DNA from: a virus
Reading direction: 5' to 3' (one strand)
DNA length: 43,507 nt
IMG/VR virus record: IMGVR_UViG_3300028394_000128
Coordinates: 1 to 43,507 of that record
The notes under the pieces are model-generated. The model searched no databases. It saw only the letters and a program-made list of their open reading frames with translations, and had not been told where the DNA came from. Of this stretch, positions 1-43,507 are shown one piece after another; the stretch's first letter is position 1; each line of letters opens with the position of its first letter. A program made the position numbers and the translations under genes.

Positions 1-124
1 TGAAAATAAACATATTTTCGCGGATTGTTCCAGGCGAGCGCAAACCTTGCATCGGCATCCCCCCTACTGCCCAAAAAATTAAAAAAAATTTTTCAAAAAA
101 GGGTAGTTGTGTTAGGATGTAGCT
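1..124. other. Leader upstream of the portal gene
   Basis: No gene seen. The stretch holds a run of A and T tracts around 76-106 and a ribosome binding site (AGGA at 115-118) that fits the portal start at 125. It shares no sequence with the repeat at the right end of the window, so I cannot tell whether the two ends join. Confidence 0.5.
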
Positions 125-1681
125 ATGGGAATCTACGCCTCTCTCAAATCTCTGGTTCGCTCACGGACTCCATACTATGGGTGGGGTGGCCAAGGTGGTG
201 GCTATCGACCATACACGGTAGTGCTGCCCGGCACTACGTATGATTACGGCCCATTGATGGCGATGGGCTTATGGAAAAACGCGACTGTTGCGTCTGGGAT
301 CCACTGGCTGTCGAGGAACTGGACTGTTCCGCATTTGCAGGTGGTAAGGGTGGGCAGCGATGGGATCAAGGAACCGATCCGCGACCATCCTGCTTTAGGA
401 TTATTGCGTAGGCCCCACAAGAGGGTAGGCGAATCTGCGTTCATTGGAACGTATGTGAGGGATCAGATATGCTATGGGAACAACTGGATTGAGAAAGTTC
501 GCAACGGTCTTGGCGAACCTGTTGAGTTAAAGCATTGGCGACCTGACCGTGTGAATCCAATTTACCCAACAGACGGCTCAGAGTATTTGACATACTGGCG
601 TTACAACATTAACGGAAGCTTCCTTGACGTACAGCCTGACAACGTAATTCACGTAAGGCAGTACATAGACATGGATCAAGACCGTTCGGGCTGGTGTCCA
701 CTACATGCGGCTATCAGGGCGATAGCGACTCTTAATGAGGCGCAAACTTACACTGCATCTCTGCTTAGGAATTTTGGTGTACCTGGGATGATAGCGACTC
801 CAAAAGGGGATTTTACGGTAAATTCAGAAGATGCTTTGGCGATCAAGCAAAAGCTTCAAGACGCGACATCTGGTGATGAGCGTGGTGGCGTAGTAGTGCT
901 TACGGGTGCGTATGACATTGTAAAATCTGGAATGACGCCAGAGGAGATTGGTCTGCACTTGATAACAAAGGTTCCGCAAGCGGAAGTTTTGTCTGTAATG
1001 GGACTGAATCCTGACGTACTTGGATTGAACGTCGAAAACTCTGGTGCTTACGGAAGTTATGCAGAGGCGATCCGGGCGGCTTACGTGCATGGATTGATAC
1101 CGCTTCAAAAGACGTTTGCGGATGAAATGACGCACCAGTTATTGGTCGATTTTGAAGATCCAGAGGATGTAAGGGCAGGTAGGATAAAATTCAGTTTTGA
1201 CTATTCTCCTGTTGAAGAACTGGATGATCGGGAACAGATATCTGCAAACCGTGCGATAAGGCTTTTTGCTGGCGGTGTTACGACTTTAAACGAGTCGAGG
1301 GATATTGTAGGCAAGGGCAAGTCGGATTCGGCTGATGCGGACTTGGTTGGAATTGACAGGGACAAACTTCGTGCGGAGATGATTCCTCAAGGGAAAGTTT
1401 CTGAGGGCGACAATATTGGGTCGATAAAAGTTCCTCCCAGTGGCATGGAGAGGTCGAAGATTGAAGGCGAGAGAAACAGCGACCCGTTGAGTCCAAGCCG
1501 GTCGGGTGTGAACAAATCCGCCTCTTCTTTGCCGTGGTATCACGCTATGATGGAAGGGATTAGCGAAATTGAAAACACTTTGGATTCCGATGATTCCGAT
1601 GATTCTGCGGTCAATGAGTGGGTAGTTCCAGAAGTGAACAGTCAGCCATTAGATTCTATGGAGACATCGCAAAATGCCTGA
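125..1681 (+). CDS. Phage portal protein, HK97 type
   Basis: The 518-residue product matches the HK97-type portal family, whose dodecameric ring sits at the packaging vertex, docks the terminase and lets DNA through. Family-like segments visible are YGNNWIEKVR near residue 118, the phrase NVIHVRQYIDMDQDRSGWCP near 180, and NPDVLGLNVENSGAYGSYAEA in the region near 300. The C-terminal 100 residues are Ser/Asp rich and low in complexity, as is common in portals. The ATG follows an AGGA site. Its last 8 bases overlap the next gene. Portal normally lies beside terminase and protease; here the protease is about 8.5 kb downstream and terminase lies at 30.3-32.2 kb, so the packaging/head module is split. 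Confidence 0.93.
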   Translation: MGIYASLKSLVRSRTPYYGWGGQGGGYRPYTVVLPGTTYDYGPLMAMGLWKNATVASGIHWLSRNWTVPHLQVVRVGSDGIKEPIRDHPALGLLRRPHKRVGESAFIGTYVRDQICYGNNWIEKVRNGLGEPVELKHWRPDRVNPIYPTDGSEYLTYWRYNINGSFLDVQPDNVIHVRQYIDMDQDRSGWCPLHAAIRAIATLNEAQTYTASLLRNFGVPGMIATPKGDFTVNSEDALAIKQKLQDATSGDERGGVVVLTGAYDIVKSGMTPEEIGLHLITKVPQAEVLSVMGLNPDVLGLNVENSGAYGSYAEAIRAAYVHGLIPLQKTFADEMTHQLLVDFEDPEDVRAGRIKFSFDYSPVEELDDREQISANRAIRLFAGGVTTLNESRDIVGKGKSDSADADLVGIDRDKLRAEMIPQGKVSEGDNIGSIKVPPSGMERSKIEGERNSDPLSPSRSGVNKSASSLPWYHAMMEGISEIENTLDSDDSDDSAVNEWVVPEVNSQPLDSMETSQNA

Positions 1682-2012
1682 TATTAATTTCCTTCCAACG
1701 ACATTGAATATATCGGCAATTGCTGGCGATGACGTAAGATTTATTGTTTCTGTAACCACAGGAACAAACTGTTCAGACACGTTTGTGAATATAGCAAACA
1801 CGACATTTGCTTCTGCTTTCAAAACAACAAACACAACATACAACGCAACGATATCGTCAAATGTGACTACGGGGAACGTGACGGTAACATTCTCAGATAC
1901 GCAAACTTTGGCGGCGGGTGCTGGCAATTGGCGATGGTGGATGACGTTTACGGATTCGGACATTACACGCACAAGAATCTTGGGCGATTTTAAGGTGATA
2001 AGTCGTGCCTGA
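1674..2012 (+). CDS. Small beta-rich virion protein, function unknown
   Basis: A 112-residue Thr/Asn-rich protein with alternating hydrophobic residues and a W-R-W-W-M stretch near residue 87. The composition suggests an Ig-like or baseplate-upper-protein-like beta sandwich of the kind often placed ahead of tail fibre genes. It overlaps the portal gene by 8 bases and the next gene by 8, so it is translationally coupled to both. I do not recognise a family; a role in the adhesion apparatus is inferred from position only. Confidence 0.75.
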   Translation: MPDINFLPTTLNISAIAGDDVRFIVSVTTGTNCSDTFVNIANTTFASAFKTTNTTYNATISSNVTTGNVTVTFSDTQTLAAGAGNWRWWMTFTDSDITRTRILGDFKVISRA

Positions 2013-2874
2013 TCCAACTGACGGAAACTACAGGGTTACGGTAAAGGTGGAGCCAACTCCATCTGTAATAATTGCTAATCCAGCTAATCAAAACTACACG
2101 GTAAAAGTAGATTCGACTCAATCTGCAAAAATTGGCGTTGGCTTGCAAGGGCCTATTGGTGCAACTGGCCCGCAAGGCGCAACTGGCCCACAAGGTGCGT
2201 CGTATACGCTCCCTATAGCCACAAACGGCACTCTTGGCGGTGTGATTGTCGGCGGCAACCTGACAATTAGTGGGAATGGGGTTTTAAGTGCCCAATCTTC
2301 AGCATGGGGAAATATTACAGGCGTGCCAAATATTACAACAGGCGACGACGGTACAATCAATATTTATGGTGCTGTTCAACAAACAACCGGCATACGAGCA
2401 AATGCCACACTGTCCACGTTTTTTCAAGTTACTACTGGATCAAACCTAGTATTTGCTGGAGAAAATGCAAATATGGTTTATGGCGGGAATGCAAATATGA
2501 CATCTTTCCAGAGCGATCAATATTCACTTGTTTTCAGAAGCCAAACCAGAAACAGGCGTCTTTCGTTAGGACATTTAGGCTCCCCAAATCCATTTACGAC
2601 GCAGGGGGTTTATATGACGAATGTTGACAATACCGGCACAACCTCACAACTTGATCGAGTACAAGCAGGCGTCTTTTACTCAAAATATTGCATGATGCTT
2701 GAGCATATCGATGGGAATTCTACGGGGGGAGGCACATCGCAAATGCTGATAAATTCCGGCCATGTCGAGCTAAGATATACGCAACCATTGACGCCATACA
2801 GTCTTTTAACCCTAGCACAATGTGATGCACGATACGTCAAAATTGTTGCACCGAGAGGCAATGGTACAGGATGA
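2005..2874 (+). CDS. Collagen-like tail fibre protein
   Basis: The 289-residue protein begins at a GTG overlapping the previous stop. Residues about 48-66 form a short collagen-like Gly-X-Y run (GPIGATGPQGATGPQGAS), a trimerising element common in phage fibres. The C-terminus carries LAQCDARYVK, a form of the short D-x-RY motif seen in many tail fibre proteins and repeated as YADGRY in the next gene. Likely a trimeric fibre or receptor-binding component. The Gly-X-Y run is very short, so it probably only registers the trimer. Overlaps the next gene by four bases (ATGA). Confidence 0.8.
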   Translation: MPDPTDGNYRVTVKVEPTPSVIIANPANQNYTVKVDSTQSAKIGVGLQGPIGATGPQGATGPQGASYTLPIATNGTLGGVIVGGNLTISGNGVLSAQSSAWGNITGVPNITTGDDGTINIYGAVQQTTGIRANATLSTFFQVTTGSNLVFAGENANMVYGGNANMTSFQSDQYSLVFRSQTRNRRLSLGHLGSPNPFTTQGVYMTNVDNTGTTSQLDRVQAGVFYSKYCMMLEHIDGNSTGGGTSQMLINSGHVELRYTQPLTPYSLLTLAQCDARYVKIVAPRGNGTG

Positions 2875-3275
2875 GTATATTAGAGCAACAACATGAAGGC
2901 TTTATCCAGTATTTTGGATCAAATGGAAGCCATTGCGCTGGTGGATACAGATACTTCACAATCCAAACTTTGCAGCCTAACCCAAACGGGACATCAACAC
3001 TTCAAGATTACCACGTTGCAAACGCTATTACGGTCTATTCTGCTGCAAACAATTACACTTCGTACTCTGCGATAGATCTTTATCCGGACGGTAATATCAC
3101 CATAACGGCTTCTTCGTCCACTTTAAACAATATAACAATCTGGTCAGCCAACTCGATCCTGACCCAGTCTTATGCCGACGGTCGATATGCCGCAATTTCT
3201 ACCACAATTGACGGTGGGACAGCAACAACCACCAACACAGGCTCTTACGATGGCGGGAGTGCAACAGCAAACTAA
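2871..3275 (+). CDS. Tail fibre segment protein
   Basis: A 134-residue protein ending in a Gly/Thr-rich tail. It carries LTQSYADGRYAAIS near residue 110, the same D-x-RY motif found at the end of the preceding fibre gene, so the two look like modular pieces of one adhesion system. Its start overlaps the upstream stop as ATGA, and its stop shares one base with the next start (TAATG). No enzymatic motif is visible. Role as a fibre or fibre cap is inferred from motif and position. Confidence 0.75.
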   Translation: MSILEQQHEGFIQYFGSNGSHCAGGYRYFTIQTLQPNPNGTSTLQDYHVANAITVYSAANNYTSYSAIDLYPDGNITITASSSTLNNITIWSANSILTQSYADGRYAAISTTIDGGTATTTNTGSYDGGSATAN

Positions 3276-4033
3276 TGGCACTAATACAAGTCAGACGCGA
3301 CACCGCCGCCGCTTGGACATCAGCCAACACCACGTTGGCAACGGGTGAAATCGGTTTTGAAACCGACACCGGGAAATACAAAATCGGCAACGGGACGGCA
3401 TGGTCGGCACTCGGTTACGCAGCCGCCAGAGCCTACAGCGACCTGACGGGCACGCCAAATCTGACGGTCTATTTGACCACAGCGAACGCATCCACGACTT
3501 ATCAGCCTCTGGGCAATTATGCAACCACATCATGCCTGACGTTTAGCAATATTACTGGCAAGCCAACAACGCTATCAGGCTATGGCATCACGGACGGCTA
3601 CAGCACAAGCAACCCTTCCGGCTACATCACTGCTGGCGCAAACAGCTTTACAGGCGCGCAGAACCTACAGGATAACGAACTGATCCGAGCCAAGATCAGG
3701 GACTATTCCGAAACGGTCTCCAGCCCAACGATCTCAGCCGGAACGCTCACGCTCAATCTTGAAACGTCCAATATCTTTACGGTCAGCCTCAATGCTGCCA
3801 TCACCACACTGACGATCAGCAATACTCCTGCAAGCGGTTCTGGCGGCTCATTCACTTTGATATTTACGGCTGACGGAACAGCACGGGCAGTCACTTGGCC
3901 TGCGGCTATCAAATGGGCGGGCGGAACTGCTCCAACGCTCACATCGACTTCCGGTAAGGCCGATACCTTTGCATTCCTTACCAGCAATGGTGGGACGAGT
4001 TGGCAAGCGTACGTTGGAGGCCAGAACTTCTAA
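3275..4033 (+). CDS. Tail fibre protein with Mtd-N-like head domain
   Basis: The 252-residue protein opens with LIQVRRDTAAAWTSANTTLA and then GEIGFETDTGKYKIGNGTAW, the pattern of the phage major-tropism-determinant N-terminal domain, which caps many tail fibre and appendage proteins. A repeat-rich centre (GYGITDGY near 107) is followed by a C-terminal beta domain with LTLNLETSNIFTVSL and an AVTWPAAIKWAGGTAP stretch typical of fibre tips. It belongs to a run of five coupled fibre-like genes; the next gene begins at the TAATG junction. Probably a receptor-binding or fibre-extending subunit. Confidence 0.85.
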   Translation: MALIQVRRDTAAAWTSANTTLATGEIGFETDTGKYKIGNGTAWSALGYAAARAYSDLTGTPNLTVYLTTANASTTYQPLGNYATTSCLTFSNITGKPTTLSGYGITDGYSTSNPSGYITAGANSFTGAQNLQDNELIRAKIRDYSETVSSPTISAGTLTLNLETSNIFTVSLNAAITTLTISNTPASGSGGSFTLIFTADGTARAVTWPAAIKWAGGTAPTLTSTSGKADTFAFLTSNGGTSWQAYVGGQNF

Positions 4034-5268
4034 TGATTGCCACAAGGCTTCGCCAAAAAAACGCAGGACAAACGCCAAGCGAGTGGACCCTAGGCATACA
4101 AACCACTGCGGTCAGCCAATCGTTTGGAATGAACCTACAAAACGGGACGGGCTTTTCTGTTTCGATTGATTGGGGAGACGGATCAGCCGCAGAAGTCTTT
4201 TCCACCACGGGGATTAAAACGCACACGTATTCCGCGATTGGGGCGTATAGCATACGCATGACCTGTACTGGCCTTTGTAACATGGCCGTAGCTAGTACAA
4301 ACCCGGGGCTTGTCGTTTCCACTTCAGCGATTCCACCGGCATTTTCCACAGGAGGTGGAACGCCATTCAGCAGCACGTTTCTACAATGTGCCAACTTGGC
4401 AAGCGTCCCGGAAGACGTTTTTTGGTACACCGGGACTGCAATTACTAGCAACTCATTTAACCAGACGTTTAAAGGCTGTACATCATTAAACAATATATCC
4501 GCAAGACTGTTCGAGAAGGCTATAAGCGCAAGTAGCACTGCGTTTACTAGCACGTTTGAGCAATGCACGGGCCTGACAAGTATCCCAGCGGACCTGTTCC
4601 GTTATAATATCGGGCTGACCACCCAGGCATTCCAAAGCGCATTCCAGCAATGCACAGGCCTGACCAGTATCCCAGAAGACCTATTCCGCTATAATATTGG
4701 ACTAAGCACCTTAGCATTTATTTCCACTTTCCGAAATTGCACGGCCCTTACCAGTATCCCTGCAGACCTGTTCCGTTATAATACCGGGCTAACCTCGCAG
4801 CCATTTTCAAACACGTTTTTTGGCTGCGCGAGCCTAACTAGCATCCCTACAGACCTATTCCGCTACAATGCTGGAATAACAACCTCAGCGTTCAGTTCTA
4901 CTTTTCGAGATTGCACAGGACTTACCACGATTTCCGTGGATCTGTTTCGCTACAATGCTGGAATAACAACTTCAGCATTCAGCGCGACATTTATGGGCTG
5001 TACCGGTTTAAGCGGGTACGCAGTCCAATCGGATCTTTTAAGGTATAACACATTAATGTCAGGCACATCCACTGCATCAAGCATGTTTAGCGGTGTCGCG
5101 TTAAACACGGTTGCATATAGCAATCTGCTGATCTCGCTGAATACCTACCTGACCGCAAGCAGTTTGGGGTTTGGTGGAGGCCTATCAAAATACGACACGT
5201 CCGCAACAACAGCAAGAGCCGCTCTAGTTGCAAGAAGTTGGTCTATTGTAGACGGAGGAGCAGCTTAA
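4033..5268 (+). CDS. BspA/DUF285-like repeat adhesin, probable receptor-binding protein
   Basis: I chose the ATG at 4033, which shares its A with the previous TAA, giving 411 residues. The N-terminus (about 25-85) has SVSIDWGDGS, a PKD-like strand pattern. From about residue 115 to 345 there are seven or eight repeats of about 32 residues built on CTGLTSIPADLFRYN and xAFxSTFxxC, the pattern of BspA/DUF285 leucine-rich-like repeats found in surface proteins. The repeat is also visible in DNA at about 96-bp spacing. Such repeats are mostly known from bacterial and protist surface adhesins; in a fibre cluster this is a candidate host-recognition protein. Its C-terminus is a separate Ala/Ser-rich domain. 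Confidence 0.82.
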   Translation: MIATRLRQKNAGQTPSEWTLGIQTTAVSQSFGMNLQNGTGFSVSIDWGDGSAAEVFSTTGIKTHTYSAIGAYSIRMTCTGLCNMAVASTNPGLVVSTSAIPPAFSTGGGTPFSSTFLQCANLASVPEDVFWYTGTAITSNSFNQTFKGCTSLNNISARLFEKAISASSTAFTSTFEQCTGLTSIPADLFRYNIGLTTQAFQSAFQQCTGLTSIPEDLFRYNIGLSTLAFISTFRNCTALTSIPADLFRYNTGLTSQPFSNTFFGCASLTSIPTDLFRYNAGITTSAFSSTFRDCTGLTTISVDLFRYNAGITTSAFSATFMGCTGLSGYAVQSDLLRYNTLMSGTSTASSMFSGVALNTVAYSNLLISLNTYLTASSLGFGGGLSKYDTSATTARAALVARSWSIVDGGAA

Positions 5269-5269
5269 A

Positions 5270-5824
5270 ATGTATTGCCAGATCATCGCTAACGTCATTC
5301 AAGAGCCTCAAAACCTGCCGATTGTATTTGGAAACGTCAGCAATTTCCATCTATTGACAAACCCTGAACTAGCCAGATATGGCTGGTATCCTTTCATGAT
5401 GACGGCTCCGCCAATCATCAATCCAGCAGTGCAAAAGCTAACCGAACGGCGAACATTCAGCGGCGTCGTGGTATTGCAATCGTGGTCAGCATCAACGATG
5501 ACAGCGGCTGAGGCTCTGGCTTATGCAACCGCAACATTGACGGATATCGCAAACGCAATCGACTCGTTTTTGGACCAAGCAGTACAACCTGCTTACAAAA
5601 CAATTGTCTCGGCCAAAAGCTGGCTAAGCAGCAGCGAGCCAAAATGGGCAGCCGAGGCAAGTCAAGCCAACGCTTATTCAGATCTTGTGTGGATCAAGCA
5701 CAAGAATCTCATTGCGGCTGTTGAGGCCGGTACTCAGCAAGTACCAACAAAGGCCGCATTCTTTGAACAATTTCCACCACTCTGGCCACCACCACCATCC
5801 AATGGAAACGGGCCTCTCGTATGA
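5270..5824 (+). CDS. Tail-associated protein, possible fibre chaperone
   Basis: The 184-residue protein follows the adhesin by one base with a strong GGAGGAG site upstream. The N-terminus (NFHLLTNPELARYGWYPF) resembles the start of small proteins found directly after fibre genes. The middle is helical, with WSASTMTAAEALAYATATL, and the C-terminus is proline-rich (PPLWPPPPSNG). Position after the receptor-binding gene suggests a fibre assembly factor or attachment protein; that is inference, as I do not recognise a catalytic motif. Its stop overlaps the next start as ATGA. Confidence 0.75.
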   Translation: MYCQIIANVIQEPQNLPIVFGNVSNFHLLTNPELARYGWYPFMMTAPPIINPAVQKLTERRTFSGVVVLQSWSASTMTAAEALAYATATLTDIANAIDSFLDQAVQPAYKTIVSAKSWLSSSEPKWAAEASQANAYSDLVWIKHKNLIAAVEAGTQQVPTKAAFFEQFPPLWPPPPSNGNGPLV

Positions 5825-6354
5825 TCTTTGCAACCCTCACAACGCTGATTCTTGCGTTCATGCCACCGCCTTACGAGGCCACCGTCACAGACGTGCACGA
5901 TGGCGACACTATTAAAGTCACAGTTCCGGGCGAACCCGATAAAATCGAAATTCGGCTCTACGGTATCGACTGTCCGGAAATCAAAGTCAGCACAAAAATC
6001 GTTAATGGGAAACGAGTCGAAACCAAGTACGACAAAGGCACTCAGCCCTATGGCTTTATCGCTCGTGCCAAACTGTCGCAACTCATTTATGGCAAGAAAG
6101 TGACGGTAATTACCGAAACAAATGCCAAGACTTATGGCCGTACCGTCGCTCGCATCAAATGTGACGGAGTGGATATCAATACGGCCATGGTCGAGATGGG
6201 CATGGCACACTGGTACGAACAATATGCCAAGCACGATACCGAATTGCAATCGGCACAAACTAAAGCCAAAGCAGCCAAGATAGGTATCTGGATCGACCCT
6301 AATACTATTGCACCTTGGGAATTCAGGAAGAAGAAAAAGGAGGCGACAAAGTGA
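5821..6354 (+). CDS. Thermonuclease-like (SNase) secreted nuclease
   Basis: A 177-residue staphylococcal-nuclease-fold enzyme, a Ca-dependent cleaver of DNA and RNA. Active-site residues are present: DGDT at 27-30, RLYGIDCPE with Arg45, Asp50 and Glu53, and YGRTVAR with Arg107, equivalent to Arg35, Asp40, Glu43 and Arg87 of nuclease. The first 14 residues (ATLTTLILAFM) look like a short signal or membrane anchor, so it may act in the envelope or outside the cell. It sits between fibre genes and small membrane proteins; it could degrade host nucleic acid at lysis or clear DNA released from lysed cells. Confidence 0.9.
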   Translation: MIFATLTTLILAFMPPPYEATVTDVHDGDTIKVTVPGEPDKIEIRLYGIDCPEIKVSTKIVNGKRVETKYDKGTQPYGFIARAKLSQLIYGKKVTVITETNAKTYGRTVARIKCDGVDINTAMVEMGMAHWYEQYAKHDTELQSAQTKAKAAKIGIWIDPNTIAPWEFRKKKKEATK

Positions 6355-6566
6355 ACGACTGGATAGGCCAGATCAATCGTGCGCAGGCACGTGCGACAGC
6401 GATCAGAGCCATCGGAGCGGGCCTTGTGGCTGTTCTGGGCGTGATTGCAAGCGATGCGCCGCTGTATGTCTCGGCAGCAACGCCAGCGGGCGTAATCATT
6501 GCTGTTGTGATCGCTCAATTGCAAAGTTACCTATCAAGCGGGGTCAATCCGCCTGGGGGTAAGTAG
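6351..6566 (+). CDS. Small membrane protein, holin candidate
   Basis: Start chosen at GTG 6351 because AAGGAGG lies just upstream and the start overlaps the nuclease stop (GTGA). The 71-residue product begins with a charged helix and then has two hydrophobic stretches (AIGAGLVAVLGVIA and AGVIIAVVIAQL) separated by a short turn. That is the layout of a small class II holin-like protein. It is followed two bases later by another small membrane protein. Assignment as holin is inference from size, topology and neighbours. Confidence 0.72.
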   Translation: MNDWIGQINRAQARATAIRAIGAGLVAVLGVIASDAPLYVSAATPAGVIIAVVIAQLQSYLSSGVNPPGGK

Positions 6567-6567
6567 G

Positions 6568-6840
6568 ATGCAAACGCCTGAAATTCCGGCTTCCTCTGAT
6601 TATTCCATTCTCACAATCCCCATTTGGGCCGTATATTCCGGTTGGACGATTGCGGACATCGCAGTTCAGCCGGAGGAATCAGTTGTGATTGCATTGATCA
6701 GATCCATTCCAGCACTGCTGGCAACAGCAGCGGGCGTAATACAGGCGATCTACTCGATTCGCTTGAAGCGTGAAAAAATGGCATTGGAGCGGGAATTAAA
6801 ACTCAAAGAACTTGAGCGACGATTTCCAACGCCAGAATGA
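6568..6840 (+). CDS. Small membrane protein with charged tail, lysis-module candidate
   Basis: The 90-residue protein has two hydrophobic segments (SILTIPIWAVYSGWTIADIA and the region around IALIRSIPALLATAAGVIQA) and a strongly charged helical C-terminus (KREKMALERELKLKELE). This topology fits a holin, antiholin or spanin partner. A GGATG-spaced start two bases after the previous stop indicates coupling. A perfect hairpin follows immediately. No family recognised. Confidence 0.72.
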   Translation: MQTPEIPASSDYSILTIPIWAVYSGWTIADIAVQPEESVVIALIRSIPALLATAAGVIQAIYSIRLKREKMALERELKLKELERRFPTPE

Positions 6841-6848
6841 ATGTCCCT

Positions 6849-6878
6849 TATGTTCCCGAAAACTGTTTCGGGAACATA
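6849..6878 (+). terminator. Perfect 13-bp inverted repeat with ACTG loop
   Basis: Left arm 6849-6861 and right arm 6866-6878 are fully complementary around a four-base ACTG loop. It lies just after the stop of the membrane protein gene. There is no T-run after it, so it could be an RNA processing or stability element or a symmetric protein site rather than a simple intrinsic terminator. Confidence 0.55.
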
Positions 6879-6909
6879 CTTCCATACTCTTTGAAACAAG
6901 GCAATCGTC

Positions 6910-7131
6910 ATGCTCGAAATTCTCTTTGCAACCGCTGCTGAATGTCGTGAGGCTGCTTGCCAACCGGCAACACAAACAACGCATACCATCGTACAAACGC
7001 AACCGATCCAGCCGATTGTATTCTTGGCAATTGCTCAGCCAAAGTGGCGACCTCTGCCAAAGATCGGGCCGTTTCATCACGTTCGCAAATTTGCGGCTTA
7101 TTCGGCATGCACTTCCAAGGGATGCAAATGA
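6910..7131 (+). CDS. Small protein of unknown function
   Basis: A 73-residue product with an AAGG site upstream of its ATG. It contains repeated Gln-Pro-Ile elements (TQPIQPIVFLAIAQP) and several cysteines. Its stop overlaps the next start as ATGA, which supports translation. I recognise no family; the location suggests the lysis region. Confidence 0.55.
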   Translation: MLEILFATAAECREAACQPATQTTHTIVQTQPIQPIVFLAIAQPKWRPLPKIGPFHHVRKFAAYSACTSKGCK

Positions 7132-7415
7132 GTGAAGATCGAACCGTCAAGGAATTCTCGGCACATGATGAGTCACCACCCCCGCCACTAACAGGCGGGC
7201 CGGTGGGGTTCCCGATAGCATTCGCTCTGCTCTGGCCAGTGCTACGGTTGATTGTCGTACCACTCCTACGCAAGGTGCTGCCAGCCCTGCTGCGTAGGAT
7301 TGCCGATACGCTCGATTCAGGTGAGCCAGGCACGATTAGCGAAGACGAATTGATGAGCCTTGTGGATAGTCATAAGCAAGCCATACAGGGCCATTTTGAA
7401 AGCCACAAACCGTGA
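7128..7415 (+). CDS. Membrane-associated small protein
   Basis: Start set at ATG 7128, which overlaps the preceding stop and has AAGGG upstream; the frame is open further upstream but without a comparable site. The 95-residue product has a hydrophobic segment, FPIAFALLWPVLRLIVVPLL, then a basic region RKVLPALLRR and an acidic C-terminus. Probably one membrane span. Coupled to the following lipoprotein gene by GTGA, so it may be its inner-membrane partner, though no spanin family is recognised. Confidence 0.68.
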   Translation: MSEDRTVKEFSAHDESPPPPLTGGPVGFPIAFALLWPVLRLIVVPLLRKVLPALLRRIADTLDSGEPGTISEDELMSLVDSHKQAIQGHFESHKP

Positions 7416-7882
7416 TAATCCGGCTGCTTGCGGTACTCTTGATCGGTCTATCCGGCTGCACGTTTACCGTGAATTGCGGGTGCAGCACACCAGCCGTCAT
7501 GCCAGTCGTCACGCCAGCCGTTACGCCATCCGTCGTACCTGTCGTGACTCCAACGGTGACGCCATCGGTGGAGCCGGTCAAACCGCCAGAAACGCTTGCC
7601 AGCGGCGTCAAGTGGTTTGTTGTGGTCGTTGACCCTTCCGACATCTCGCAAGCGATCTGGCGAACTGACAGGGGCTTGCGAGATGCACTCAGTGCGAAAG
7701 GTGTCCAGATCCGGTCGTTTGTCTCGACCGAGGAGGATCTTGACCAGCTTGGATACCGTGCGACGGTACGGGGCGTGGGTGTACCGTGCGTGATACTTCA
7801 GGACGGAAACGGCAAGCTGGTCAAGGCGATACGACCGACCACCCTGGCGGACGTCGTGGCGATTGCGGAGGCCATTCGATGA
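7412..7882 (+). CDS. Phage lipoprotein with VTP spacer and globular domain
   Basis: The 156-residue protein starts at GTG 7412. LLIGLSGC is a clear lipobox with Cys16 as the predicted lipidated residue. A Val-Thr-Pro repeat spacer (about residues 27-55) follows, then a compact alpha/beta domain with KWFVVVVDPSD, GVQIRSF and VPCVILQDGNGKLV. The last segment resembles the strand after the cis-proline of thioredoxin-fold proteins, but no CxxC pair is present. It may be an outer-membrane spanin-like or superinfection-exclusion lipoprotein; both are inference. Stop overlaps the methyltransferase start (ATGA). Confidence 0.78.
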   Translation: MIIRLLAVLLIGLSGCTFTVNCGCSTPAVMPVVTPAVTPSVVPVVTPTVTPSVEPVKPPETLASGVKWFVVVVDPSDISQAIWRTDRGLRDALSAKGVQIRSFVSTEEDLDQLGYRATVRGVGVPCVILQDGNGKLVKAIRPTTLADVVAIAEAIR

Positions 7883-8523
7883 TTATTACAGGCGATTGCC
7901 TTGAGGTTATGAAGACGCTGGACGCAGGCTCGATTGATGCTATTGTGACTGATCCACCGTACGGGATGAAATACAAGTGTGACTCGACTCGATTCAGTGG
8001 CGGCAACAACAACAATCGGCGCCGGTCGCAAGGTGTGAAATGGCCTCGGATTTTGAACGATGATAAACCTTTCGATCCGACTCCATGGCTGGATTGGAAG
8101 AAAGTTATCATGTTTGGGGCCAATCATTTTGGCCAGAGATTGCCGGTTAGAACGACGCTGGTTTGGATCAAGCGGAATGAGCCAGCATATGGAACCTTTT
8201 TATCTGATGCTGAATTGGCTTGGATGAAAGGGGGTCACGGTGTTTATTGTTTTAAGGATATGAGTTATCAGGCGTCAAACCAGCGATTTCACCCGACCAC
8301 CAAGCCGGTTCCGCTGATGCGGTGGTGTATTCAAAAACTGAAGTTGAAGCCGGGCGCAACTATCCTTGATCCGTATTGCGGTTCAGGATCCACCGGCGTC
8401 GCGGCAATTTGTGAGGGGTTCAACTTTATCGGAATCGAGTTAAGTCCCGAATATGCCGAAATTGCCACCCGTCGCATTGAACACGAACGCAATCGAATGC
8501 CGTTATTGGAGGCTATTCGATGA
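7879..8523 (+). CDS. DNA N4/N6 methyltransferase, DPPY type
   Basis: Start chosen at ATG 7879, overlapping the lipoprotein stop, giving 214 residues. Motif IV TDPPYGM lies at 24-30 and the AdoMet-binding motif DPYCGSGSTG at about residue 165, followed by FIGIELSPEYAEIA. Motif IV before motif I gives the beta-class order. It would methylate adenine N6 or cytosine N4, most simply to protect phage DNA from host restriction. No restriction endonuclease is adjacent. The next gene, coupled by ATGA, is a PAPS-reductase-like protein, so a joint role in DNA modification should be considered. Confidence 0.92.
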   Translation: MIITGDCLEVMKTLDAGSIDAIVTDPPYGMKYKCDSTRFSGGNNNNRRRSQGVKWPRILNDDKPFDPTPWLDWKKVIMFGANHFGQRLPVRTTLVWIKRNEPAYGTFLSDAELAWMKGGHGVYCFKDMSYQASNQRFHPTTKPVPLMRWCIQKLKLKPGATILDPYCGSGSTGVAAICEGFNFIGIELSPEYAEIATRRIEHERNRMPLLEAIR

Positions 8524-9290
8524 GCCAACCAACAATCATCAGTTACGGTGGTGGAGTCAATAGCACGGCACTCGTGATAGCAATGGTCAAGATGGAACAA
8601 TCTTTTGATGCTGTAATTTTTGCCGACACTGGCGGCGAAAAAGATTCGACTTATGCAACGGTTTTAACACTATCTGACTGGCTAGTTTCAAACGGATATC
8701 CAAAGATCATTCAAGTCAGAAAAGAGGAATCACTTGAAGAATACTGTTTGGAACGAAAAATGTTACCGTCACTAGCTTACGGCTTTAGCCAATGTTCCGG
8801 CGATTATAAGATTAAGCCGATTCACAGGTGGGTAAAAAACTGGGAACCGGCGATCAAATGTTGGAGCAGCAAAGAGAGAGTCATCAAGTGCATCGGTTTC
8901 GATAACGGGATACGAGACCAAGTTAGAGCTAAAAAATTCCGCGATGATTATCCAGGCAAATACCACCTACGATACCCTTTAATTGAGATGCAGCTAGACA
9001 GAAAGCATTGCGAATTGCTCATCAAGAACGAGGGAATAGGAGTTCCAGAAAAGTCATGCTGTTTCTTTTGTCCTGCCCATAGAAGGCACGAAGTAATCGA
9101 AATGTCAAAAAAACACCCTGCGCTTTTTGCACGCGCCGTTGCGATGGAGAACGCAGCAAAAGAAAACCTAACAACCATCAAAGGATTAGGTCGTCAGTAT
9201 TCGTGGAAGACTCTTGTAGACAATGACACAGAGCAACCGTCTTTATTCCAAGATGACCAACTTGAACTTAGTTGCGTGTGTGGAAAATGA
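8520..9290 (+). CDS. PAPS-reductase-like ATP-pyrophosphatase family protein
   Basis: The 256-residue product has an N-terminal PP-loop, SYGGGVNSTAL (residues 8-18), and FADTGGE at about 35-41, the hallmark of the PAPS reductase / N-type ATP-pyrophosphatase superfamily. Cysteines are clustered: FSQCSGDYKIKP near residue 95, then SCCFFCPAHRR near 180, a layout that could hold a metal or iron-sulfur cluster. Relatives include sulfate assimilation enzymes, tRNA thiolases and DndC of DNA phosphorothioation. It is common in phages but its phage role is unsettled. Coupling to the methyltransferase suggests nucleic acid modification rather than sulfate use. Confidence 0.85.
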   Translation: MSQPTIISYGGGVNSTALVIAMVKMEQSFDAVIFADTGGEKDSTYATVLTLSDWLVSNGYPKIIQVRKEESLEEYCLERKMLPSLAYGFSQCSGDYKIKPIHRWVKNWEPAIKCWSSKERVIKCIGFDNGIRDQVRAKKFRDDYPGKYHLRYPLIEMQLDRKHCELLIKNEGIGVPEKSCCFFCPAHRRHEVIEMSKKHPALFARAVAMENAAKENLTTIKGLGRQYSWKTLVDNDTEQPSLFQDDQLELSCVCGK

Positions 9291-10081
9291 GCCAAAACCA
9301 ACTCTGGCCCGTGCTTGGCGACGAGTGGCGGGGCATGGGGAACAAACCGCCGTCTATCAGTCTCAAACTGGGCTCCAGCCAGCCAATGCCGGACATTCCC
9401 GAATCGGAATGGCGAGAATACAACTACACAGACGACCCCAGTTTCCCGGTCAAAATTAAGGATCAGGGCCAGTCCAACGGATGTAATGGGCACGCTGCGG
9501 CAACATGCTCTGAGGTAGCCAGATGGATAGCGGGCCTACCCTATGAAGAGTTATCGCCATGGTATATTTACGCCAATTTATGCAGGGGATGGGACACGGG
9601 GTCGAGCATTGCGGACGCTTTGCAATTCCTTGTTTCCAAGGGCGTTTGCAATAGTAAACACGTTCCATACGGCACGATCAACCCGTCACGAATCAAACCA
9701 GACGCGACAACAGACGCGATCAAACACCGGATTGAAATAGGCAATACCCTGACGAGTTTCAAAGACCTTTGTATATCGGCACAATTGCGACAGCCGTTTA
9801 ATTTCTCGGTATCAGTCAACACCGGCTTTAATGCGCTGGATAAAAACGGTTGTCCATCGAATATCAGTGGCAGCCACAATCATGCTGTAATGGGCGGGCT
9901 AGGCATGAAACGGGTGGGCGGCCAGTGGTTTATCCTCTGGCAAAATTCGTGGTCAACCCGATGGGGGCTGACTGGCAGGGCATGGCTCAGCGAGAAGAAT
10001 CTTGACGGATGGGGTTTTGACGCCTATTCAGTGGTTGCAACACGAGAGGATACAGCGGGCGGGCCGCCTGCGATAAGATGA
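9287..10081 (+). CDS. Papain-like (C1-type) cysteine peptidase
   Basis: Start chosen at ATG 9287, overlapping the previous stop, giving 264 residues. KDQGQSNGCNGHA at 58-70 matches the papain active-site block: Gln60 lies six residues before Cys66, the same spacing as Gln19 and Cys25 of papain. SHNHAV supplies His199 and LWQNSWSTRWGLTGRAWL gives Asn220 with the NSW and WG landmarks. The triad therefore looks intact. There is no signal peptide or long propeptide. It sits at the end of the lysis/modification block just before the capsid operon and is distinct from the prohead protease. It could be a lytic or virion-processing peptidase, or act on host proteins. Confidence 0.88.
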   Translation: MSQNQLWPVLGDEWRGMGNKPPSISLKLGSSQPMPDIPESEWREYNYTDDPSFPVKIKDQGQSNGCNGHAAATCSEVARWIAGLPYEELSPWYIYANLCRGWDTGSSIADALQFLVSKGVCNSKHVPYGTINPSRIKPDATTDAIKHRIEIGNTLTSFKDLCISAQLRQPFNFSVSVNTGFNALDKNGCPSNISGSHNHAVMGGLGMKRVGGQWFILWQNSWSTRWGLTGRAWLSEKNLDGWGFDAYSVVATREDTAGGPPAIR

Positions 10082-10097
10082 ATACCCCAAAATACGT

Positions 10098-10118
10098 ATG
10101 TGTTAAAAAAAAACACAT
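10098..10118 (+). other. Hairpin with A-rich loop before the capsid operon
   Basis: ATGTGTT at 10098-10104 pairs with AACACAT at 10112-10118 around a loop of seven A. It lies after the peptidase stop and upstream of a promoter-like site. On the minus strand the loop is a T tract. It may be a weak terminator or mRNA end element. Confidence 0.4.
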
Positions 10119-10135
10119 CAAGTCATATAAGCATG

Positions 10136-10164
10136 TTATCATGTATTCTAGGCGATGATATAAG
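10136..10164 (+). promoter_or_regulatory. Candidate promoter for the capsid operon
   Basis: TTATCA at 10136-10141, 17-base spacer, TATAAG at 10159-10164, with an extended -10 TG at 10156-10157. Falls in the only sizeable gap of the late region (10082-10191), just before the prohead protease. Confidence 0.55.
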
Positions 10165-10191
10165 CAACAGCTTTGTCATAGGAAAACGTAA

Positions 10192-10953
10192 GTGCAAAAC
10201 AACGAACTCGAAAGAATATTCAAGCGTGCGGCTGTACCTCGCGTAGACGACATGGACTCTGGCGGATTCTCTGGGTACGCAAGTACGTTCAATTTCCTTG
10301 ACTACGACAACGATATTATTGCACCTGGTGCTTATGCAGCAGACATACAAAGATTTCTTACCAAAGGATTCATCGGCGGCGTTGGCCACGATCATAAAAA
10401 TCCAATAGGTAAACCCGTAGAGCTTTTTGAAGACTCAAAAGGCTTGTTTCTTGAAGCGATACTTATTGACACAGAAAAAGCGCGTGAAGCCAGAAAGATG
10501 ATTACTTCTGGTGTGGTACAAGAGTTGTCAGTAGGAATACTTCCATTGCAAGTACGAAAGCTATCTACACTTAAAGATGTAAAAGAGTATTGGTCAAAAT
10601 CTGGCCATACACCTACATCAGAAGAGCTTTCTAGGGCAGAAGGTGGAGCAAGACTTATCAAGAGGGCGAAGCTTCTTGAAGTATCTCCTGTTGCCATCGC
10701 AGCAAATGAACAAGCGGAAATTATGACTTTCAAGGCTGGAAGAAAGATATCCCAGTCTACGGCTGATAGATTGTCGCAAATTTGTGCGCAAGTCGAATTA
10801 GTCTATCAAATGCTTGAAACACTACTTGCCGACGCTGGTATTTCAACCGATTCGGAAAAAGTGGAACCTATGGATAAATCCATAGAAAAGACGGCACCGG
10901 CAGATGATTTCTCTCATCTTTTTGAGCAATTCCGTTCTTACATAAAGGGGTAG
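10192..10953 (+). CDS. Prohead protease, HK97 family (U35)
   Basis: The 253-residue serine protease processes the scaffold or capsid delta domain during head maturation. FSGYASTFNFLDYDNDIIAP at 26-45 is the family signature. GHDH at 65-68 supplies the catalytic His and LSVGI at 112-116 the catalytic Ser113, as in the HK97 gp4 family. A C-terminal extension of about 80 residues is helical and acidic and may scaffold. Starts at GTG with an AGGA site upstream, four bases before the capsid gene, which it serves. Confidence 0.93.
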   Translation: MQNNELERIFKRAAVPRVDDMDSGGFSGYASTFNFLDYDNDIIAPGAYAADIQRFLTKGFIGGVGHDHKNPIGKPVELFEDSKGLFLEAILIDTEKAREARKMITSGVVQELSVGILPLQVRKLSTLKDVKEYWSKSGHTPTSEELSRAEGGARLIKRAKLLEVSPVAIAANEQAEIMTFKAGRKISQSTADRLSQICAQVELVYQMLETLLADAGISTDSEKVEPMDKSIEKTAPADDFSHLFEQFRSYIKG

Positions 10954-10957
10954 AGCT

Positions 10958-12307
10958 ATGGCCGCTTCGCCAAAACTACGTGCTGAATTCAAAAGTGCGT
11001 TTGCAGAAGCCGAATCACTTCGGCTAAACGATGATCGAACAGAAGATCAAACGGCACGATACAAGTCAATCTTGCAGGTAATTCTACCTGAACTCAAAAC
11101 GAAGATTGATGAATCGGATCAGCTTGATTCTTTAAACATTGACTCCTATCGAGATTTGACAAATAAGTCAATTGGGACGCCATATAGTGCGTCAACGCAA
11201 TCCGCAGGATCATTTTCTTTTAACCAATCTGGTGAAGCCGATGATGTTGGCCCTGGTGTTCTTACAAACAAGCAGATTGCCAAGATTTCTACCAAAGAGT
11301 ACAAAGCTTCTTTTAAAGCATTCTTGCACTTTGGGGAAGAAAAGCTAAAAAACGCTTATCCAAGGTCTTACAAAGCTTTGGTCGAAGGCATTGATGAAAG
11401 TGCCGGTTATTTTGTACCGCCTGACGTTCTCAATGAGATCGTTATGCGAAAGGCGGCACCAACTACGCTTCGCGGTCGTGTGCGACAAATTACGACCAAC
11501 AGTAATCGTATTGTGATGCTTAGGACAACTTATCGTGACGACATTCACACAAGTCCGATTCAGGGCATGTGGACTGGTGAAGCTGGATCTCCTACGGAAT
11601 CACTTCCACCAACATTTGGTGAAGTCAGTATTCCGATCCATGAATACATGGGCAGGATTTCTATGTCGAATACGCTTTTGGATGACAGCGGTTTCAATCT
11701 TGAAGCCTACTTTAACGAAGAGCTTCAGACATGGCTTGAACTGCACTACGAAAAACACCTTGCGTATGGAACTGGCGTAGGCCAACCAAGGGGCATTTGG
11801 AACTCAATTTCCTCAAGTGCGGGTGGAGAAGCCGGTAAGTTTGGCTTTGTGACTACCGGCACATCAGGTTCAATTGATGCCGACACTGTTAAAAGCATGG
11901 GTTTTAGCATTCTTCCCCAGTATGCTCAACCGAATTTTGCCTACGTCATGAACCAACAAACAGCCAAAGCTATCAGCCTTCTGAAAGCCTCAACTGGGTC
12001 GGTAAATAACGGGGCCTACCTGTTCCAACGTGGTCAATTGTATCCCGGTATCGTTGAACGTACACCTGACCAAATTGACGGCTTCCCAATTGCCTACAGC
12101 ATGTTTGCTCCGGCAGTCGCATCAAGTGCATTCCCAGTTTTCTTTGGGTCGCTTCAAGGAGTGTTCATGCCGATCAGACTGGGCTTGTCTGTTCGCGTTC
12201 TGAACGAAATTGAAGCTTTGAGCAACCGACGTGTTTATCTGTTCCGTCTTCGATGGGGTTCAGACACGATCCAAGAACAATACGGCAAATTCATCAAGGT
12301 ACTTTGA
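10958..12307 (+). CDS. Major capsid protein, HK97 fold
   Basis: The 449-residue protein has a charged helical N-terminal region of about 130 residues that fits a delta/scaffold domain removed by the upstream protease. The shell domain follows, with ESAGYFVPPDVLNEIVMRKA (near 145), IPIHEYMGRISMSNTLLDDS, AYGTGVGQPRGIW, and the C-terminal GSLQGVFMPIRLGLSVRVLN. These are standard positions for HK97-type capsids. Start preceded by AAGGGG. It packs into the icosahedral shell as hexamers and pentamers. Confidence 0.94.
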   Translation: MAASPKLRAEFKSAFAEAESLRLNDDRTEDQTARYKSILQVILPELKTKIDESDQLDSLNIDSYRDLTNKSIGTPYSASTQSAGSFSFNQSGEADDVGPGVLTNKQIAKISTKEYKASFKAFLHFGEEKLKNAYPRSYKALVEGIDESAGYFVPPDVLNEIVMRKAAPTTLRGRVRQITTNSNRIVMLRTTYRDDIHTSPIQGMWTGEAGSPTESLPPTFGEVSIPIHEYMGRISMSNTLLDDSGFNLEAYFNEELQTWLELHYEKHLAYGTGVGQPRGIWNSISSSAGGEAGKFGFVTTGTSGSIDADTVKSMGFSILPQYAQPNFAYVMNQQTAKAISLLKASTGSVNNGAYLFQRGQLYPGIVERTPDQIDGFPIAYSMFAPAVASSAFPVFFGSLQGVFMPIRLGLSVRVLNEIEALSNRRVYLFRLRWGSDTIQEQYGKFIKVL

Positions 12308-12330
12308 TATAAGCACAATAGGAGAACTAT

Positions 12331-12837
12331 ATGTCCCGTCATAATCAGGTATTAAGCGGCGTCCAAGTCAAGCACCTTACGTTTACTTCGGGAAACAGTT
12401 CGTCTGTTCAGGTAAGCAGTGCCAACGGACTCTTCGGTGGAGTGACTTTTCTGGTCAATTTCGCCTTAGCAGCATCCTCGGCAATCAAGGTTCAGGAATC
12501 AGCCGATAATTCTACGTGGACTGACCTTACGGTCGGTTATCAGGTATCAACCACATTTGGCGTACCAATCACTGCCACTCCTGCTGTTCCTGGTGCCGCA
12601 ATCACTGCATCTGCTACGACAGGTGCGGCCAACCAGTTTTTGGCAATTAGCGTCAATCACCAAGGCAAAGACACTGCCGTCCAAGTGTCAAACGCAACCG
12701 CTTTTGTGAGCAAGACTTACTTGAGAGTTGTGGCGACAACCGGAACAGCCACTTACGGTGTTGCATTGCTTCATAACGCCAATCTGACTCCGGTTCCGCA
12801 ACCTGATATTGCCATCGAGACCAAGGGAACCAACTGA
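12331..12837 (+). CDS. Probable capsid decoration or minor head protein
   Basis: A 168-residue Ala/Thr/Val-rich beta protein with VQESADNSTWTDLTVG near residue 50, then an internal low-complexity stretch of Ala/Thr/Pro, and YLRVVATTGTATYGVALLHNA near the end. Such proteins right after the major capsid gene often decorate the shell. AGGAG upstream of ATG. A strong terminator-like hairpin follows, as is usual after the highly expressed capsid genes. Function inferred from position and composition. Confidence 0.68.
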   Translation: MSRHNQVLSGVQVKHLTFTSGNSSSVQVSSANGLFGGVTFLVNFALAASSAIKVQESADNSTWTDLTVGYQVSTTFGVPITATPAVPGAAITASATTGAANQFLAISVNHQGKDTAVQVSNATAFVSKTYLRVVATTGTATYGVALLHNANLTPVPQPDIAIETKGTN

Positions 12838-12857
12838 GTCCCGCCTTTCGGCCCTCT

Positions 12858-12883
12858 GGGGTACACCTTGCGTGTACCCCTTT
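12858..12883 (+). terminator. Hairpin terminator after the capsid genes
   Basis: GGGGTACAC at 12858-12866 pairs perfectly with GTGTACCCC at 12872-12880 around CTTGC, followed by TTT. Nine GC-rich pairs with a short T run suggest partial termination that lowers expression of the connector and tail genes. Confidence 0.7.
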
Positions 12884-12911
12884 GGGTCCATAGGTTACAC
12901 AGGAGAATAAT

Positions 12912-13565
12912 GTGCCCGACACGCTTCTGACCTACTCTGAGTGCATAAACTACATACCAGCCATATCGGACGCCCCACAAGCAACCGTACAGGCTTATGT
13001 AGACGTTGCATCACGGATGGTAGAATCGTACTGCAACAGAAAGTTTTTATCACAAACAGTATCAGAACGCTACGTAATTCTTAATAGTCAAAGAGTTTAC
13101 CTAAAATTAACACCAGTTACAAATGTATCAAGAGTTGCAATGTACCAACAATCTGATCCAATTTTGGCTGACAGTTGCGGGTACGTATCGGGATACAATT
13201 CAACAGAAACAAACATGACAGAGTCCAAGGTTGACATCAATCTTGAATATTTGCTTGAAAACCGATCAGGAGTAATGACGCTTGTAAACATGCAACTACC
13301 TTATTACTCTCCAAGAGGTCCTCAATATTCTTACGTAGTTGATTACACTGGCGGTTTTGACGTATGCCCAGATCAGGTAAAGCTTGCAATAGCTCAACTT
13401 GTGAACGGCATGTACGCAGCCGCAAAGTACGACAACGCGCTTCAGTCTGAAAAGATTGGCGATTACTCTTATTCAAGAGCAAGTTTTGATCCTTTTCTTT
13501 CGTCAAAAAATCCAGTTGCACACCTATTGGCACCTTACGTGAGGTACGGCGTCAATGGCATTTGA
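12912..13565 (+). CDS. Head-tail connector (adaptor) protein
   Basis: The 217-residue protein begins YSECINYIPAISDAPQATVQ, then VASRMVESYCNRKFLSQTVSE, the helical start typical of gp6/gp15-type adaptors that extend the portal ring. The C-terminal half (PDQVKLAIAQLVNGMYAAAK) is the second helical bundle. GTG 12912 is preferred because AGGAG precedes it; the ATG two bases earlier is out of frame and closes after six codons. Overlaps the head-closure gene by 11 bases. Confidence 0.83.
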   Translation: MPDTLLTYSECINYIPAISDAPQATVQAYVDVASRMVESYCNRKFLSQTVSERYVILNSQRVYLKLTPVTNVSRVAMYQQSDPILADSCGYVSGYNSTETNMTESKVDINLEYLLENRSGVMTLVNMQLPYYSPRGPQYSYVVDYTGGFDVCPDQVKLAIAQLVNGMYAAAKYDNALQSEKIGDYSYSRASFDPFLSSKNPVAHLLAPYVRYGVNGI

Positions 13566-13878
13566 TGACTTCCTAAAGCAAACTGCAACGATAAAACTTC
13601 TTGTGTCCGCAAAAGACGCAAATCAGGGTACAATTCAGGTATGGAATACGATAGGGACCGCCAAGTGTATGGTTCAGCCGTGGTCGGGTGGGATTGGAAG
13701 GGAAGAAGAAAAAGATATGTCTCTTGCAACACACAAAATACTTATGGCGGGAACATACGACTTAAACGCAAAACATCAGGTGCATGTCGGATCTCTTGTT
13801 TACAATGTACTTAAATGCAGGAATTGGAACAGCATTGGACACCACACAACAATCGAATGCGTGGTCGAAACATCATGA
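13555..13878 (+). CDS. Head-closure (head-tail joining) protein
   Basis: A 107-residue beta-rich protein with TIKLLVSAKDANQGTIQVWN early and HKILMAGTYDLNAKHQVHVG in the second half, the pattern of SPP1 gp16-like head completion proteins that plug and connect the portal/adaptor to the tail. It lies exactly where that gene is expected, between adaptor and gp10-like protein. Stop overlaps the next start (ATGA). Confidence 0.8.
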   Translation: MAFDDFLKQTATIKLLVSAKDANQGTIQVWNTIGTAKCMVQPWSGGIGREEEKDMSLATHKILMAGTYDLNAKHQVHVGSLVYNVLKCRNWNSIGHHTTIECVVETS

Positions 13879-14492
13879 ATATCAAATCTGCAATTGACGG
13901 ATTGAATTCTTTGTCAAATAACACAAAATCAAAGTTTACGCCTAGCGTAAGTTTTGCAGAGTGGGATAAGGCAAAAGAGATTGCTCTTAACGCTGTTGCA
14001 CAAGCAGCCAAGAGTTTTATCGTATCAAACATGCAAAGACAGTGGCCACCTTCAAGCAAAGGTGGAGAGCCGCCTGCAAAAAGGACAGGAACTCTTTCGG
14101 ATTCTATTTCCGTAGTGCCTTACTCGGACGCTTCAAAAATGTCTTCGGTTACAGTAAATGTAAACTCTCAAGACAGGTCTAAAGGCAAAAGGCTTCCACT
14201 TTACAGCAAGTATCTTCAAACAGGTTGGACGATACCCCATAACGGATTGCCGAGAAATCTTCCCAAAGGAGCAAACGGAAATACTCCAAAATCAATAAGA
14301 AGAACAGGAATTGCGGAGCCTGGCAAAATTCAGCCAAAGCGTCCATTCTTGGATCTTCCAATACGCATGGGGTACACTCCGCATTTAGCACTAATCTACA
14401 GGAGAAGTCTATTTGCAAATTTGCCTCACAGGTTCAAGTCGAAAGCACTCAAGGCAAAACTCACAATTCAGTACATCAGGCCCAGTCTTTAA
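13875..14492 (+). CDS. HK97 gp10-like head-tail/tail component
   Basis: Start placed at ATG 13875, overlapping the previous stop. The 205-residue basic protein carries QWPPSSKGGEPPAKRTGTL followed by LSDSISV near residue 65, the P-x-RTG-x-L-xxSI signature of HK97 gp10-like neck/tail-completion proteins, and a C-terminal RPFLDLPIRMG element. It probably joins tail to head. Residues rich in Lys/Arg throughout. Confidence 0.82.
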   Translation: MNIKSAIDGLNSLSNNTKSKFTPSVSFAEWDKAKEIALNAVAQAAKSFIVSNMQRQWPPSSKGGEPPAKRTGTLSDSISVVPYSDASKMSSVTVNVNSQDRSKGKRLPLYSKYLQTGWTIPHNGLPRNLPKGANGNTPKSIRRTGIAEPGKIQPKRPFLDLPIRMGYTPHLALIYRRSLFANLPHRFKSKALKAKLTIQYIRPSL

Positions 14493-14506
14493 TCTAGGAG
14501 TAGGAA

Positions 14507-15040
14507 ATGGCTTTAACGATCAGCGGGTCAGCAGGTCAAAGCGGAAGTCTTTCGCTTAACGACACCACGCTAAGCAGTTCAGTTACAATCTCTTTAGCCG
14601 GATCATTGTCAACGGTTACTCAACCAACAACAATCCCGGCAAACACAAGCGATTCAAATTGGACATTGACGGGTATGTATGCGAACTCTTTTTACAAAGG
14701 AAATCTCGCAAATCTTACCACTTCAAAGACTTCTGGTGGAAATATCACGTTCAACGCAATTCCCAACGCATTGTGCATTTCAGGCAACTGCACATACGTA
14801 AACACATTGTACGTAAAAGATGTTGGCGGAGGCGGAGTGCGTATTTATTGGCCAAGCGTTTTGCATTCAGGCACAGCAAACGATACAGCCAATTACACTA
14901 TTGTCCCGCCATATGGAACGCTTCAGCTTACTGTTCCAATGCAAGGATCGGCTGTTGCTACTTCTGTATTGTCGTTGACATCAAATGCAAATACGACATC
15001 TGCTTTTGTCGTTCTTGCTTACAAAGATGCGGCAAACTAA
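14507..15040 (+). CDS. Virion protein of unknown function in the neck/tail region
   Basis: A 177-residue Ser/Thr/Asn-rich, beta-type protein with few charges. It has GNITFNAIPNALCISGNCTY and a GGGGVRIYWPS element. Strong AGGAG site. It sits between the gp10-like gene and the probable tail terminator, where most siphophages have nothing or a decoration protein. No family recognised; a surface-exposed virion protein is the simplest reading. Confidence 0.72.
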   Translation: MALTISGSAGQSGSLSLNDTTLSSSVTISLAGSLSTVTQPTTIPANTSDSNWTLTGMYANSFYKGNLANLTTSKTSGGNITFNAIPNALCISGNCTYVNTLYVKDVGGGGVRIYWPSVLHSGTANDTANYTIVPPYGTLQLTVPMQGSAVATSVLSLTSNANTTSAFVVLAYKDAAN

Positions 15041-15408
15041 TGAGTCCGATATCTGATATCTCTAACAGATGGTCTACAAATAGCGCGGTACCGTGCTTCA
15101 TAGGTGCAGCCATAAACGGCACCCTACCGCCATATGTAGTATTTACGTCTATGGGAAGTTTAGAGGTCAGATCTTCTCCAAATATAGTCAACTGGACCGA
15201 AGAAACGGTATCTTTTATGGTTGTAACAAATACATCTGTAGAGTCTAATGACTTATCAATGTATGCTTTACAGCTATTCAACTTAAAGTCATTCGGTTCA
15301 GTAGCAGACATGAAAAAAAACTCGGGGTCTACCTATTACACTGATAACCCTATACTTACAGGGTCAAAAGGGTGGGTAGGAATAATTGACTTTACAATCA
15401 AATACTGA
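15040..15408 (+). CDS. Probable tail terminator/completion protein
   Basis: Start at ATG 15040, sharing a base with the previous stop (TAATG); the frame is open upstream but overlaps the preceding gene. The 122-residue product has an alpha/beta pattern with VPCFIGAAINGTLPPYVVFT, EETVSFMVVTNTSVESNDL and a C-terminal GWVGIIDFTIKY strand, the order seen in tail terminator proteins that sit before the tail tube gene. Assignment rests on fold pattern and position. Confidence 0.68.
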   Translation: MSPISDISNRWSTNSAVPCFIGAAINGTLPPYVVFTSMGSLEVRSSPNIVNWTEETVSFMVVTNTSVESNDLSMYALQLFNLKSFGSVADMKKNSGSTYYTDNPILTGSKGWVGIIDFTIKY

Positions 15409-15422
15409 TAGGAGAATCAGAC

Positions 15423-15872
15423 ATGGCCTCACCAGCCGCAACAAAGTACGCGCTCGGAAGAAATGAAGTTGTAACGGTGACATACTTGGGTGTCACAAAA
15501 TCTATCTGTATATCAGAAGGTAGTATAGATATTACTACTGACACGATAGAGATTTCAAATAACTGTAATGCTGGATGGAAAATTAAACTTCCAGGCCAGT
15601 CTTCCGGTAGCATGTCAGCAACGGGATACGTTGCTACTCAAGCGGGGCAAAGCCCTCTTTTATGGAGAGGAAATATTGTGTACGTATCGTTTACTGCATA
15701 CGATAGCGATCCTGTTGCACAAAGTTCTCCCATGGTATTCTCAGGATTCGCAGTTTGCTCTCAGGTAAGAACGTCAATTGACGCAAATGACGCTTTGCGT
15801 GTAGAATTGACATTTGATCTTACGGGCGCACCAGACAACACAAGTTATCTACAAATTGCAGGTAACGTGTAA
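15423..15872 (+). CDS. Probable major tail tube protein
   Basis: The 149-residue protein has alternating beta strands: VTVTYLGVTKSICISEGSID, TIEISNNCNAGWKIKLPGQS with a following GSMSATGY, and a C-terminal RVELTFDLTGAPDNTSYLQI. That matches small tail tube proteins, whose rings stack to form the tail. AGGAG before the start. It lies directly upstream of the frameshifted chaperone gene, as in most siphophages. Three cysteines, unusual for tube proteins, may stabilise rings. Confidence 0.78.
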   Translation: MASPAATKYALGRNEVVTVTYLGVTKSICISEGSIDITTDTIEISNNCNAGWKIKLPGQSSGSMSATGYVATQAGQSPLLWRGNIVYVSFTAYDSDPVAQSSPMVFSGFAVCSQVRTSIDANDALRVELTFDLTGAPDNTSYLQIAGNV

Positions 15873-15919
15873 GGCAAGAGTTCGTATGTCAAAACCCACT
15901 CCGAAAGGTGGAGCATCTC

Positions 15920-16366
15920 ATGTCAGTATCGTTCAGTATTGATAAGCTTGCAAACAGCGGAACCCCTATAGAAATTGACGGAAAAGTGTGGTTGGTAAGC
16001 CAACTTACATTGAGAGACCAAGGAAAACTTCAGACTACCTTGAAGACAATCCAGCCGTCTCCTATGTCTCAAATAGCACCTATGTCACGAACCTTATCGC
16101 CAGAAAGCTACGCAATGGTGGTAAGGGATGCAAGAAAAGATATGCTATTTTGGCCAAGCCCAATTACAACGCCTGAAGGACTGAATCTTGTCCTTACGAA
16201 TGAGGAAGGCCAAAAGGCACTCTTGAGTTTATCTCTTGGAAAACTACAAGAAATGTCCGAAGCAATTATTGCAGATCTTGTAGAAAAGATCACCTATCCA
16301 CAGTTCATCAGGATTGCAACGATAGCTATATCAGGTGAGGACCCAGAAAACGACCCAAAATCTTGA
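15920..16366 (+). CDS. Tail assembly chaperone (G-like, zero-frame product)
   Basis: I chose ATG 15920, seven bases after GGTGGAG, over the upstream GTG. The 148-residue product begins with a beta region (GTPIEIDGKVWLVSQLTL) then a helical C-terminus, fitting the G/gp13-like chaperones that coat the tape measure during tail assembly. The gene ends two codons after a CCCAAAA slippery heptamer, so a fraction of ribosomes should shift to the -1 frame and make the longer product described in the next entry. Confidence 0.85.
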   Translation: MSVSFSIDKLANSGTPIEIDGKVWLVSQLTLRDQGKLQTTLKTIQPSPMSQIAPMSRTLSPESYAMVVRDARKDMLFWPSPITTPEGLNLVLTNEEGQKALLSLSLGKLQEMSEAIIADLVEKITYPQFIRIATIAISGEDPENDPKS

Positions 16367-16560
16367 CGGGTGAGGCTCGCGGAGAACAAAAGCCTGTGAA
16401 CTACCATGAGTTCATCAGAAATCTTGTAGTGGATGGAAGCATGAGATACCAAGACGTACTTGATCTTACATCCACTCAGATTTCGGCACTGTTGACCAAA
16501 GAAAGCACACCCCCAGGATTCATAAGCGAAGAGCAGAATAAAGAATTCATGAAAGAATAA
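15920..16560 (+). CDS. Tail assembly chaperone, -1 frameshift product (GT-like)
   Basis: Predicted fusion of 147 zero-frame codons with 66 codons in the -1 frame (213 residues). Slippage at 16354-16360 moves reading to ATC TTG ACG GGT at 16360 onward. The added part contains VNYHEFIRNLVVDGSMRYQD and LTSTQISALL, resembling a T-domain. The -1 segment could also start alone at TTG 16363, but no ribosome site precedes it and TTG is rare, so frameshifting is preferred. Lambda G/GT is the established model: the longer form recruits tail tube protein. Confidence 0.75.
16354..16360 (+). promoter_or_regulatory. -1 ribosomal frameshift slippery site CCCAAAA
   Basis: In zero frame the ribosome holds CCA (16355-16357) and AAA (16358-16360), preceded by C: a canonical X XXY YYZ heptamer. 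The zero-frame stop TGA is two codons later. A weak AGGCT/AGCCT pairing downstream (about 16372-16394) is the only stimulatory structure I see. Confidence 0.8.
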
Positions 16561-17754
16561 ATGCCAAACAAACCGTCTCCATACCCTAAATATCAATATA
16601 CAAATCCGCTTTTGGAGGAAGTGATACCGGCTGTTACCAAAAACTGGCAGCCAGACTTAACGCAATTTGCGCTAGATTATTCTATGGATGGCATGGCGTC
16701 TTTGAATCAATCGTGGATTGCACCAAGGGATAAAAACCTTGCGCTTGCAATCCGCCAAATGCTTTCATGGAATAGAAATCTTTATAAAGGAGGGCTTGGT
16801 TATTCGGCAACAATATTTAACGACCACACGTATTTTCCTAAAGGTGGCATAACAGATCCAGCGTGCAGAAGGTTAGTGCCGGTGTCTGCCAAAGTTACGC
16901 CAATGCTTACAAATCAAACGCCTGAATTTATGGAAGGACACATGGGTGCTCCAATAAATGCATCTACCTACACCGCATGCGCTTTTCCTGCAATGCTTAC
17001 AGATAAGTATAAAGTCGATATAACTTGGGCACCAGATGAGTTTACAAATACATTTGACATCCAGTACGCAAGAATAGAGATTGAGCCGTCTGTTCGTCTT
17101 GAATCAATTTCTGGAAACAACCTTGGAATCGTCTCGCTTGACGCTAAAGGAGACGCCAATAAAGATGGCAAAGTATTCAAAATATCTACCGGATTCCCAA
17201 TCCGAGAAGCACAAATAATGATAAAAATAACTTATCCGTGGGTGTCAAAAGATTGGGACTTTCCTACAGTACCTGCCATAGAAAAAGCTGGCCCTATTGG
17301 AGATTGGTGGGGAAGACAGGACGTGGGACCGCCAATGGGAGTTCTTCCCCCTGGACAGTATTTAGGTACGGTCAACAATAAAGAGTTTCTAGGCTTCCCA
17401 AGGGGTAGAGTCCTTTATCAGTCAGCGGAAATGGTGGATCGGCAAAGTCCTGTCACTACAAGACTTGGATACCAGATAACACACGTTTTTCTTGTTCTTG
17501 CTGGTGCGTCTTGGAACTACTCAAGATACGAAGGTTGTATTGGTGAAAACGGATTTGTAGTGCAAACAAACGAAGGCCAAGAAAACGAATATTACTGGCC
17601 CTACGGAGCTACCGTAGCAATCACAAAAGACGGCAAAGTGTATCAAAATAACGGGAAGGCTATTTATCCATATATCCATAAAGATTTTGACAATCTACTA
17701 TATTACGGTGGACCCGGTAACGCAAAAAATCCAGCAACTTTTTACAACGCATAA
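16561..17754 (+). CDS. Large virion protein between chaperone and tape measure, unknown
   Basis: A 397-residue protein starting directly after the chaperone stop. It has many aromatic residues and beta-type segments (FDIQYARIEIEPSVRLESIS, a WDFPTVPAIEKAGP stretch, ITHVFLVLAGASWNYSRYEG, and EYYWPYGATVAITKDGKVYQ). No family recognised. Its place between chaperone and tape measure is unusual, since these are normally adjacent; a tail-wall, tail-tip or baseplate role is inferred. It has no signal peptide or catalytic motif. Confidence 0.75.
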   Translation: MPNKPSPYPKYQYTNPLLEEVIPAVTKNWQPDLTQFALDYSMDGMASLNQSWIAPRDKNLALAIRQMLSWNRNLYKGGLGYSATIFNDHTYFPKGGITDPACRRLVPVSAKVTPMLTNQTPEFMEGHMGAPINASTYTACAFPAMLTDKYKVDITWAPDEFTNTFDIQYARIEIEPSVRLESISGNNLGIVSLDAKGDANKDGKVFKISTGFPIREAQIMIKITYPWVSKDWDFPTVPAIEKAGPIGDWWGRQDVGPPMGVLPPGQYLGTVNNKEFLGFPRGRVLYQSAEMVDRQSPVTTRLGYQITHVFLVLAGASWNYSRYEGCIGENGFVVQTNEGQENEYYWPYGATVAITKDGKVYQNNGKAIYPYIHKDFDNLLYYGGPGNAKNPATFYNA

Positions 17755-17779
17755 CCACAAAGTGCAATGAGGATATACT

Positions 17780-20656
17780 ATGGCTGGAAACGGTAATCTG
17801 AATTTAACCGGAGAATCGTTTGAAAAGCTAAAGAGCCTTATCGACGATCTTACAAAATCAGCCAATCAAGCAAAAGAAGCTATAGCCGGAATATTCAATT
17901 CTGGAAAAATAGGAAAAGATTGGTCAAAATCGTTAAACGATGCTGTCAAGGCATTGAATGGAGTTTCCAAAAAGAACTCGAATAAATCTTCTGATAGTAG
18001 TAAATCTAAAGATAAATCTGATGCCGCAAAAGCAGCGGCTAAATTAATTGAAAAAGCTGCCCGTGTCGATGCAAAATTGAAGGATGCTGCTGCAAAAGCA
18101 GCAGCTAAAGTAATCGCTCAAACGGCAAATGCGTCTGCTAAAGCAACAAAGCAAACGGCAAGCCTGTCTGCCAAAGCAACAAAGCAAGCGGCAAGCCTGT
18201 CTGCCAAAGCAACAAAGCAAGCGGCAAGTGCGTCTGCTAAAGCAACAACACAGGCAGCAAGCCTGTCTGCTAAAGTAACAAAGCAAGCGGCAAGTGCGTC
18301 TGCCAAAATAACAACACAGGCAGCAAGCCTGTCCGCTAAAGCAACGGCTCAATCTGCCAGTTCAGCAGCCAGAATGACAACGCAAGCGGCAAACTTGTCT
18401 TCCAGAATGACAAGGCAAGCGGCGAATACGTATGCAAGAGCAACGGCCCAAGCGTCGGCACAACAAGCCGCACAAGCAAGGGCAGCAGCCAGAATGACAA
18501 CGCAAGCGGCAAATGCTTCTGCCAGAATAACAATTCAGGCGGCAAATGCGTCCGCAAGATTAACCAGCCAAGCGGCAAGAGCAAGAGCGGCACAGGTAAT
18601 TGCTGCGGCAAGAGCAGCTAATGCTGCGGCTAAACCGGCTGCAACCAAAAAGTCGTTCTTGAATATGGGATTCATAGATAGGCTTGTTGAAGCGTCTGGA
18701 TTAAAAGAAAAAATCCGTACCGCTAGATCAATGTTTTTTGGTGGACAAAGCGCAGGGCAACTATATAGAAACCAAAACGGAAAAGGTGGAGGTTTTGCCA
18801 ACACGGGCGGAAACTTGTTTTCAAGGTATGGCGGCGCAGGTGCTTTAGGTGGAGTCCTTGGAAGATTCCGTATGTTTGAAAAACCGTTCCCAGGATCAGA
18901 AAGAAACCAGTTTGCACTTGGAGACAGCACGGCGGCATTTGCCAATATAATACATGGTGCTGGAATGACAGCAAAAGTTGCATTTTCCGGTTTAACTTCG
19001 GCGGCATCGTTGGCAGCAAAAGGATTGGTTTCTGTACCTGTAGGAATAGTATCGTTGCTCAATCCTGCTGTCGGCGCACTTCTTTCAAGCGTAAACGATA
19101 TGTTTTTTGGTATATTTAACACACTATCAGCCGCTATATCAGGCGTTATAGGGTCTCTAACCAACCTTTCTACAGCACTTCTTGGATTTGCATCAAGAGC
19201 GGTTGAATCTGCATCAAAATTTACCGAAACCGTTAATGCTGCAAAAGTTGTAACAGGGGTTGAAACTGGCAACAAATTAAAAACAACTGCAATTGAACTT
19301 CAAAGAAATTACGGATTGTCGGCCATAGATAGTATGCGTGGCATGGGAAGAATTGCCGGAATGCTTGTCCAGCAAGGCGGGTTTACCCAAAAAGAAGCTG
19401 GAATCCAGTCCGAAGAAATAGCCAGACAGTTGGCTGACGTAGCATCTGTCAATAACAGAAACATAGAAGATCTTATGCGCGATATGATGTCCGGTCTTGC
19501 CGGACGATTTACGCCTATGAGAAAAAACATGATGGGATTTCAAGCTCCTGTTCTTGATATTATGGCCAAAAATAAAGGGATAGCAAATCCAAATCTTCGT
19601 ACCGATTTAGTCGCAAGAACAAAAATGTTCATAGAGGAATTTACACGCCAAGCGGGACTGTTTGCAGGCGACTTAGCAAACACAAGGTTTGAATTTGCCA
19701 ACCAGAAAAGGAAATTCCTTGGAGGATTTGAGGCACTTTTTATGTCTGTAGGCCAAATACTTGAGCCGTTTGCCAAAGTTGTGCTATTTGCTACAAATGA
19801 TCTTATGGATCAATTGCTTTCAATAATAGAACCGTTCGCAGTTAATCCGTTCCAGACATTTAAAACGGAAATAGAAAGTTTTGCGTCGTATGTGTCTTAC
19901 GCTAAAAACGTAATTATTTCTATGGTAAAACAAATATGGAGTTTAAGACAAGAGATTTTGGAGCTTGCCATAAACTTAGCAAATTTTGGATTGGAAATAA
20001 CTAGGGCAGTTTTAAATATCACTTTGGCGGTACTTAATGGGGTATTTGCAATTACCGATGCGTTTGGCGGGATAGTCGCTACAAGCGAACTTCTTGCGTC
20101 CGCAATGCAAGGACTTTCCCGTTTGATTAATTCTCTTTCTGGTGGTCCGATGATGGGAGCGATAGTGGGAGGAATGGCGGCTCCGCTGTTGGCTCCACTG
20201 GTGGGTCCGGTGGGTCCACTGGTGGGTCCGCTGATTGGAGCGATGGTGGGAGGAGTGGGTAAACCAAATAAAAACAAGCCATTTGATCGTGTTGACGTTA
20301 TGCAAAAAAAACTTATGGATAATCTTGGAAAGATTGATTTGGATATGAACGATGTGCGTGACTGGTTTAAAAACGCTGCGCCAGCGGCAGCAAAAGCGGG
20401 CAACGTAGCACCACAAGACCCCCTTGCGGCGGCAGGAAGAATGGTGCAATATTTTGATCCTGCGGCCTTTAGAGATGCCGTGCAAGAGAGAGAAATGGGC
20501 GTCCAGACAAGGATTGCAAATGCGGCAGAAAAAATACTTCTGGTTCTTGAAAAACCAGATCCATTACACCCAAAAATTGCAGGACCAATGGCTGTGCCTA
20601 TCGGCCTTGGCGCGATGGGCGTGCTTGAAGGAATGAAACGAGTAGCTAAACCATGA
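17780..20656 (+). CDS. Tape measure protein
   Basis: The 958-residue protein is the longest in the window. After a Lys/Ser-rich N-terminus, residues about 85-290 form an Ala-rich run of 11-residue units such as ASLSAKATKQA, a hendecad coiled coil. The middle has hydrophobic stretches (LTSAASLAAKGLVSVPVGIV; ISGVIGSLTNLSTALLGFA), and residues about 790-835 are Gly/Pro rich (LLAPLVGPVGPLVGPLIGAM). At roughly 0.15 nm per residue a tail near 140 nm is expected. It lies inside the tail tube and may help DNA cross the membrane. GAGGATATACT precedes the ATG. Confidence 0.92.
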   Translation: MAGNGNLNLTGESFEKLKSLIDDLTKSANQAKEAIAGIFNSGKIGKDWSKSLNDAVKALNGVSKKNSNKSSDSSKSKDKSDAAKAAAKLIEKAARVDAKLKDAAAKAAAKVIAQTANASAKATKQTASLSAKATKQAASLSAKATKQAASASAKATTQAASLSAKVTKQAASASAKITTQAASLSAKATAQSASSAARMTTQAANLSSRMTRQAANTYARATAQASAQQAAQARAAARMTTQAANASARITIQAANASARLTSQAARARAAQVIAAARAANAAAKPAATKKSFLNMGFIDRLVEASGLKEKIRTARSMFFGGQSAGQLYRNQNGKGGGFANTGGNLFSRYGGAGALGGVLGRFRMFEKPFPGSERNQFALGDSTAAFANIIHGAGMTAKVAFSGLTSAASLAAKGLVSVPVGIVSLLNPAVGALLSSVNDMFFGIFNTLSAAISGVIGSLTNLSTALLGFASRAVESASKFTETVNAAKVVTGVETGNKLKTTAIELQRNYGLSAIDSMRGMGRIAGMLVQQGGFTQKEAGIQSEEIARQLADVASVNNRNIEDLMRDMMSGLAGRFTPMRKNMMGFQAPVLDIMAKNKGIANPNLRTDLVARTKMFIEEFTRQAGLFAGDLANTRFEFANQKRKFLGGFEALFMSVGQILEPFAKVVLFATNDLMDQLLSIIEPFAVNPFQTFKTEIESFASYVSYAKNVIISMVKQIWSLRQEILELAINLANFGLEITRAVLNITLAVLNGVFAITDAFGGIVATSELLASAMQGLSRLINSLSGGPMMGAIVGGMAAPLLAPLVGPVGPLVGPLIGAMVGGVGKPNKNKPFDRVDVMQKKLMDNLGKIDLDMNDVRDWFKNAAPAAAKAGNVAPQDPLAAAGRMVQYFDPAAFRDAVQEREMGVQTRIANAAEKILLVLEKPDPLHPKIAGPMAVPIGLGAMGVLEGMKRVAKP
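18110..18600 (+). repeat. 33-bp coding repeats in the tape measure gene
   Basis: About 15 imperfect tandem copies of a 33-bp unit encode the 11-residue hendecads. Several adjacent copies around 18150-18330 are nearly identical, pointing to recent expansion or contraction, which would change tail length in steps of 11 residues. Confidence 0.8.
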
Positions 20657-22035
20657 GTAGCCAATTTCACTACGGCGAGCCGTTATCTGCAAGCAAGCTG
20701 AACAGCCATTCAGCTAAATTGGCAGAATATGTACCAGGCGGCCCGCCGGCATCAACTTCAAAAGTCGGATCAGCAACGGCTCAAGTCCAGTACAATATGA
20801 CAAATACTGGGTTCTGGTTAAGAGCAACAGAAGAAGTCGGACCTACAACAACAACATATGGACCGGGGGCACAAACAAGAAAAACGTATTCGTATTCATG
20901 GGAAGCCATGTATTACGACGAAACCACTCAAAACTGGGTACGAGATGAATGTCATGGTGGTCATGAATCAGTAGACGCACTAATAAACTCTGATCCAACG
21001 CAAAAACTTATTGTTACTCAAGATACAGCATTTGACAACACGATAACTGCAGATAGGCCAAAAATAACACCGTATCACGCAATCAAAGACCCAGTTACGC
21101 ACAAAATGGTTGTGGTGAACTCTGGTTTTAGTGGCGAAATCAAAGCTGATAACCTAGTTATTATGTTGCTTGGCACTTACAATGATTACAAAAATTGCCC
21201 AGGCGTACCACCAAAACCACCAACACATACGCAAACGGCAAACGCTACGGATTTTTGCAATGAGCCTTATGCGTGGTCCGCTTACGAGGTCTGCGAATAT
21301 CAGTTCATCAAAAAATTTGACATGCGGAGTTATGGAAAATGGGCAGAAGAACTTAACGGCGGCACAGCAACAGCCATGCGTCGATTTTATCAACCATTTT
21401 TTGGGAACTCGACTTTATCTGCAAATTTGACGGAAAACACTACAACGAATTGTAAAGGGATTCGATTTCTTGGCTTTTCGTCGCAAGGTTCCCTGACCTG
21501 CACTTGCCCAGATTGGTTATCAAATGTTAAATGCTTTAAGTTTTCTGCAAAATTTGTGTCGCAACTTTTTGACAACCCAAATGATACTTGTCCAGTACAA
21601 TTCTATACCGATATGGCTCCGTGGTGGGGCGTAACAACGTCTGCAACTGCATGTGATGCAGGTGGCTGTCTTTGGCAAGGCGAAATTGGGCCGTTTTCTA
21701 TTTCAATGTTTTACGAACAAATACCAATTGGTGAAAATTCATGCATTTGGGGTCCAGAAGTTTTTGATCCGTGCAATCCGTGCGATGCGTTTGGCCGATT
21801 AATAATAAGTGTTAATAAAGGTTCAAATTCTGGCGGAAACACAAGCAATTGGTATTCAGGGTATACGTTCAACCAAAGTGTTATCCGAGGTCTTGTAGCT
21901 GACTGCACTAAAGGACCAATTCAGCTTTCGGTGTCAAACTATTGGTCGTCTTGTCCAAATGTATTTGAGTGGCTAAAGATTGAATGCTGTACGCAAGGTG
22001 AAATCAACGCATGCATAGCTCCAGAAGCCCCATGA
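20653..22035 (+). CDS. Cys-rich tail-tip/distal tail protein candidate
   Basis: The 460-residue protein is coupled to the tape measure by ATGA. It starts SSQFHYGEPLSASKLNSHSA, resembling virion proteins with a structured N-terminal arm. The second half is rich in cysteine (about 20), including CTCPDWLSNVKC, TACDAGGCLW and FDPCNPCDAFGRL. Position after the tape measure is that of a distal tail or hub protein. Such Cys density is unusual for a cytoplasmically assembled phage protein and implies metal binding or disulfides formed after release. No family recognised. Confidence 0.75.
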   Translation: MSSQFHYGEPLSASKLNSHSAKLAEYVPGGPPASTSKVGSATAQVQYNMTNTGFWLRATEEVGPTTTTYGPGAQTRKTYSYSWEAMYYDETTQNWVRDECHGGHESVDALINSDPTQKLIVTQDTAFDNTITADRPKITPYHAIKDPVTHKMVVVNSGFSGEIKADNLVIMLLGTYNDYKNCPGVPPKPPTHTQTANATDFCNEPYAWSAYEVCEYQFIKKFDMRSYGKWAEELNGGTATAMRRFYQPFFGNSTLSANLTENTTTNCKGIRFLGFSSQGSLTCTCPDWLSNVKCFKFSAKFVSQLFDNPNDTCPVQFYTDMAPWWGVTTSATACDAGGCLWQGEIGPFSISMFYEQIPIGENSCIWGPEVFDPCNPCDAFGRLIISVNKGSNSGGNTSNWYSGYTFNQSVIRGLVADCTKGPIQLSVSNYWSSCPNVFEWLKIECCTQGEINACIAPEAP

Positions 22036-22490
22036 GATGCCAATGCCAACAGCCTGGCCACTGCCCTATCCGTGGCATTCAAGTTTCGCCCTACGACATA
22101 TCTGTTTGTGTGCCTTACAGTCCTTTACCAAGAGAGGTCAAGAAAATGCCTGTATCTTGCAAATGCTTGTCTGCCGGATATTGTAGCGTATTCGACAGGG
22201 AAATGTCTGAGTCAGAATGGAACGCATGCTGTAGGGCTATACACTCGGTCAAAGAAGATTATTACAAGTCTTGGTGCCGAGAAAAGCGTACAAAATCTGG
22301 AACAATCAGTGGATGCGTATTTAGCGATGGAGCCGCTCTTGATGAGTTTGGAAACCAAAAAACAAGGCGTACTTGTGGATGTGGCGGCTTGCGTACAATT
22401 GAGCCACTAATTACATGCTTGCACCCAAGTCATGAAGATCCAATGCCAGACAATTGCTACGAAAGATGTAACCACTTTTCTCCAATATGA
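22032..22490 (+). CDS. Small Cys-rich protein, last late gene
   Basis: Start at ATG 22032, overlapping the previous stop. The 152-residue product has 16 cysteines in a zinc-finger-like spread: CQC near the start, CKC near 44, NACCRAI, CGCGG and NCYERC. Likely a metal-binding or disulfide-linked structural protein that partners the preceding Cys-rich protein. Its stop ends at 22490, exactly where the convergent sigma factor gene ends (22491), with no gap for a terminator. Confidence 0.72.
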   Translation: MRCQCQQPGHCPIRGIQVSPYDISVCVPYSPLPREVKKMPVSCKCLSAGYCSVFDREMSESEWNACCRAIHSVKEDYYKSWCREKRTKSGTISGCVFSDGAALDEFGNQKTRRTCGCGGLRTIEPLITCLHPSHEDPMPDNCYERCNHFSPI

Positions 22491-23048
22491 TTACGACCTG
22501 AAAATATGACCGTCTTCGAGTTTGTAACCATTCAATTCAGCAAACTTTTTCATTTTTTCCACGCTTTTGGAAACAATGCCCTGTGCCCGTGCTGACGATA
22601 TGCCGCTTTGTATAGCAATATCTCTAAGTGTCTGTTTTTTACATCCAATCCCGTAATACTTACACAAAAACGACTTATATCTTTTGCTAAGACAGTCCAT
22701 AAGGTCTTCAAGTCTTGAGTAGTCTACTGAATGAAAATCGTGTTCGTATGTTGAAGCCAAATTTTCAAAATCCCAATTGCTTGATACTGACATTTCATTT
22801 CGCTTTTTCCTGAATGAATGTCTCAATTCTGAAGTTATTGCGTGCTTTACATATTTGTAGGCATAGGTCGAAAACTTCCCCTTTTCAGGGTCAAATGATC
22901 TGGATGCCCTCACTACAGCCATTAACGCTATCGACTTGTAATCTTCGATATTACGTTTTGCCGAATCAGGAAGCCGAATCCTTTTGAGTGCAAAGAAAGC
23001 TATGGCTATATTGTCTTCCACTAAAGAGTTAAGCTCAGATTCTTCCAC
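22491..23048 (-). CDS. Sigma-70 family RNA polymerase sigma factor
   Basis: The 185-residue protein has a region 2 (residues about 30-85) with SIALMAVVRASRSFDPEKGK followed by FSTYAYKYVKHAITSELRHS, the core-binding and -10 recognition helices, and a region 4 helix-turn-helix LRDIAIQSGISSARAQGIVS at about 145-164. Region 1.1 and most of region 3 are absent, as in small alternative sigma factors. GTG start with AAGGTG inside the ThyX 3' end. Last gene of the leftward operon; it probably redirects host polymerase to phage genes, most likely late ones. Confidence 0.9.
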   Translation of the reverse strand: MEESELNSLVEDNIAIAFFALKRIRLPDSAKRNIEDYKSIALMAVVRASRSFDPEKGKFSTYAYKYVKHAITSELRHSFRKKRNEMSVSSNWDFENLASTYEHDFHSVDYSRLEDLMDCLSKRYKSFLCKYYGIGCKKQTLRDIAIQSGISSARAQGIVSKSVEKMKKFAELNGYKLEDGHIFRS

Positions 23049-23051
23049 TTG

Positions 23052-23858
23052 TTACACCTTTTTGCAAGCAAATGATATGCTTTGGTATCTGTCAGCATCT
23101 CCGAATATCTCCATGTCTTGGAAAACATTTGGCGACAATCCAGTCATGATTGTACCAATAGTTACGAATAGTCGCCTTATCTCAAGATCCGCATGGATGC
23201 ACGCTCTTTGCTCGATTATGTTTCTCCATGCCCTAAGATTACCGCTCATGACGATGTGGGTCTCTACGCAATTTGGCAGCAAAGATCTTGCGGCTTCTCT
23301 AGCTTTCTTTCTGGTATATGTAAGATCCTGACGGGTAGGGGTAGCTCCCGGATTATCTTTTACCCATTTATCTCCAACGATTGATACATACGATTTCACC
23401 GCAGATTCGTAATTATTTTTTGCAGTCCATACTGACTTAGAAAACTCATTGATAAATTCCGGCTTATCTACAATAAGGGGAGGCACAACAAAATTCATTT
23501 CTTTAGTGTCAACATATCTCTGGGATAGCTGAGAGAAGCCGGTACCGGCCCTGTGGCGGATCAGTTCATGTGTGAGGCTTCTGGACACACCTGTAATCAA
23601 TAGAGTGACTACAGAGTGTTCCAGGACACTTCCATGACCAGACTGAAGGATGTGACCAATGTACGTTTTGTTTCCGCCAGGACGTGGATTGGCAAAAGAC
23701 TGGTAGCATGTACGTCCAGCAATTTCTGGAATCAAATCAAGATCACTGGACTCAAAATCTGGTTCTGAAACACCTGTGTAGTTTTGTAACGCCTCGGTGT
23801 CATACAACTCAGATTTTGATACTACTGTAACTTCTGGTTTGTAAATGTATTGGCTCAT
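23052..23858 (-). CDS. thyX: Flavin-dependent thymidylate synthase ThyX
   Basis: Makes dTMP from dUMP using FAD, NADPH and methylene-tetrahydrofolate, supplying nucleotides for phage replication. The signature RHRAGTGFSQLSQRY lies at 101-115; it has eight residues between RHR and the second Ser. GHGSVLEHSVVTLLI at 74-88 and RAWRNIIEQRACIHADLEIR near 220 are further family blocks. Start placed at ATG 23858 (268 residues), where the family N-terminus begins, with AAGAGAG upstream; the longer frame overlaps the previous gene. Confidence 0.95.
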   Translation of the reverse strand: MSQYIYKPEVTVVSKSELYDTEALQNYTGVSEPDFESSDLDLIPEIAGRTCYQSFANPRPGGNKTYIGHILQSGHGSVLEHSVVTLLITGVSRSLTHELIRHRAGTGFSQLSQRYVDTKEMNFVVPPLIVDKPEFINEFSKSVWTAKNNYESAVKSYVSIVGDKWVKDNPGATPTRQDLTYTRKKAREAARSLLPNCVETHIVMSGNLRAWRNIIEQRACIHADLEIRRLFVTIGTIMTGLSPNVFQDMEIFGDADRYQSISFACKKV

Positions 23859-23868
23859 ATGTTCTCTC

Positions 23869-24150
23869 TTAGTTAGCAGTATAATTGTTGATTGGAATAG
23901 AAAACGACGGTTGCGATTTATCTTGCAAAACACGTATGACATCCATAGCGTGAATTTCTGCTAACGTCCTGTCAGCACACGCTTTGTGGCTTACAAGATC
24001 GACAAATTCCCCGTCTTCGTTTAGGCCCATCACCTGAGACACATAACAGTAATATCCAGGAACGGTCTCTGTCAACGATATCTTGATGCGGAATTTTTCA
24101 TTCCCTATTGTCCAAACTTGTCCGTCAATTGTTGACCAGCGAAAACTCAT
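23869..24150 (-). CDS. Small phage protein, unknown
   Basis: A 93-residue protein starting MSFRWSTIDGQVWTIGN, with AGGG upstream of ATG 24150. A beta-type N-terminal half (KFRIKISLTETVPGYYCYVS) and a helical RTLAEIHAMDVIRVLQD. Overlaps the upstream gene by 26 bases. An upstream in-frame start at 24186 is possible but less well placed. No family recognised. Confidence 0.65.
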   Translation of the reverse strand: MSFRWSTIDGQVWTIGNEKFRIKISLTETVPGYYCYVSQVMGLNEDGEFVDLVSHKACADRTLAEIHAMDVIRVLQDKSQPSFSIPINNYTAN

Positions 24151-24358
24151 TTTCAGACCCTTTGTTTTGAGAAACCTTGTCGTCATTTGGATCGTTTCGC
24201 CTTTTGATAGGTTTGGCGATTACCGCTTTTTCTATCGCTTGCTCGTCAGCCTTGAACCATTCGGAAGCCCCATCGTAAGTCCAATATTTCAAATCGGACT
24301 TTAAGCCGCTCCATTTACCGGATTCGATTGATCCGTTTTTTCCCATGTAGTAATTCAC
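24125..24358 (-). CDS. Small phage protein, unknown
   Basis: A 77-residue Lys/Glu-rich product with GKWSGLKSDLKYWTYDGASE near the start. GTG 24358 overlaps the helicase stop (GTGA), and an ATG four codons in (24346) is an alternative. Coupled between helicase and the next small gene. No family recognised. Confidence 0.6.
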   Translation of the reverse strand: MNYYMGKNGSIESGKWSGLKSDLKYWTYDGASEWFKADEQAIEKAVIAKPIKRRNDPNDDKVSQNKGSENEFSLVNN

Positions 24359-25917
24359 TTAGAATTACCAAGACGCTTGCCTATTTCTATGGACGCTTTT
24401 TCAAATGTCATATGTCTTGCTGTATGGGCATTTACGCCAAGAGACACAAGAAAGTTTAGCTGCCTGATCGAACATAGGCCCGACTCTTTACGCTCAAACA
24501 TCGTTTTTATGATTCGACTGGCCTGTATTTTTGAAAGTTGTTGCGAGTCCGCAAAGCCAAACTTTTTAAGGAGATTGACTTGAGGAAGCGTAGCGTGTGC
24601 AGACAACGATTGACCTACCGAAAGAACACCAAGATTCTCAGCGGCCTGAAATGGATTGACTTCAACCCGCCTGTAGTTTAGATCCAGCTTTGCAACGGAA
24701 ACAGAAAGCAGTTCGCGTTGTTTTTTTACCTCATTCTCTGCCCTTTCTATCGCGTCCCACAGATTCACCTCTTTTTCTTCCTTGGAAATCTTGTCAACAA
24801 TCTTTTTGACATCAAAAGGAAGTTCGGCAAGAGAACTTGGCCCGATCAAGTCCATGTCTGTTGTGTGGTTGAAGTCGATAATCTTGGCAAATTTCTTGCC
24901 AGCAAACAGCCTGGTTGATCGTCCTACCTGCTGAGCGTAAACGATTCGGCTTTTGGTCGGACGAACGACAACACATTCTGTCGCCTTATCGTCAAAACCT
25001 TCGCCCAAAAGATTACAGTTTACAATCACTTGGAACTCAGCGGCCTGATAGCCACGGATGATATCAGATCTATCTTTGCAATCTCCGCTAACCCATTTAG
25101 ATCTTACTCCAAGCTGATTCAAAGCAGACGACATAGCCATAGAACTTGCCACGCAAGGCATAAAGACCATCGTTTGAGCATTGCCTATTTCTTTCGTGAT
25201 GGCATTGCTGAAAATTTCAATGAATGGCTGTATCGCTTTGCCAAGATCACCAAGATTGTAATCGCCGCCCTTGCCTATCGTCCTACAGTCTCTAAGATCA
25301 GCACCAACATTGATGCGGATAAACTTCAGCGGCGTCAAGAAAGGCCCTTCTTGATCGTGTATGGCGTCCCATAGGTTATAAGAATAGATGACTTCAGTAA
25401 AATGCTTTAGACTCTTTTTGTCGGATCGGTCTATTGTTGCCGTGATGCCAAGCCGCTTTGCCTTATGGAAATGCTCAAACACGGTCACATAAGTAGACGC
25501 TGATGCGTGATGGCATTCGTCAACAATAATCAGATCGAACTCGTCTTCTTTCCAGTTTTTTATCCTGGATGACATAGTTTGCACTGTGGCAACAACAACT
25601 TGGGCTGGATAAAGGGCGTCAGCACGCCACTTTCCTTGCTCTCTTCCTGTAGACAAACCGCTATTGTCAAAGCAGTTACAAGCTTGAGTAATAAGTTCGT
25701 GCCTGTGTGCCAAAACAAGAACTCGATTGACTTTGTTTTGCTGAAAGCACCTCCTTATAAGCTCTCCGGCCATTGGAGTTTTGCCGGTTCCGGTAGCCAT
25801 CTGAAGAATTCCGCTCGGCATTTCCTTTTCGTAAAGCCAATCTATCGCTGCATCTACGGCTTTATTTTGGTAATGTCGCATGGTAAACAAAGAAGGCCCA
25901 ATTGTGTCAAATAGCAT
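24355..25917 (-). CDS. SF2 DNA/RNA helicase (DEAD/DEAH-like)
   Basis: The 520-residue enzyme has Walker A QMATGTGKT (39-47), motif Ia VLVLAHRHELI, box II VDECHH (132-137), motif III ITATIDR and motif VI QQVGRSTR near 330, all in order. It resembles phage type-III-restriction-like/RAD25-like helicases that unwind DNA at replication or recombination. A C-terminal 130-residue region is helical and unassigned. ATG 25917 is preferred to the upstream GTG because AAGGGAACGG precedes it. Neighbours are primase, SSB-like and zinc-finger genes. Confidence 0.92.
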   Translation of the reverse strand: MLFDTIGPSLFTMRHYQNKAVDAAIDWLYEKEMPSGILQMATGTGKTPMAGELIRRCFQQNKVNRVLVLAHRHELITQACNCFDNSGLSTGREQGKWRADALYPAQVVVATVQTMSSRIKNWKEDEFDLIIVDECHHASASTYVTVFEHFHKAKRLGITATIDRSDKKSLKHFTEVIYSYNLWDAIHDQEGPFLTPLKFIRINVGADLRDCRTIGKGGDYNLGDLGKAIQPFIEIFSNAITKEIGNAQTMVFMPCVASSMAMSSALNQLGVRSKWVSGDCKDRSDIIRGYQAAEFQVIVNCNLLGEGFDDKATECVVVRPTKSRIVYAQQVGRSTRLFAGKKFAKIIDFNHTTDMDLIGPSSLAELPFDVKKIVDKISKEEKEVNLWDAIERAENEVKKQRELLSVSVAKLDLNYRRVEVNPFQAAENLGVLSVGQSLSAHATLPQVNLLKKFGFADSQQLSKIQASRIIKTMFERKESGLCSIRQLNFLVSLGVNAHTARHMTFEKASIEIGKRLGNSK

Positions 25918-26302
25918 AACCGTTCCCTTCACAATTTCGACAGTAACCTATGTCACCGGCTCCCGTGCCACGACATTTACTGCATACGTGCCACATCCTC
26001 GGAGACCTTACCAGCGGCTTGCAAAGACGTTTTTTCACAGGCGAATCCAATCCGCTGTCGTCTTCTATTACTTTTGCAGAAATCGTGTTCATCATGATCT
26101 TTACGTTCTTCCAGATTTTGTAGTCTTGTTCGATTTTTGCTCTCTGCTGACCAGAAAGCATGTTCCTGATTAGGCTGTAGGCCATTTCATCTGCATCGGG
26201 TGGTTCTGGTGCAGGAGAAACGACCTTGACCACAAGCGGAATATCGGGTGCATCATTCTCTGATTTACGGATAGCCGCTTGGATCATGGCGTTGTAATTC
26301 AT
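25907..26302 (-). CDS. Small zinc-binding protein with DnaJ-like Cys repeats
   Basis: A 131-residue protein with a helical N-terminus and a C-terminal CSKCRGTGAGDIGYCRNCEG, two CxxC pairs of the CxxCxGxG type found in the DnaJ zinc centre and many phage accessory replication proteins. It likely binds one zinc ion and a nucleic acid or protein partner in the replisome. Located between SSB-like and helicase genes; its end overlaps the helicase start by 11 bases. Confidence 0.75.
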   Translation of the reverse strand: MNYNAMIQAAIRKSENDAPDIPLVVKVVSPAPEPPDADEMAYSLIRNMLSGQQRAKIEQDYKIWKNVKIMMNTISAKVIEDDSGLDSPVKKRLCKPLVRSPRMWHVCSKCRGTGAGDIGYCRNCEGNGYAI

Positions 26303-26318
26303 TCAAATATCCAACCAA

Positions 26319-26981
26319 TCAGAATGGGATGTCATCACCATCTTGAAAAGAACTTGAAGGAATTATCGCAGATTTTAAAGAACCTGGATCATTGGTCGCA
26401 GCTTTAGCCACGGCTTCACCAAGTCCGGTTTTTGGCTTTGGAACTCTTGGAACAGGAGGTGTCTTAAAGTCTTTAGACTTCTCGTATTCTGACCAGATCC
26501 AGTTTGGTGCATCGTTTGGACTGGATGTCCGATAGTCCCACTTTTCAGGCGTTACAGCAGGAGTAAGCACCGTATCGCAAGGCATTATATTGATAATGCT
26601 GTATTTAAGAGAACCGTCGGCTTTTGCTTTTTGGGTCGTCTGGATAAATACAGACCTTCCAAGAATATTGCCAACGGAATAAGCAGCCGCTTCGACTTCC
26701 GAAAGATCCCTACCTTCAATAGAATGAACCAGTTTCCGAAGGTTAGCTTTAGCACCCATAGACGCTGTGTAATCCTGATAGATCACAAAAGGCTTACCTT
26801 GAGAAGTTAGCGTATCAAGTTCAAACTTAAACTTGAGCGATCCATTCCACGTCTGGTAAAAGGAATTGAACTGACGGCCAATGTTGTAAATGCCCGTGAT
26901 ACATCCGCGATGCAACTTTGCAGGTGGAAGCTCACGATCATAAACACCCATTCCAATAACCAGTTCTTCATGGCTTGACAT
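26319..26981 (-). CDS. SSB-like single-strand DNA-binding protein candidate
   Basis: Start at ATG 26981 with AAGGA upstream; the open frame upstream overlaps the primase. The 220-residue product has a globular N-terminal domain (GCITGIYNIGRQFNSFYQTW; SLKFKFELDT), a Pro/Lys linker near 170-190, and ends SFQDGDDIPF. That acidic tip is essentially the C-terminal tail of bacterial SSB, which recruits replication and repair proteins. The core does not read as a classic SSB OB fold, so this is a functional analogue rather than a clear homologue. Confidence 0.75.
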   Translation of the reverse strand: MSSHEELVIGMGVYDRELPPAKLHRGCITGIYNIGRQFNSFYQTWNGSLKFKFELDTLTSQGKPFVIYQDYTASMGAKANLRKLVHSIEGRDLSEVEAAAYSVGNILGRSVFIQTTQKAKADGSLKYSIINIMPCDTVLTPAVTPEKWDYRTSSPNDAPNWIWSEYEKSKDFKTPPVPRVPKPKTGLGEAVAKAATNDPGSLKSAIIPSSSFQDGDDIPF

Positions 26982-26982
26982 C

Positions 26983-27888
26983 TTATTTTCCTTCTGAGTA
27001 GATTTGCTTGATATGACTGATGCAGTCATGAACACTTGAAAACGCTCCAAGTGCAACGCACACATCAACTAACGACATTGTTCCGCACGTAGAAGACCAT
27101 ACTTGCCCAGTATCAGGACGAACAGAAGCCGAAGGCGTCTCGTCGTTTTCTCCCGGCCTGTGACATGGTATCCATCCACTGGCGTTTTGTTTATTACCAG
27201 CCAACCTAAGTCCGCACCGTTTAAGGAATTCTATCTTGTCTGGTATCGCATTTACACAATCCGAAAACAGACCAGAATTAGACCTGACAGGGAACGTCCA
27301 CGGGTCGCGATTGGCAATTTCGGGAAAAGACTTATCTACTTCCCTATCAACGATTTCTTTCATGAGCCATCCAGGAGCATAAGCAATCCGTGATTGAAGC
27401 GGATTCAGCCCTGATTCAAACCTGTATCTCCTTCCATCAGTAAAACAACTTGGAGGGCATATCGCCATACATTTATCTCCAAGACATAAGACTTCTTCGT
27501 GCTTACCTACTCCTTTCCATAATTGGGTTTTCGGTATGCTTCTTTTCCACCAATCCGGTTGGCGGAAATACAAATGGAGTCCACCACCACCAGTCTTGAC
27601 AGACCAAGTAGACGGCAATACTGGGTGAGACGTAAACCAGTCTGAAGCTTTAGACGGGTTATCAATGTCGATCACAATAAGCCTGTTTACGGTTCCGGTA
27701 GCCAAGGCGATATTGCAATCCATTCCAAGAATCATATCGAGAGGAACATGCTTGCCCCACCATTGAGAGGTTCGTATGATCGGTTTTTTTGCATCTTTTG
27801 ACATTGGTATGCAACTCAAACCAAAGTCACCATAAAGCTTGGAAGCCCAAGCGTTTATCGAGTCTTTATGAGAAGTTGTGCTACTCAT
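26983..27888 (-). CDS. Primase-polymerase (Prim-Pol N-terminal type) with CHC2-like segment
   Basis: The 301-residue protein has the bifunctional primase/polymerase core: a helix-rich start with KKPIIRTSQWWGKHVP, the metal site VIDIDN at 72-77 and the nucleotide-binding block KTGGGGLHLYFRQ at about 98-110. Residues about 240-290 read GWIPCHRPGENDETPSASV and then CGTMSLVDVCVALGAF, recalling the zinc finger of DnaG-type primases (CPFH..TPSF). It would lay primers and perhaps extend them. No separate DNA polymerase is seen in the window. ATG overlaps the CsrA stop. Confidence 0.88.
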   Translation of the reverse strand: MSSTTSHKDSINAWASKLYGDFGLSCIPMSKDAKKPIIRTSQWWGKHVPLDMILGMDCNIALATGTVNRLIVIDIDNPSKASDWFTSHPVLPSTWSVKTGGGGLHLYFRQPDWWKRSIPKTQLWKGVGKHEEVLCLGDKCMAICPPSCFTDGRRYRFESGLNPLQSRIAYAPGWLMKEIVDREVDKSFPEIANRDPWTFPVRSNSGLFSDCVNAIPDKIEFLKRCGLRLAGNKQNASGWIPCHRPGENDETPSASVRPDTGQVWSSTCGTMSLVDVCVALGAFSSVHDCISHIKQIYSEGK

Positions 27889-28082
27889 AGACGAAAATCT
27901 TTTCGAGTGACAAGTTTCATATTGTCACGGCGGATCCTGATATCTACTGGCGCGTCGATACCTATTCTTACCTTGTCTCTTTGGATATCAATAAGAGATA
28001 TTGCAACCACAACCGGATTCCCGCTTTGGTCATAAGCGTCGATCATGAATTTCTCAGTCGCCTGCCGTGTTATCACCAGCAT
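27885..28082 (-). CDS. csrA: CsrA-family translational regulator
   Basis: The 65-residue product starts MLVITRQATEKFMI and has DKVRIGIDAPVDIRIRRDN, matching CsrA (MLVLTRK...KVRIGIxAPxxVxVxRxE). The key basic residue near position 4-6 (TR) and the RR at about 52 are conserved. CsrA binds GGA motifs in mRNA leaders and changes translation or stability. An AAAGGA site precedes ATG. Phage copies could mimic or titrate the host regulator, or control phage leaders. Stop overlaps the primase start by four bases. Confidence 0.92.
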   Translation of the reverse strand: MLVITRQATEKFMIDAYDQSGNPVVVAISLIDIQRDKVRIGIDAPVDIRIRRDNMKLVTRKDFRL

Positions 28083-28117
28083 ATTGAATTCCTTTCTGAG
28101 AACAGTTTTATATCCGT

Positions 28118-28648
28118 TTAAGATTGTGGCTGCTTGTCAAGGTTATCAAAAACAGACTTTAACGCTTCCTCGAACACCTGCAATGCAGTATTACCGCAAG
28201 CAACCCAACGCGCAGACAACGCCAAGCCTTGCTGCTTCCAGTCGGTACAAGTACCTGCTGGGATAAGCACTCCGTAAACTCCATTCACAAGATGGTGCAA
28301 AGGTATAGCGTATTTATCTGAATGACTCTTGAACCATGCGCCGCAATCAGAAGTTTTTGGCGGAACCTGTGGCGGAGCAATTGCGGTTTCTGGTTCTTTC
28401 GTATTGGCCTGTGGTGAACCAGGTTTTACATGCTTGCTTAACTGAAGGTTAATCTGAGACTCAACCGAATCAAGACAAAGGCTGTACATCTGATTGCGAA
28501 CTTCGTCCAACTTCTCAGGAGAAGAAAGAAGACCAATATCAGTTACAAGTTCAACCGAACACTCGGCTCCAAAGGAACCAAAATTCGGTAGACCTACCTT
28601 TTTTGTAAGCCCCGTTCTTATAATGAACGTAGCATTATTATTCTGCAT
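28118..28648 (-). CDS. Early phage protein, unknown
   Basis: The 176-residue protein starts MQNNNATFIIRTGLTKKVGL at ATG 28648, with AAGGACGGG upstream. The N-terminal 75 residues are compact; a Pro-rich linker (PETAIAPPQVPPKT) separates a second domain with WFKSHSDKYAIPLHHLVNGV. It is the first gene after a strong promoter-like site and precedes csrA. No family recognised; early expression is inferred. Confidence 0.72.
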   Translation of the reverse strand: MQNNNATFIIRTGLTKKVGLPNFGSFGAECSVELVTDIGLLSSPEKLDEVRNQMYSLCLDSVESQINLQLSKHVKPGSPQANTKEPETAIAPPQVPPKTSDCGAWFKSHSDKYAIPLHHLVNGVYGVLIPAGTCTDWKQQGLALSARWVACGNTALQVFEEALKSVFDNLDKQPQS

Positions 28649-28710
28649 GATCCCGTCCTTTCGTGGATACATCTTTGTTTTTCGTTTCGCTTACCAACCC
28701 TTACGTTATT

Positions 28711-28738
28711 AATTTACTACCTTATTCCATGAAGTCAA
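28711..28738 (-). promoter_or_regulatory. Candidate promoter of the replication operon
   Basis: Reading leftward: TTGACT (28738-28733), 16-base spacer, TAAATT (28716-28711). It lies in an AT-rich gap between gene 28838-29137 and the gene starting at 28648. Confidence 0.6.
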
Positions 28739-28837
28739 TAATTAAACTGTAAGATTTTTGTAAAAAGTCATAATGCTTTATTGTGCATATATTTGCGTAA
28801 ACGATATTTCTAGTTGGAGCTTTATGAGAAGCAAAGA

Positions 28838-29137
28838 CTAAATGTTGAAGTTGTTTACGCAGTTCGTAATGTCAGGCACATGATTTGGCCAAGAGTTTTT
28901 TATGGCCGGATTTTCTTTTGGCATTCTGCCTGATTCTAAAACCTCTATTGCAGATAAAATTTCTTTATGCGAAGCCGTATAAATAAACATAAGCCTTGAT
29001 ATTCCTTCAGCAAGAAGCCTTATTCTGGTCTGGTCGATTTCCTTTTGGCTTTTGTGCGCATCTCTTGATCTTCTCCCTGTAGACGCAATGTAGTCAGACG
29101 AATTGAGTGCTTTTCCAAGCGAGTCATCGGTACTCAT
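28838..29137 (-). CDS. Small helical protein, unknown
   Basis: Start at ATG 29137, overlapping the exonuclease stop (ATGA), giving 99 residues. It has a helical centre, QTRIRLLAEGISRLMFIYTA, then SHKEILSAIEVLESGRMPKE. As partner of the exonuclease gene it could be a recombination accessory, but no family is recognised. Confidence 0.68.
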   Translation of the reverse strand: MSTDDSLGKALNSSDYIASTGRRSRDAHKSQKEIDQTRIRLLAEGISRLMFIYTASHKEILSAIEVLESGRMPKENPAIKNSWPNHVPDITNCVNNFNI

Positions 29138-30027
29138 AGAGTAACTCCTGTTCTTGAAATAGAAAGCCTTACAGAGCAAGGTTTTTCCCTGAATTCCTTC
29201 TCCAGTTCAGGGTACTTTAGCACTAGACGTTTTTCAGTAGGTTTGTTTGACGGTACGGTAGTCACATCGACCTTGTACAAATGATTTTCAACGTGTAAAT
29301 CAGATGGCGAGCCAAGATCTTCTAAGATTTGTGTTTTAAGGTTTGACTTCTCGGCGGTCAGTTTTTTGATTTCAAGATCAATTTCAAGGTATCTTTGAAG
29401 TTTTGAATCTGGAAGAAAATCGCAATCAGACCTTTGCTTACGTGGTTCGACATCCGGTGGAATACGTTGTAAAACATTGTATGTCCAAAACTTAGTACAT
29501 ACTTCTATACATTCTTGCAGAAGATCAAAATGATCTTCGACCCTGATATGATAGTCGTGGTATTTTGCATCTTTTGTTGACCATACCGCAAGCCAGCCCT
29601 CAACAAACCCCGTAACCCAGCACTGCCAAAGAACTTGTATGATGTAGTAAATTGGCGGTGTTAAGTACAAGGGAGTCGTGATTGTTTTGGCTTCCACAGG
29701 TCCAACAGCAAGAAAACCACTATAAGCCACTCCGTCAAGTGTTGCTGATGCCCAGGCAAGACTTGGCTCGCAGTGATTTACGGCAAGCTGATAATTTCTT
29801 ACATCCATCCCATGTTTTGCGGAAAACTCTGCTATTACGAACAGTTCATGGCGATTACCACGGGTCATCGAATCTGTTTGAAAAATGACTCCACCTGTGG
29901 AAACACCAGTTTTGTAATTGTAAACGTCAAGGATGTTTCCAAAAGGAGATAACCCCATGACTTTAGCAACTTCAGAAGCTCCAAGGCTTTTTATCCTTCG
30001 TGCGTGAAATTGTTCGTTTTCAGGCAT
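29134..30027 (-). CDS. YqaJ-type phage recombinase/exonuclease
   Basis: The 297-residue protein starts with RRIKSLGASEVAKVMGLSPF (near 10-29), the signature of YqaJ/lambda-exo-like nucleases. The catalytic core is visible as ATLDG near 95 and VEAKT near 112, followed by YYIIQVLWQCWVTG. These enzymes resect double-stranded ends to 3' overhangs for strand annealing. The C-terminal 110 residues are a coiled-coil-like extension (LEIDLEIKKLTAEKSNLKTQ). No Beta/Erf/RecT annealing protein is obvious, so the SSB-like gene or the adjacent helical protein may serve. Confidence 0.88.
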   Translation of the reverse strand: MPENEQFHARRIKSLGASEVAKVMGLSPFGNILDVYNYKTGVSTGGVIFQTDSMTRGNRHELFVIAEFSAKHGMDVRNYQLAVNHCEPSLAWASATLDGVAYSGFLAVGPVEAKTITTPLYLTPPIYYIIQVLWQCWVTGFVEGWLAVWSTKDAKYHDYHIRVEDHFDLLQECIEVCTKFWTYNVLQRIPPDVEPRKQRSDCDFLPDSKLQRYLEIDLEIKKLTAEKSNLKTQILEDLGSPSDLHVENHLYKVDVTTVPSNKPTEKRLVLKYPELEKEFREKPCSVRLSISRTGVTL

Positions 30028-30212
30028 GGTGCATTTCTGTTAAAGTCATGGGGAAGGGGTCGAACCTTCTGTACAGAATAGAGATCGGTATCCTGTATGC
30101 GTGCCTTTCGCCCCACGAAACAGCGGAATTGTACTCGCAAAACGCAGAGTGCAGGATTAGGCGTCCATGAGTGTGGCCGTTTTATTTCCTTCTTTCCACA
30201 CTGCTAACAAAC

Positions 30213-30241
30213 AGAATACGTAGAAAGTGACCACAAGTCAA
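30213..30241 (-). promoter_or_regulatory. Candidate leftward promoter for the exonuclease operon
   Basis: TTGACT (30241-30236), 17-base spacer, TATTCT (30218-30213) on the minus strand. Confidence 0.5.
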
Positions 30242-30252
30242 TGGTGAATTTG

Positions 30253-30261
30253 TGCTAAGAT
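30253..30261 (+). promoter_or_regulatory. Extended -10 element upstream of terminase
   Basis: TGCTAAGAT fits the extended -10 pattern TG-N-TATAAT with TAAGAT as hexamer; I see no good -35. The terminase start is about 40 bases downstream. Confidence 0.4.
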
Positions 30262-30302
30262 AGAAAAGTGAGCGCACAACTTTTGGATCAAAAAGGGCGA
30301 AC

Positions 30303-31007
30303 GTGATAAAAAAAACCAAACCACACAAATCAACCAACGACAAAACCGCAACTGTTATAGATTGGAAAAAAGATGTAGACCTTGACGGAAAAGTGTTTTC
30401 TGGAAGAAGCGATGGACTGGACGCAAATAATGTTCCGTCTATTGAGGTTCTTGCGTCAACGCAGGCTCCTGTAAAGATTGATCCAAGGTTAAATTATGGG
30501 AGAGTCAAAGAAAGAATCGAAAAGCAATGGCCCAATTTGATTTTAGCCGCAAATAACGGCTACGAGTTTGCTTCGATGGCCAAGGCTATTGGTATTTCGC
30601 TGCGGGCAATGCAGATCTATTTACAAAGAAATCCTGAGCGAAAACGCGAACTTATCCAGGGTCGATTGAAGATTAGGGATGTGGCTATCGGGGTAATCCT
30701 TAATGCCGCAAATAAAGGAAACTGGATACCAGCCGCATGGCTTCTTGAACGACTTTACTGGCAAGAGTTTGCAAAACCTGAAGTAAGGTTGCAGTTACTT
30801 GACAGAGTGACAAATCTGACCGAAGTATCTCAGACATTTGGCGGAAAATCTCTCCAAGAAATCGGCAACGAATTAAGGGAAGTTCATGGCGAAAACCCAA
30901 ATTACAAACGAAGAATTGAGCAGTCGCAGGTTTGCGCTTCAGAAAATGGAGCCAAACTGGATCATGGAAGAATCCAAAACGGTCAAGAAGAGGGTGAACC
31001 AAACTGA
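30303..31007 (+). CDS. Terminase small subunit
   Basis: The 234-residue basic protein has a central helix-turn-helix, FASMAKAIGISLRAMQIYLQ, typical of small terminases that recognise pac/cos DNA, followed by a helical region (IRDVAIGVILNAANKGNWIP and AAWLLERLYW) that fits the oligomerisation and self-assembly helices. GTG start with AAGGG upstream. Its last 122 bases overlap the large terminase gene. Confidence 0.85.
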   Translation: MIKKTKPHKSTNDKTATVIDWKKDVDLDGKVFSGRSDGLDANNVPSIEVLASTQAPVKIDPRLNYGRVKERIEKQWPNLILAANNGYEFASMAKAIGISLRAMQIYLQRNPERKRELIQGRLKIRDVAIGVILNAANKGNWIPAAWLLERLYWQEFAKPEVRLQLLDRVTNLTEVSQTFGGKSLQEIGNELREVHGENPNYKRRIEQSQVCASENGAKLDHGRIQNGQEEGEPN

Positions 31008-32163
31008 GTGGACTGTTCCTCAGATGCTGTTCTGGACTGACGAATCAAGGCAAAGGCTGTTTTGTGGTGGTGTTGGAGCAGGAAAAACCTACGCTGGATG
31101 CGTAGAGATTGTAAATCAGCCTCCAAACACACTTGGTATAGCCATAAGTCCTACTTACACAATGCTTAAAGATACGACACTAAGGACGTTTCTTGAACTT
31201 TATGAGGGTTCTGGACTTATTGTGTCGTTCAATAGGACTGATATGTCCATGATTCTGAAAGGAAATCGCACAGTTTTATGGAGATCGGCAGATAAACCTG
31301 AAAAGCTTCGCGGAATCAATGCGGGGTGGGCATGGATGGATGAAGCGGCCTTTTGCGAAGAGGAAGCGTACAATATTGTTTTGGGAAGATTGAGGCGTCA
31401 GCCTGGAAAGCTGTGGCTAACAACGACTCCAAACGGAAAGCAAAACTGGGTTTACAGAATTAGCCAAGGCCATGCCGTTTCTGTGACAAGGGCTTCAACC
31501 AGAACCAATCAGTTTAACCCAGAATTTTATATAACCCAAATGCTTTCGTCGTATGATCCCAAAAGGGCACTCCAAGAAATTGATGCTGAATTTGTGGACA
31601 CCGACGGAGCATTAATGAAACGAGCCTGGTTTCAAAAATGGGAAGGCCCTGTCCCCGAAAGGTTGCAGTTATGCCGATCATGGGATTCGGCGGCTACTGA
31701 ATCCGGTGGAGATTATACAGTCGGTATGCTTATGGCGAACGTGGTCGGAACCGACAAGATTATCATTACGGATATACTTAGAGGGCAGTATTCTGCGGAC
31801 ACTGTAGACACAATGATACGGACTTGCGCGGACACTGACGGCCAAAAAGTATCGGTAGTTCTTGAGCAAGAACCTGGCAGTGCCGGTAAAAGGCTCTTGA
31901 CGCAACAGGTGAGGGCTTTGCACGGCCATAGGGTTCAATGGTACGCTTCTGGTCAAAAGAAGCTTGCAAGGGCTGTTCCGGTCGCAAGAGCAGCCGCACA
32001 AGGCAGAGTGTACTACCTTGAGGGCGAATGGAATGAAGCGTTTTTTACAGAGATTGAATCCTTCACTGGTACTGTTGTCGATGAACACGACGACCAAGTT
32101 GACGCAATGAGCCTTGGATTTACGCATCTTGAAGGAAACATGCGAAGGGTTATTGCTGTGTAA
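30886..32163 (+). CDS. terL: Terminase large subunit
   Basis: The 425-residue packaging motor has Walker A GGVGAGKT (61-68), Walker B WMDEAAF (150-156), a coupling motif around LTTTPNGKQNW, and the nuclease domain with SWDSAATE (Asp267) and HDDQVDAMS near 400. Packages DNA into the prohead through the portal. ATG 30886 is chosen because AAGGGAAG precedes it, giving a long overlap with the small subunit; 30946 and 30964 are later alternatives. Portal is not adjacent, which is atypical. It converges on the resolvase gene six bases downstream. Confidence 0.95.
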   Translation: MAKTQITNEELSSRRFALQKMEPNWIMEESKTVKKRVNQTEWTVPQMLFWTDESRQRLFCGGVGAGKTYAGCVEIVNQPPNTLGIAISPTYTMLKDTTLRTFLELYEGSGLIVSFNRTDMSMILKGNRTVLWRSADKPEKLRGINAGWAWMDEAAFCEEEAYNIVLGRLRRQPGKLWLTTTPNGKQNWVYRISQGHAVSVTRASTRTNQFNPEFYITQMLSSYDPKRALQEIDAEFVDTDGALMKRAWFQKWEGPVPERLQLCRSWDSAATESGGDYTVGMLMANVVGTDKIIITDILRGQYSADTVDTMIRTCADTDGQKVSVVLEQEPGSAGKRLLTQQVRALHGHRVQWYASGQKKLARAVPVARAAAQGRVYYLEGEWNEAFFTEIESFTGTVVDEHDDQVDAMSLGFTHLEGNMRRVIAV

Positions 32164-32169
32164 TGAGTC

Positions 32170-32634
32170 TTAATCAGTGATATTGTGATATGAAAGTGCT
32201 ATGCAAATAGCGTCAGACTCCCCATCGGTAAGATCGTCAAGTGAAGGGTATTTTTCTTTGCAATAAACGATTGAGCGTTTTTTGCCAAGTTTTTTGTCAA
32301 TACCATCGAGAACTTTTTGCCAAGTTTTAGGCATGACGAATTCGTATGGTATTCCAAGCCCCGAAGATAACCCCTGCAAGATTCCAAAGCCTTGCCCGAA
32401 AGTAAACATTGACAAAACTCCCTGCTTAGGCATTGCGTGAACCCTTTCGATGACGATTGACGTTCCATGTGGAAGTGTTCGCCAATCTTCAAATATTTTT
32501 TTTATAGATTGGCAATCAATCACTTTTTTTGTACCGAATTTTACAACTGGCATTTCGTATGTCGCTAGGACATCGCGGTTTTTAACGATTGCAATTCCGC
32601 CAGATAAGCTGGGGTCAACTCCAATGATTATCAT
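32170..32634 (-). CDS. RuvC-like Holliday junction resolvase
   Basis: The 154-residue RNase H-fold nuclease begins IIGVDPSLSGG (Asp7), has VIERVHAMPKQGV (Glu63) and DGESDAICIAL with Asp137 and Asp141, the four acidic residues of RuvC-type resolvases. Resolves branched replicating DNA before packaging, consistent with lying next to the terminase. Start overlaps the upstream stop by four bases. A second RuvC-like gene lies at 34901-35380. Confidence 0.9.
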   Translation of the reverse strand: MIIIGVDPSLSGGIAIVKNRDVLATYEMPVVKFGTKKVIDCQSIKKIFEDWRTLPHGTSIVIERVHAMPKQGVLSMFTFGQGFGILQGLSSGLGIPYEFVMPKTWQKVLDGIDKKLGKKRSIVYCKEKYPSLDDLTDGESDAICIALSYHNITD

Positions 32635-32966
32635 TCATCCACCGCCTTTCTTTGCTTGATTTCCATGATCCTTGGCATTCGTTCTCCTAGGTACTTCTCG
32701 ACCCGGTACCAGCTTCGTCGCCAATGCCTAGCGGCTTCGACTTTATCTGCGGAGCTTGAGGATAAACTCGTAGCCTTGAGCTCATTGATGCTAGTGGTGT
32801 CGGCAACGTGTTGGAGCTTATTGCCTAGCTTATGGTATTCATTTGAGAGTTTATTGTCTTCTGTGCCATCTGCTTTGTCATAGCAGATTTCTGCTAGCTT
32901 GGATACGATGGTTTGTACGTCGTATTTGCCGATGAGTGTGTGTAGGTCTTGGTTTAGGCTTGGCAT
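32631..32966 (-). CDS. Small helical protein, unknown
   Basis: A 111-residue charged protein with a central Ser-rich stretch (TSINELKATSLSSSSADKVE) and a basic C-terminus ARHWRRSWYRVEKYLGERMP. It shares with its upstream neighbour the C-terminal sequence RKAVDE, encoded by similar DNA, which suggests a duplicated gene end. No family recognised. Confidence 0.68.
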   Translation of the reverse strand: MPSLNQDLHTLIGKYDVQTIVSKLAEICYDKADGTEDNKLSNEYHKLGNKLQHVADTTSINELKATSLSSSSADKVEAARHWRRSWYRVEKYLGERMPRIMEIKQRKAVDE

Positions 32967-33265
32967 TCATCCACCGCCTTTCTTCGCTTGATTTCCTGAT
33001 TCAAATACCATATCGCCTTTTCGATATCCTCAATCGCGTTACCCTTCAGGTCTGCTCGCCAAATATACTTCATTGCATTTCCAAGGTTGAAGCCCATGTG
33101 CTGGGTAATTTCAATGCACTCGACGCCTGACGGGTGGCTTGTGTAATGCTTCGGATGGTTGACCGGGTCATGTGGAATCGGCTCTGTTGTCCACTGAAAC
33201 CTCAGATAATCATCGACTACGGCATTAAACTTTGCCGAAAGTTCGTCCAGTTCCTCTTTGCTCAT
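32954..33265 (-). CDS. DUF3310 protein
   Basis: The 103-residue protein contains VNHPKHYTSHPSGVECIEIT, then HMGFNLGNAMKYIWRADLKG and AIEDIEKAIWYLNQEI, the full signature of the DUF3310 family widespread in phages and sometimes described as nucleotide-kinase-like. Its function is not established. The end RRKAVDEC resembles the end of the next gene downstream. Overlaps the first DUF551-like gene by ATGA. Confidence 0.88.
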   Translation of the reverse strand: MSKEELDELSAKFNAVVDDYLRFQWTTEPIPHDPVNHPKHYTSHPSGVECIEITQHMGFNLGNAMKYIWRADLKGNAIEDIEKAIWYLNQEIKRRKAVDECQA

Positions 33266-33507
33266 GATATCGACCTCCAGTGTGTAGGTGTTTTGCCTAA
33301 CTCATACGAAACAGGCTTTATCGCATGGTCTATGGTGTTCCAATAAGCAAATTTGGAATGATACCACTGCCAGGCTTCGGGGTATGGCGCGTAGCGTAAA
33401 CCGAACATCTGCCCGCCGCCGCTGTCGGCATCCATGCAAACAACCACCGTCTGGCCCATCGGCGGCAATGTTGCCGGATCGTCCGTAATCTCGATCCATT
33501 CGCTCAT
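33262..33507 (-). CDS. DUF551-like protein, copy 1
   Basis: Start at ATG 33507 (81 residues), right after TGGAGG at the end of copy 2. WIEITDDPATLPPMGQTVVV at residues 4-23 and GKTPTHWRS at the end match the DUF551 pattern (W-I-x-V-x-D-x-L-P-x-x-G-x-V, then T-H-W). Function unknown. Four further paralogues lie directly upstream in tandem, each coupled to the next. Confidence 0.78.
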   Translation of the reverse strand: MSEWIEITDDPATLPPMGQTVVVCMDADSGGGQMFGLRYAPYPEAWQWYHSKFAYWNTIDHAIKPVSYELGKTPTHWRSIS

Positions 33508-33764
33508 GGTATCGACCTCCAGTGTGTGGGTGTTTTGCCGACCTCTTGTGACACTGGCCGAATGCATTTGCGGAAAATACACCAGTTTGCCGTTTTACAA
33601 TAGCACCACTGCGGAACCTCCCACTGCCGGGCTTTAGAATATGACGCATAGCGAAATTCGAGCTCCTCACCGCCGCCGCTGTCGGCATTCATGCGGACAA
33701 TCACCTCCTCCCCCACCTCCGGCAGCGTGGCCGGATCGTCTGTGATTTCAATCCATTTTCTCAT
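33504..33764 (-). CDS. DUF551-like protein, copy 2
   Basis: Start at ATG 33764 (86 residues), overlapping copy 3's stop by four bases. KWIEITDDPATLPEVGEEVI then RMNADSGGGEELEFRYASYS, ending GKTPTHWRSIP. About half identical to copy 1 by eye. The terminal CAC TGG AGG codons provide the Shine-Dalgarno for copy 1. Confidence 0.78.
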   Translation of the reverse strand: MRKWIEITDDPATLPEVGEEVIVRMNADSGGGEELEFRYASYSKARQWEVPQWCYCKTANWCIFRKCIRPVSQEVGKTPTHWRSIP

Positions 33765-34033
33765 ACTGTTGGCCTCCAATGTGTAGGTGTTTTGCCTGTG
33801 CCATTAAGTATAGGTTGTATTGATTGACTAATATGGCTCCAATAGGCCGTATTGGAATGGAACCACTGCCAGGTGTCGGGGAACCGTGAATATTGCCAAT
33901 TGAGGTCAAGCCGCCCATCACGCAATCCAAACATCTCACCGCTTCCGCTGTCGGCATTCATGCGGAGAATCACCGTCTGCCCTATTTCCGGCAGCGTTGC
34001 CGGATCGTCAGTAATTTCGATCCATGTGCTCAT
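33761..34033 (-). CDS. DUF551-like protein, copy 3
   Basis: 90 residues from ATG 34033: TWIEITDDPATLPEIGQTVI, then RMNADSGSGEMFGLRDGRLD, ending GKTPTHWRPTV. It is closest to copies 1 and 2. Its last codons again read CAC TGG AGG before the next start, although here the third-from-last bases differ slightly (ACATTGGAGG). Confidence 0.78.
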   Translation of the reverse strand: MSTWIEITDDPATLPEIGQTVILRMNADSGSGEMFGLRDGRLDLNWQYSRFPDTWQWFHSNTAYWSHISQSIQPILNGTGKTPTHWRPTV

Positions 34034-34365
34034 TCAACCGGCCTCCAGTGTGTAGGGGGGACAGGCCCAACTGGTCTTATATAGTCGCAGCACATGGACT
34101 TGTCGTACTTAGACCAAGCTGCCTTTGTCGAGTAATACCATTGCCAGTCGCTGCCGGTGCGGCGATAGTCTGGCCGAAGACCGAAGCACTCGCCCCCCTC
34201 GTTGCGTATTACGACGAGCCGGCTCAACTCCGGAAGCGTTGCGTGATCGTCTGTGATCTCGATCCACTCCGGCTTCGGCTTCGCTTGCATCAGGTTGTAA
34301 ACGGTCAAGGCTGCGGCCTTAGCTTCGCCATGTGGCAAGCTGGCAATAAAATCAAGCGTTATCAT
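34030..34365 (-). CDS. DUF551-like protein, copy 4, with extra N-terminal domain
   Basis: 111 residues from ATG 34365. The first 30 residues (ITLDFIASLPHGEAKAAALT) form an N-terminal segment shared only with copy 5; then EWIEITDDHATLPELSRLVV and a divergent middle, ending PTHWRPVE. The start lies in a variant of the junction motif (ATGATAACGCTTGA) and overlaps copy 5's stop by one base. Confidence 0.76.
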   Translation of the reverse strand: MITLDFIASLPHGEAKAAALTVYNLMQAKPKPEWIEITDDHATLPELSRLVVIRNEGGECFGLRPDYRRTGSDWQWYYSTKAAWSKYDKSMCCDYIRPVGPVPPTHWRPVE

Positions 34366-34652
34366 CAGATCGGCCTCCAGTGTGTTGGTGTCATACTGTC
34401 TCGCGACCCGTATTTTCGGTCTTCAAAATCCCTCGATTTCCATTTTTTTATTTCCCGGTCCAAATGGTTTCCCCACATGGCCAAGAATCTGCGAGATTTA
34501 CATTTGGCCAGCACCCAAATTCCGAATGTTGGCATAGTGGCCGGATCGTCAGTGATTTCGGTCCACACCGGTGACATCAGGTTGTATGTGGTCAACGCCG
34601 CAGCCTTGGCCTCGCCATGTGGCAAGCCGGCGATAAAATCAAGCGGTGTCAT
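34365..34652 (-). CDS. DUF551-like protein, copy 5, most divergent
   Basis: 95 residues from ATG 34652 within the motif ATGACACCGCTTGA. MTPLDFIAGLPHGEAKAAAL opens it, then VWTEITDDPATMPTFGIWVL and a basic divergent middle, ending TPTHWRPI. AAGGAG lies upstream. The N-terminal segment is nearly identical to copy 4, implying a recent duplication or recombination within the array. Confidence 0.76.
   Translation of the reverse strand: MTPLDFIAGLPHGEAKAAALTTYNLMSPVWTEITDDPATMPTFGIWVLAKCKSRRFLAMWGNHLDREIKKWKSRDFEDRKYGSRDSMTPTHWRPI
34639..34652 (-). repeat. Gene-junction motif ATGACACCGCTTGA, copy a
   Basis: Starts the DUF551 copy 5 gene in frame 1 and supplies the TGA stop (last three bases) of the 57-residue gene 34639-34812 in frame 3. 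Confidence 0.85.
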
Positions 34653-34812
34653 TTGTTGGCTCCTTGTTATCCTCAATCTTGTGGATCATGGCTAGTAGTA
34701 AAGTCGTTGGTATAGTGATCTTTTCGCGTTTGTGTTGTATCTGATAGGTTGCACAACGCTTCCATCCGTCAATAACTTCTGGTGTCAGAAGTTCTTTATC
34801 AAGCGGTGTCAT
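34639..34812 (-). CDS. 57-residue small protein
   Basis: Read from ATG 34812: MTPLDKELLTPEVIDGWKRC, then a helical remainder ending KEPTNDTA. It opens with the junction motif and ends inside the next copy of it, overlapping by exactly 14 bases. AGACGAC lies upstream as a weak ribosome site. Function unknown. Shares only the MTPLD start with neighbours. Confidence 0.65.
   Translation of the reverse strand: MTPLDKELLTPEVIDGWKRCATYQIQHKREKITIPTTLLLAMIHKIEDNKEPTNDTA
34799..34812 (-). repeat. Gene-junction motif ATGACACCGCTTGA, copy b
   Basis: Starts the 57-residue gene and supplies, in frame 2 (bases 2-4, TGA), the stop of the 31-residue gene 34809-34904. Confidence 0.85.
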
Positions 34813-34904
34813 TGTCGTCTCTCTTTATGTAGGTCGTAAACTGCCAATATCACGGCTGCAAACATACCGGCTGCCGCAGCTACAATACAATCAAGCGGTG
34901 TCAT
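34809..34904 (-). CDS. 31-residue single-span membrane microprotein
   Basis: Read from ATG 34904: MTPLDCIVAAAAGMFAAVIL, then AVYDLHKERRQ. A hydrophobic segment of about 18 residues with a positively charged tail predicts one membrane span with the C-terminus inside. It starts in a junction motif and ends by ATGA in the next. Tight packing on both sides and an AAAGAGAG site before the next gene support translation. Confidence 0.6.
   Translation of the reverse strand: MTPLDCIVAAAAGMFAAVILAVYDLHKERRQ
34891..34904 (-). repeat. Gene-junction motif ATGACACCGCTTGA, copy c
   Basis: Starts the 31-residue gene; its bases 2-4 (TGA) stop the RuvC-like gene 34901-35380. Confidence 0.85.
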
Positions 34905-35380
34905 TGCACTTGGCCCTTCTTAAACTCGTGATACTTGGCGATTGCAAACGCTGAACGCTTGTCGCTCGCTCCCCGTAGCAGGTACAGCGGGTCGCCCTTC
35001 TTGCTGGACGGCCCGTAGATTGATTCTAAGCCGGCCCTGAGCGTTGCGTCGTTGAGCTTGCCGCCGGCGGTGATCCATTGGCCATATTCGCGGCGAGTGT
35101 ACACGGCGAGCGTCAGGCCCTCATAGATGGCAACCCTTTTTAGTTCCCCAATAAAGTACATCGTCTGGATCGACGATTCACCAACCGGGCGGCCTTGACA
35201 CGCAAACCCCTCGAGTGAAAATTCGTGAGGTTTTGCCCAAGGCGATTGCATGATTTTAACGAGTTCGGCGTTTTCGATCTTTTCCGCCATTTGGATGTTA
35301 AAGATTTTGCTCTGAGCGCATGCAATTATCATGCATATTCCGCTATGTGTGCTTCCGGGGTCGATTCCGGTAATTACCAT
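34901..35380 (-). CDS. Second RuvC-like / RNase H-fold nuclease
   Basis: The 159-residue protein begins VITGIDPGSTHSGICM (Asp7), has EFSLEGFACQGRPVG (Glu57) and a C-terminal LRGASDKRSAFAIAKYHEF with the expected acidic residue. The three-acid layout matches RuvC/RNase H-fold proteins. It is not closely similar to the resolvase at 32170-32634, so the two are probably independent acquisitions with different substrates. Starts right at the end of the gene upstream (sharing a base). Confidence 0.78.
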   Translation of the reverse strand: MVITGIDPGSTHSGICMIIACAQSKIFNIQMAEKIENAELVKIMQSPWAKPHEFSLEGFACQGRPVGESSIQTMYFIGELKRVAIYEGLTLAVYTRREYGQWITAGGKLNDATLRAGLESIYGPSSKKGDPLYLLRGASDKRSAFAIAKYHEFKKGQVQ

Positions 35381-35760
35381 TATTCTAACTCCTTGATATA
35401 AACAACAGGCCGCTTGGTAAGTTCGGCCTCAAGATCGGCAACCTTGGCCTCAAGGTTGATAATTTGCAATCCTGTATATTCAAGCGGTGTCATTTTCGTC
35501 TTTAATTCTTGTTTCTCGGGTCCTGTCCGTTCGTATTTGTCAAAATTTTTAATGAGATAGCAGGCGATCTCGTCAAAGTTCAAACTCAAAAGTTTGCCTG
35601 GTTGTAAATTGAAATTTACATACCATTGCGACTGGTAATCGAATATGAAACGGACGTACACGTCCCATTCAGACCACGTAATCTTGTAACCAGCCAGCGG
35701 CGTTAGTGTGCGAAGATAGTTGATAAAGTTATCTGCTGCTTTGCGTTCAAACGGTGTCAT
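35380..35760 (-). CDS. Fused small protein: MTPFER family domain plus coiled-coil tail
   Basis: 126 residues from ATG 35760. Residues 1-89 (MTPFERKAADNFINYLRTLT, later LSLNFDEIACYLIKNFDKYE) are a paralogue of the gene at 36028-36315, ending at the same KTK. Then an internal in-frame junction motif gives MTPLEYTGLQIINLEAKVAD with a leucine-zipper-like tail. So two formerly separate genes appear fused, or the tail (37 residues) is also made from ATG 35493. Confidence 0.72.
   Translation of the reverse strand: MTPFERKAADNFINYLRTLTPLAGYKITWSEWDVYVRFIFDYQSQWYVNFNLQPGKLLSLNFDEIACYLIKNFDKYERTGPEKQELKTKMTPLEYTGLQIINLEAKVADLEAELTKRPVVYIKELE
35480..35493 (-). repeat. Gene-junction motif ATGACACCGCTTGA, copy d (in-frame)
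   Basis: The only copy lying in the same frame as its upstream gene, so it does not stop it. Internal start at 35493 is preceded by AAAGACGAAA, similar to the site before copy f. Confidence 0.75.
35747..35760 (-). repeat. Gene-junction motif variant ATGACACCGTTTGA, copy e
   Basis: Starts gene 35380-35760 and supplies, by its last three bases, the stop of the Cys-rich gene 35747-36031. Confidence 0.8.
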
Positions 35761-36031
35761 TGCAATCCGTCTCCAGACTAGTATCTATGGCAAGCCAAAG
35801 CATTGCGAGTTCGTAGATTTCTTTCACATTTTCGCCTTCTTTGGCTTGATCGCAAAGCAGGTAAAGGTACTTGGAGAGATGAGATCGCAACGATTTCAGA
35901 TGTTTTGGCTGAATACGCACGAATTTTATTGGCTCAAGCGGTGGCGATACGCAATCGCAGCAATTTGTGCATAAGTTGCAGACCTTGCAAAGGTTGTAAT
36001 CTCGGTGCTTGTGGCATTCCGGGCAGTTCAC
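35747..36031 (-). CDS. Zinc-ribbon-like Cys-rich small protein
   Basis: 94 residues from GTG 36031 (GTGA overlap with the upstream stop). The N-terminus has CPECHKHRDYNLCKVCNLCT and then NCCDC, nine cysteines in the first 30 residues, probably binding two zinc ions. The rest is helical. It ends inside the junction motif variant, overlapping the next gene by exactly 14 bases. Function unknown. Confidence 0.7.
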   Translation of the reverse strand: MNCPECHKHRDYNLCKVCNLCTNCCDCVSPPLEPIKFVRIQPKHLKSLRSHLSKYLYLLCDQAKEGENVKEIYELAMLWLAIDTSLETDCNDTV

Positions 36032-36315
36032 TTTGTCCTCAATTCTCGTTTCTCGTGTGCTGTCCGCTCGTATTTGTCAAAATCTTTAATGAGATAGCAA
36101 GCGTACTCGTCGAAGCTAAGGCTCAAGAGGCTTCTTGGATGTAAATCGAAAGTTACACACCATTCCGAAGTTACACACCATTCCGACTGGTAATCGAATC
36201 TGAAACGGGCGTTCAAGTCCCACTCAAACCACTTAATCTTGTAACAAGCCAGCCTCGGCAGTGCCGAAAGATAGTTGATAAAGTTATCTGCCGCTTCGCG
36301 TTCAAGCGGTGTCAT
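36028..36315 (-). CDS. MTPLER family small protein
   Basis: 95 residues from ATG 36315 (GAGG upstream). MTPLEREAADNFINYLSALP and LSLSFDEYACYLIKDFDKYE make it a clear paralogue of residues 1-89 of gene 35380-35760. It carries a perfect in-frame 18-bp tandem duplication giving SEWCVTSEWCVT, absent in the paralogue. Function unknown. Confidence 0.72.
   Translation of the reverse strand: MTPLEREAADNFINYLSALPRLACYKIKWFEWDLNARFRFDYQSEWCVTSEWCVTFDLHPRSLLSLSFDEYACYLIKDFDKYERTAHEKRELRTK
36151..36186 (-). repeat. Perfect 18-bp tandem duplication
   Basis: AGTTACACACCATTCCGA occurs at 36151-36168 and again at 36169-36186 (plus-strand reading), adding six codons in frame. Its perfect identity suggests a recent slippage event. 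Confidence 0.9.
36302..36315 (-). repeat. Gene-junction motif ATGACACCGCTTGA, copy f
   Basis: Starts gene 36028-36315. Here the upstream gene stops nine bases earlier, so the motif is used only as a start. Confidence 0.85.
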
Positions 36316-36323
36316 TTTCGTCC

Positions 36324-36602
36324 TCAATTCTCGTTTCTTGTGTGCTGTCGTTGTATATCAATTTCTGCCATTTCGGCCAAATGTTTTTGGCAGTATTCGT
36401 CGAAATTGAACCCCCAATGTTTTTGGCAGTATTCGTCGAAAGTGTCGTATTCGCTTTGATAAAGCCGATTGATCCTGATTTTCATCAAGGCCGTTCCAAC
36501 TTCGGCAAACACTTGCTTGCCTCGGTCAATAATGGTTTCGAGTTCGCTCAATGATTCAAAAATGACCGCAGGATTGACGGTATCAATTTTAGACTCATTC
36601 AT
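36324..36602 (-). CDS. Truncated relative of plasmid/phage 'FDEYCQKHWG' helical proteins
   Basis: 92 residues: FESLSELETIIDRGKQVFAE then ALMKIRINRLYQSEYDTFDE YCQKHWG pattern, which is the N-terminal part of a common plasmid/phage family where a DNA-binding region normally follows. Here it stops after a duplicated FDEYCQKH block and a short charged tail, so it looks truncated. The duplication comes from 26-bp direct repeats 36 bp apart. Function unknown. Confidence 0.62.
   Translation of the reverse strand: MNESKIDTVNPAVIFESLSELETIIDRGKQVFAEVGTALMKIRINRLYQSEYDTFDEYCQKHWGFNFDEYCQKHLAEMAEIDIQRQHTRNEN
36380..36441 (-). repeat. 26-bp direct repeat, 36-bp period
   Basis: Copies at 36380-36405 and 36416-36441 are identical over 26 bases and lie 36 bp (12 codons) apart, duplicating FDEYCQKH in frame. 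Confidence 0.88.
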
Positions 36603-36933
36603 TATTTATGTTCCAGTATTCGTTTGAGTGCCCTTGCCAAGGAACCGCAAGCTGCGACTCTTCAGCGTAAATTTCGTATCCGTTTTTGGTTGTGCAAACA
36701 TGCACAAGTCTTTCAGGACGTGGCATTTGCATTACTTGTTTGGTGATCTCTGCATCGCTTAGGCTGGCCAAATCTGGATTATTGGCCCGTTGAATCGTTA
36801 TATGGCTTGCAAGGTAAGCCAGATCAAGCTTACGTTTTGCAACCAAATATGGAGTCTGCATCCAAGGCGTCATCAGGAAGGAGTACATGGCTTTTTCACG
36901 GCCTAAGTCCTTCATTGGTATCAAGTTCGGCAT
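36595..36933 (-). CDS. Small protein, unknown
   Basis: 112 residues with AAGGAT upstream. MYSFLMTPWMQTPYLVAKRK is followed by LASHITIQRANNPDLASLSD and a C-terminal HSNEYWNINNE. Overlaps the next gene by eight bases. No family recognised. Confidence 0.65.
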   Translation of the reverse strand: MPNLIPMKDLGREKAMYSFLMTPWMQTPYLVAKRKLDLAYLASHITIQRANNPDLASLSDAEITKQVMQMPRPERLVHVCTTKNGYEIYAEESQLAVPWQGHSNEYWNINNE

Positions 36934-36969
36934 TGTTTAGGATCCTTAAAAGTGTCCAAACTGGTAGCG

Positions 36970-37329
36970 TCAGTTAGATAAGTTCTGGCCGGACTTGGCG
37001 GCAAATCGGCTGTCGCCGCCAATTGGTTGCCAACGTGCTTTTTTTCCACCAGTTTGATAATACAACCGATTGGCTTGAATTTTCAAAAGGCAAGCCTTGT
37101 ATTTTGCTTTGTATTTGAAGTAATCAGCAAGATTACTTTGACGCCGTTCTATTGAGCATTCGCCGTTAAATAAAGCCAAGTCAATCGACATGGTTGCAAG
37201 CATATGCAAGCCTCTTGCTCGTTCAAAATCGAATTCCTGAAAACCAGTCCATCTTTTGGGCTGGCGATTTGCCAAATCTTTTCGGCATGCTTTTTTTGGA
37301 CTTGTGCTGGCTGTGGTGAATTGGATCAT
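36970..37329 (-). CDS. Basic small protein, unknown
   Basis: 119 residues, Lys/Arg-rich, with DYFKYKAKYKACLLKIQANR in the second half. Start overlaps the upstream stop (ATGA). A DNA- or RNA-binding role is possible from charge alone, but no family is recognised. Confidence 0.65.
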   Translation of the reverse strand: MIQFTTASTSPKKACRKDLANRQPKRWTGFQEFDFERARGLHMLATMSIDLALFNGECSIERRQSNLADYFKYKAKYKACLLKIQANRLYYQTGGKKARWQPIGGDSRFAAKSGQNLSN

Positions 37330-37547
37330 TGTGATTTTCCTACAGATAAAGCCTTCAACTCATCCATGCTGATCCCTTGAGAATTCAAGTAGCTCAGCCC
37401 AGAATACTTTGCTGTCACCATCCCTGAATATGCGTCCAAAGAGTTTCTGTTGCACCTAGAAAACTGCGGGTCGTCTCGTAAAGCTGCAACCATGAGCGCA
37501 ATTTTTTGAGTCATATCTTTTATTAGACGATCTCTCTTGTCAATCAT
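37326..37547 (-). CDS. Small helical protein, unknown
   Basis: 73 residues, MIDKRDRLIKDMTQKIALMV at the start and LSYLNSQGISMDELKALSVG near the end. Overlaps the upstream gene by eight bases and the next by four. No family recognised. Confidence 0.62.
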   Translation of the reverse strand: MIDKRDRLIKDMTQKIALMVAALRDDPQFSRCNRNSLDAYSGMVTAKYSGLSYLNSQGISMDELKALSVGKSQ

Positions 37548-37764
37548 TGACTTTCCCCTTTATTCTTGCCTCAATAACGTCCCCGTGTTCAGTCAGGGCG
37601 AATCGTTTAAGGTGCTTTTTCTTGGATCCAAAGAAGTCAACTGTACGGGCAGTAAGGTCGATTTTGCACGTAAGAGTCTTTTTGGATAGGTTTGGGTAAT
37701 ACGTTTCAAGCCTTTTTTTTCCTTTGTCCTCGACCTTTTTAAGGAACGCTTCAAGTGGCGTCAT
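37540..37764 (-). CDS. MTPLEAF small basic protein
   Basis: 74 residues starting in a junction motif variant (ATGACGCCACTTGA): MTPLEAFLKKVEDKGKKRLE, later KIDLTARTVDFFGSKKKHLK. It shares only the first four residues with other MTPLE genes. Function unknown. Confidence 0.65.
   Translation of the reverse strand: MTPLEAFLKKVEDKGKKRLETYYPNLSKKTLTCKIDLTARTVDFFGSKKKHLKRFALTEHGDVIEARIKGKVND
37751..37764 (-). repeat. Gene-junction motif variant ATGACGCCACTTGA, copy g
   Basis: Starts gene 37540-37764 and supplies the TGA stop of gene 37751-38152 by its last three bases, with a 14-base overlap. Confidence 0.8.
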
Positions 37765-38152
37765 TTCGAGAAACCGCCATTCTGCTTTCGACCACCAAAA
37801 GACCAGTCCGAACGAGTTTTTTTCGTGGAGTGGAATTTTTTGTAAAGTATGAAGCCAGTAAAGAGTTTACGATGGAATCCTGGGTAACGGGTCGGCCTTG
37901 GAATTCAAGGCTTCTATCGTTCTTAAAAACGGATGCCTCGATAGAAAGCATCGACGCAATCTCAGGAAGAATATGGAAAGTCAAAGATTTTCCATTTTTT
38001 GAGAGTCTTGGTCGAGACTCTTTAGGCAGTTTCACAAGCATCATTGGCTTGATTTCTTGAAACGGTTCTGGAGGAACGATTTCTGGATTGTCTAGCCACA
38101 CTTCTTGCTTGATTGGCAAGATTTCCAAGTTATCAGTATCAACGGTTTCCAT
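37751..38152 (-). CDS. Small protein, unknown
   Basis: 133 residues with AAAGG upstream of ATG 38152. Acidic N-terminus (TVDTDNLEILPIKQEVWLDN), Pro-rich stretch, then a mixed domain with LTFHILPEIASMLSIEASVF. It ends NDAT inside the junction motif. No family recognised. Confidence 0.66.
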   Translation of the reverse strand: METVDTDNLEILPIKQEVWLDNPEIVPPEPFQEIKPMMLVKLPKESRPRLSKNGKSLTFHILPEIASMLSIEASVFKNDRSLEFQGRPVTQDSIVNSLLASYFTKNSTPRKKLVRTGLLVVESRMAVSRNDAT

Positions 38153-38182
38153 ATCACACCTTTCGCTAGAGTCAAATATGGG

Positions 38183-38395
38183 TCAAGAATGAACCCAAGT
38201 AGTGTCGAATGCGGACTTTGCGTTCACAAGAAGCTGGCTGGCTGCACTCTTACTCATAAGGCTGAGTGCCTCGTGAAAGTTTTTGTGAATCCAGTTTTTT
38301 CCATCCCATGCAAACTCAAACTTGATATCCAACGGAACATAAACGACTTCAGGGCGATCTATATTCACCACGAAATCCTTTTGTTTCAGCCTCAT
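38183..38395 (-). CDS. Small protein after a promoter, unknown
   Basis: I start it at ATG 38395 (70 residues, MRLKQKDFVVNIDRPEVVYV) because AAGGA lies eight bases upstream and a promoter-like site overlaps the longer reading frame. It continues to GTG 38497, which is the alternative start. KFEFAWDGKNWIHKNFHEAL lies in the middle. No family recognised. Confidence 0.6.
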   Translation of the reverse strand: MRLKQKDFVVNIDRPEVVYVPLDIKFEFAWDGKNWIHKNFHEALSLMSKSAASQLLVNAKSAFDTTWVHS

Positions 38396-38432
38396 GAGCA
38401 TTTTCCTTATTGGTTGTTTTGCCTCGTCACAT

Positions 38433-38461
38433 ATTATTGATTCAAAAATTTTGAAAGTCAA
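38433..38461 (-). promoter_or_regulatory. Candidate leftward promoter
   Basis: TTGACT (38461-38456), 17-base spacer, AATAAT (38438-38433), in an AT-rich stretch. The best sigma-70-like site in the window; about 38 bases upstream of ATG 38395. Confidence 0.68.
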
Positions 38462-38497
38462 TAACGAGACTAGAAAAATTTTGTTTTTTGATGCCAC

Positions 38498-38923
38498 TCA
38501 TACTTGAAAATCGTCGGTTTCAAGTATGTGATTCCAAGTCCCAAGGAGTACCGATTTCAGCACTTCGCCGGCCTGGAGGCCATCCATGTGTTCTGTAATA
38601 CGCTCCCAGTATCCTTCTCCTGCAGTCTTTGTCATCTTGAGATAGTGAAGAATCAGGTTTTTGTCGCCGCTATGAAAAGCAGCCAAAAATGTTTGTTTAT
38701 CGGTCAAAGAGTAAATTAGCTGCTCCTTTGGTGTGTCGTTTATGCCTGGGTCGAACTGAATTTCGACGCATATTTTCTTCTTGGATATTTCCACGTCATC
38801 GGGACCAAAATATGCAAAGTCCCTTATTGAACCAAGGAAGTATTCAACAATTTGGGAATGCGTTCCGTTTATAGACGTTACGCAAGAATCTCCGTCGTGG
38901 TATTTTGCTGTTATTACGTTCAT
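38498..38923 (-). CDS. Small acidic protein, unknown
   Basis: 141 residues from ATG 38923, preceded by the recurring leader AGGAGCCAGAAC. MNVITAKYHDGDSCVTSING at the start and VEISKKKICVEIQFDPGIND in the middle suggest a beta-rich fold. No family recognised. Confidence 0.7.
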   Translation of the reverse strand: MNVITAKYHDGDSCVTSINGTHSQIVEYFLGSIRDFAYFGPDDVEISKKKICVEIQFDPGINDTPKEQLIYSLTDKQTFLAAFHSGDKNLILHYLKMTKTAGEGYWERITEHMDGLQAGEVLKSVLLGTWNHILETDDFQV

Positions 38924-38953
38924 CGTTCTGGCTCCTGTTGGGTGTGTTGAAAG

Positions 38954-39274
38954 TTATAAGGTTCGGTCATAGCCATATATCGCCTGAAGTCGATTTTTGT
39001 AGGCGGCCAGTTCTTCGTAAGTTGCAGGATAGTCATACGTCGAAACGTATGGATAGAAGTTCATGCCTTGCTTCTTGTATCGGTTGCCAACTTTGTAGTG
39101 GTCTGCGTCATCAGACGCCGTCACTTCAAAATAGATCCAATGCTGATCGAGGCAGGGCCTTGTTGTTACACCTGTAATGCGGGCCGTGATAGCCACAGTT
39201 TTTACAAATTTGGCATGGCTGCCTGAAAAGATCGAAAACTTGGCGGTAAATGTGGTTCCGGTTACTGCATTCAC
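38954..39274 (-). CDS. Small beta-rich protein, unknown
   Basis: Start at GTG 39274, eight bases after AGGAG of the recurring leader (AGGAGCCAGAAC), giving 106 residues: NAVTGTTFTAKFSIFSGSHA, then WIYFEVTASDDADHYKVGNR. The frame is open upstream to 39331 but lacks a ribosome site. No family recognised. Confidence 0.66.
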   Translation of the reverse strand: MNAVTGTTFTAKFSIFSGSHAKFVKTVAITARITGVTTRPCLDQHWIYFEVTASDDADHYKVGNRYKKQGMNFYPYVSTYDYPATYEELAAYKNRLQAIYGYDRTL

Positions 39275-39379
39275 TGTTCTGGCTCCTGGATTGATGATCT
39301 TTGGTGTGTTTCGAGGGTGTGAGTCAAGCAAACACGAAAACTCTATTTCTTTTATCTGTATGGGCTTGTGGGTTTTTGG

Positions 39380-39400
39380 GCTGAACGGAAAAGATGTTCA
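39380..39400. other. Hairpin in a 150-base gap
   Basis: CTGAAC and GTTCAG (about 39380-39400) form a six-pair stem in the gap 39275-39412. A third copy of the AGGAGCCA leader near 39455-39470 is followed by ATGAATGCAAC, encoding only 13 codons, so this may be the remnant of a lost gene. Confidence 0.4.
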
Positions 39401-39425
39401 GTCAATCAACGGTCAAGCAATGGGA

Positions 39426-39707
39426 TCATGCTTGGCTCGGTTCGTTGCATTCATGGTTTTGGCTCCTGCATAGTTTTATTGCCTGAAGAAACAGCGTTTT
39501 CAGTTCTTTGCCCGCTCTTTTTGTCAACTCTTCCCAAATCTCATCCGGTAAAATGAAATCAAGTGAAGTCAAGTCGAAATTTACGTTGGCCTTATCTTCT
39601 GTGTCGATGGTCAATTCGACCGCATCCCACCACCAAAATACACTTGTGGGGATATGCTTTATTGTTCGAGCCTTCAGGTTTACGTCAAATTCGGGATCAG
39701 ATTTCAT
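39426..39707 (-). CDS. Small acidic protein, unknown
   Basis: 93 residues: MKSDPEFDVNLKARTIKHIP, WWWDAVELTIDTEDKANVNF and LDFILPDEIWEELTKRAGKE. Beta hairpins then a helical tail. Start overlaps the stop of the 29-residue gene upstream (ATGA). No family recognised. Confidence 0.66.
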   Translation of the reverse strand: MKSDPEFDVNLKARTIKHIPTSVFWWWDAVELTIDTEDKANVNFDLTSLDFILPDEIWEELTKRAGKELKTLFLQAIKLCRSQNHECNEPSQA

Positions 39708-39793
39708 TCGCCTATAAACTCCTCTCCATCCACGGTCACACGGGTCCGGGCATCCGGGTTGCTGTCGTCAAGCAACAGTGTTTCAATCTTCAT
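39704..39793 (-). CDS. 29-residue small protein
   Basis: Read from ATG 39793: MKIETLLLDDSNPDARTRVT, then VDGEEFIGE. Preceded by AAGGATCCAGAACC, a variant of the recurring leader, and coupled to the next gene by ATGA. Acidic and short; function unknown. Confidence 0.55.
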   Translation of the reverse strand: MKIETLLLDDSNPDARTRVTVDGEEFIGE

Positions 39794-39827
39794 GGTTCTG
39801 GATCCTTGTAGTCAAACCTGTAAAAAT

Positions 39828-40331
39828 TCAAGACTTGAACAGACCGCAATGTTTCATGCTTACATAAAACACGGTACATGAACAATCACCGCTTACAACT
39901 ATCCCAATCTTTGCCAGTTCTTCCCGACACGCCTGGCGGTAAGCCAAGAAAGATAAAACGTCCTCCTTTTCGATGATGGATACGGCCATCTGAAGGAGTC
40001 GATTCGGCCTAATATCTAACCCTCGTGGGCTTCTAGGACAATCCGTGCATGATCGGGCAGCGGCAGCAAGCCTTGAAAGGCCCCTGGACGAGTGGGCGGT
40101 TGGCAGCATTCTATGGTCAAGTCCTTCGGCATTGTCTTTTATGGCTTGAACCCATAGAGGAAGCTTATTGCGGTCAAGAGCGTGATTGCCCATATATAGG
40201 AGTCCAACAACGGCGTCGCCGTCAATAGCGGCCCAAGCACGTCCACAGCCTCTGTAAAGGTCTGGTGAAACGCTGTAGCATGTTTCAATATTGGCTGTAG
40301 CCGTAGTCGTAGTCGTGGTCGTATCTGACAT
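39828..40331 (-). CDS. Phage protein with poly-Thr start, unknown
   Basis: 167 residues. After a run of seven threonines (residues 4-10) comes CYSVSPDLYRGCGRAWAAID, CTDCPRSPRGLDIRPNRLLQ and a Cys-containing C-terminus. Seven cysteines suggest metal binding. No family recognised. Confidence 0.68.
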   Translation of the reverse strand: MSDTTTTTTTATANIETCYSVSPDLYRGCGRAWAAIDGDAVVGLLYMGNHALDRNKLPLWVQAIKDNAEGLDHRMLPTAHSSRGLSRLAAAARSCTDCPRSPRGLDIRPNRLLQMAVSIIEKEDVLSFLAYRQACREELAKIGIVVSGDCSCTVFYVSMKHCGLFKS

Positions 40332-40361
40332 GGTTCTTATTCCTTGTTCCTTGTTTAACCG

Positions 40362-40700
40362 TCATGAGGCTTCTTGGTCAGTTGGTTCGGTGAAGTAGAT
40401 GTCCATGAAGTCTACTCCTGCATTTGTAAGCGTCACATAAAAGTCTTGATCGTTATTTGGTGAAACCACCAATGTAGCGACCACTGATGCCCATGTGAGC
40501 CATATTGTCAGGCCGGACTTTGGACCGCCTGTTATCAAGGAGGCCATTTGTTTTGGTGTATTGCTAACCACCTTGCGGCCATATATGGCCGTTTTGTTGC
40601 TTACCATCAATCCGTGATTGGAAGCAAAGTAGTTGGTTCCTGGCGGCAGCATTCGGCGGAGTGCAGCGACCGAAATTCGGGTCTTTATAGGTCCTCGCAT
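40362..40700 (-). CDS. Small protein, unknown
   Basis: 112 residues: RISVAALRRMLPPGTNYFAS near the start, GGPKSGLTIWLTWASVVATL in the middle. Overlaps the upstream gene by 16 bases. No family recognised. Confidence 0.66.
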   Translation of the reverse strand: MRGPIKTRISVAALRRMLPPGTNYFASNHGLMVSNKTAIYGRKVVSNTPKQMASLITGGPKSGLTIWLTWASVVATLVVSPNNDQDFYVTLTNAGVDFMDIYFTEPTDQEAS

Positions 40701-40921
40701 GATCTAAGATCCCTTTCTTTGTCTTTGTAAGCCCTTCTTGCGTCTTTTATGCTAAAATAGCCGTCATCGGTACGATTGCCCTCTTGCCATGCCGCGACGA
40801 TATAGACGCCATTCCTGTAGAACAGTCTTACGCCAGTATTGGACACCTGAGCGTGGCCGGCTTTAAGGGCGGAGTCAGTAAGTTCGCCTGACTTTGTGAA
40901 TGATTTATTGGTCCGTTTCAT
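40685..40921 (-). CDS. Small basic protein, unknown
   Basis: 78 residues with AAAAGGTGAG upstream: MKRTNKSFTKSGELTDSALK, then GVRLFYRNGVYIVAAWQEGN. No family recognised. Confidence 0.65.
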   Translation of the reverse strand: MKRTNKSFTKSGELTDSALKAGHAQVSNTGVRLFYRNGVYIVAAWQEGNRTDDGYFSIKDARRAYKDKERDLRSCEDL

Positions 40922-40927
40922 AATGGC

Positions 40928-41143
40928 TCACCTTTTTCTATCCGCAATCAAGCGGATTTTGTTACCAAACGTAGGCTTTTCTTGGGGGTCAAATTGTGAT
41001 ATGCGAAAGCGGTCGTAACCGTTTTCTGCGGCCCACTTTGTGGCCTTGTCGATGACGTTGGCGTTTGTTGTGATGATTTCTTCCTGCCAGTCTTCGTTGT
41101 CGATCTTGACGGCATAGAGTATCGTCTCGATTTTGGAATTCAT
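40928..41143 (-). CDS. Small protein, unknown
   Basis: 71 residues: MNSKIETILYAVKIDNEDWQ, then VIDKATKWAAENGYDRFRIS. Alpha/beta pattern, coupled upstream by ATGA. No family recognised. Confidence 0.65.
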   Translation of the reverse strand: MNSKIETILYAVKIDNEDWQEEIITTNANVIDKATKWAAENGYDRFRISQFDPQEKPTFGNKIRLIADRKR

Positions 41144-41370
41144 GACGACTCACCCAAGACAAAACACTTCGCCGCTGTCGCCGCCTCAAAATGGTCAGTA
41201 TAAAACTGTCGCGCAACTTCGCCGCCTGACTCAACATCAACGAATCTCACGTCGATTTTCACTTGCCCGTGCTTGCGGGTCAGCGTTGCCCGCAGGCCGC
41301 CGTCACCGTCTTCGTCGTGCTCAAAAATCTCGATATCTGAATTTTTTGTTTGCCGTTTTGTGTGGATCAT
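41140..41370 (-). CDS. Small protein, unknown
   Basis: 76 residues with AGGGAGA upstream: IEIFEHDEDGDGGLRATLTR, VKIDVRFVDVESGGEVARQF. Two beta strands and a helix, possibly a small regulator. No family recognised. Confidence 0.65.
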   Translation of the reverse strand: MIHTKRQTKNSDIEIFEHDEDGDGGLRATLTRKHGQVKIDVRFVDVESGGEVARQFYTDHFEAATAAKCFVLGESS

Positions 41371-41374
41371 TGAA

Positions 41375-41437
41375 CTATCTCCCTAAAAAGCGGTGAAAAC
41401 CGGGCGCAACATACTTGGCAAGTCGTTCTGCTGTCAT
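41375..41437 (-). CDS. Possible 20-residue microprotein
   Basis: Read from ATG 41437: MTAERLAKYVAPGFHRFLGR. It overlaps the upstream stop by ATGA, has AAAGGTGG upstream, and fills the gap before the next gene exactly. Basic and amphipathic. It may instead be a coupling leader. Confidence 0.4.
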   Translation of the reverse strand: MTAERLAKYVAPGFHRFLGR

Positions 41438-41694
41438 GATGGTCCACCTTTTTGGTTGTTGAATTCAAATCCGTAAGAAGTCAATCTTTCGATTTTCTCC
41501 TCTTGCGTTAAAGGGCTTGGCGATGGGTTGTGTTCTGTAACCAAAGCCAAGCATTTGGAGCATTGCACTCCCTCGCTTACTAGTACTAGATCCCACACTG
41601 TACACGGTACTGGCGATTTTATTTTGTTGTGTGGCCTGTAAATCGTCGCGGAGTCTTCGGACTTTGTGCAATCGTTGGTAGCTGTGCGTTTCAT
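41434..41694 (-). CDS. Small Cys-containing protein, unknown
   Basis: 86 residues from ATG 41694 (ATGA overlap upstream; an in-frame start four codons earlier is possible): MKRTATNDCTKSEDSATIYR, VQCSKCLALVTEHNPSPSPL. A CxxC pair could bind metal. No family recognised. Confidence 0.64.
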   Translation of the reverse strand: MKRTATNDCTKSEDSATIYRPHNKIKSPVPCTVWDLVLVSEGVQCSKCLALVTEHNPSPSPLTQEEKIERLTSYGFEFNNQKGGPS

Positions 41695-41993
41695 TTTTTC
41701 ACCCATTCTTCCTCGGCTTGAATGATATCGGTTTCCGTCCAGTATTTGGCCGTTTTTAGCAATCGCCTGTGTTCTGCCGGCGTTATTTGAATCTCAAGCG
41801 GATAAGCACCAGTGACGGCTGTTATGAGTTCAACCAGTTTAGGCCGGTTGTAAGAGTCGTTGATAATTATCGGGGTCTTGTAAGGCTCAACCAGAGGACA
41901 CCCATCGGACCACCCTTGGCAGCAAACCATTACTGCCCATAGTGTTCGGGAGTTTCCGTTTACATCGTTCTTTGTTCTAAATCGGCAAATCAT
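41691..41993 (-). CDS. Small protein, unknown
   Basis: 100 residues: MICRFRTKNDVNGNSRTLWA, KLVELITAVTGAYPLEIQIT, then AEHRRLLKTAKYWTETDIIQ. Overlaps both neighbours by four bases. No family recognised. Confidence 0.66.
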   Translation of the reverse strand: MICRFRTKNDVNGNSRTLWAVMVCCQGWSDGCPLVEPYKTPIIINDSYNRPKLVELITAVTGAYPLEIQITPAEHRRLLKTAKYWTETDIIQAEEEWVKK

Positions 41994-42241
41994 GATTGAG
42001 CCTTTTCAAAAGCTGGATAACACATCAAATTCCTATGGACAGGCGTATATATTATCGCAGCCCATTTGCCAGGATTCTTCAGAAAAGCTTCCAAGGCCAA
42101 TCTACTGCCGTATCGCTTTACTCGATAATCACCAAAAAGGAATTCAGGCGTTTTAATTGCGATAAGATTGGCGTCGGGCCTCTCTTGCAATTCGGAGATT
42201 CTGCCCAAGCTAATATACTTAGGCAGTGCTGTGGTTTTCAT
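41990..42241 (-). CDS. Small protein, unknown
   Basis: 83 residues: MKTTALPKYISLGRISELQE, then LIAIKTPEFLFGDYRVKRYG. Alpha/beta mixture. Coupled to the next gene by ATGA. No family recognised. Confidence 0.66.
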   Translation of the reverse strand: MKTTALPKYISLGRISELQERPDANLIAIKTPEFLFGDYRVKRYGSRLALEAFLKNPGKWAAIIYTPVHRNLMCYPAFEKAQS

Positions 42242-42274
42242 ACTCTGTCCCCCTGTTTGTTACGTGTTAATGGA

Positions 42275-42538
42275 TCAGGACGTTATGTTGCGAAGGGTGG
42301 CCCATGCATTCAAGGCGGCTCTGTTCCAGAAGATTCTCGCTCTTTCGAGTGCTGACGTTCCAGCACATGCCCACAAATCCAAGCCCCCGCAATCTTTGAC
42401 TTGGTCACGGAAGCAAAATGACCTTATTTCACGAAAATCGGTCGAATTCTTGTGGAATTCTTGTGGCGGTGAACTTCCGCCCGTCCATGCTGTCAATGCA
42501 AATCTGTTTATGTCGTTCTTGAGTGAATCGCGGCTCAT
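42275..42538 (-). CDS. First gene of the leftward accessory region, unknown
   Basis: 87 residues from ATG 42538 with AAAGGA upstream: MSRDSLKNDINRFALTAWTG, then CFRDQVKDCGGLDLWACAGT. It follows a candidate promoter about 75 bases upstream. The frame is open further upstream to 42649 but that part overlaps the promoter. No family recognised. Confidence 0.62.
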   Translation of the reverse strand: MSRDSLKNDINRFALTAWTGGSSPPQEFHKNSTDFREIRSFCFRDQVKDCGGLDLWACAGTSALERARIFWNRAALNAWATLRNITS

Positions 42539-42615
42539 GATGGAATCCTTTGTTTGTTGCTTCTTTGAGTGCCTGGTTGACACTCTTGTTTCTGTTCCCT
42601 TCGTCCCACACCAAT

Positions 42616-42643
42616 AGATTAGCACAGAACGAACAGGAGTCAA
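42616..42643 (-). promoter_or_regulatory. Candidate leftward promoter of the accessory region
   Basis: TTGACT (42643-42638), 16-base spacer, TAATCT (42621-42616), with an extended -10 TG (TGCTAATCT). Confidence 0.6.
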
Positions 42644-42683
42644 CAACAAAAGAATATATATTTTTATAAATTGTATGGAAAGT

Positions 42684-42689
42684 TATAAA
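42684..42689 (+). promoter_or_regulatory. Possible -10 box for the structured RNA
   Basis: TATAAA in an AT-rich stretch about 50 bases upstream of the first helix; no good -35. A second extended -10 (TGTTAAAGT, 42730-42738) would start transcription inside the pseudoknot, so it is less likely. Confidence 0.3.
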
Positions 42690-42734
42690 CGGTATGGGAT
42701 TAAAACTTGTGGACAAATTTTGGAATCCGTGTTA

Positions 42735-43340
42735 AAGTGGTAAGTGGCCAGAACGGACCCAGGTTGACCCCTATCACCTGCCTTACCGATTCTGGCTTGA
42801 CGTAACTACAATCGGGTACAGACTTTCGGTCGATATCCGGTACGTTGCGTAACAGAGGTACGATAAGAGCCTGAAAGGGCACACCTAGACGCGAAATGGA
42901 TCGCATACTGTTACGCAGCGGTGAGATAGGGGAAATGGCTTTTGAGAGTTGGATCACTGAACACAGACGAGATTCGCCAAGGCGGATCAGAATTTTGTGA
43001 AGCCTACAAACATAGCCCCCCATTTGGGCCACTTGGTCAGACCACCAGTAGGCGAGAGGTGAGGAATAGTGCTTGAGGGAAAAGGGTTTAACAAACCCGA
43101 GCGAGTTAGTCGCATCAAGCAGGGTTACAGTGGTGGTCATCCCGTATCCGCAAGTGGTTGACGCCAACAATTGAATCGCGGCTCTGTTTAAACCTAACAA
43201 CCGCGCCCGTGCATGGCCCCCAAAGGGCGAAATCAGTCAACGACAGCAGATACCAGACCTTCCCCATCTCGCAGCGTAAAGTCAGTGGAACAAACGGTTT
43301 GATCCACAGGCACACATGCACGGGATAAAGGTTGTTGCTT
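42735..43340 (+). ncRNA. Candidate large ornate structured RNA
   Basis: No convincing gene, but many complementary segments nest consistently. Helices seen: GGTAAG 42739-42744 with 42782-42787 and GCCAGAA 42747-42753 with 42790-42796 (interleaved, an H-type pseudoknot); ACGTA 42800-42804/42841-42845; a perfect 10-bp helix 42846-42855/42908-42917 enclosing a GCCT-GAAA-GGGC tetraloop hairpin (42869-42880); 42971-42977/42982-42988; 43040-43047/43131-43138; 43070-43076/43115-43121 enclosing two hairpins (43084-43098 and 43101-43113); 43196-43202/43330-43336 stacked on a perfect 10-bp helix 43206-43215/43315-43324. GU pairs and the GNRA loop favour the plus strand. Boundaries are approximate. Size and phage context recall GOLLD and ROOL RNAs, but I cannot assign a family. 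Confidence 0.72.
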
Positions 43341-43366
43341 GACTTTTCGTAAAACAGTTGTAAAAC
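43339..43366 (+). promoter_or_regulatory. Candidate rightward promoter at the right end
   Basis: TTGACT (43339-43344), 16-base spacer, TAAAAC (43361-43366). If the molecule is circular or permuted it would lead through the repeat into the portal operon. Confidence 0.45.
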
Positions 43367-43418
43367 CTACAGTGGACGTTAGTACATTACTTTAGTGGCA
43401 ATTTTGGTGTCCATTTTA

Positions 43419-43507
43419 GGACCAACCAGCGGACACCACCAGATGACCAACCAGCGGACCAACCAGCGGACACCACCAGATGACCAACCAGCGGACCAAC
43501 CAGCGGA
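43419..43507. repeat. 37-bp tandem repeat running off the window
   Basis: Unit of three sub-repeats: GGACCAACCAGC, GGACACCACCAGAT, GACCAACCAGC. Full units at 43419-43455 and 43456-43492, with a third starting at 43493 and cut by the window end. Units are identical. Could be an origin iteron set, packaging site or a coding repeat (an ATG at 43443 opens a frame to the end). Confidence 0.9.

Follow-up and report, generated by a model that had tools for sequence, protein, structure and literature searches.

A likely structured RNA of about 600 nucleotides near the end of an uncultured phage contig

Introduction

Phages are known to carry only a small number of large structured RNAs. Here, we ask whether a gene-poor region near the right end of an uncultured phage contig encodes such an RNA, and whether this RNA belongs to GOLLD or ROOL or to a class of its own. 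The window that we analysed is the entire IMG/VR virus record IMGVR_UViG_3300028394_000128 (43,507 bases). It encodes a portal, major head protein, thymidylate synthase, helicase, primase, RecE-like exonuclease and large terminase.

Results and Discussion

Coding potential and genome setting

The original prediction held that the region at the right end contains no plausible gene, and this was borne out: 42241-43507 is without a convincing gene. The longest ORF over the region, and the sole long one, is on the minus strand at 42700-43200 (166 aa, TTG start), and neither it nor the other ORFs overlapping the RNA candidate had a match in a Pfam search. A second phage, IMGVR_UViG_3300023184_000332 (L010), carries a copy that is 94-95% identical over 905 nt and 95-96% identical over the RNA. 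The two copies are separated by four 1-nt indels (at 42855, 42874, 43007 and 43168), all within the span of the 166-aa ORF. As single-base indels break the frame, they argue against coding and the region probably has no coding role; with these indels and no Pfam match, no conserved reading frame runs across it. The identity of the RNA to the L010 copy (about 95%) is not above that of nearby genes (90-98%), so strong conservation of the RNA is not established.

The record terminates in 12/37-nt tandem repeats, as does the L010 contig, and its end is therefore probably an assembly break. In a relative (L094; 12,977 nt, TerL 72% identical), a single contig has the order TerL, small genes, portal, and the right end of the window thus probably joins its left end. 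This would place the RNA candidate in an intergenic position, flanked by leftward early genes and rightward late genes. No tRNA genes were found in the 43,507-nt window or in its relatives.

Further repeats were seen in this phage group. Close relatives carry ATATGAACATAT-type repeats immediately upstream of the portal gene (L003:130-300 and L004:370-560), which the window lacks because its contig begins just inside them. In L094, a non-coding gap upstream of the portal (11540-12040) holds many inverted copies of GGTCC/GGACC and TGGTCA/TGACCA, possibly an operator or origin region. Within the window, short minus-strand genes at 32600-36600 cross-match extensively with genes of the relatives, which suggests a tandemly duplicated small-protein family. 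The 87/174-nt tandem repeats at 4559-4927, inside a 422-aa ORF (4000-5268, phrog_9915 match), resemble repeated protein modules, and 33/66-nt tandem repeats at 18132-18578 are part of a 958-aa ORF that has no PHROGs match.

Predicted structure and transcript ends

The following features were located in the window.

42710-42738, plus strand: promoter-like TGGACA-17 nt-TAAAGT with TG ahead of the second hexamer (sigma70-like, consensus match only)
42739-42744, plus strand: GGTAAG, proposed 5' arm of a pseudoknot (partner 42782-42787); invariant in L010
42745-43340, plus strand: core of the candidate structured non-coding RNA (fold z -3.5, pair preservation, indels, no Rfam match); its 3' end may lie at about 43420
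42746-42797, plus strand: hairpin 1, outer helix GGCCAGAA/TTCTGGCT, which includes GCCAGAA/TTCTGGC (pair probability 0.91)
42811-42841, plus strand: hairpin 2, 31 nt, with a 2x2 internal loop (pair probability 0.95-0.97); aligns to L094 6240-6270 (31 nt)
42843-42920, plus strand: three-way junction with a 13-bp outer helix and second hairpin GCGA/UCGC (z -5.1); L094 6271-6354 has the same skeleton
42971-42988, plus strand: hairpin GATTCGCC-AA-GGCGGATC (pair probability 0.99); one wobble pair lost in L010
43070-43121, plus strand: branched element with the closing helix TGCTTGA/TCAAGCA and two hairpins, 43084-43098 and 43101-43113; pair 43084/43098 compensated in L010
43195-43337, plus strand: 3' domain closed by TAACAACC/GGTTGTTG and a perfect 10-bp helix, 43206-43215/43315-43324 (z -4.6 for 43190-43339)
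43366-43420, plus strand: terminator-like long hairpin, possible 3' end (z -2.3, unchanged in L010, non-canonical as a terminator)
43419-43507, no strand assigned: 12/37-nt tandem repeats within which the contig terminates

The promoter-like element is the sole good match on the plus strand here, and L010 has a match at the corresponding place (TAGACA-17-TAAAGT). Its position points to a transcript start near 42745, and the hairpin at 43366-43420 may end the transcript. The helices that had been named are present (GGTAAG 42739-42744/CTTACC 42782-42787 and GCCAGAA 42747-42753/TTCTGGC 42790-42796), as is the perfect 10-bp long-range helix formed by CCCGTGCATG (43206-43215) and CATGCACGGG (43315-43324). 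Perfect 10-bp inverted repeats had 2 start points where 0.15 were expected (P = 0.03, 2,000 shuffles), which is modest on its own. In the junction, the outer arms (42843-42855/42908-42920) are 13 nt each and 92% complementary, and the inner stem AGGU/ACCU carries a bulged ACGAUAAGA and a hairpin.

Other parts of the original prediction held in part. Both arm pairs of the proposed H-type pseudoknot exist in the sequence, but GGTAAG falls between the -10 box and the predicted start and is probably mostly untranscribed. As it lies at or before the start, the pseudoknot is probably absent from the transcript, whereas the GCCAGAA/TTCTGGC helix stays; the pseudoknot arms are invariant between the window and L010, so comparison offers them no support. 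The window has the GAAA tetraloop (42873-42876), but this is replaced in L010, where GCCT-GAAA-GGGC becomes GCCCG-ATT-CGGGC and the helix is kept. Wobble pairs had been offered as evidence of direction. One of these agrees, as T42872-G42877 becomes C-G in L010, but T42974-G42985 becomes T-T and the pair is lost.

Fold energy and base changes

The plus strand of 42745-43340 folds at -206.8 kcal/mol, compared with -181.7 +/- 7.1 for shuffled sequences (z -3.5, 0/60 shuffles as low), and the minus strand has a z of -1.05. The L010 copy gave z -3.3 on the plus strand (0/60 shuffles) and -1.9 on the minus strand. With the slightly different limits of the original prediction and 20 shuffles, there was little difference between the strands (z -2.6 and -3.0). 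As the result varies with the limits chosen, the contrast between the strands carries little weight. Among the subdomains, 42843-42920 had a z of -5.1, 43190-43339 of -4.6 and 42745-42842 of -3.0. Random 150-nt windows of the same phage genome also attain z -4, while a real ROOL (pMP118) scores only -1.09 over its whole length, so fold energy is a weak yardstick both ways. Because background windows reach z -4, we do not count energy by itself as evidence.

We compared base changes between the window and L010, using pairs predicted from one sequence only, so that circularity was avoided (span limit 220 for the L010 structure). For pairs derived from L010, 9/11 of those that changed remain paired in the window on the plus strand (3.8 by random placement, P 0.0004) and 2/8 are kept on the minus strand (P 0.96). 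Pairs derived from the window were kept in 6/9 changed cases on the plus strand (P 0.06) and 2/4 on the minus strand. Under other settings, preservation was weaker or mixed, and one minus-strand setting scored well too. Random placement with refolding matched the alignment energy in 1/240 cases on the plus strand and 7/240 on the minus strand. The sole fully compensated pair is 43084/43098, where G-C becomes A-T in L010 through changes on both sides. Changes at 42746, 42748, 42822, 42966 and 43282 pass through G-U pairs, which would read as A-C mismatches on the opposite strand; in hairpin 1, two L010 changes both still pair via G-U/A-U. Some predicted pairs fail in L010, notably 42974-42985. 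Together, the base changes favour a plus-strand structure, with covariation that is thin between two close copies. A functional structured RNA of about 600 nt on the plus strand is the likely reading of this sequence, backed by the fold energy, the strand-specific preservation of pairs and the promoter match that both phages retain.

A probable distant homologue

Few homologues were found. Searches of phage and plasmid collections returned no similar DNA. Among viral contigs, a 20-mer and a 16-mer from the RNA hit the L010 contig only, plus chance matches, and a gapped pattern of the junction brought up just two further regions, both unrelated and apparently coding. A 17-mer from the RNA gave chance matches only in bacterial genomes. 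About 80 distant terminase relatives held no detectable copy of the RNA, and a search of bacterial genomes for terminase relatives found none.

A candidate was identified in L094, where a stretch of about 660 nt without a convincing gene (6193-6855) lies just after a promoter-like TTGTCT-18-TATAAT (6157-6186). It sits between minus-strand ORFs, about 5 kb before the portal and not adjoining it. The element had no convincing Rfam match, and its overlapping ORFs had no Pfam match. Its first 165 nt or so align structurally to 42745-42922, with hairpin 1, a linker, the 31-nt hairpin 2 and the three-way junction in common. Hairpin 2 has internal loops at the same places in both, and the junction starts 0-1 nt later. 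The score of this 5' alignment (z 2.6-2.7) was reached by 2/300 shuffles of the one sequence, 2/300 of the other and 0/193 real L094 segments, P values that are optimistic because the match was first found by eye.

Both three-way junctions carry GAUAAGAG, and both have an inner stem with a bulged GAUAAGA that is followed directly by a hairpin. Folded alone, the L094 junction has the same layout as that of the window. Among the loci compared, this skeleton was found only in the window/L010-type RNA and the L094 RNA; the structure alone has a frequency of 0.0006 per random position. Comparison by hand revealed two-sided pair changes, with GACGG/CCGUC in L094 for AACAG/CUGUU in the window, UGGC/GCCA for AGGU/ACCU and GGUA/UACC for GCGA/UCGC.

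The likeness is confined to the 5' part. Structural alignment over the whole length exceeded shuffles only slightly (z 1.35 and 2.05), and the 3' two thirds of the RNA, after the junction, showed no alignment to L094, with a score below shuffles. The L094 element as a whole is not unusually stable (z -0.23). A covariance model built from the window and L010 copies failed to pick up L094, which is a weak negative, as this is nearly a single-sequence model. Overall, the L094 element is a probable distant homologue with a common 5' domain.

Other 7- to 9-mers common to the window and L094 looked collinear and were rejected, as their contexts differ and TAAAGTC is lost in L010. The L094 candidate is part of about 1.3 kb with few convincing genes (5837-7130), and TGGTCGTCTGACCAGC-type repeats follow it at about 6911-6965, recalling the repeats after the window RNA.

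Alternative explanations

The stretch could be a cis-acting leader of the late (portal) operon, transcribed on into the structural genes as a long 5' UTR or as an element for antitermination or attenuation. With the contig ends joined as in L094, the RNA points to the portal gene, and the hairpin at 43366-43420 does not have the form of a canonical terminator. However, tandem repeats stand between the RNA and the portal, the L094 candidate is placed about 5 kb upstream of the portal between minus-strand ORFs, and L004 has another sequence directly upstream of the portal, with a terminator-like hairpin at its end. We consider a leader unlikely, although it survives best among the rivals.

A replication origin or packaging site, with inverted repeats that act as DNA, would agree with the A-T-rich 42650-42720 just upstream, the tandem repeats downstream and the long non-coding gap. 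The fold strength and pair preservation, G-U changes included, instead favour a plus-strand RNA. GC skew along the phage genome tracks gene direction and does not turn at the RNA candidate, and a DNA element is improbable.

The original prediction offered two options, membership of GOLLD or ROOL and a new class. Membership found no support: the region had no match up to E 10 in an Rfam scan, and searches with the GOLLD and ROOL families over the window plus relatives had none either. Across the 4,227 families of Rfam 15 (introns, RNase P, tmRNA, OLE and others), no covariance model matched the region, and the only hit was a weak, unrelated gltS outside it (E 5.8). A true ROOL was found by the same scan at 130.4 bits, whereas GOLLD had no control above the cut-off. 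As there is no Rfam match, the ROOL control was found and no tRNA is nearby, the RNA is not a recognisable GOLLD or ROOL and is probably a large phage RNA distinct from both. A member of either family so divergent that the covariance models miss it would share the size class, phage setting and multi-domain fold, but the missing match (set against the 130 bits of a true ROOL, with no GOLLD control over the cut-off) and the lack of tRNA neighbours make this very doubtful. Least probable is an ordinary non-coding stretch with chance helices and no function, for which the few homologues, the other 150-nt windows at z -4 and the P of 0.03 for the two 10-bp repeats could speak, against the whole-element z of -3.5 (0/60 shuffles), the strand-specific pair preservation, the promoter kept in L010 and the aligned 5' domain in a second lineage.

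A probable stand-alone phage RNA

The element is rather probably a stand-alone structured RNA. The best overall explanation, which we favour with some reserve, is a phage-encoded RNA of this kind with its own promoter and a proposed role as a scaffold in trans. A sigma70-type promoter on the plus strand would yield an RNA of about 600-680 nt. Its predicted fold has three parts: a 5' domain, in which two hairpins adjoin a three-way junction; a branched middle; and a compact 3' domain that long-range helices close. The product would be the folded RNA itself. Its likeliest role, by analogy with GOLLD and ROOL, would be that of a trans-acting scaffold during infection, possibly as a homo-oligomer; given a stand-alone structured RNA, we put such action at somewhat under an even chance.

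Of the two options originally offered, a new class fits better. With two close copies and a single, partly aligned distant candidate behind it, such a class is plausible rather than established. It would be unrelated to GOLLD and ROOL in sequence, would be marked by the two 5' hairpins and the GAUAAGAG junction, and would differ in location between two lineages of the same phage group, perhaps forming an RNA-only particle; we hold this complete picture tentatively, at not far below even. If the class is independent, this would suggest that phages repeatedly evolved giant RNAs. It would also provide a compact case of about 600 nt for structural work and raise the question of whether phages use RNA-only particles as a general strategy.

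Comparison with known large RNAs

The packaging RNA (pRNA) of phi29 is a structured phage RNA of about 174 nt that serves a different packaging ATPase. The window RNA would likewise be a structured phage RNA, on the portal side of the genome, but its phage has a large terminase and it has no Rfam match. Within the partial coverage of our literature search, no further large phage RNA that would fit was found. OLE RNA is a bacterial structured RNA of about 600 nt (PMC9723947) that forms homo-oligomers (PMC12286853). It resembles the window RNA as a large structured RNA but is found in Gram-positive extremophilic or anaerobic bacteria and not as a phage RNA.

ROOL (RF03087) is carried by phages, prophages or mobile elements; it measures 520-660 nt, has many helices and encodes no protein (PMC12286853, PMC5643018), and the window RNA is like it in each of these respects: phage origin, size class, many helices and no protein product. 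However, the ROOL model does not match the window RNA, and ROOL is often near phage tRNA islands, whereas the window RNA has no tRNA neighbours; tRNAs are frequent beside GOLLD and ROOL but do not define them (PMC12286853). GOLLD (RF02032) is also a large phage RNA; its expression increases during lysis and, like ROOL, it assembles into a cage made of RNA only (PMC12286853). GOLLD is often >800 nt and its 3' region is universally conserved (PMC12286853), whereas the core of the window RNA is about 600-680 nt, without a model match or a nearby tRNA, and the part that it has in common with L094 is the 5' region.
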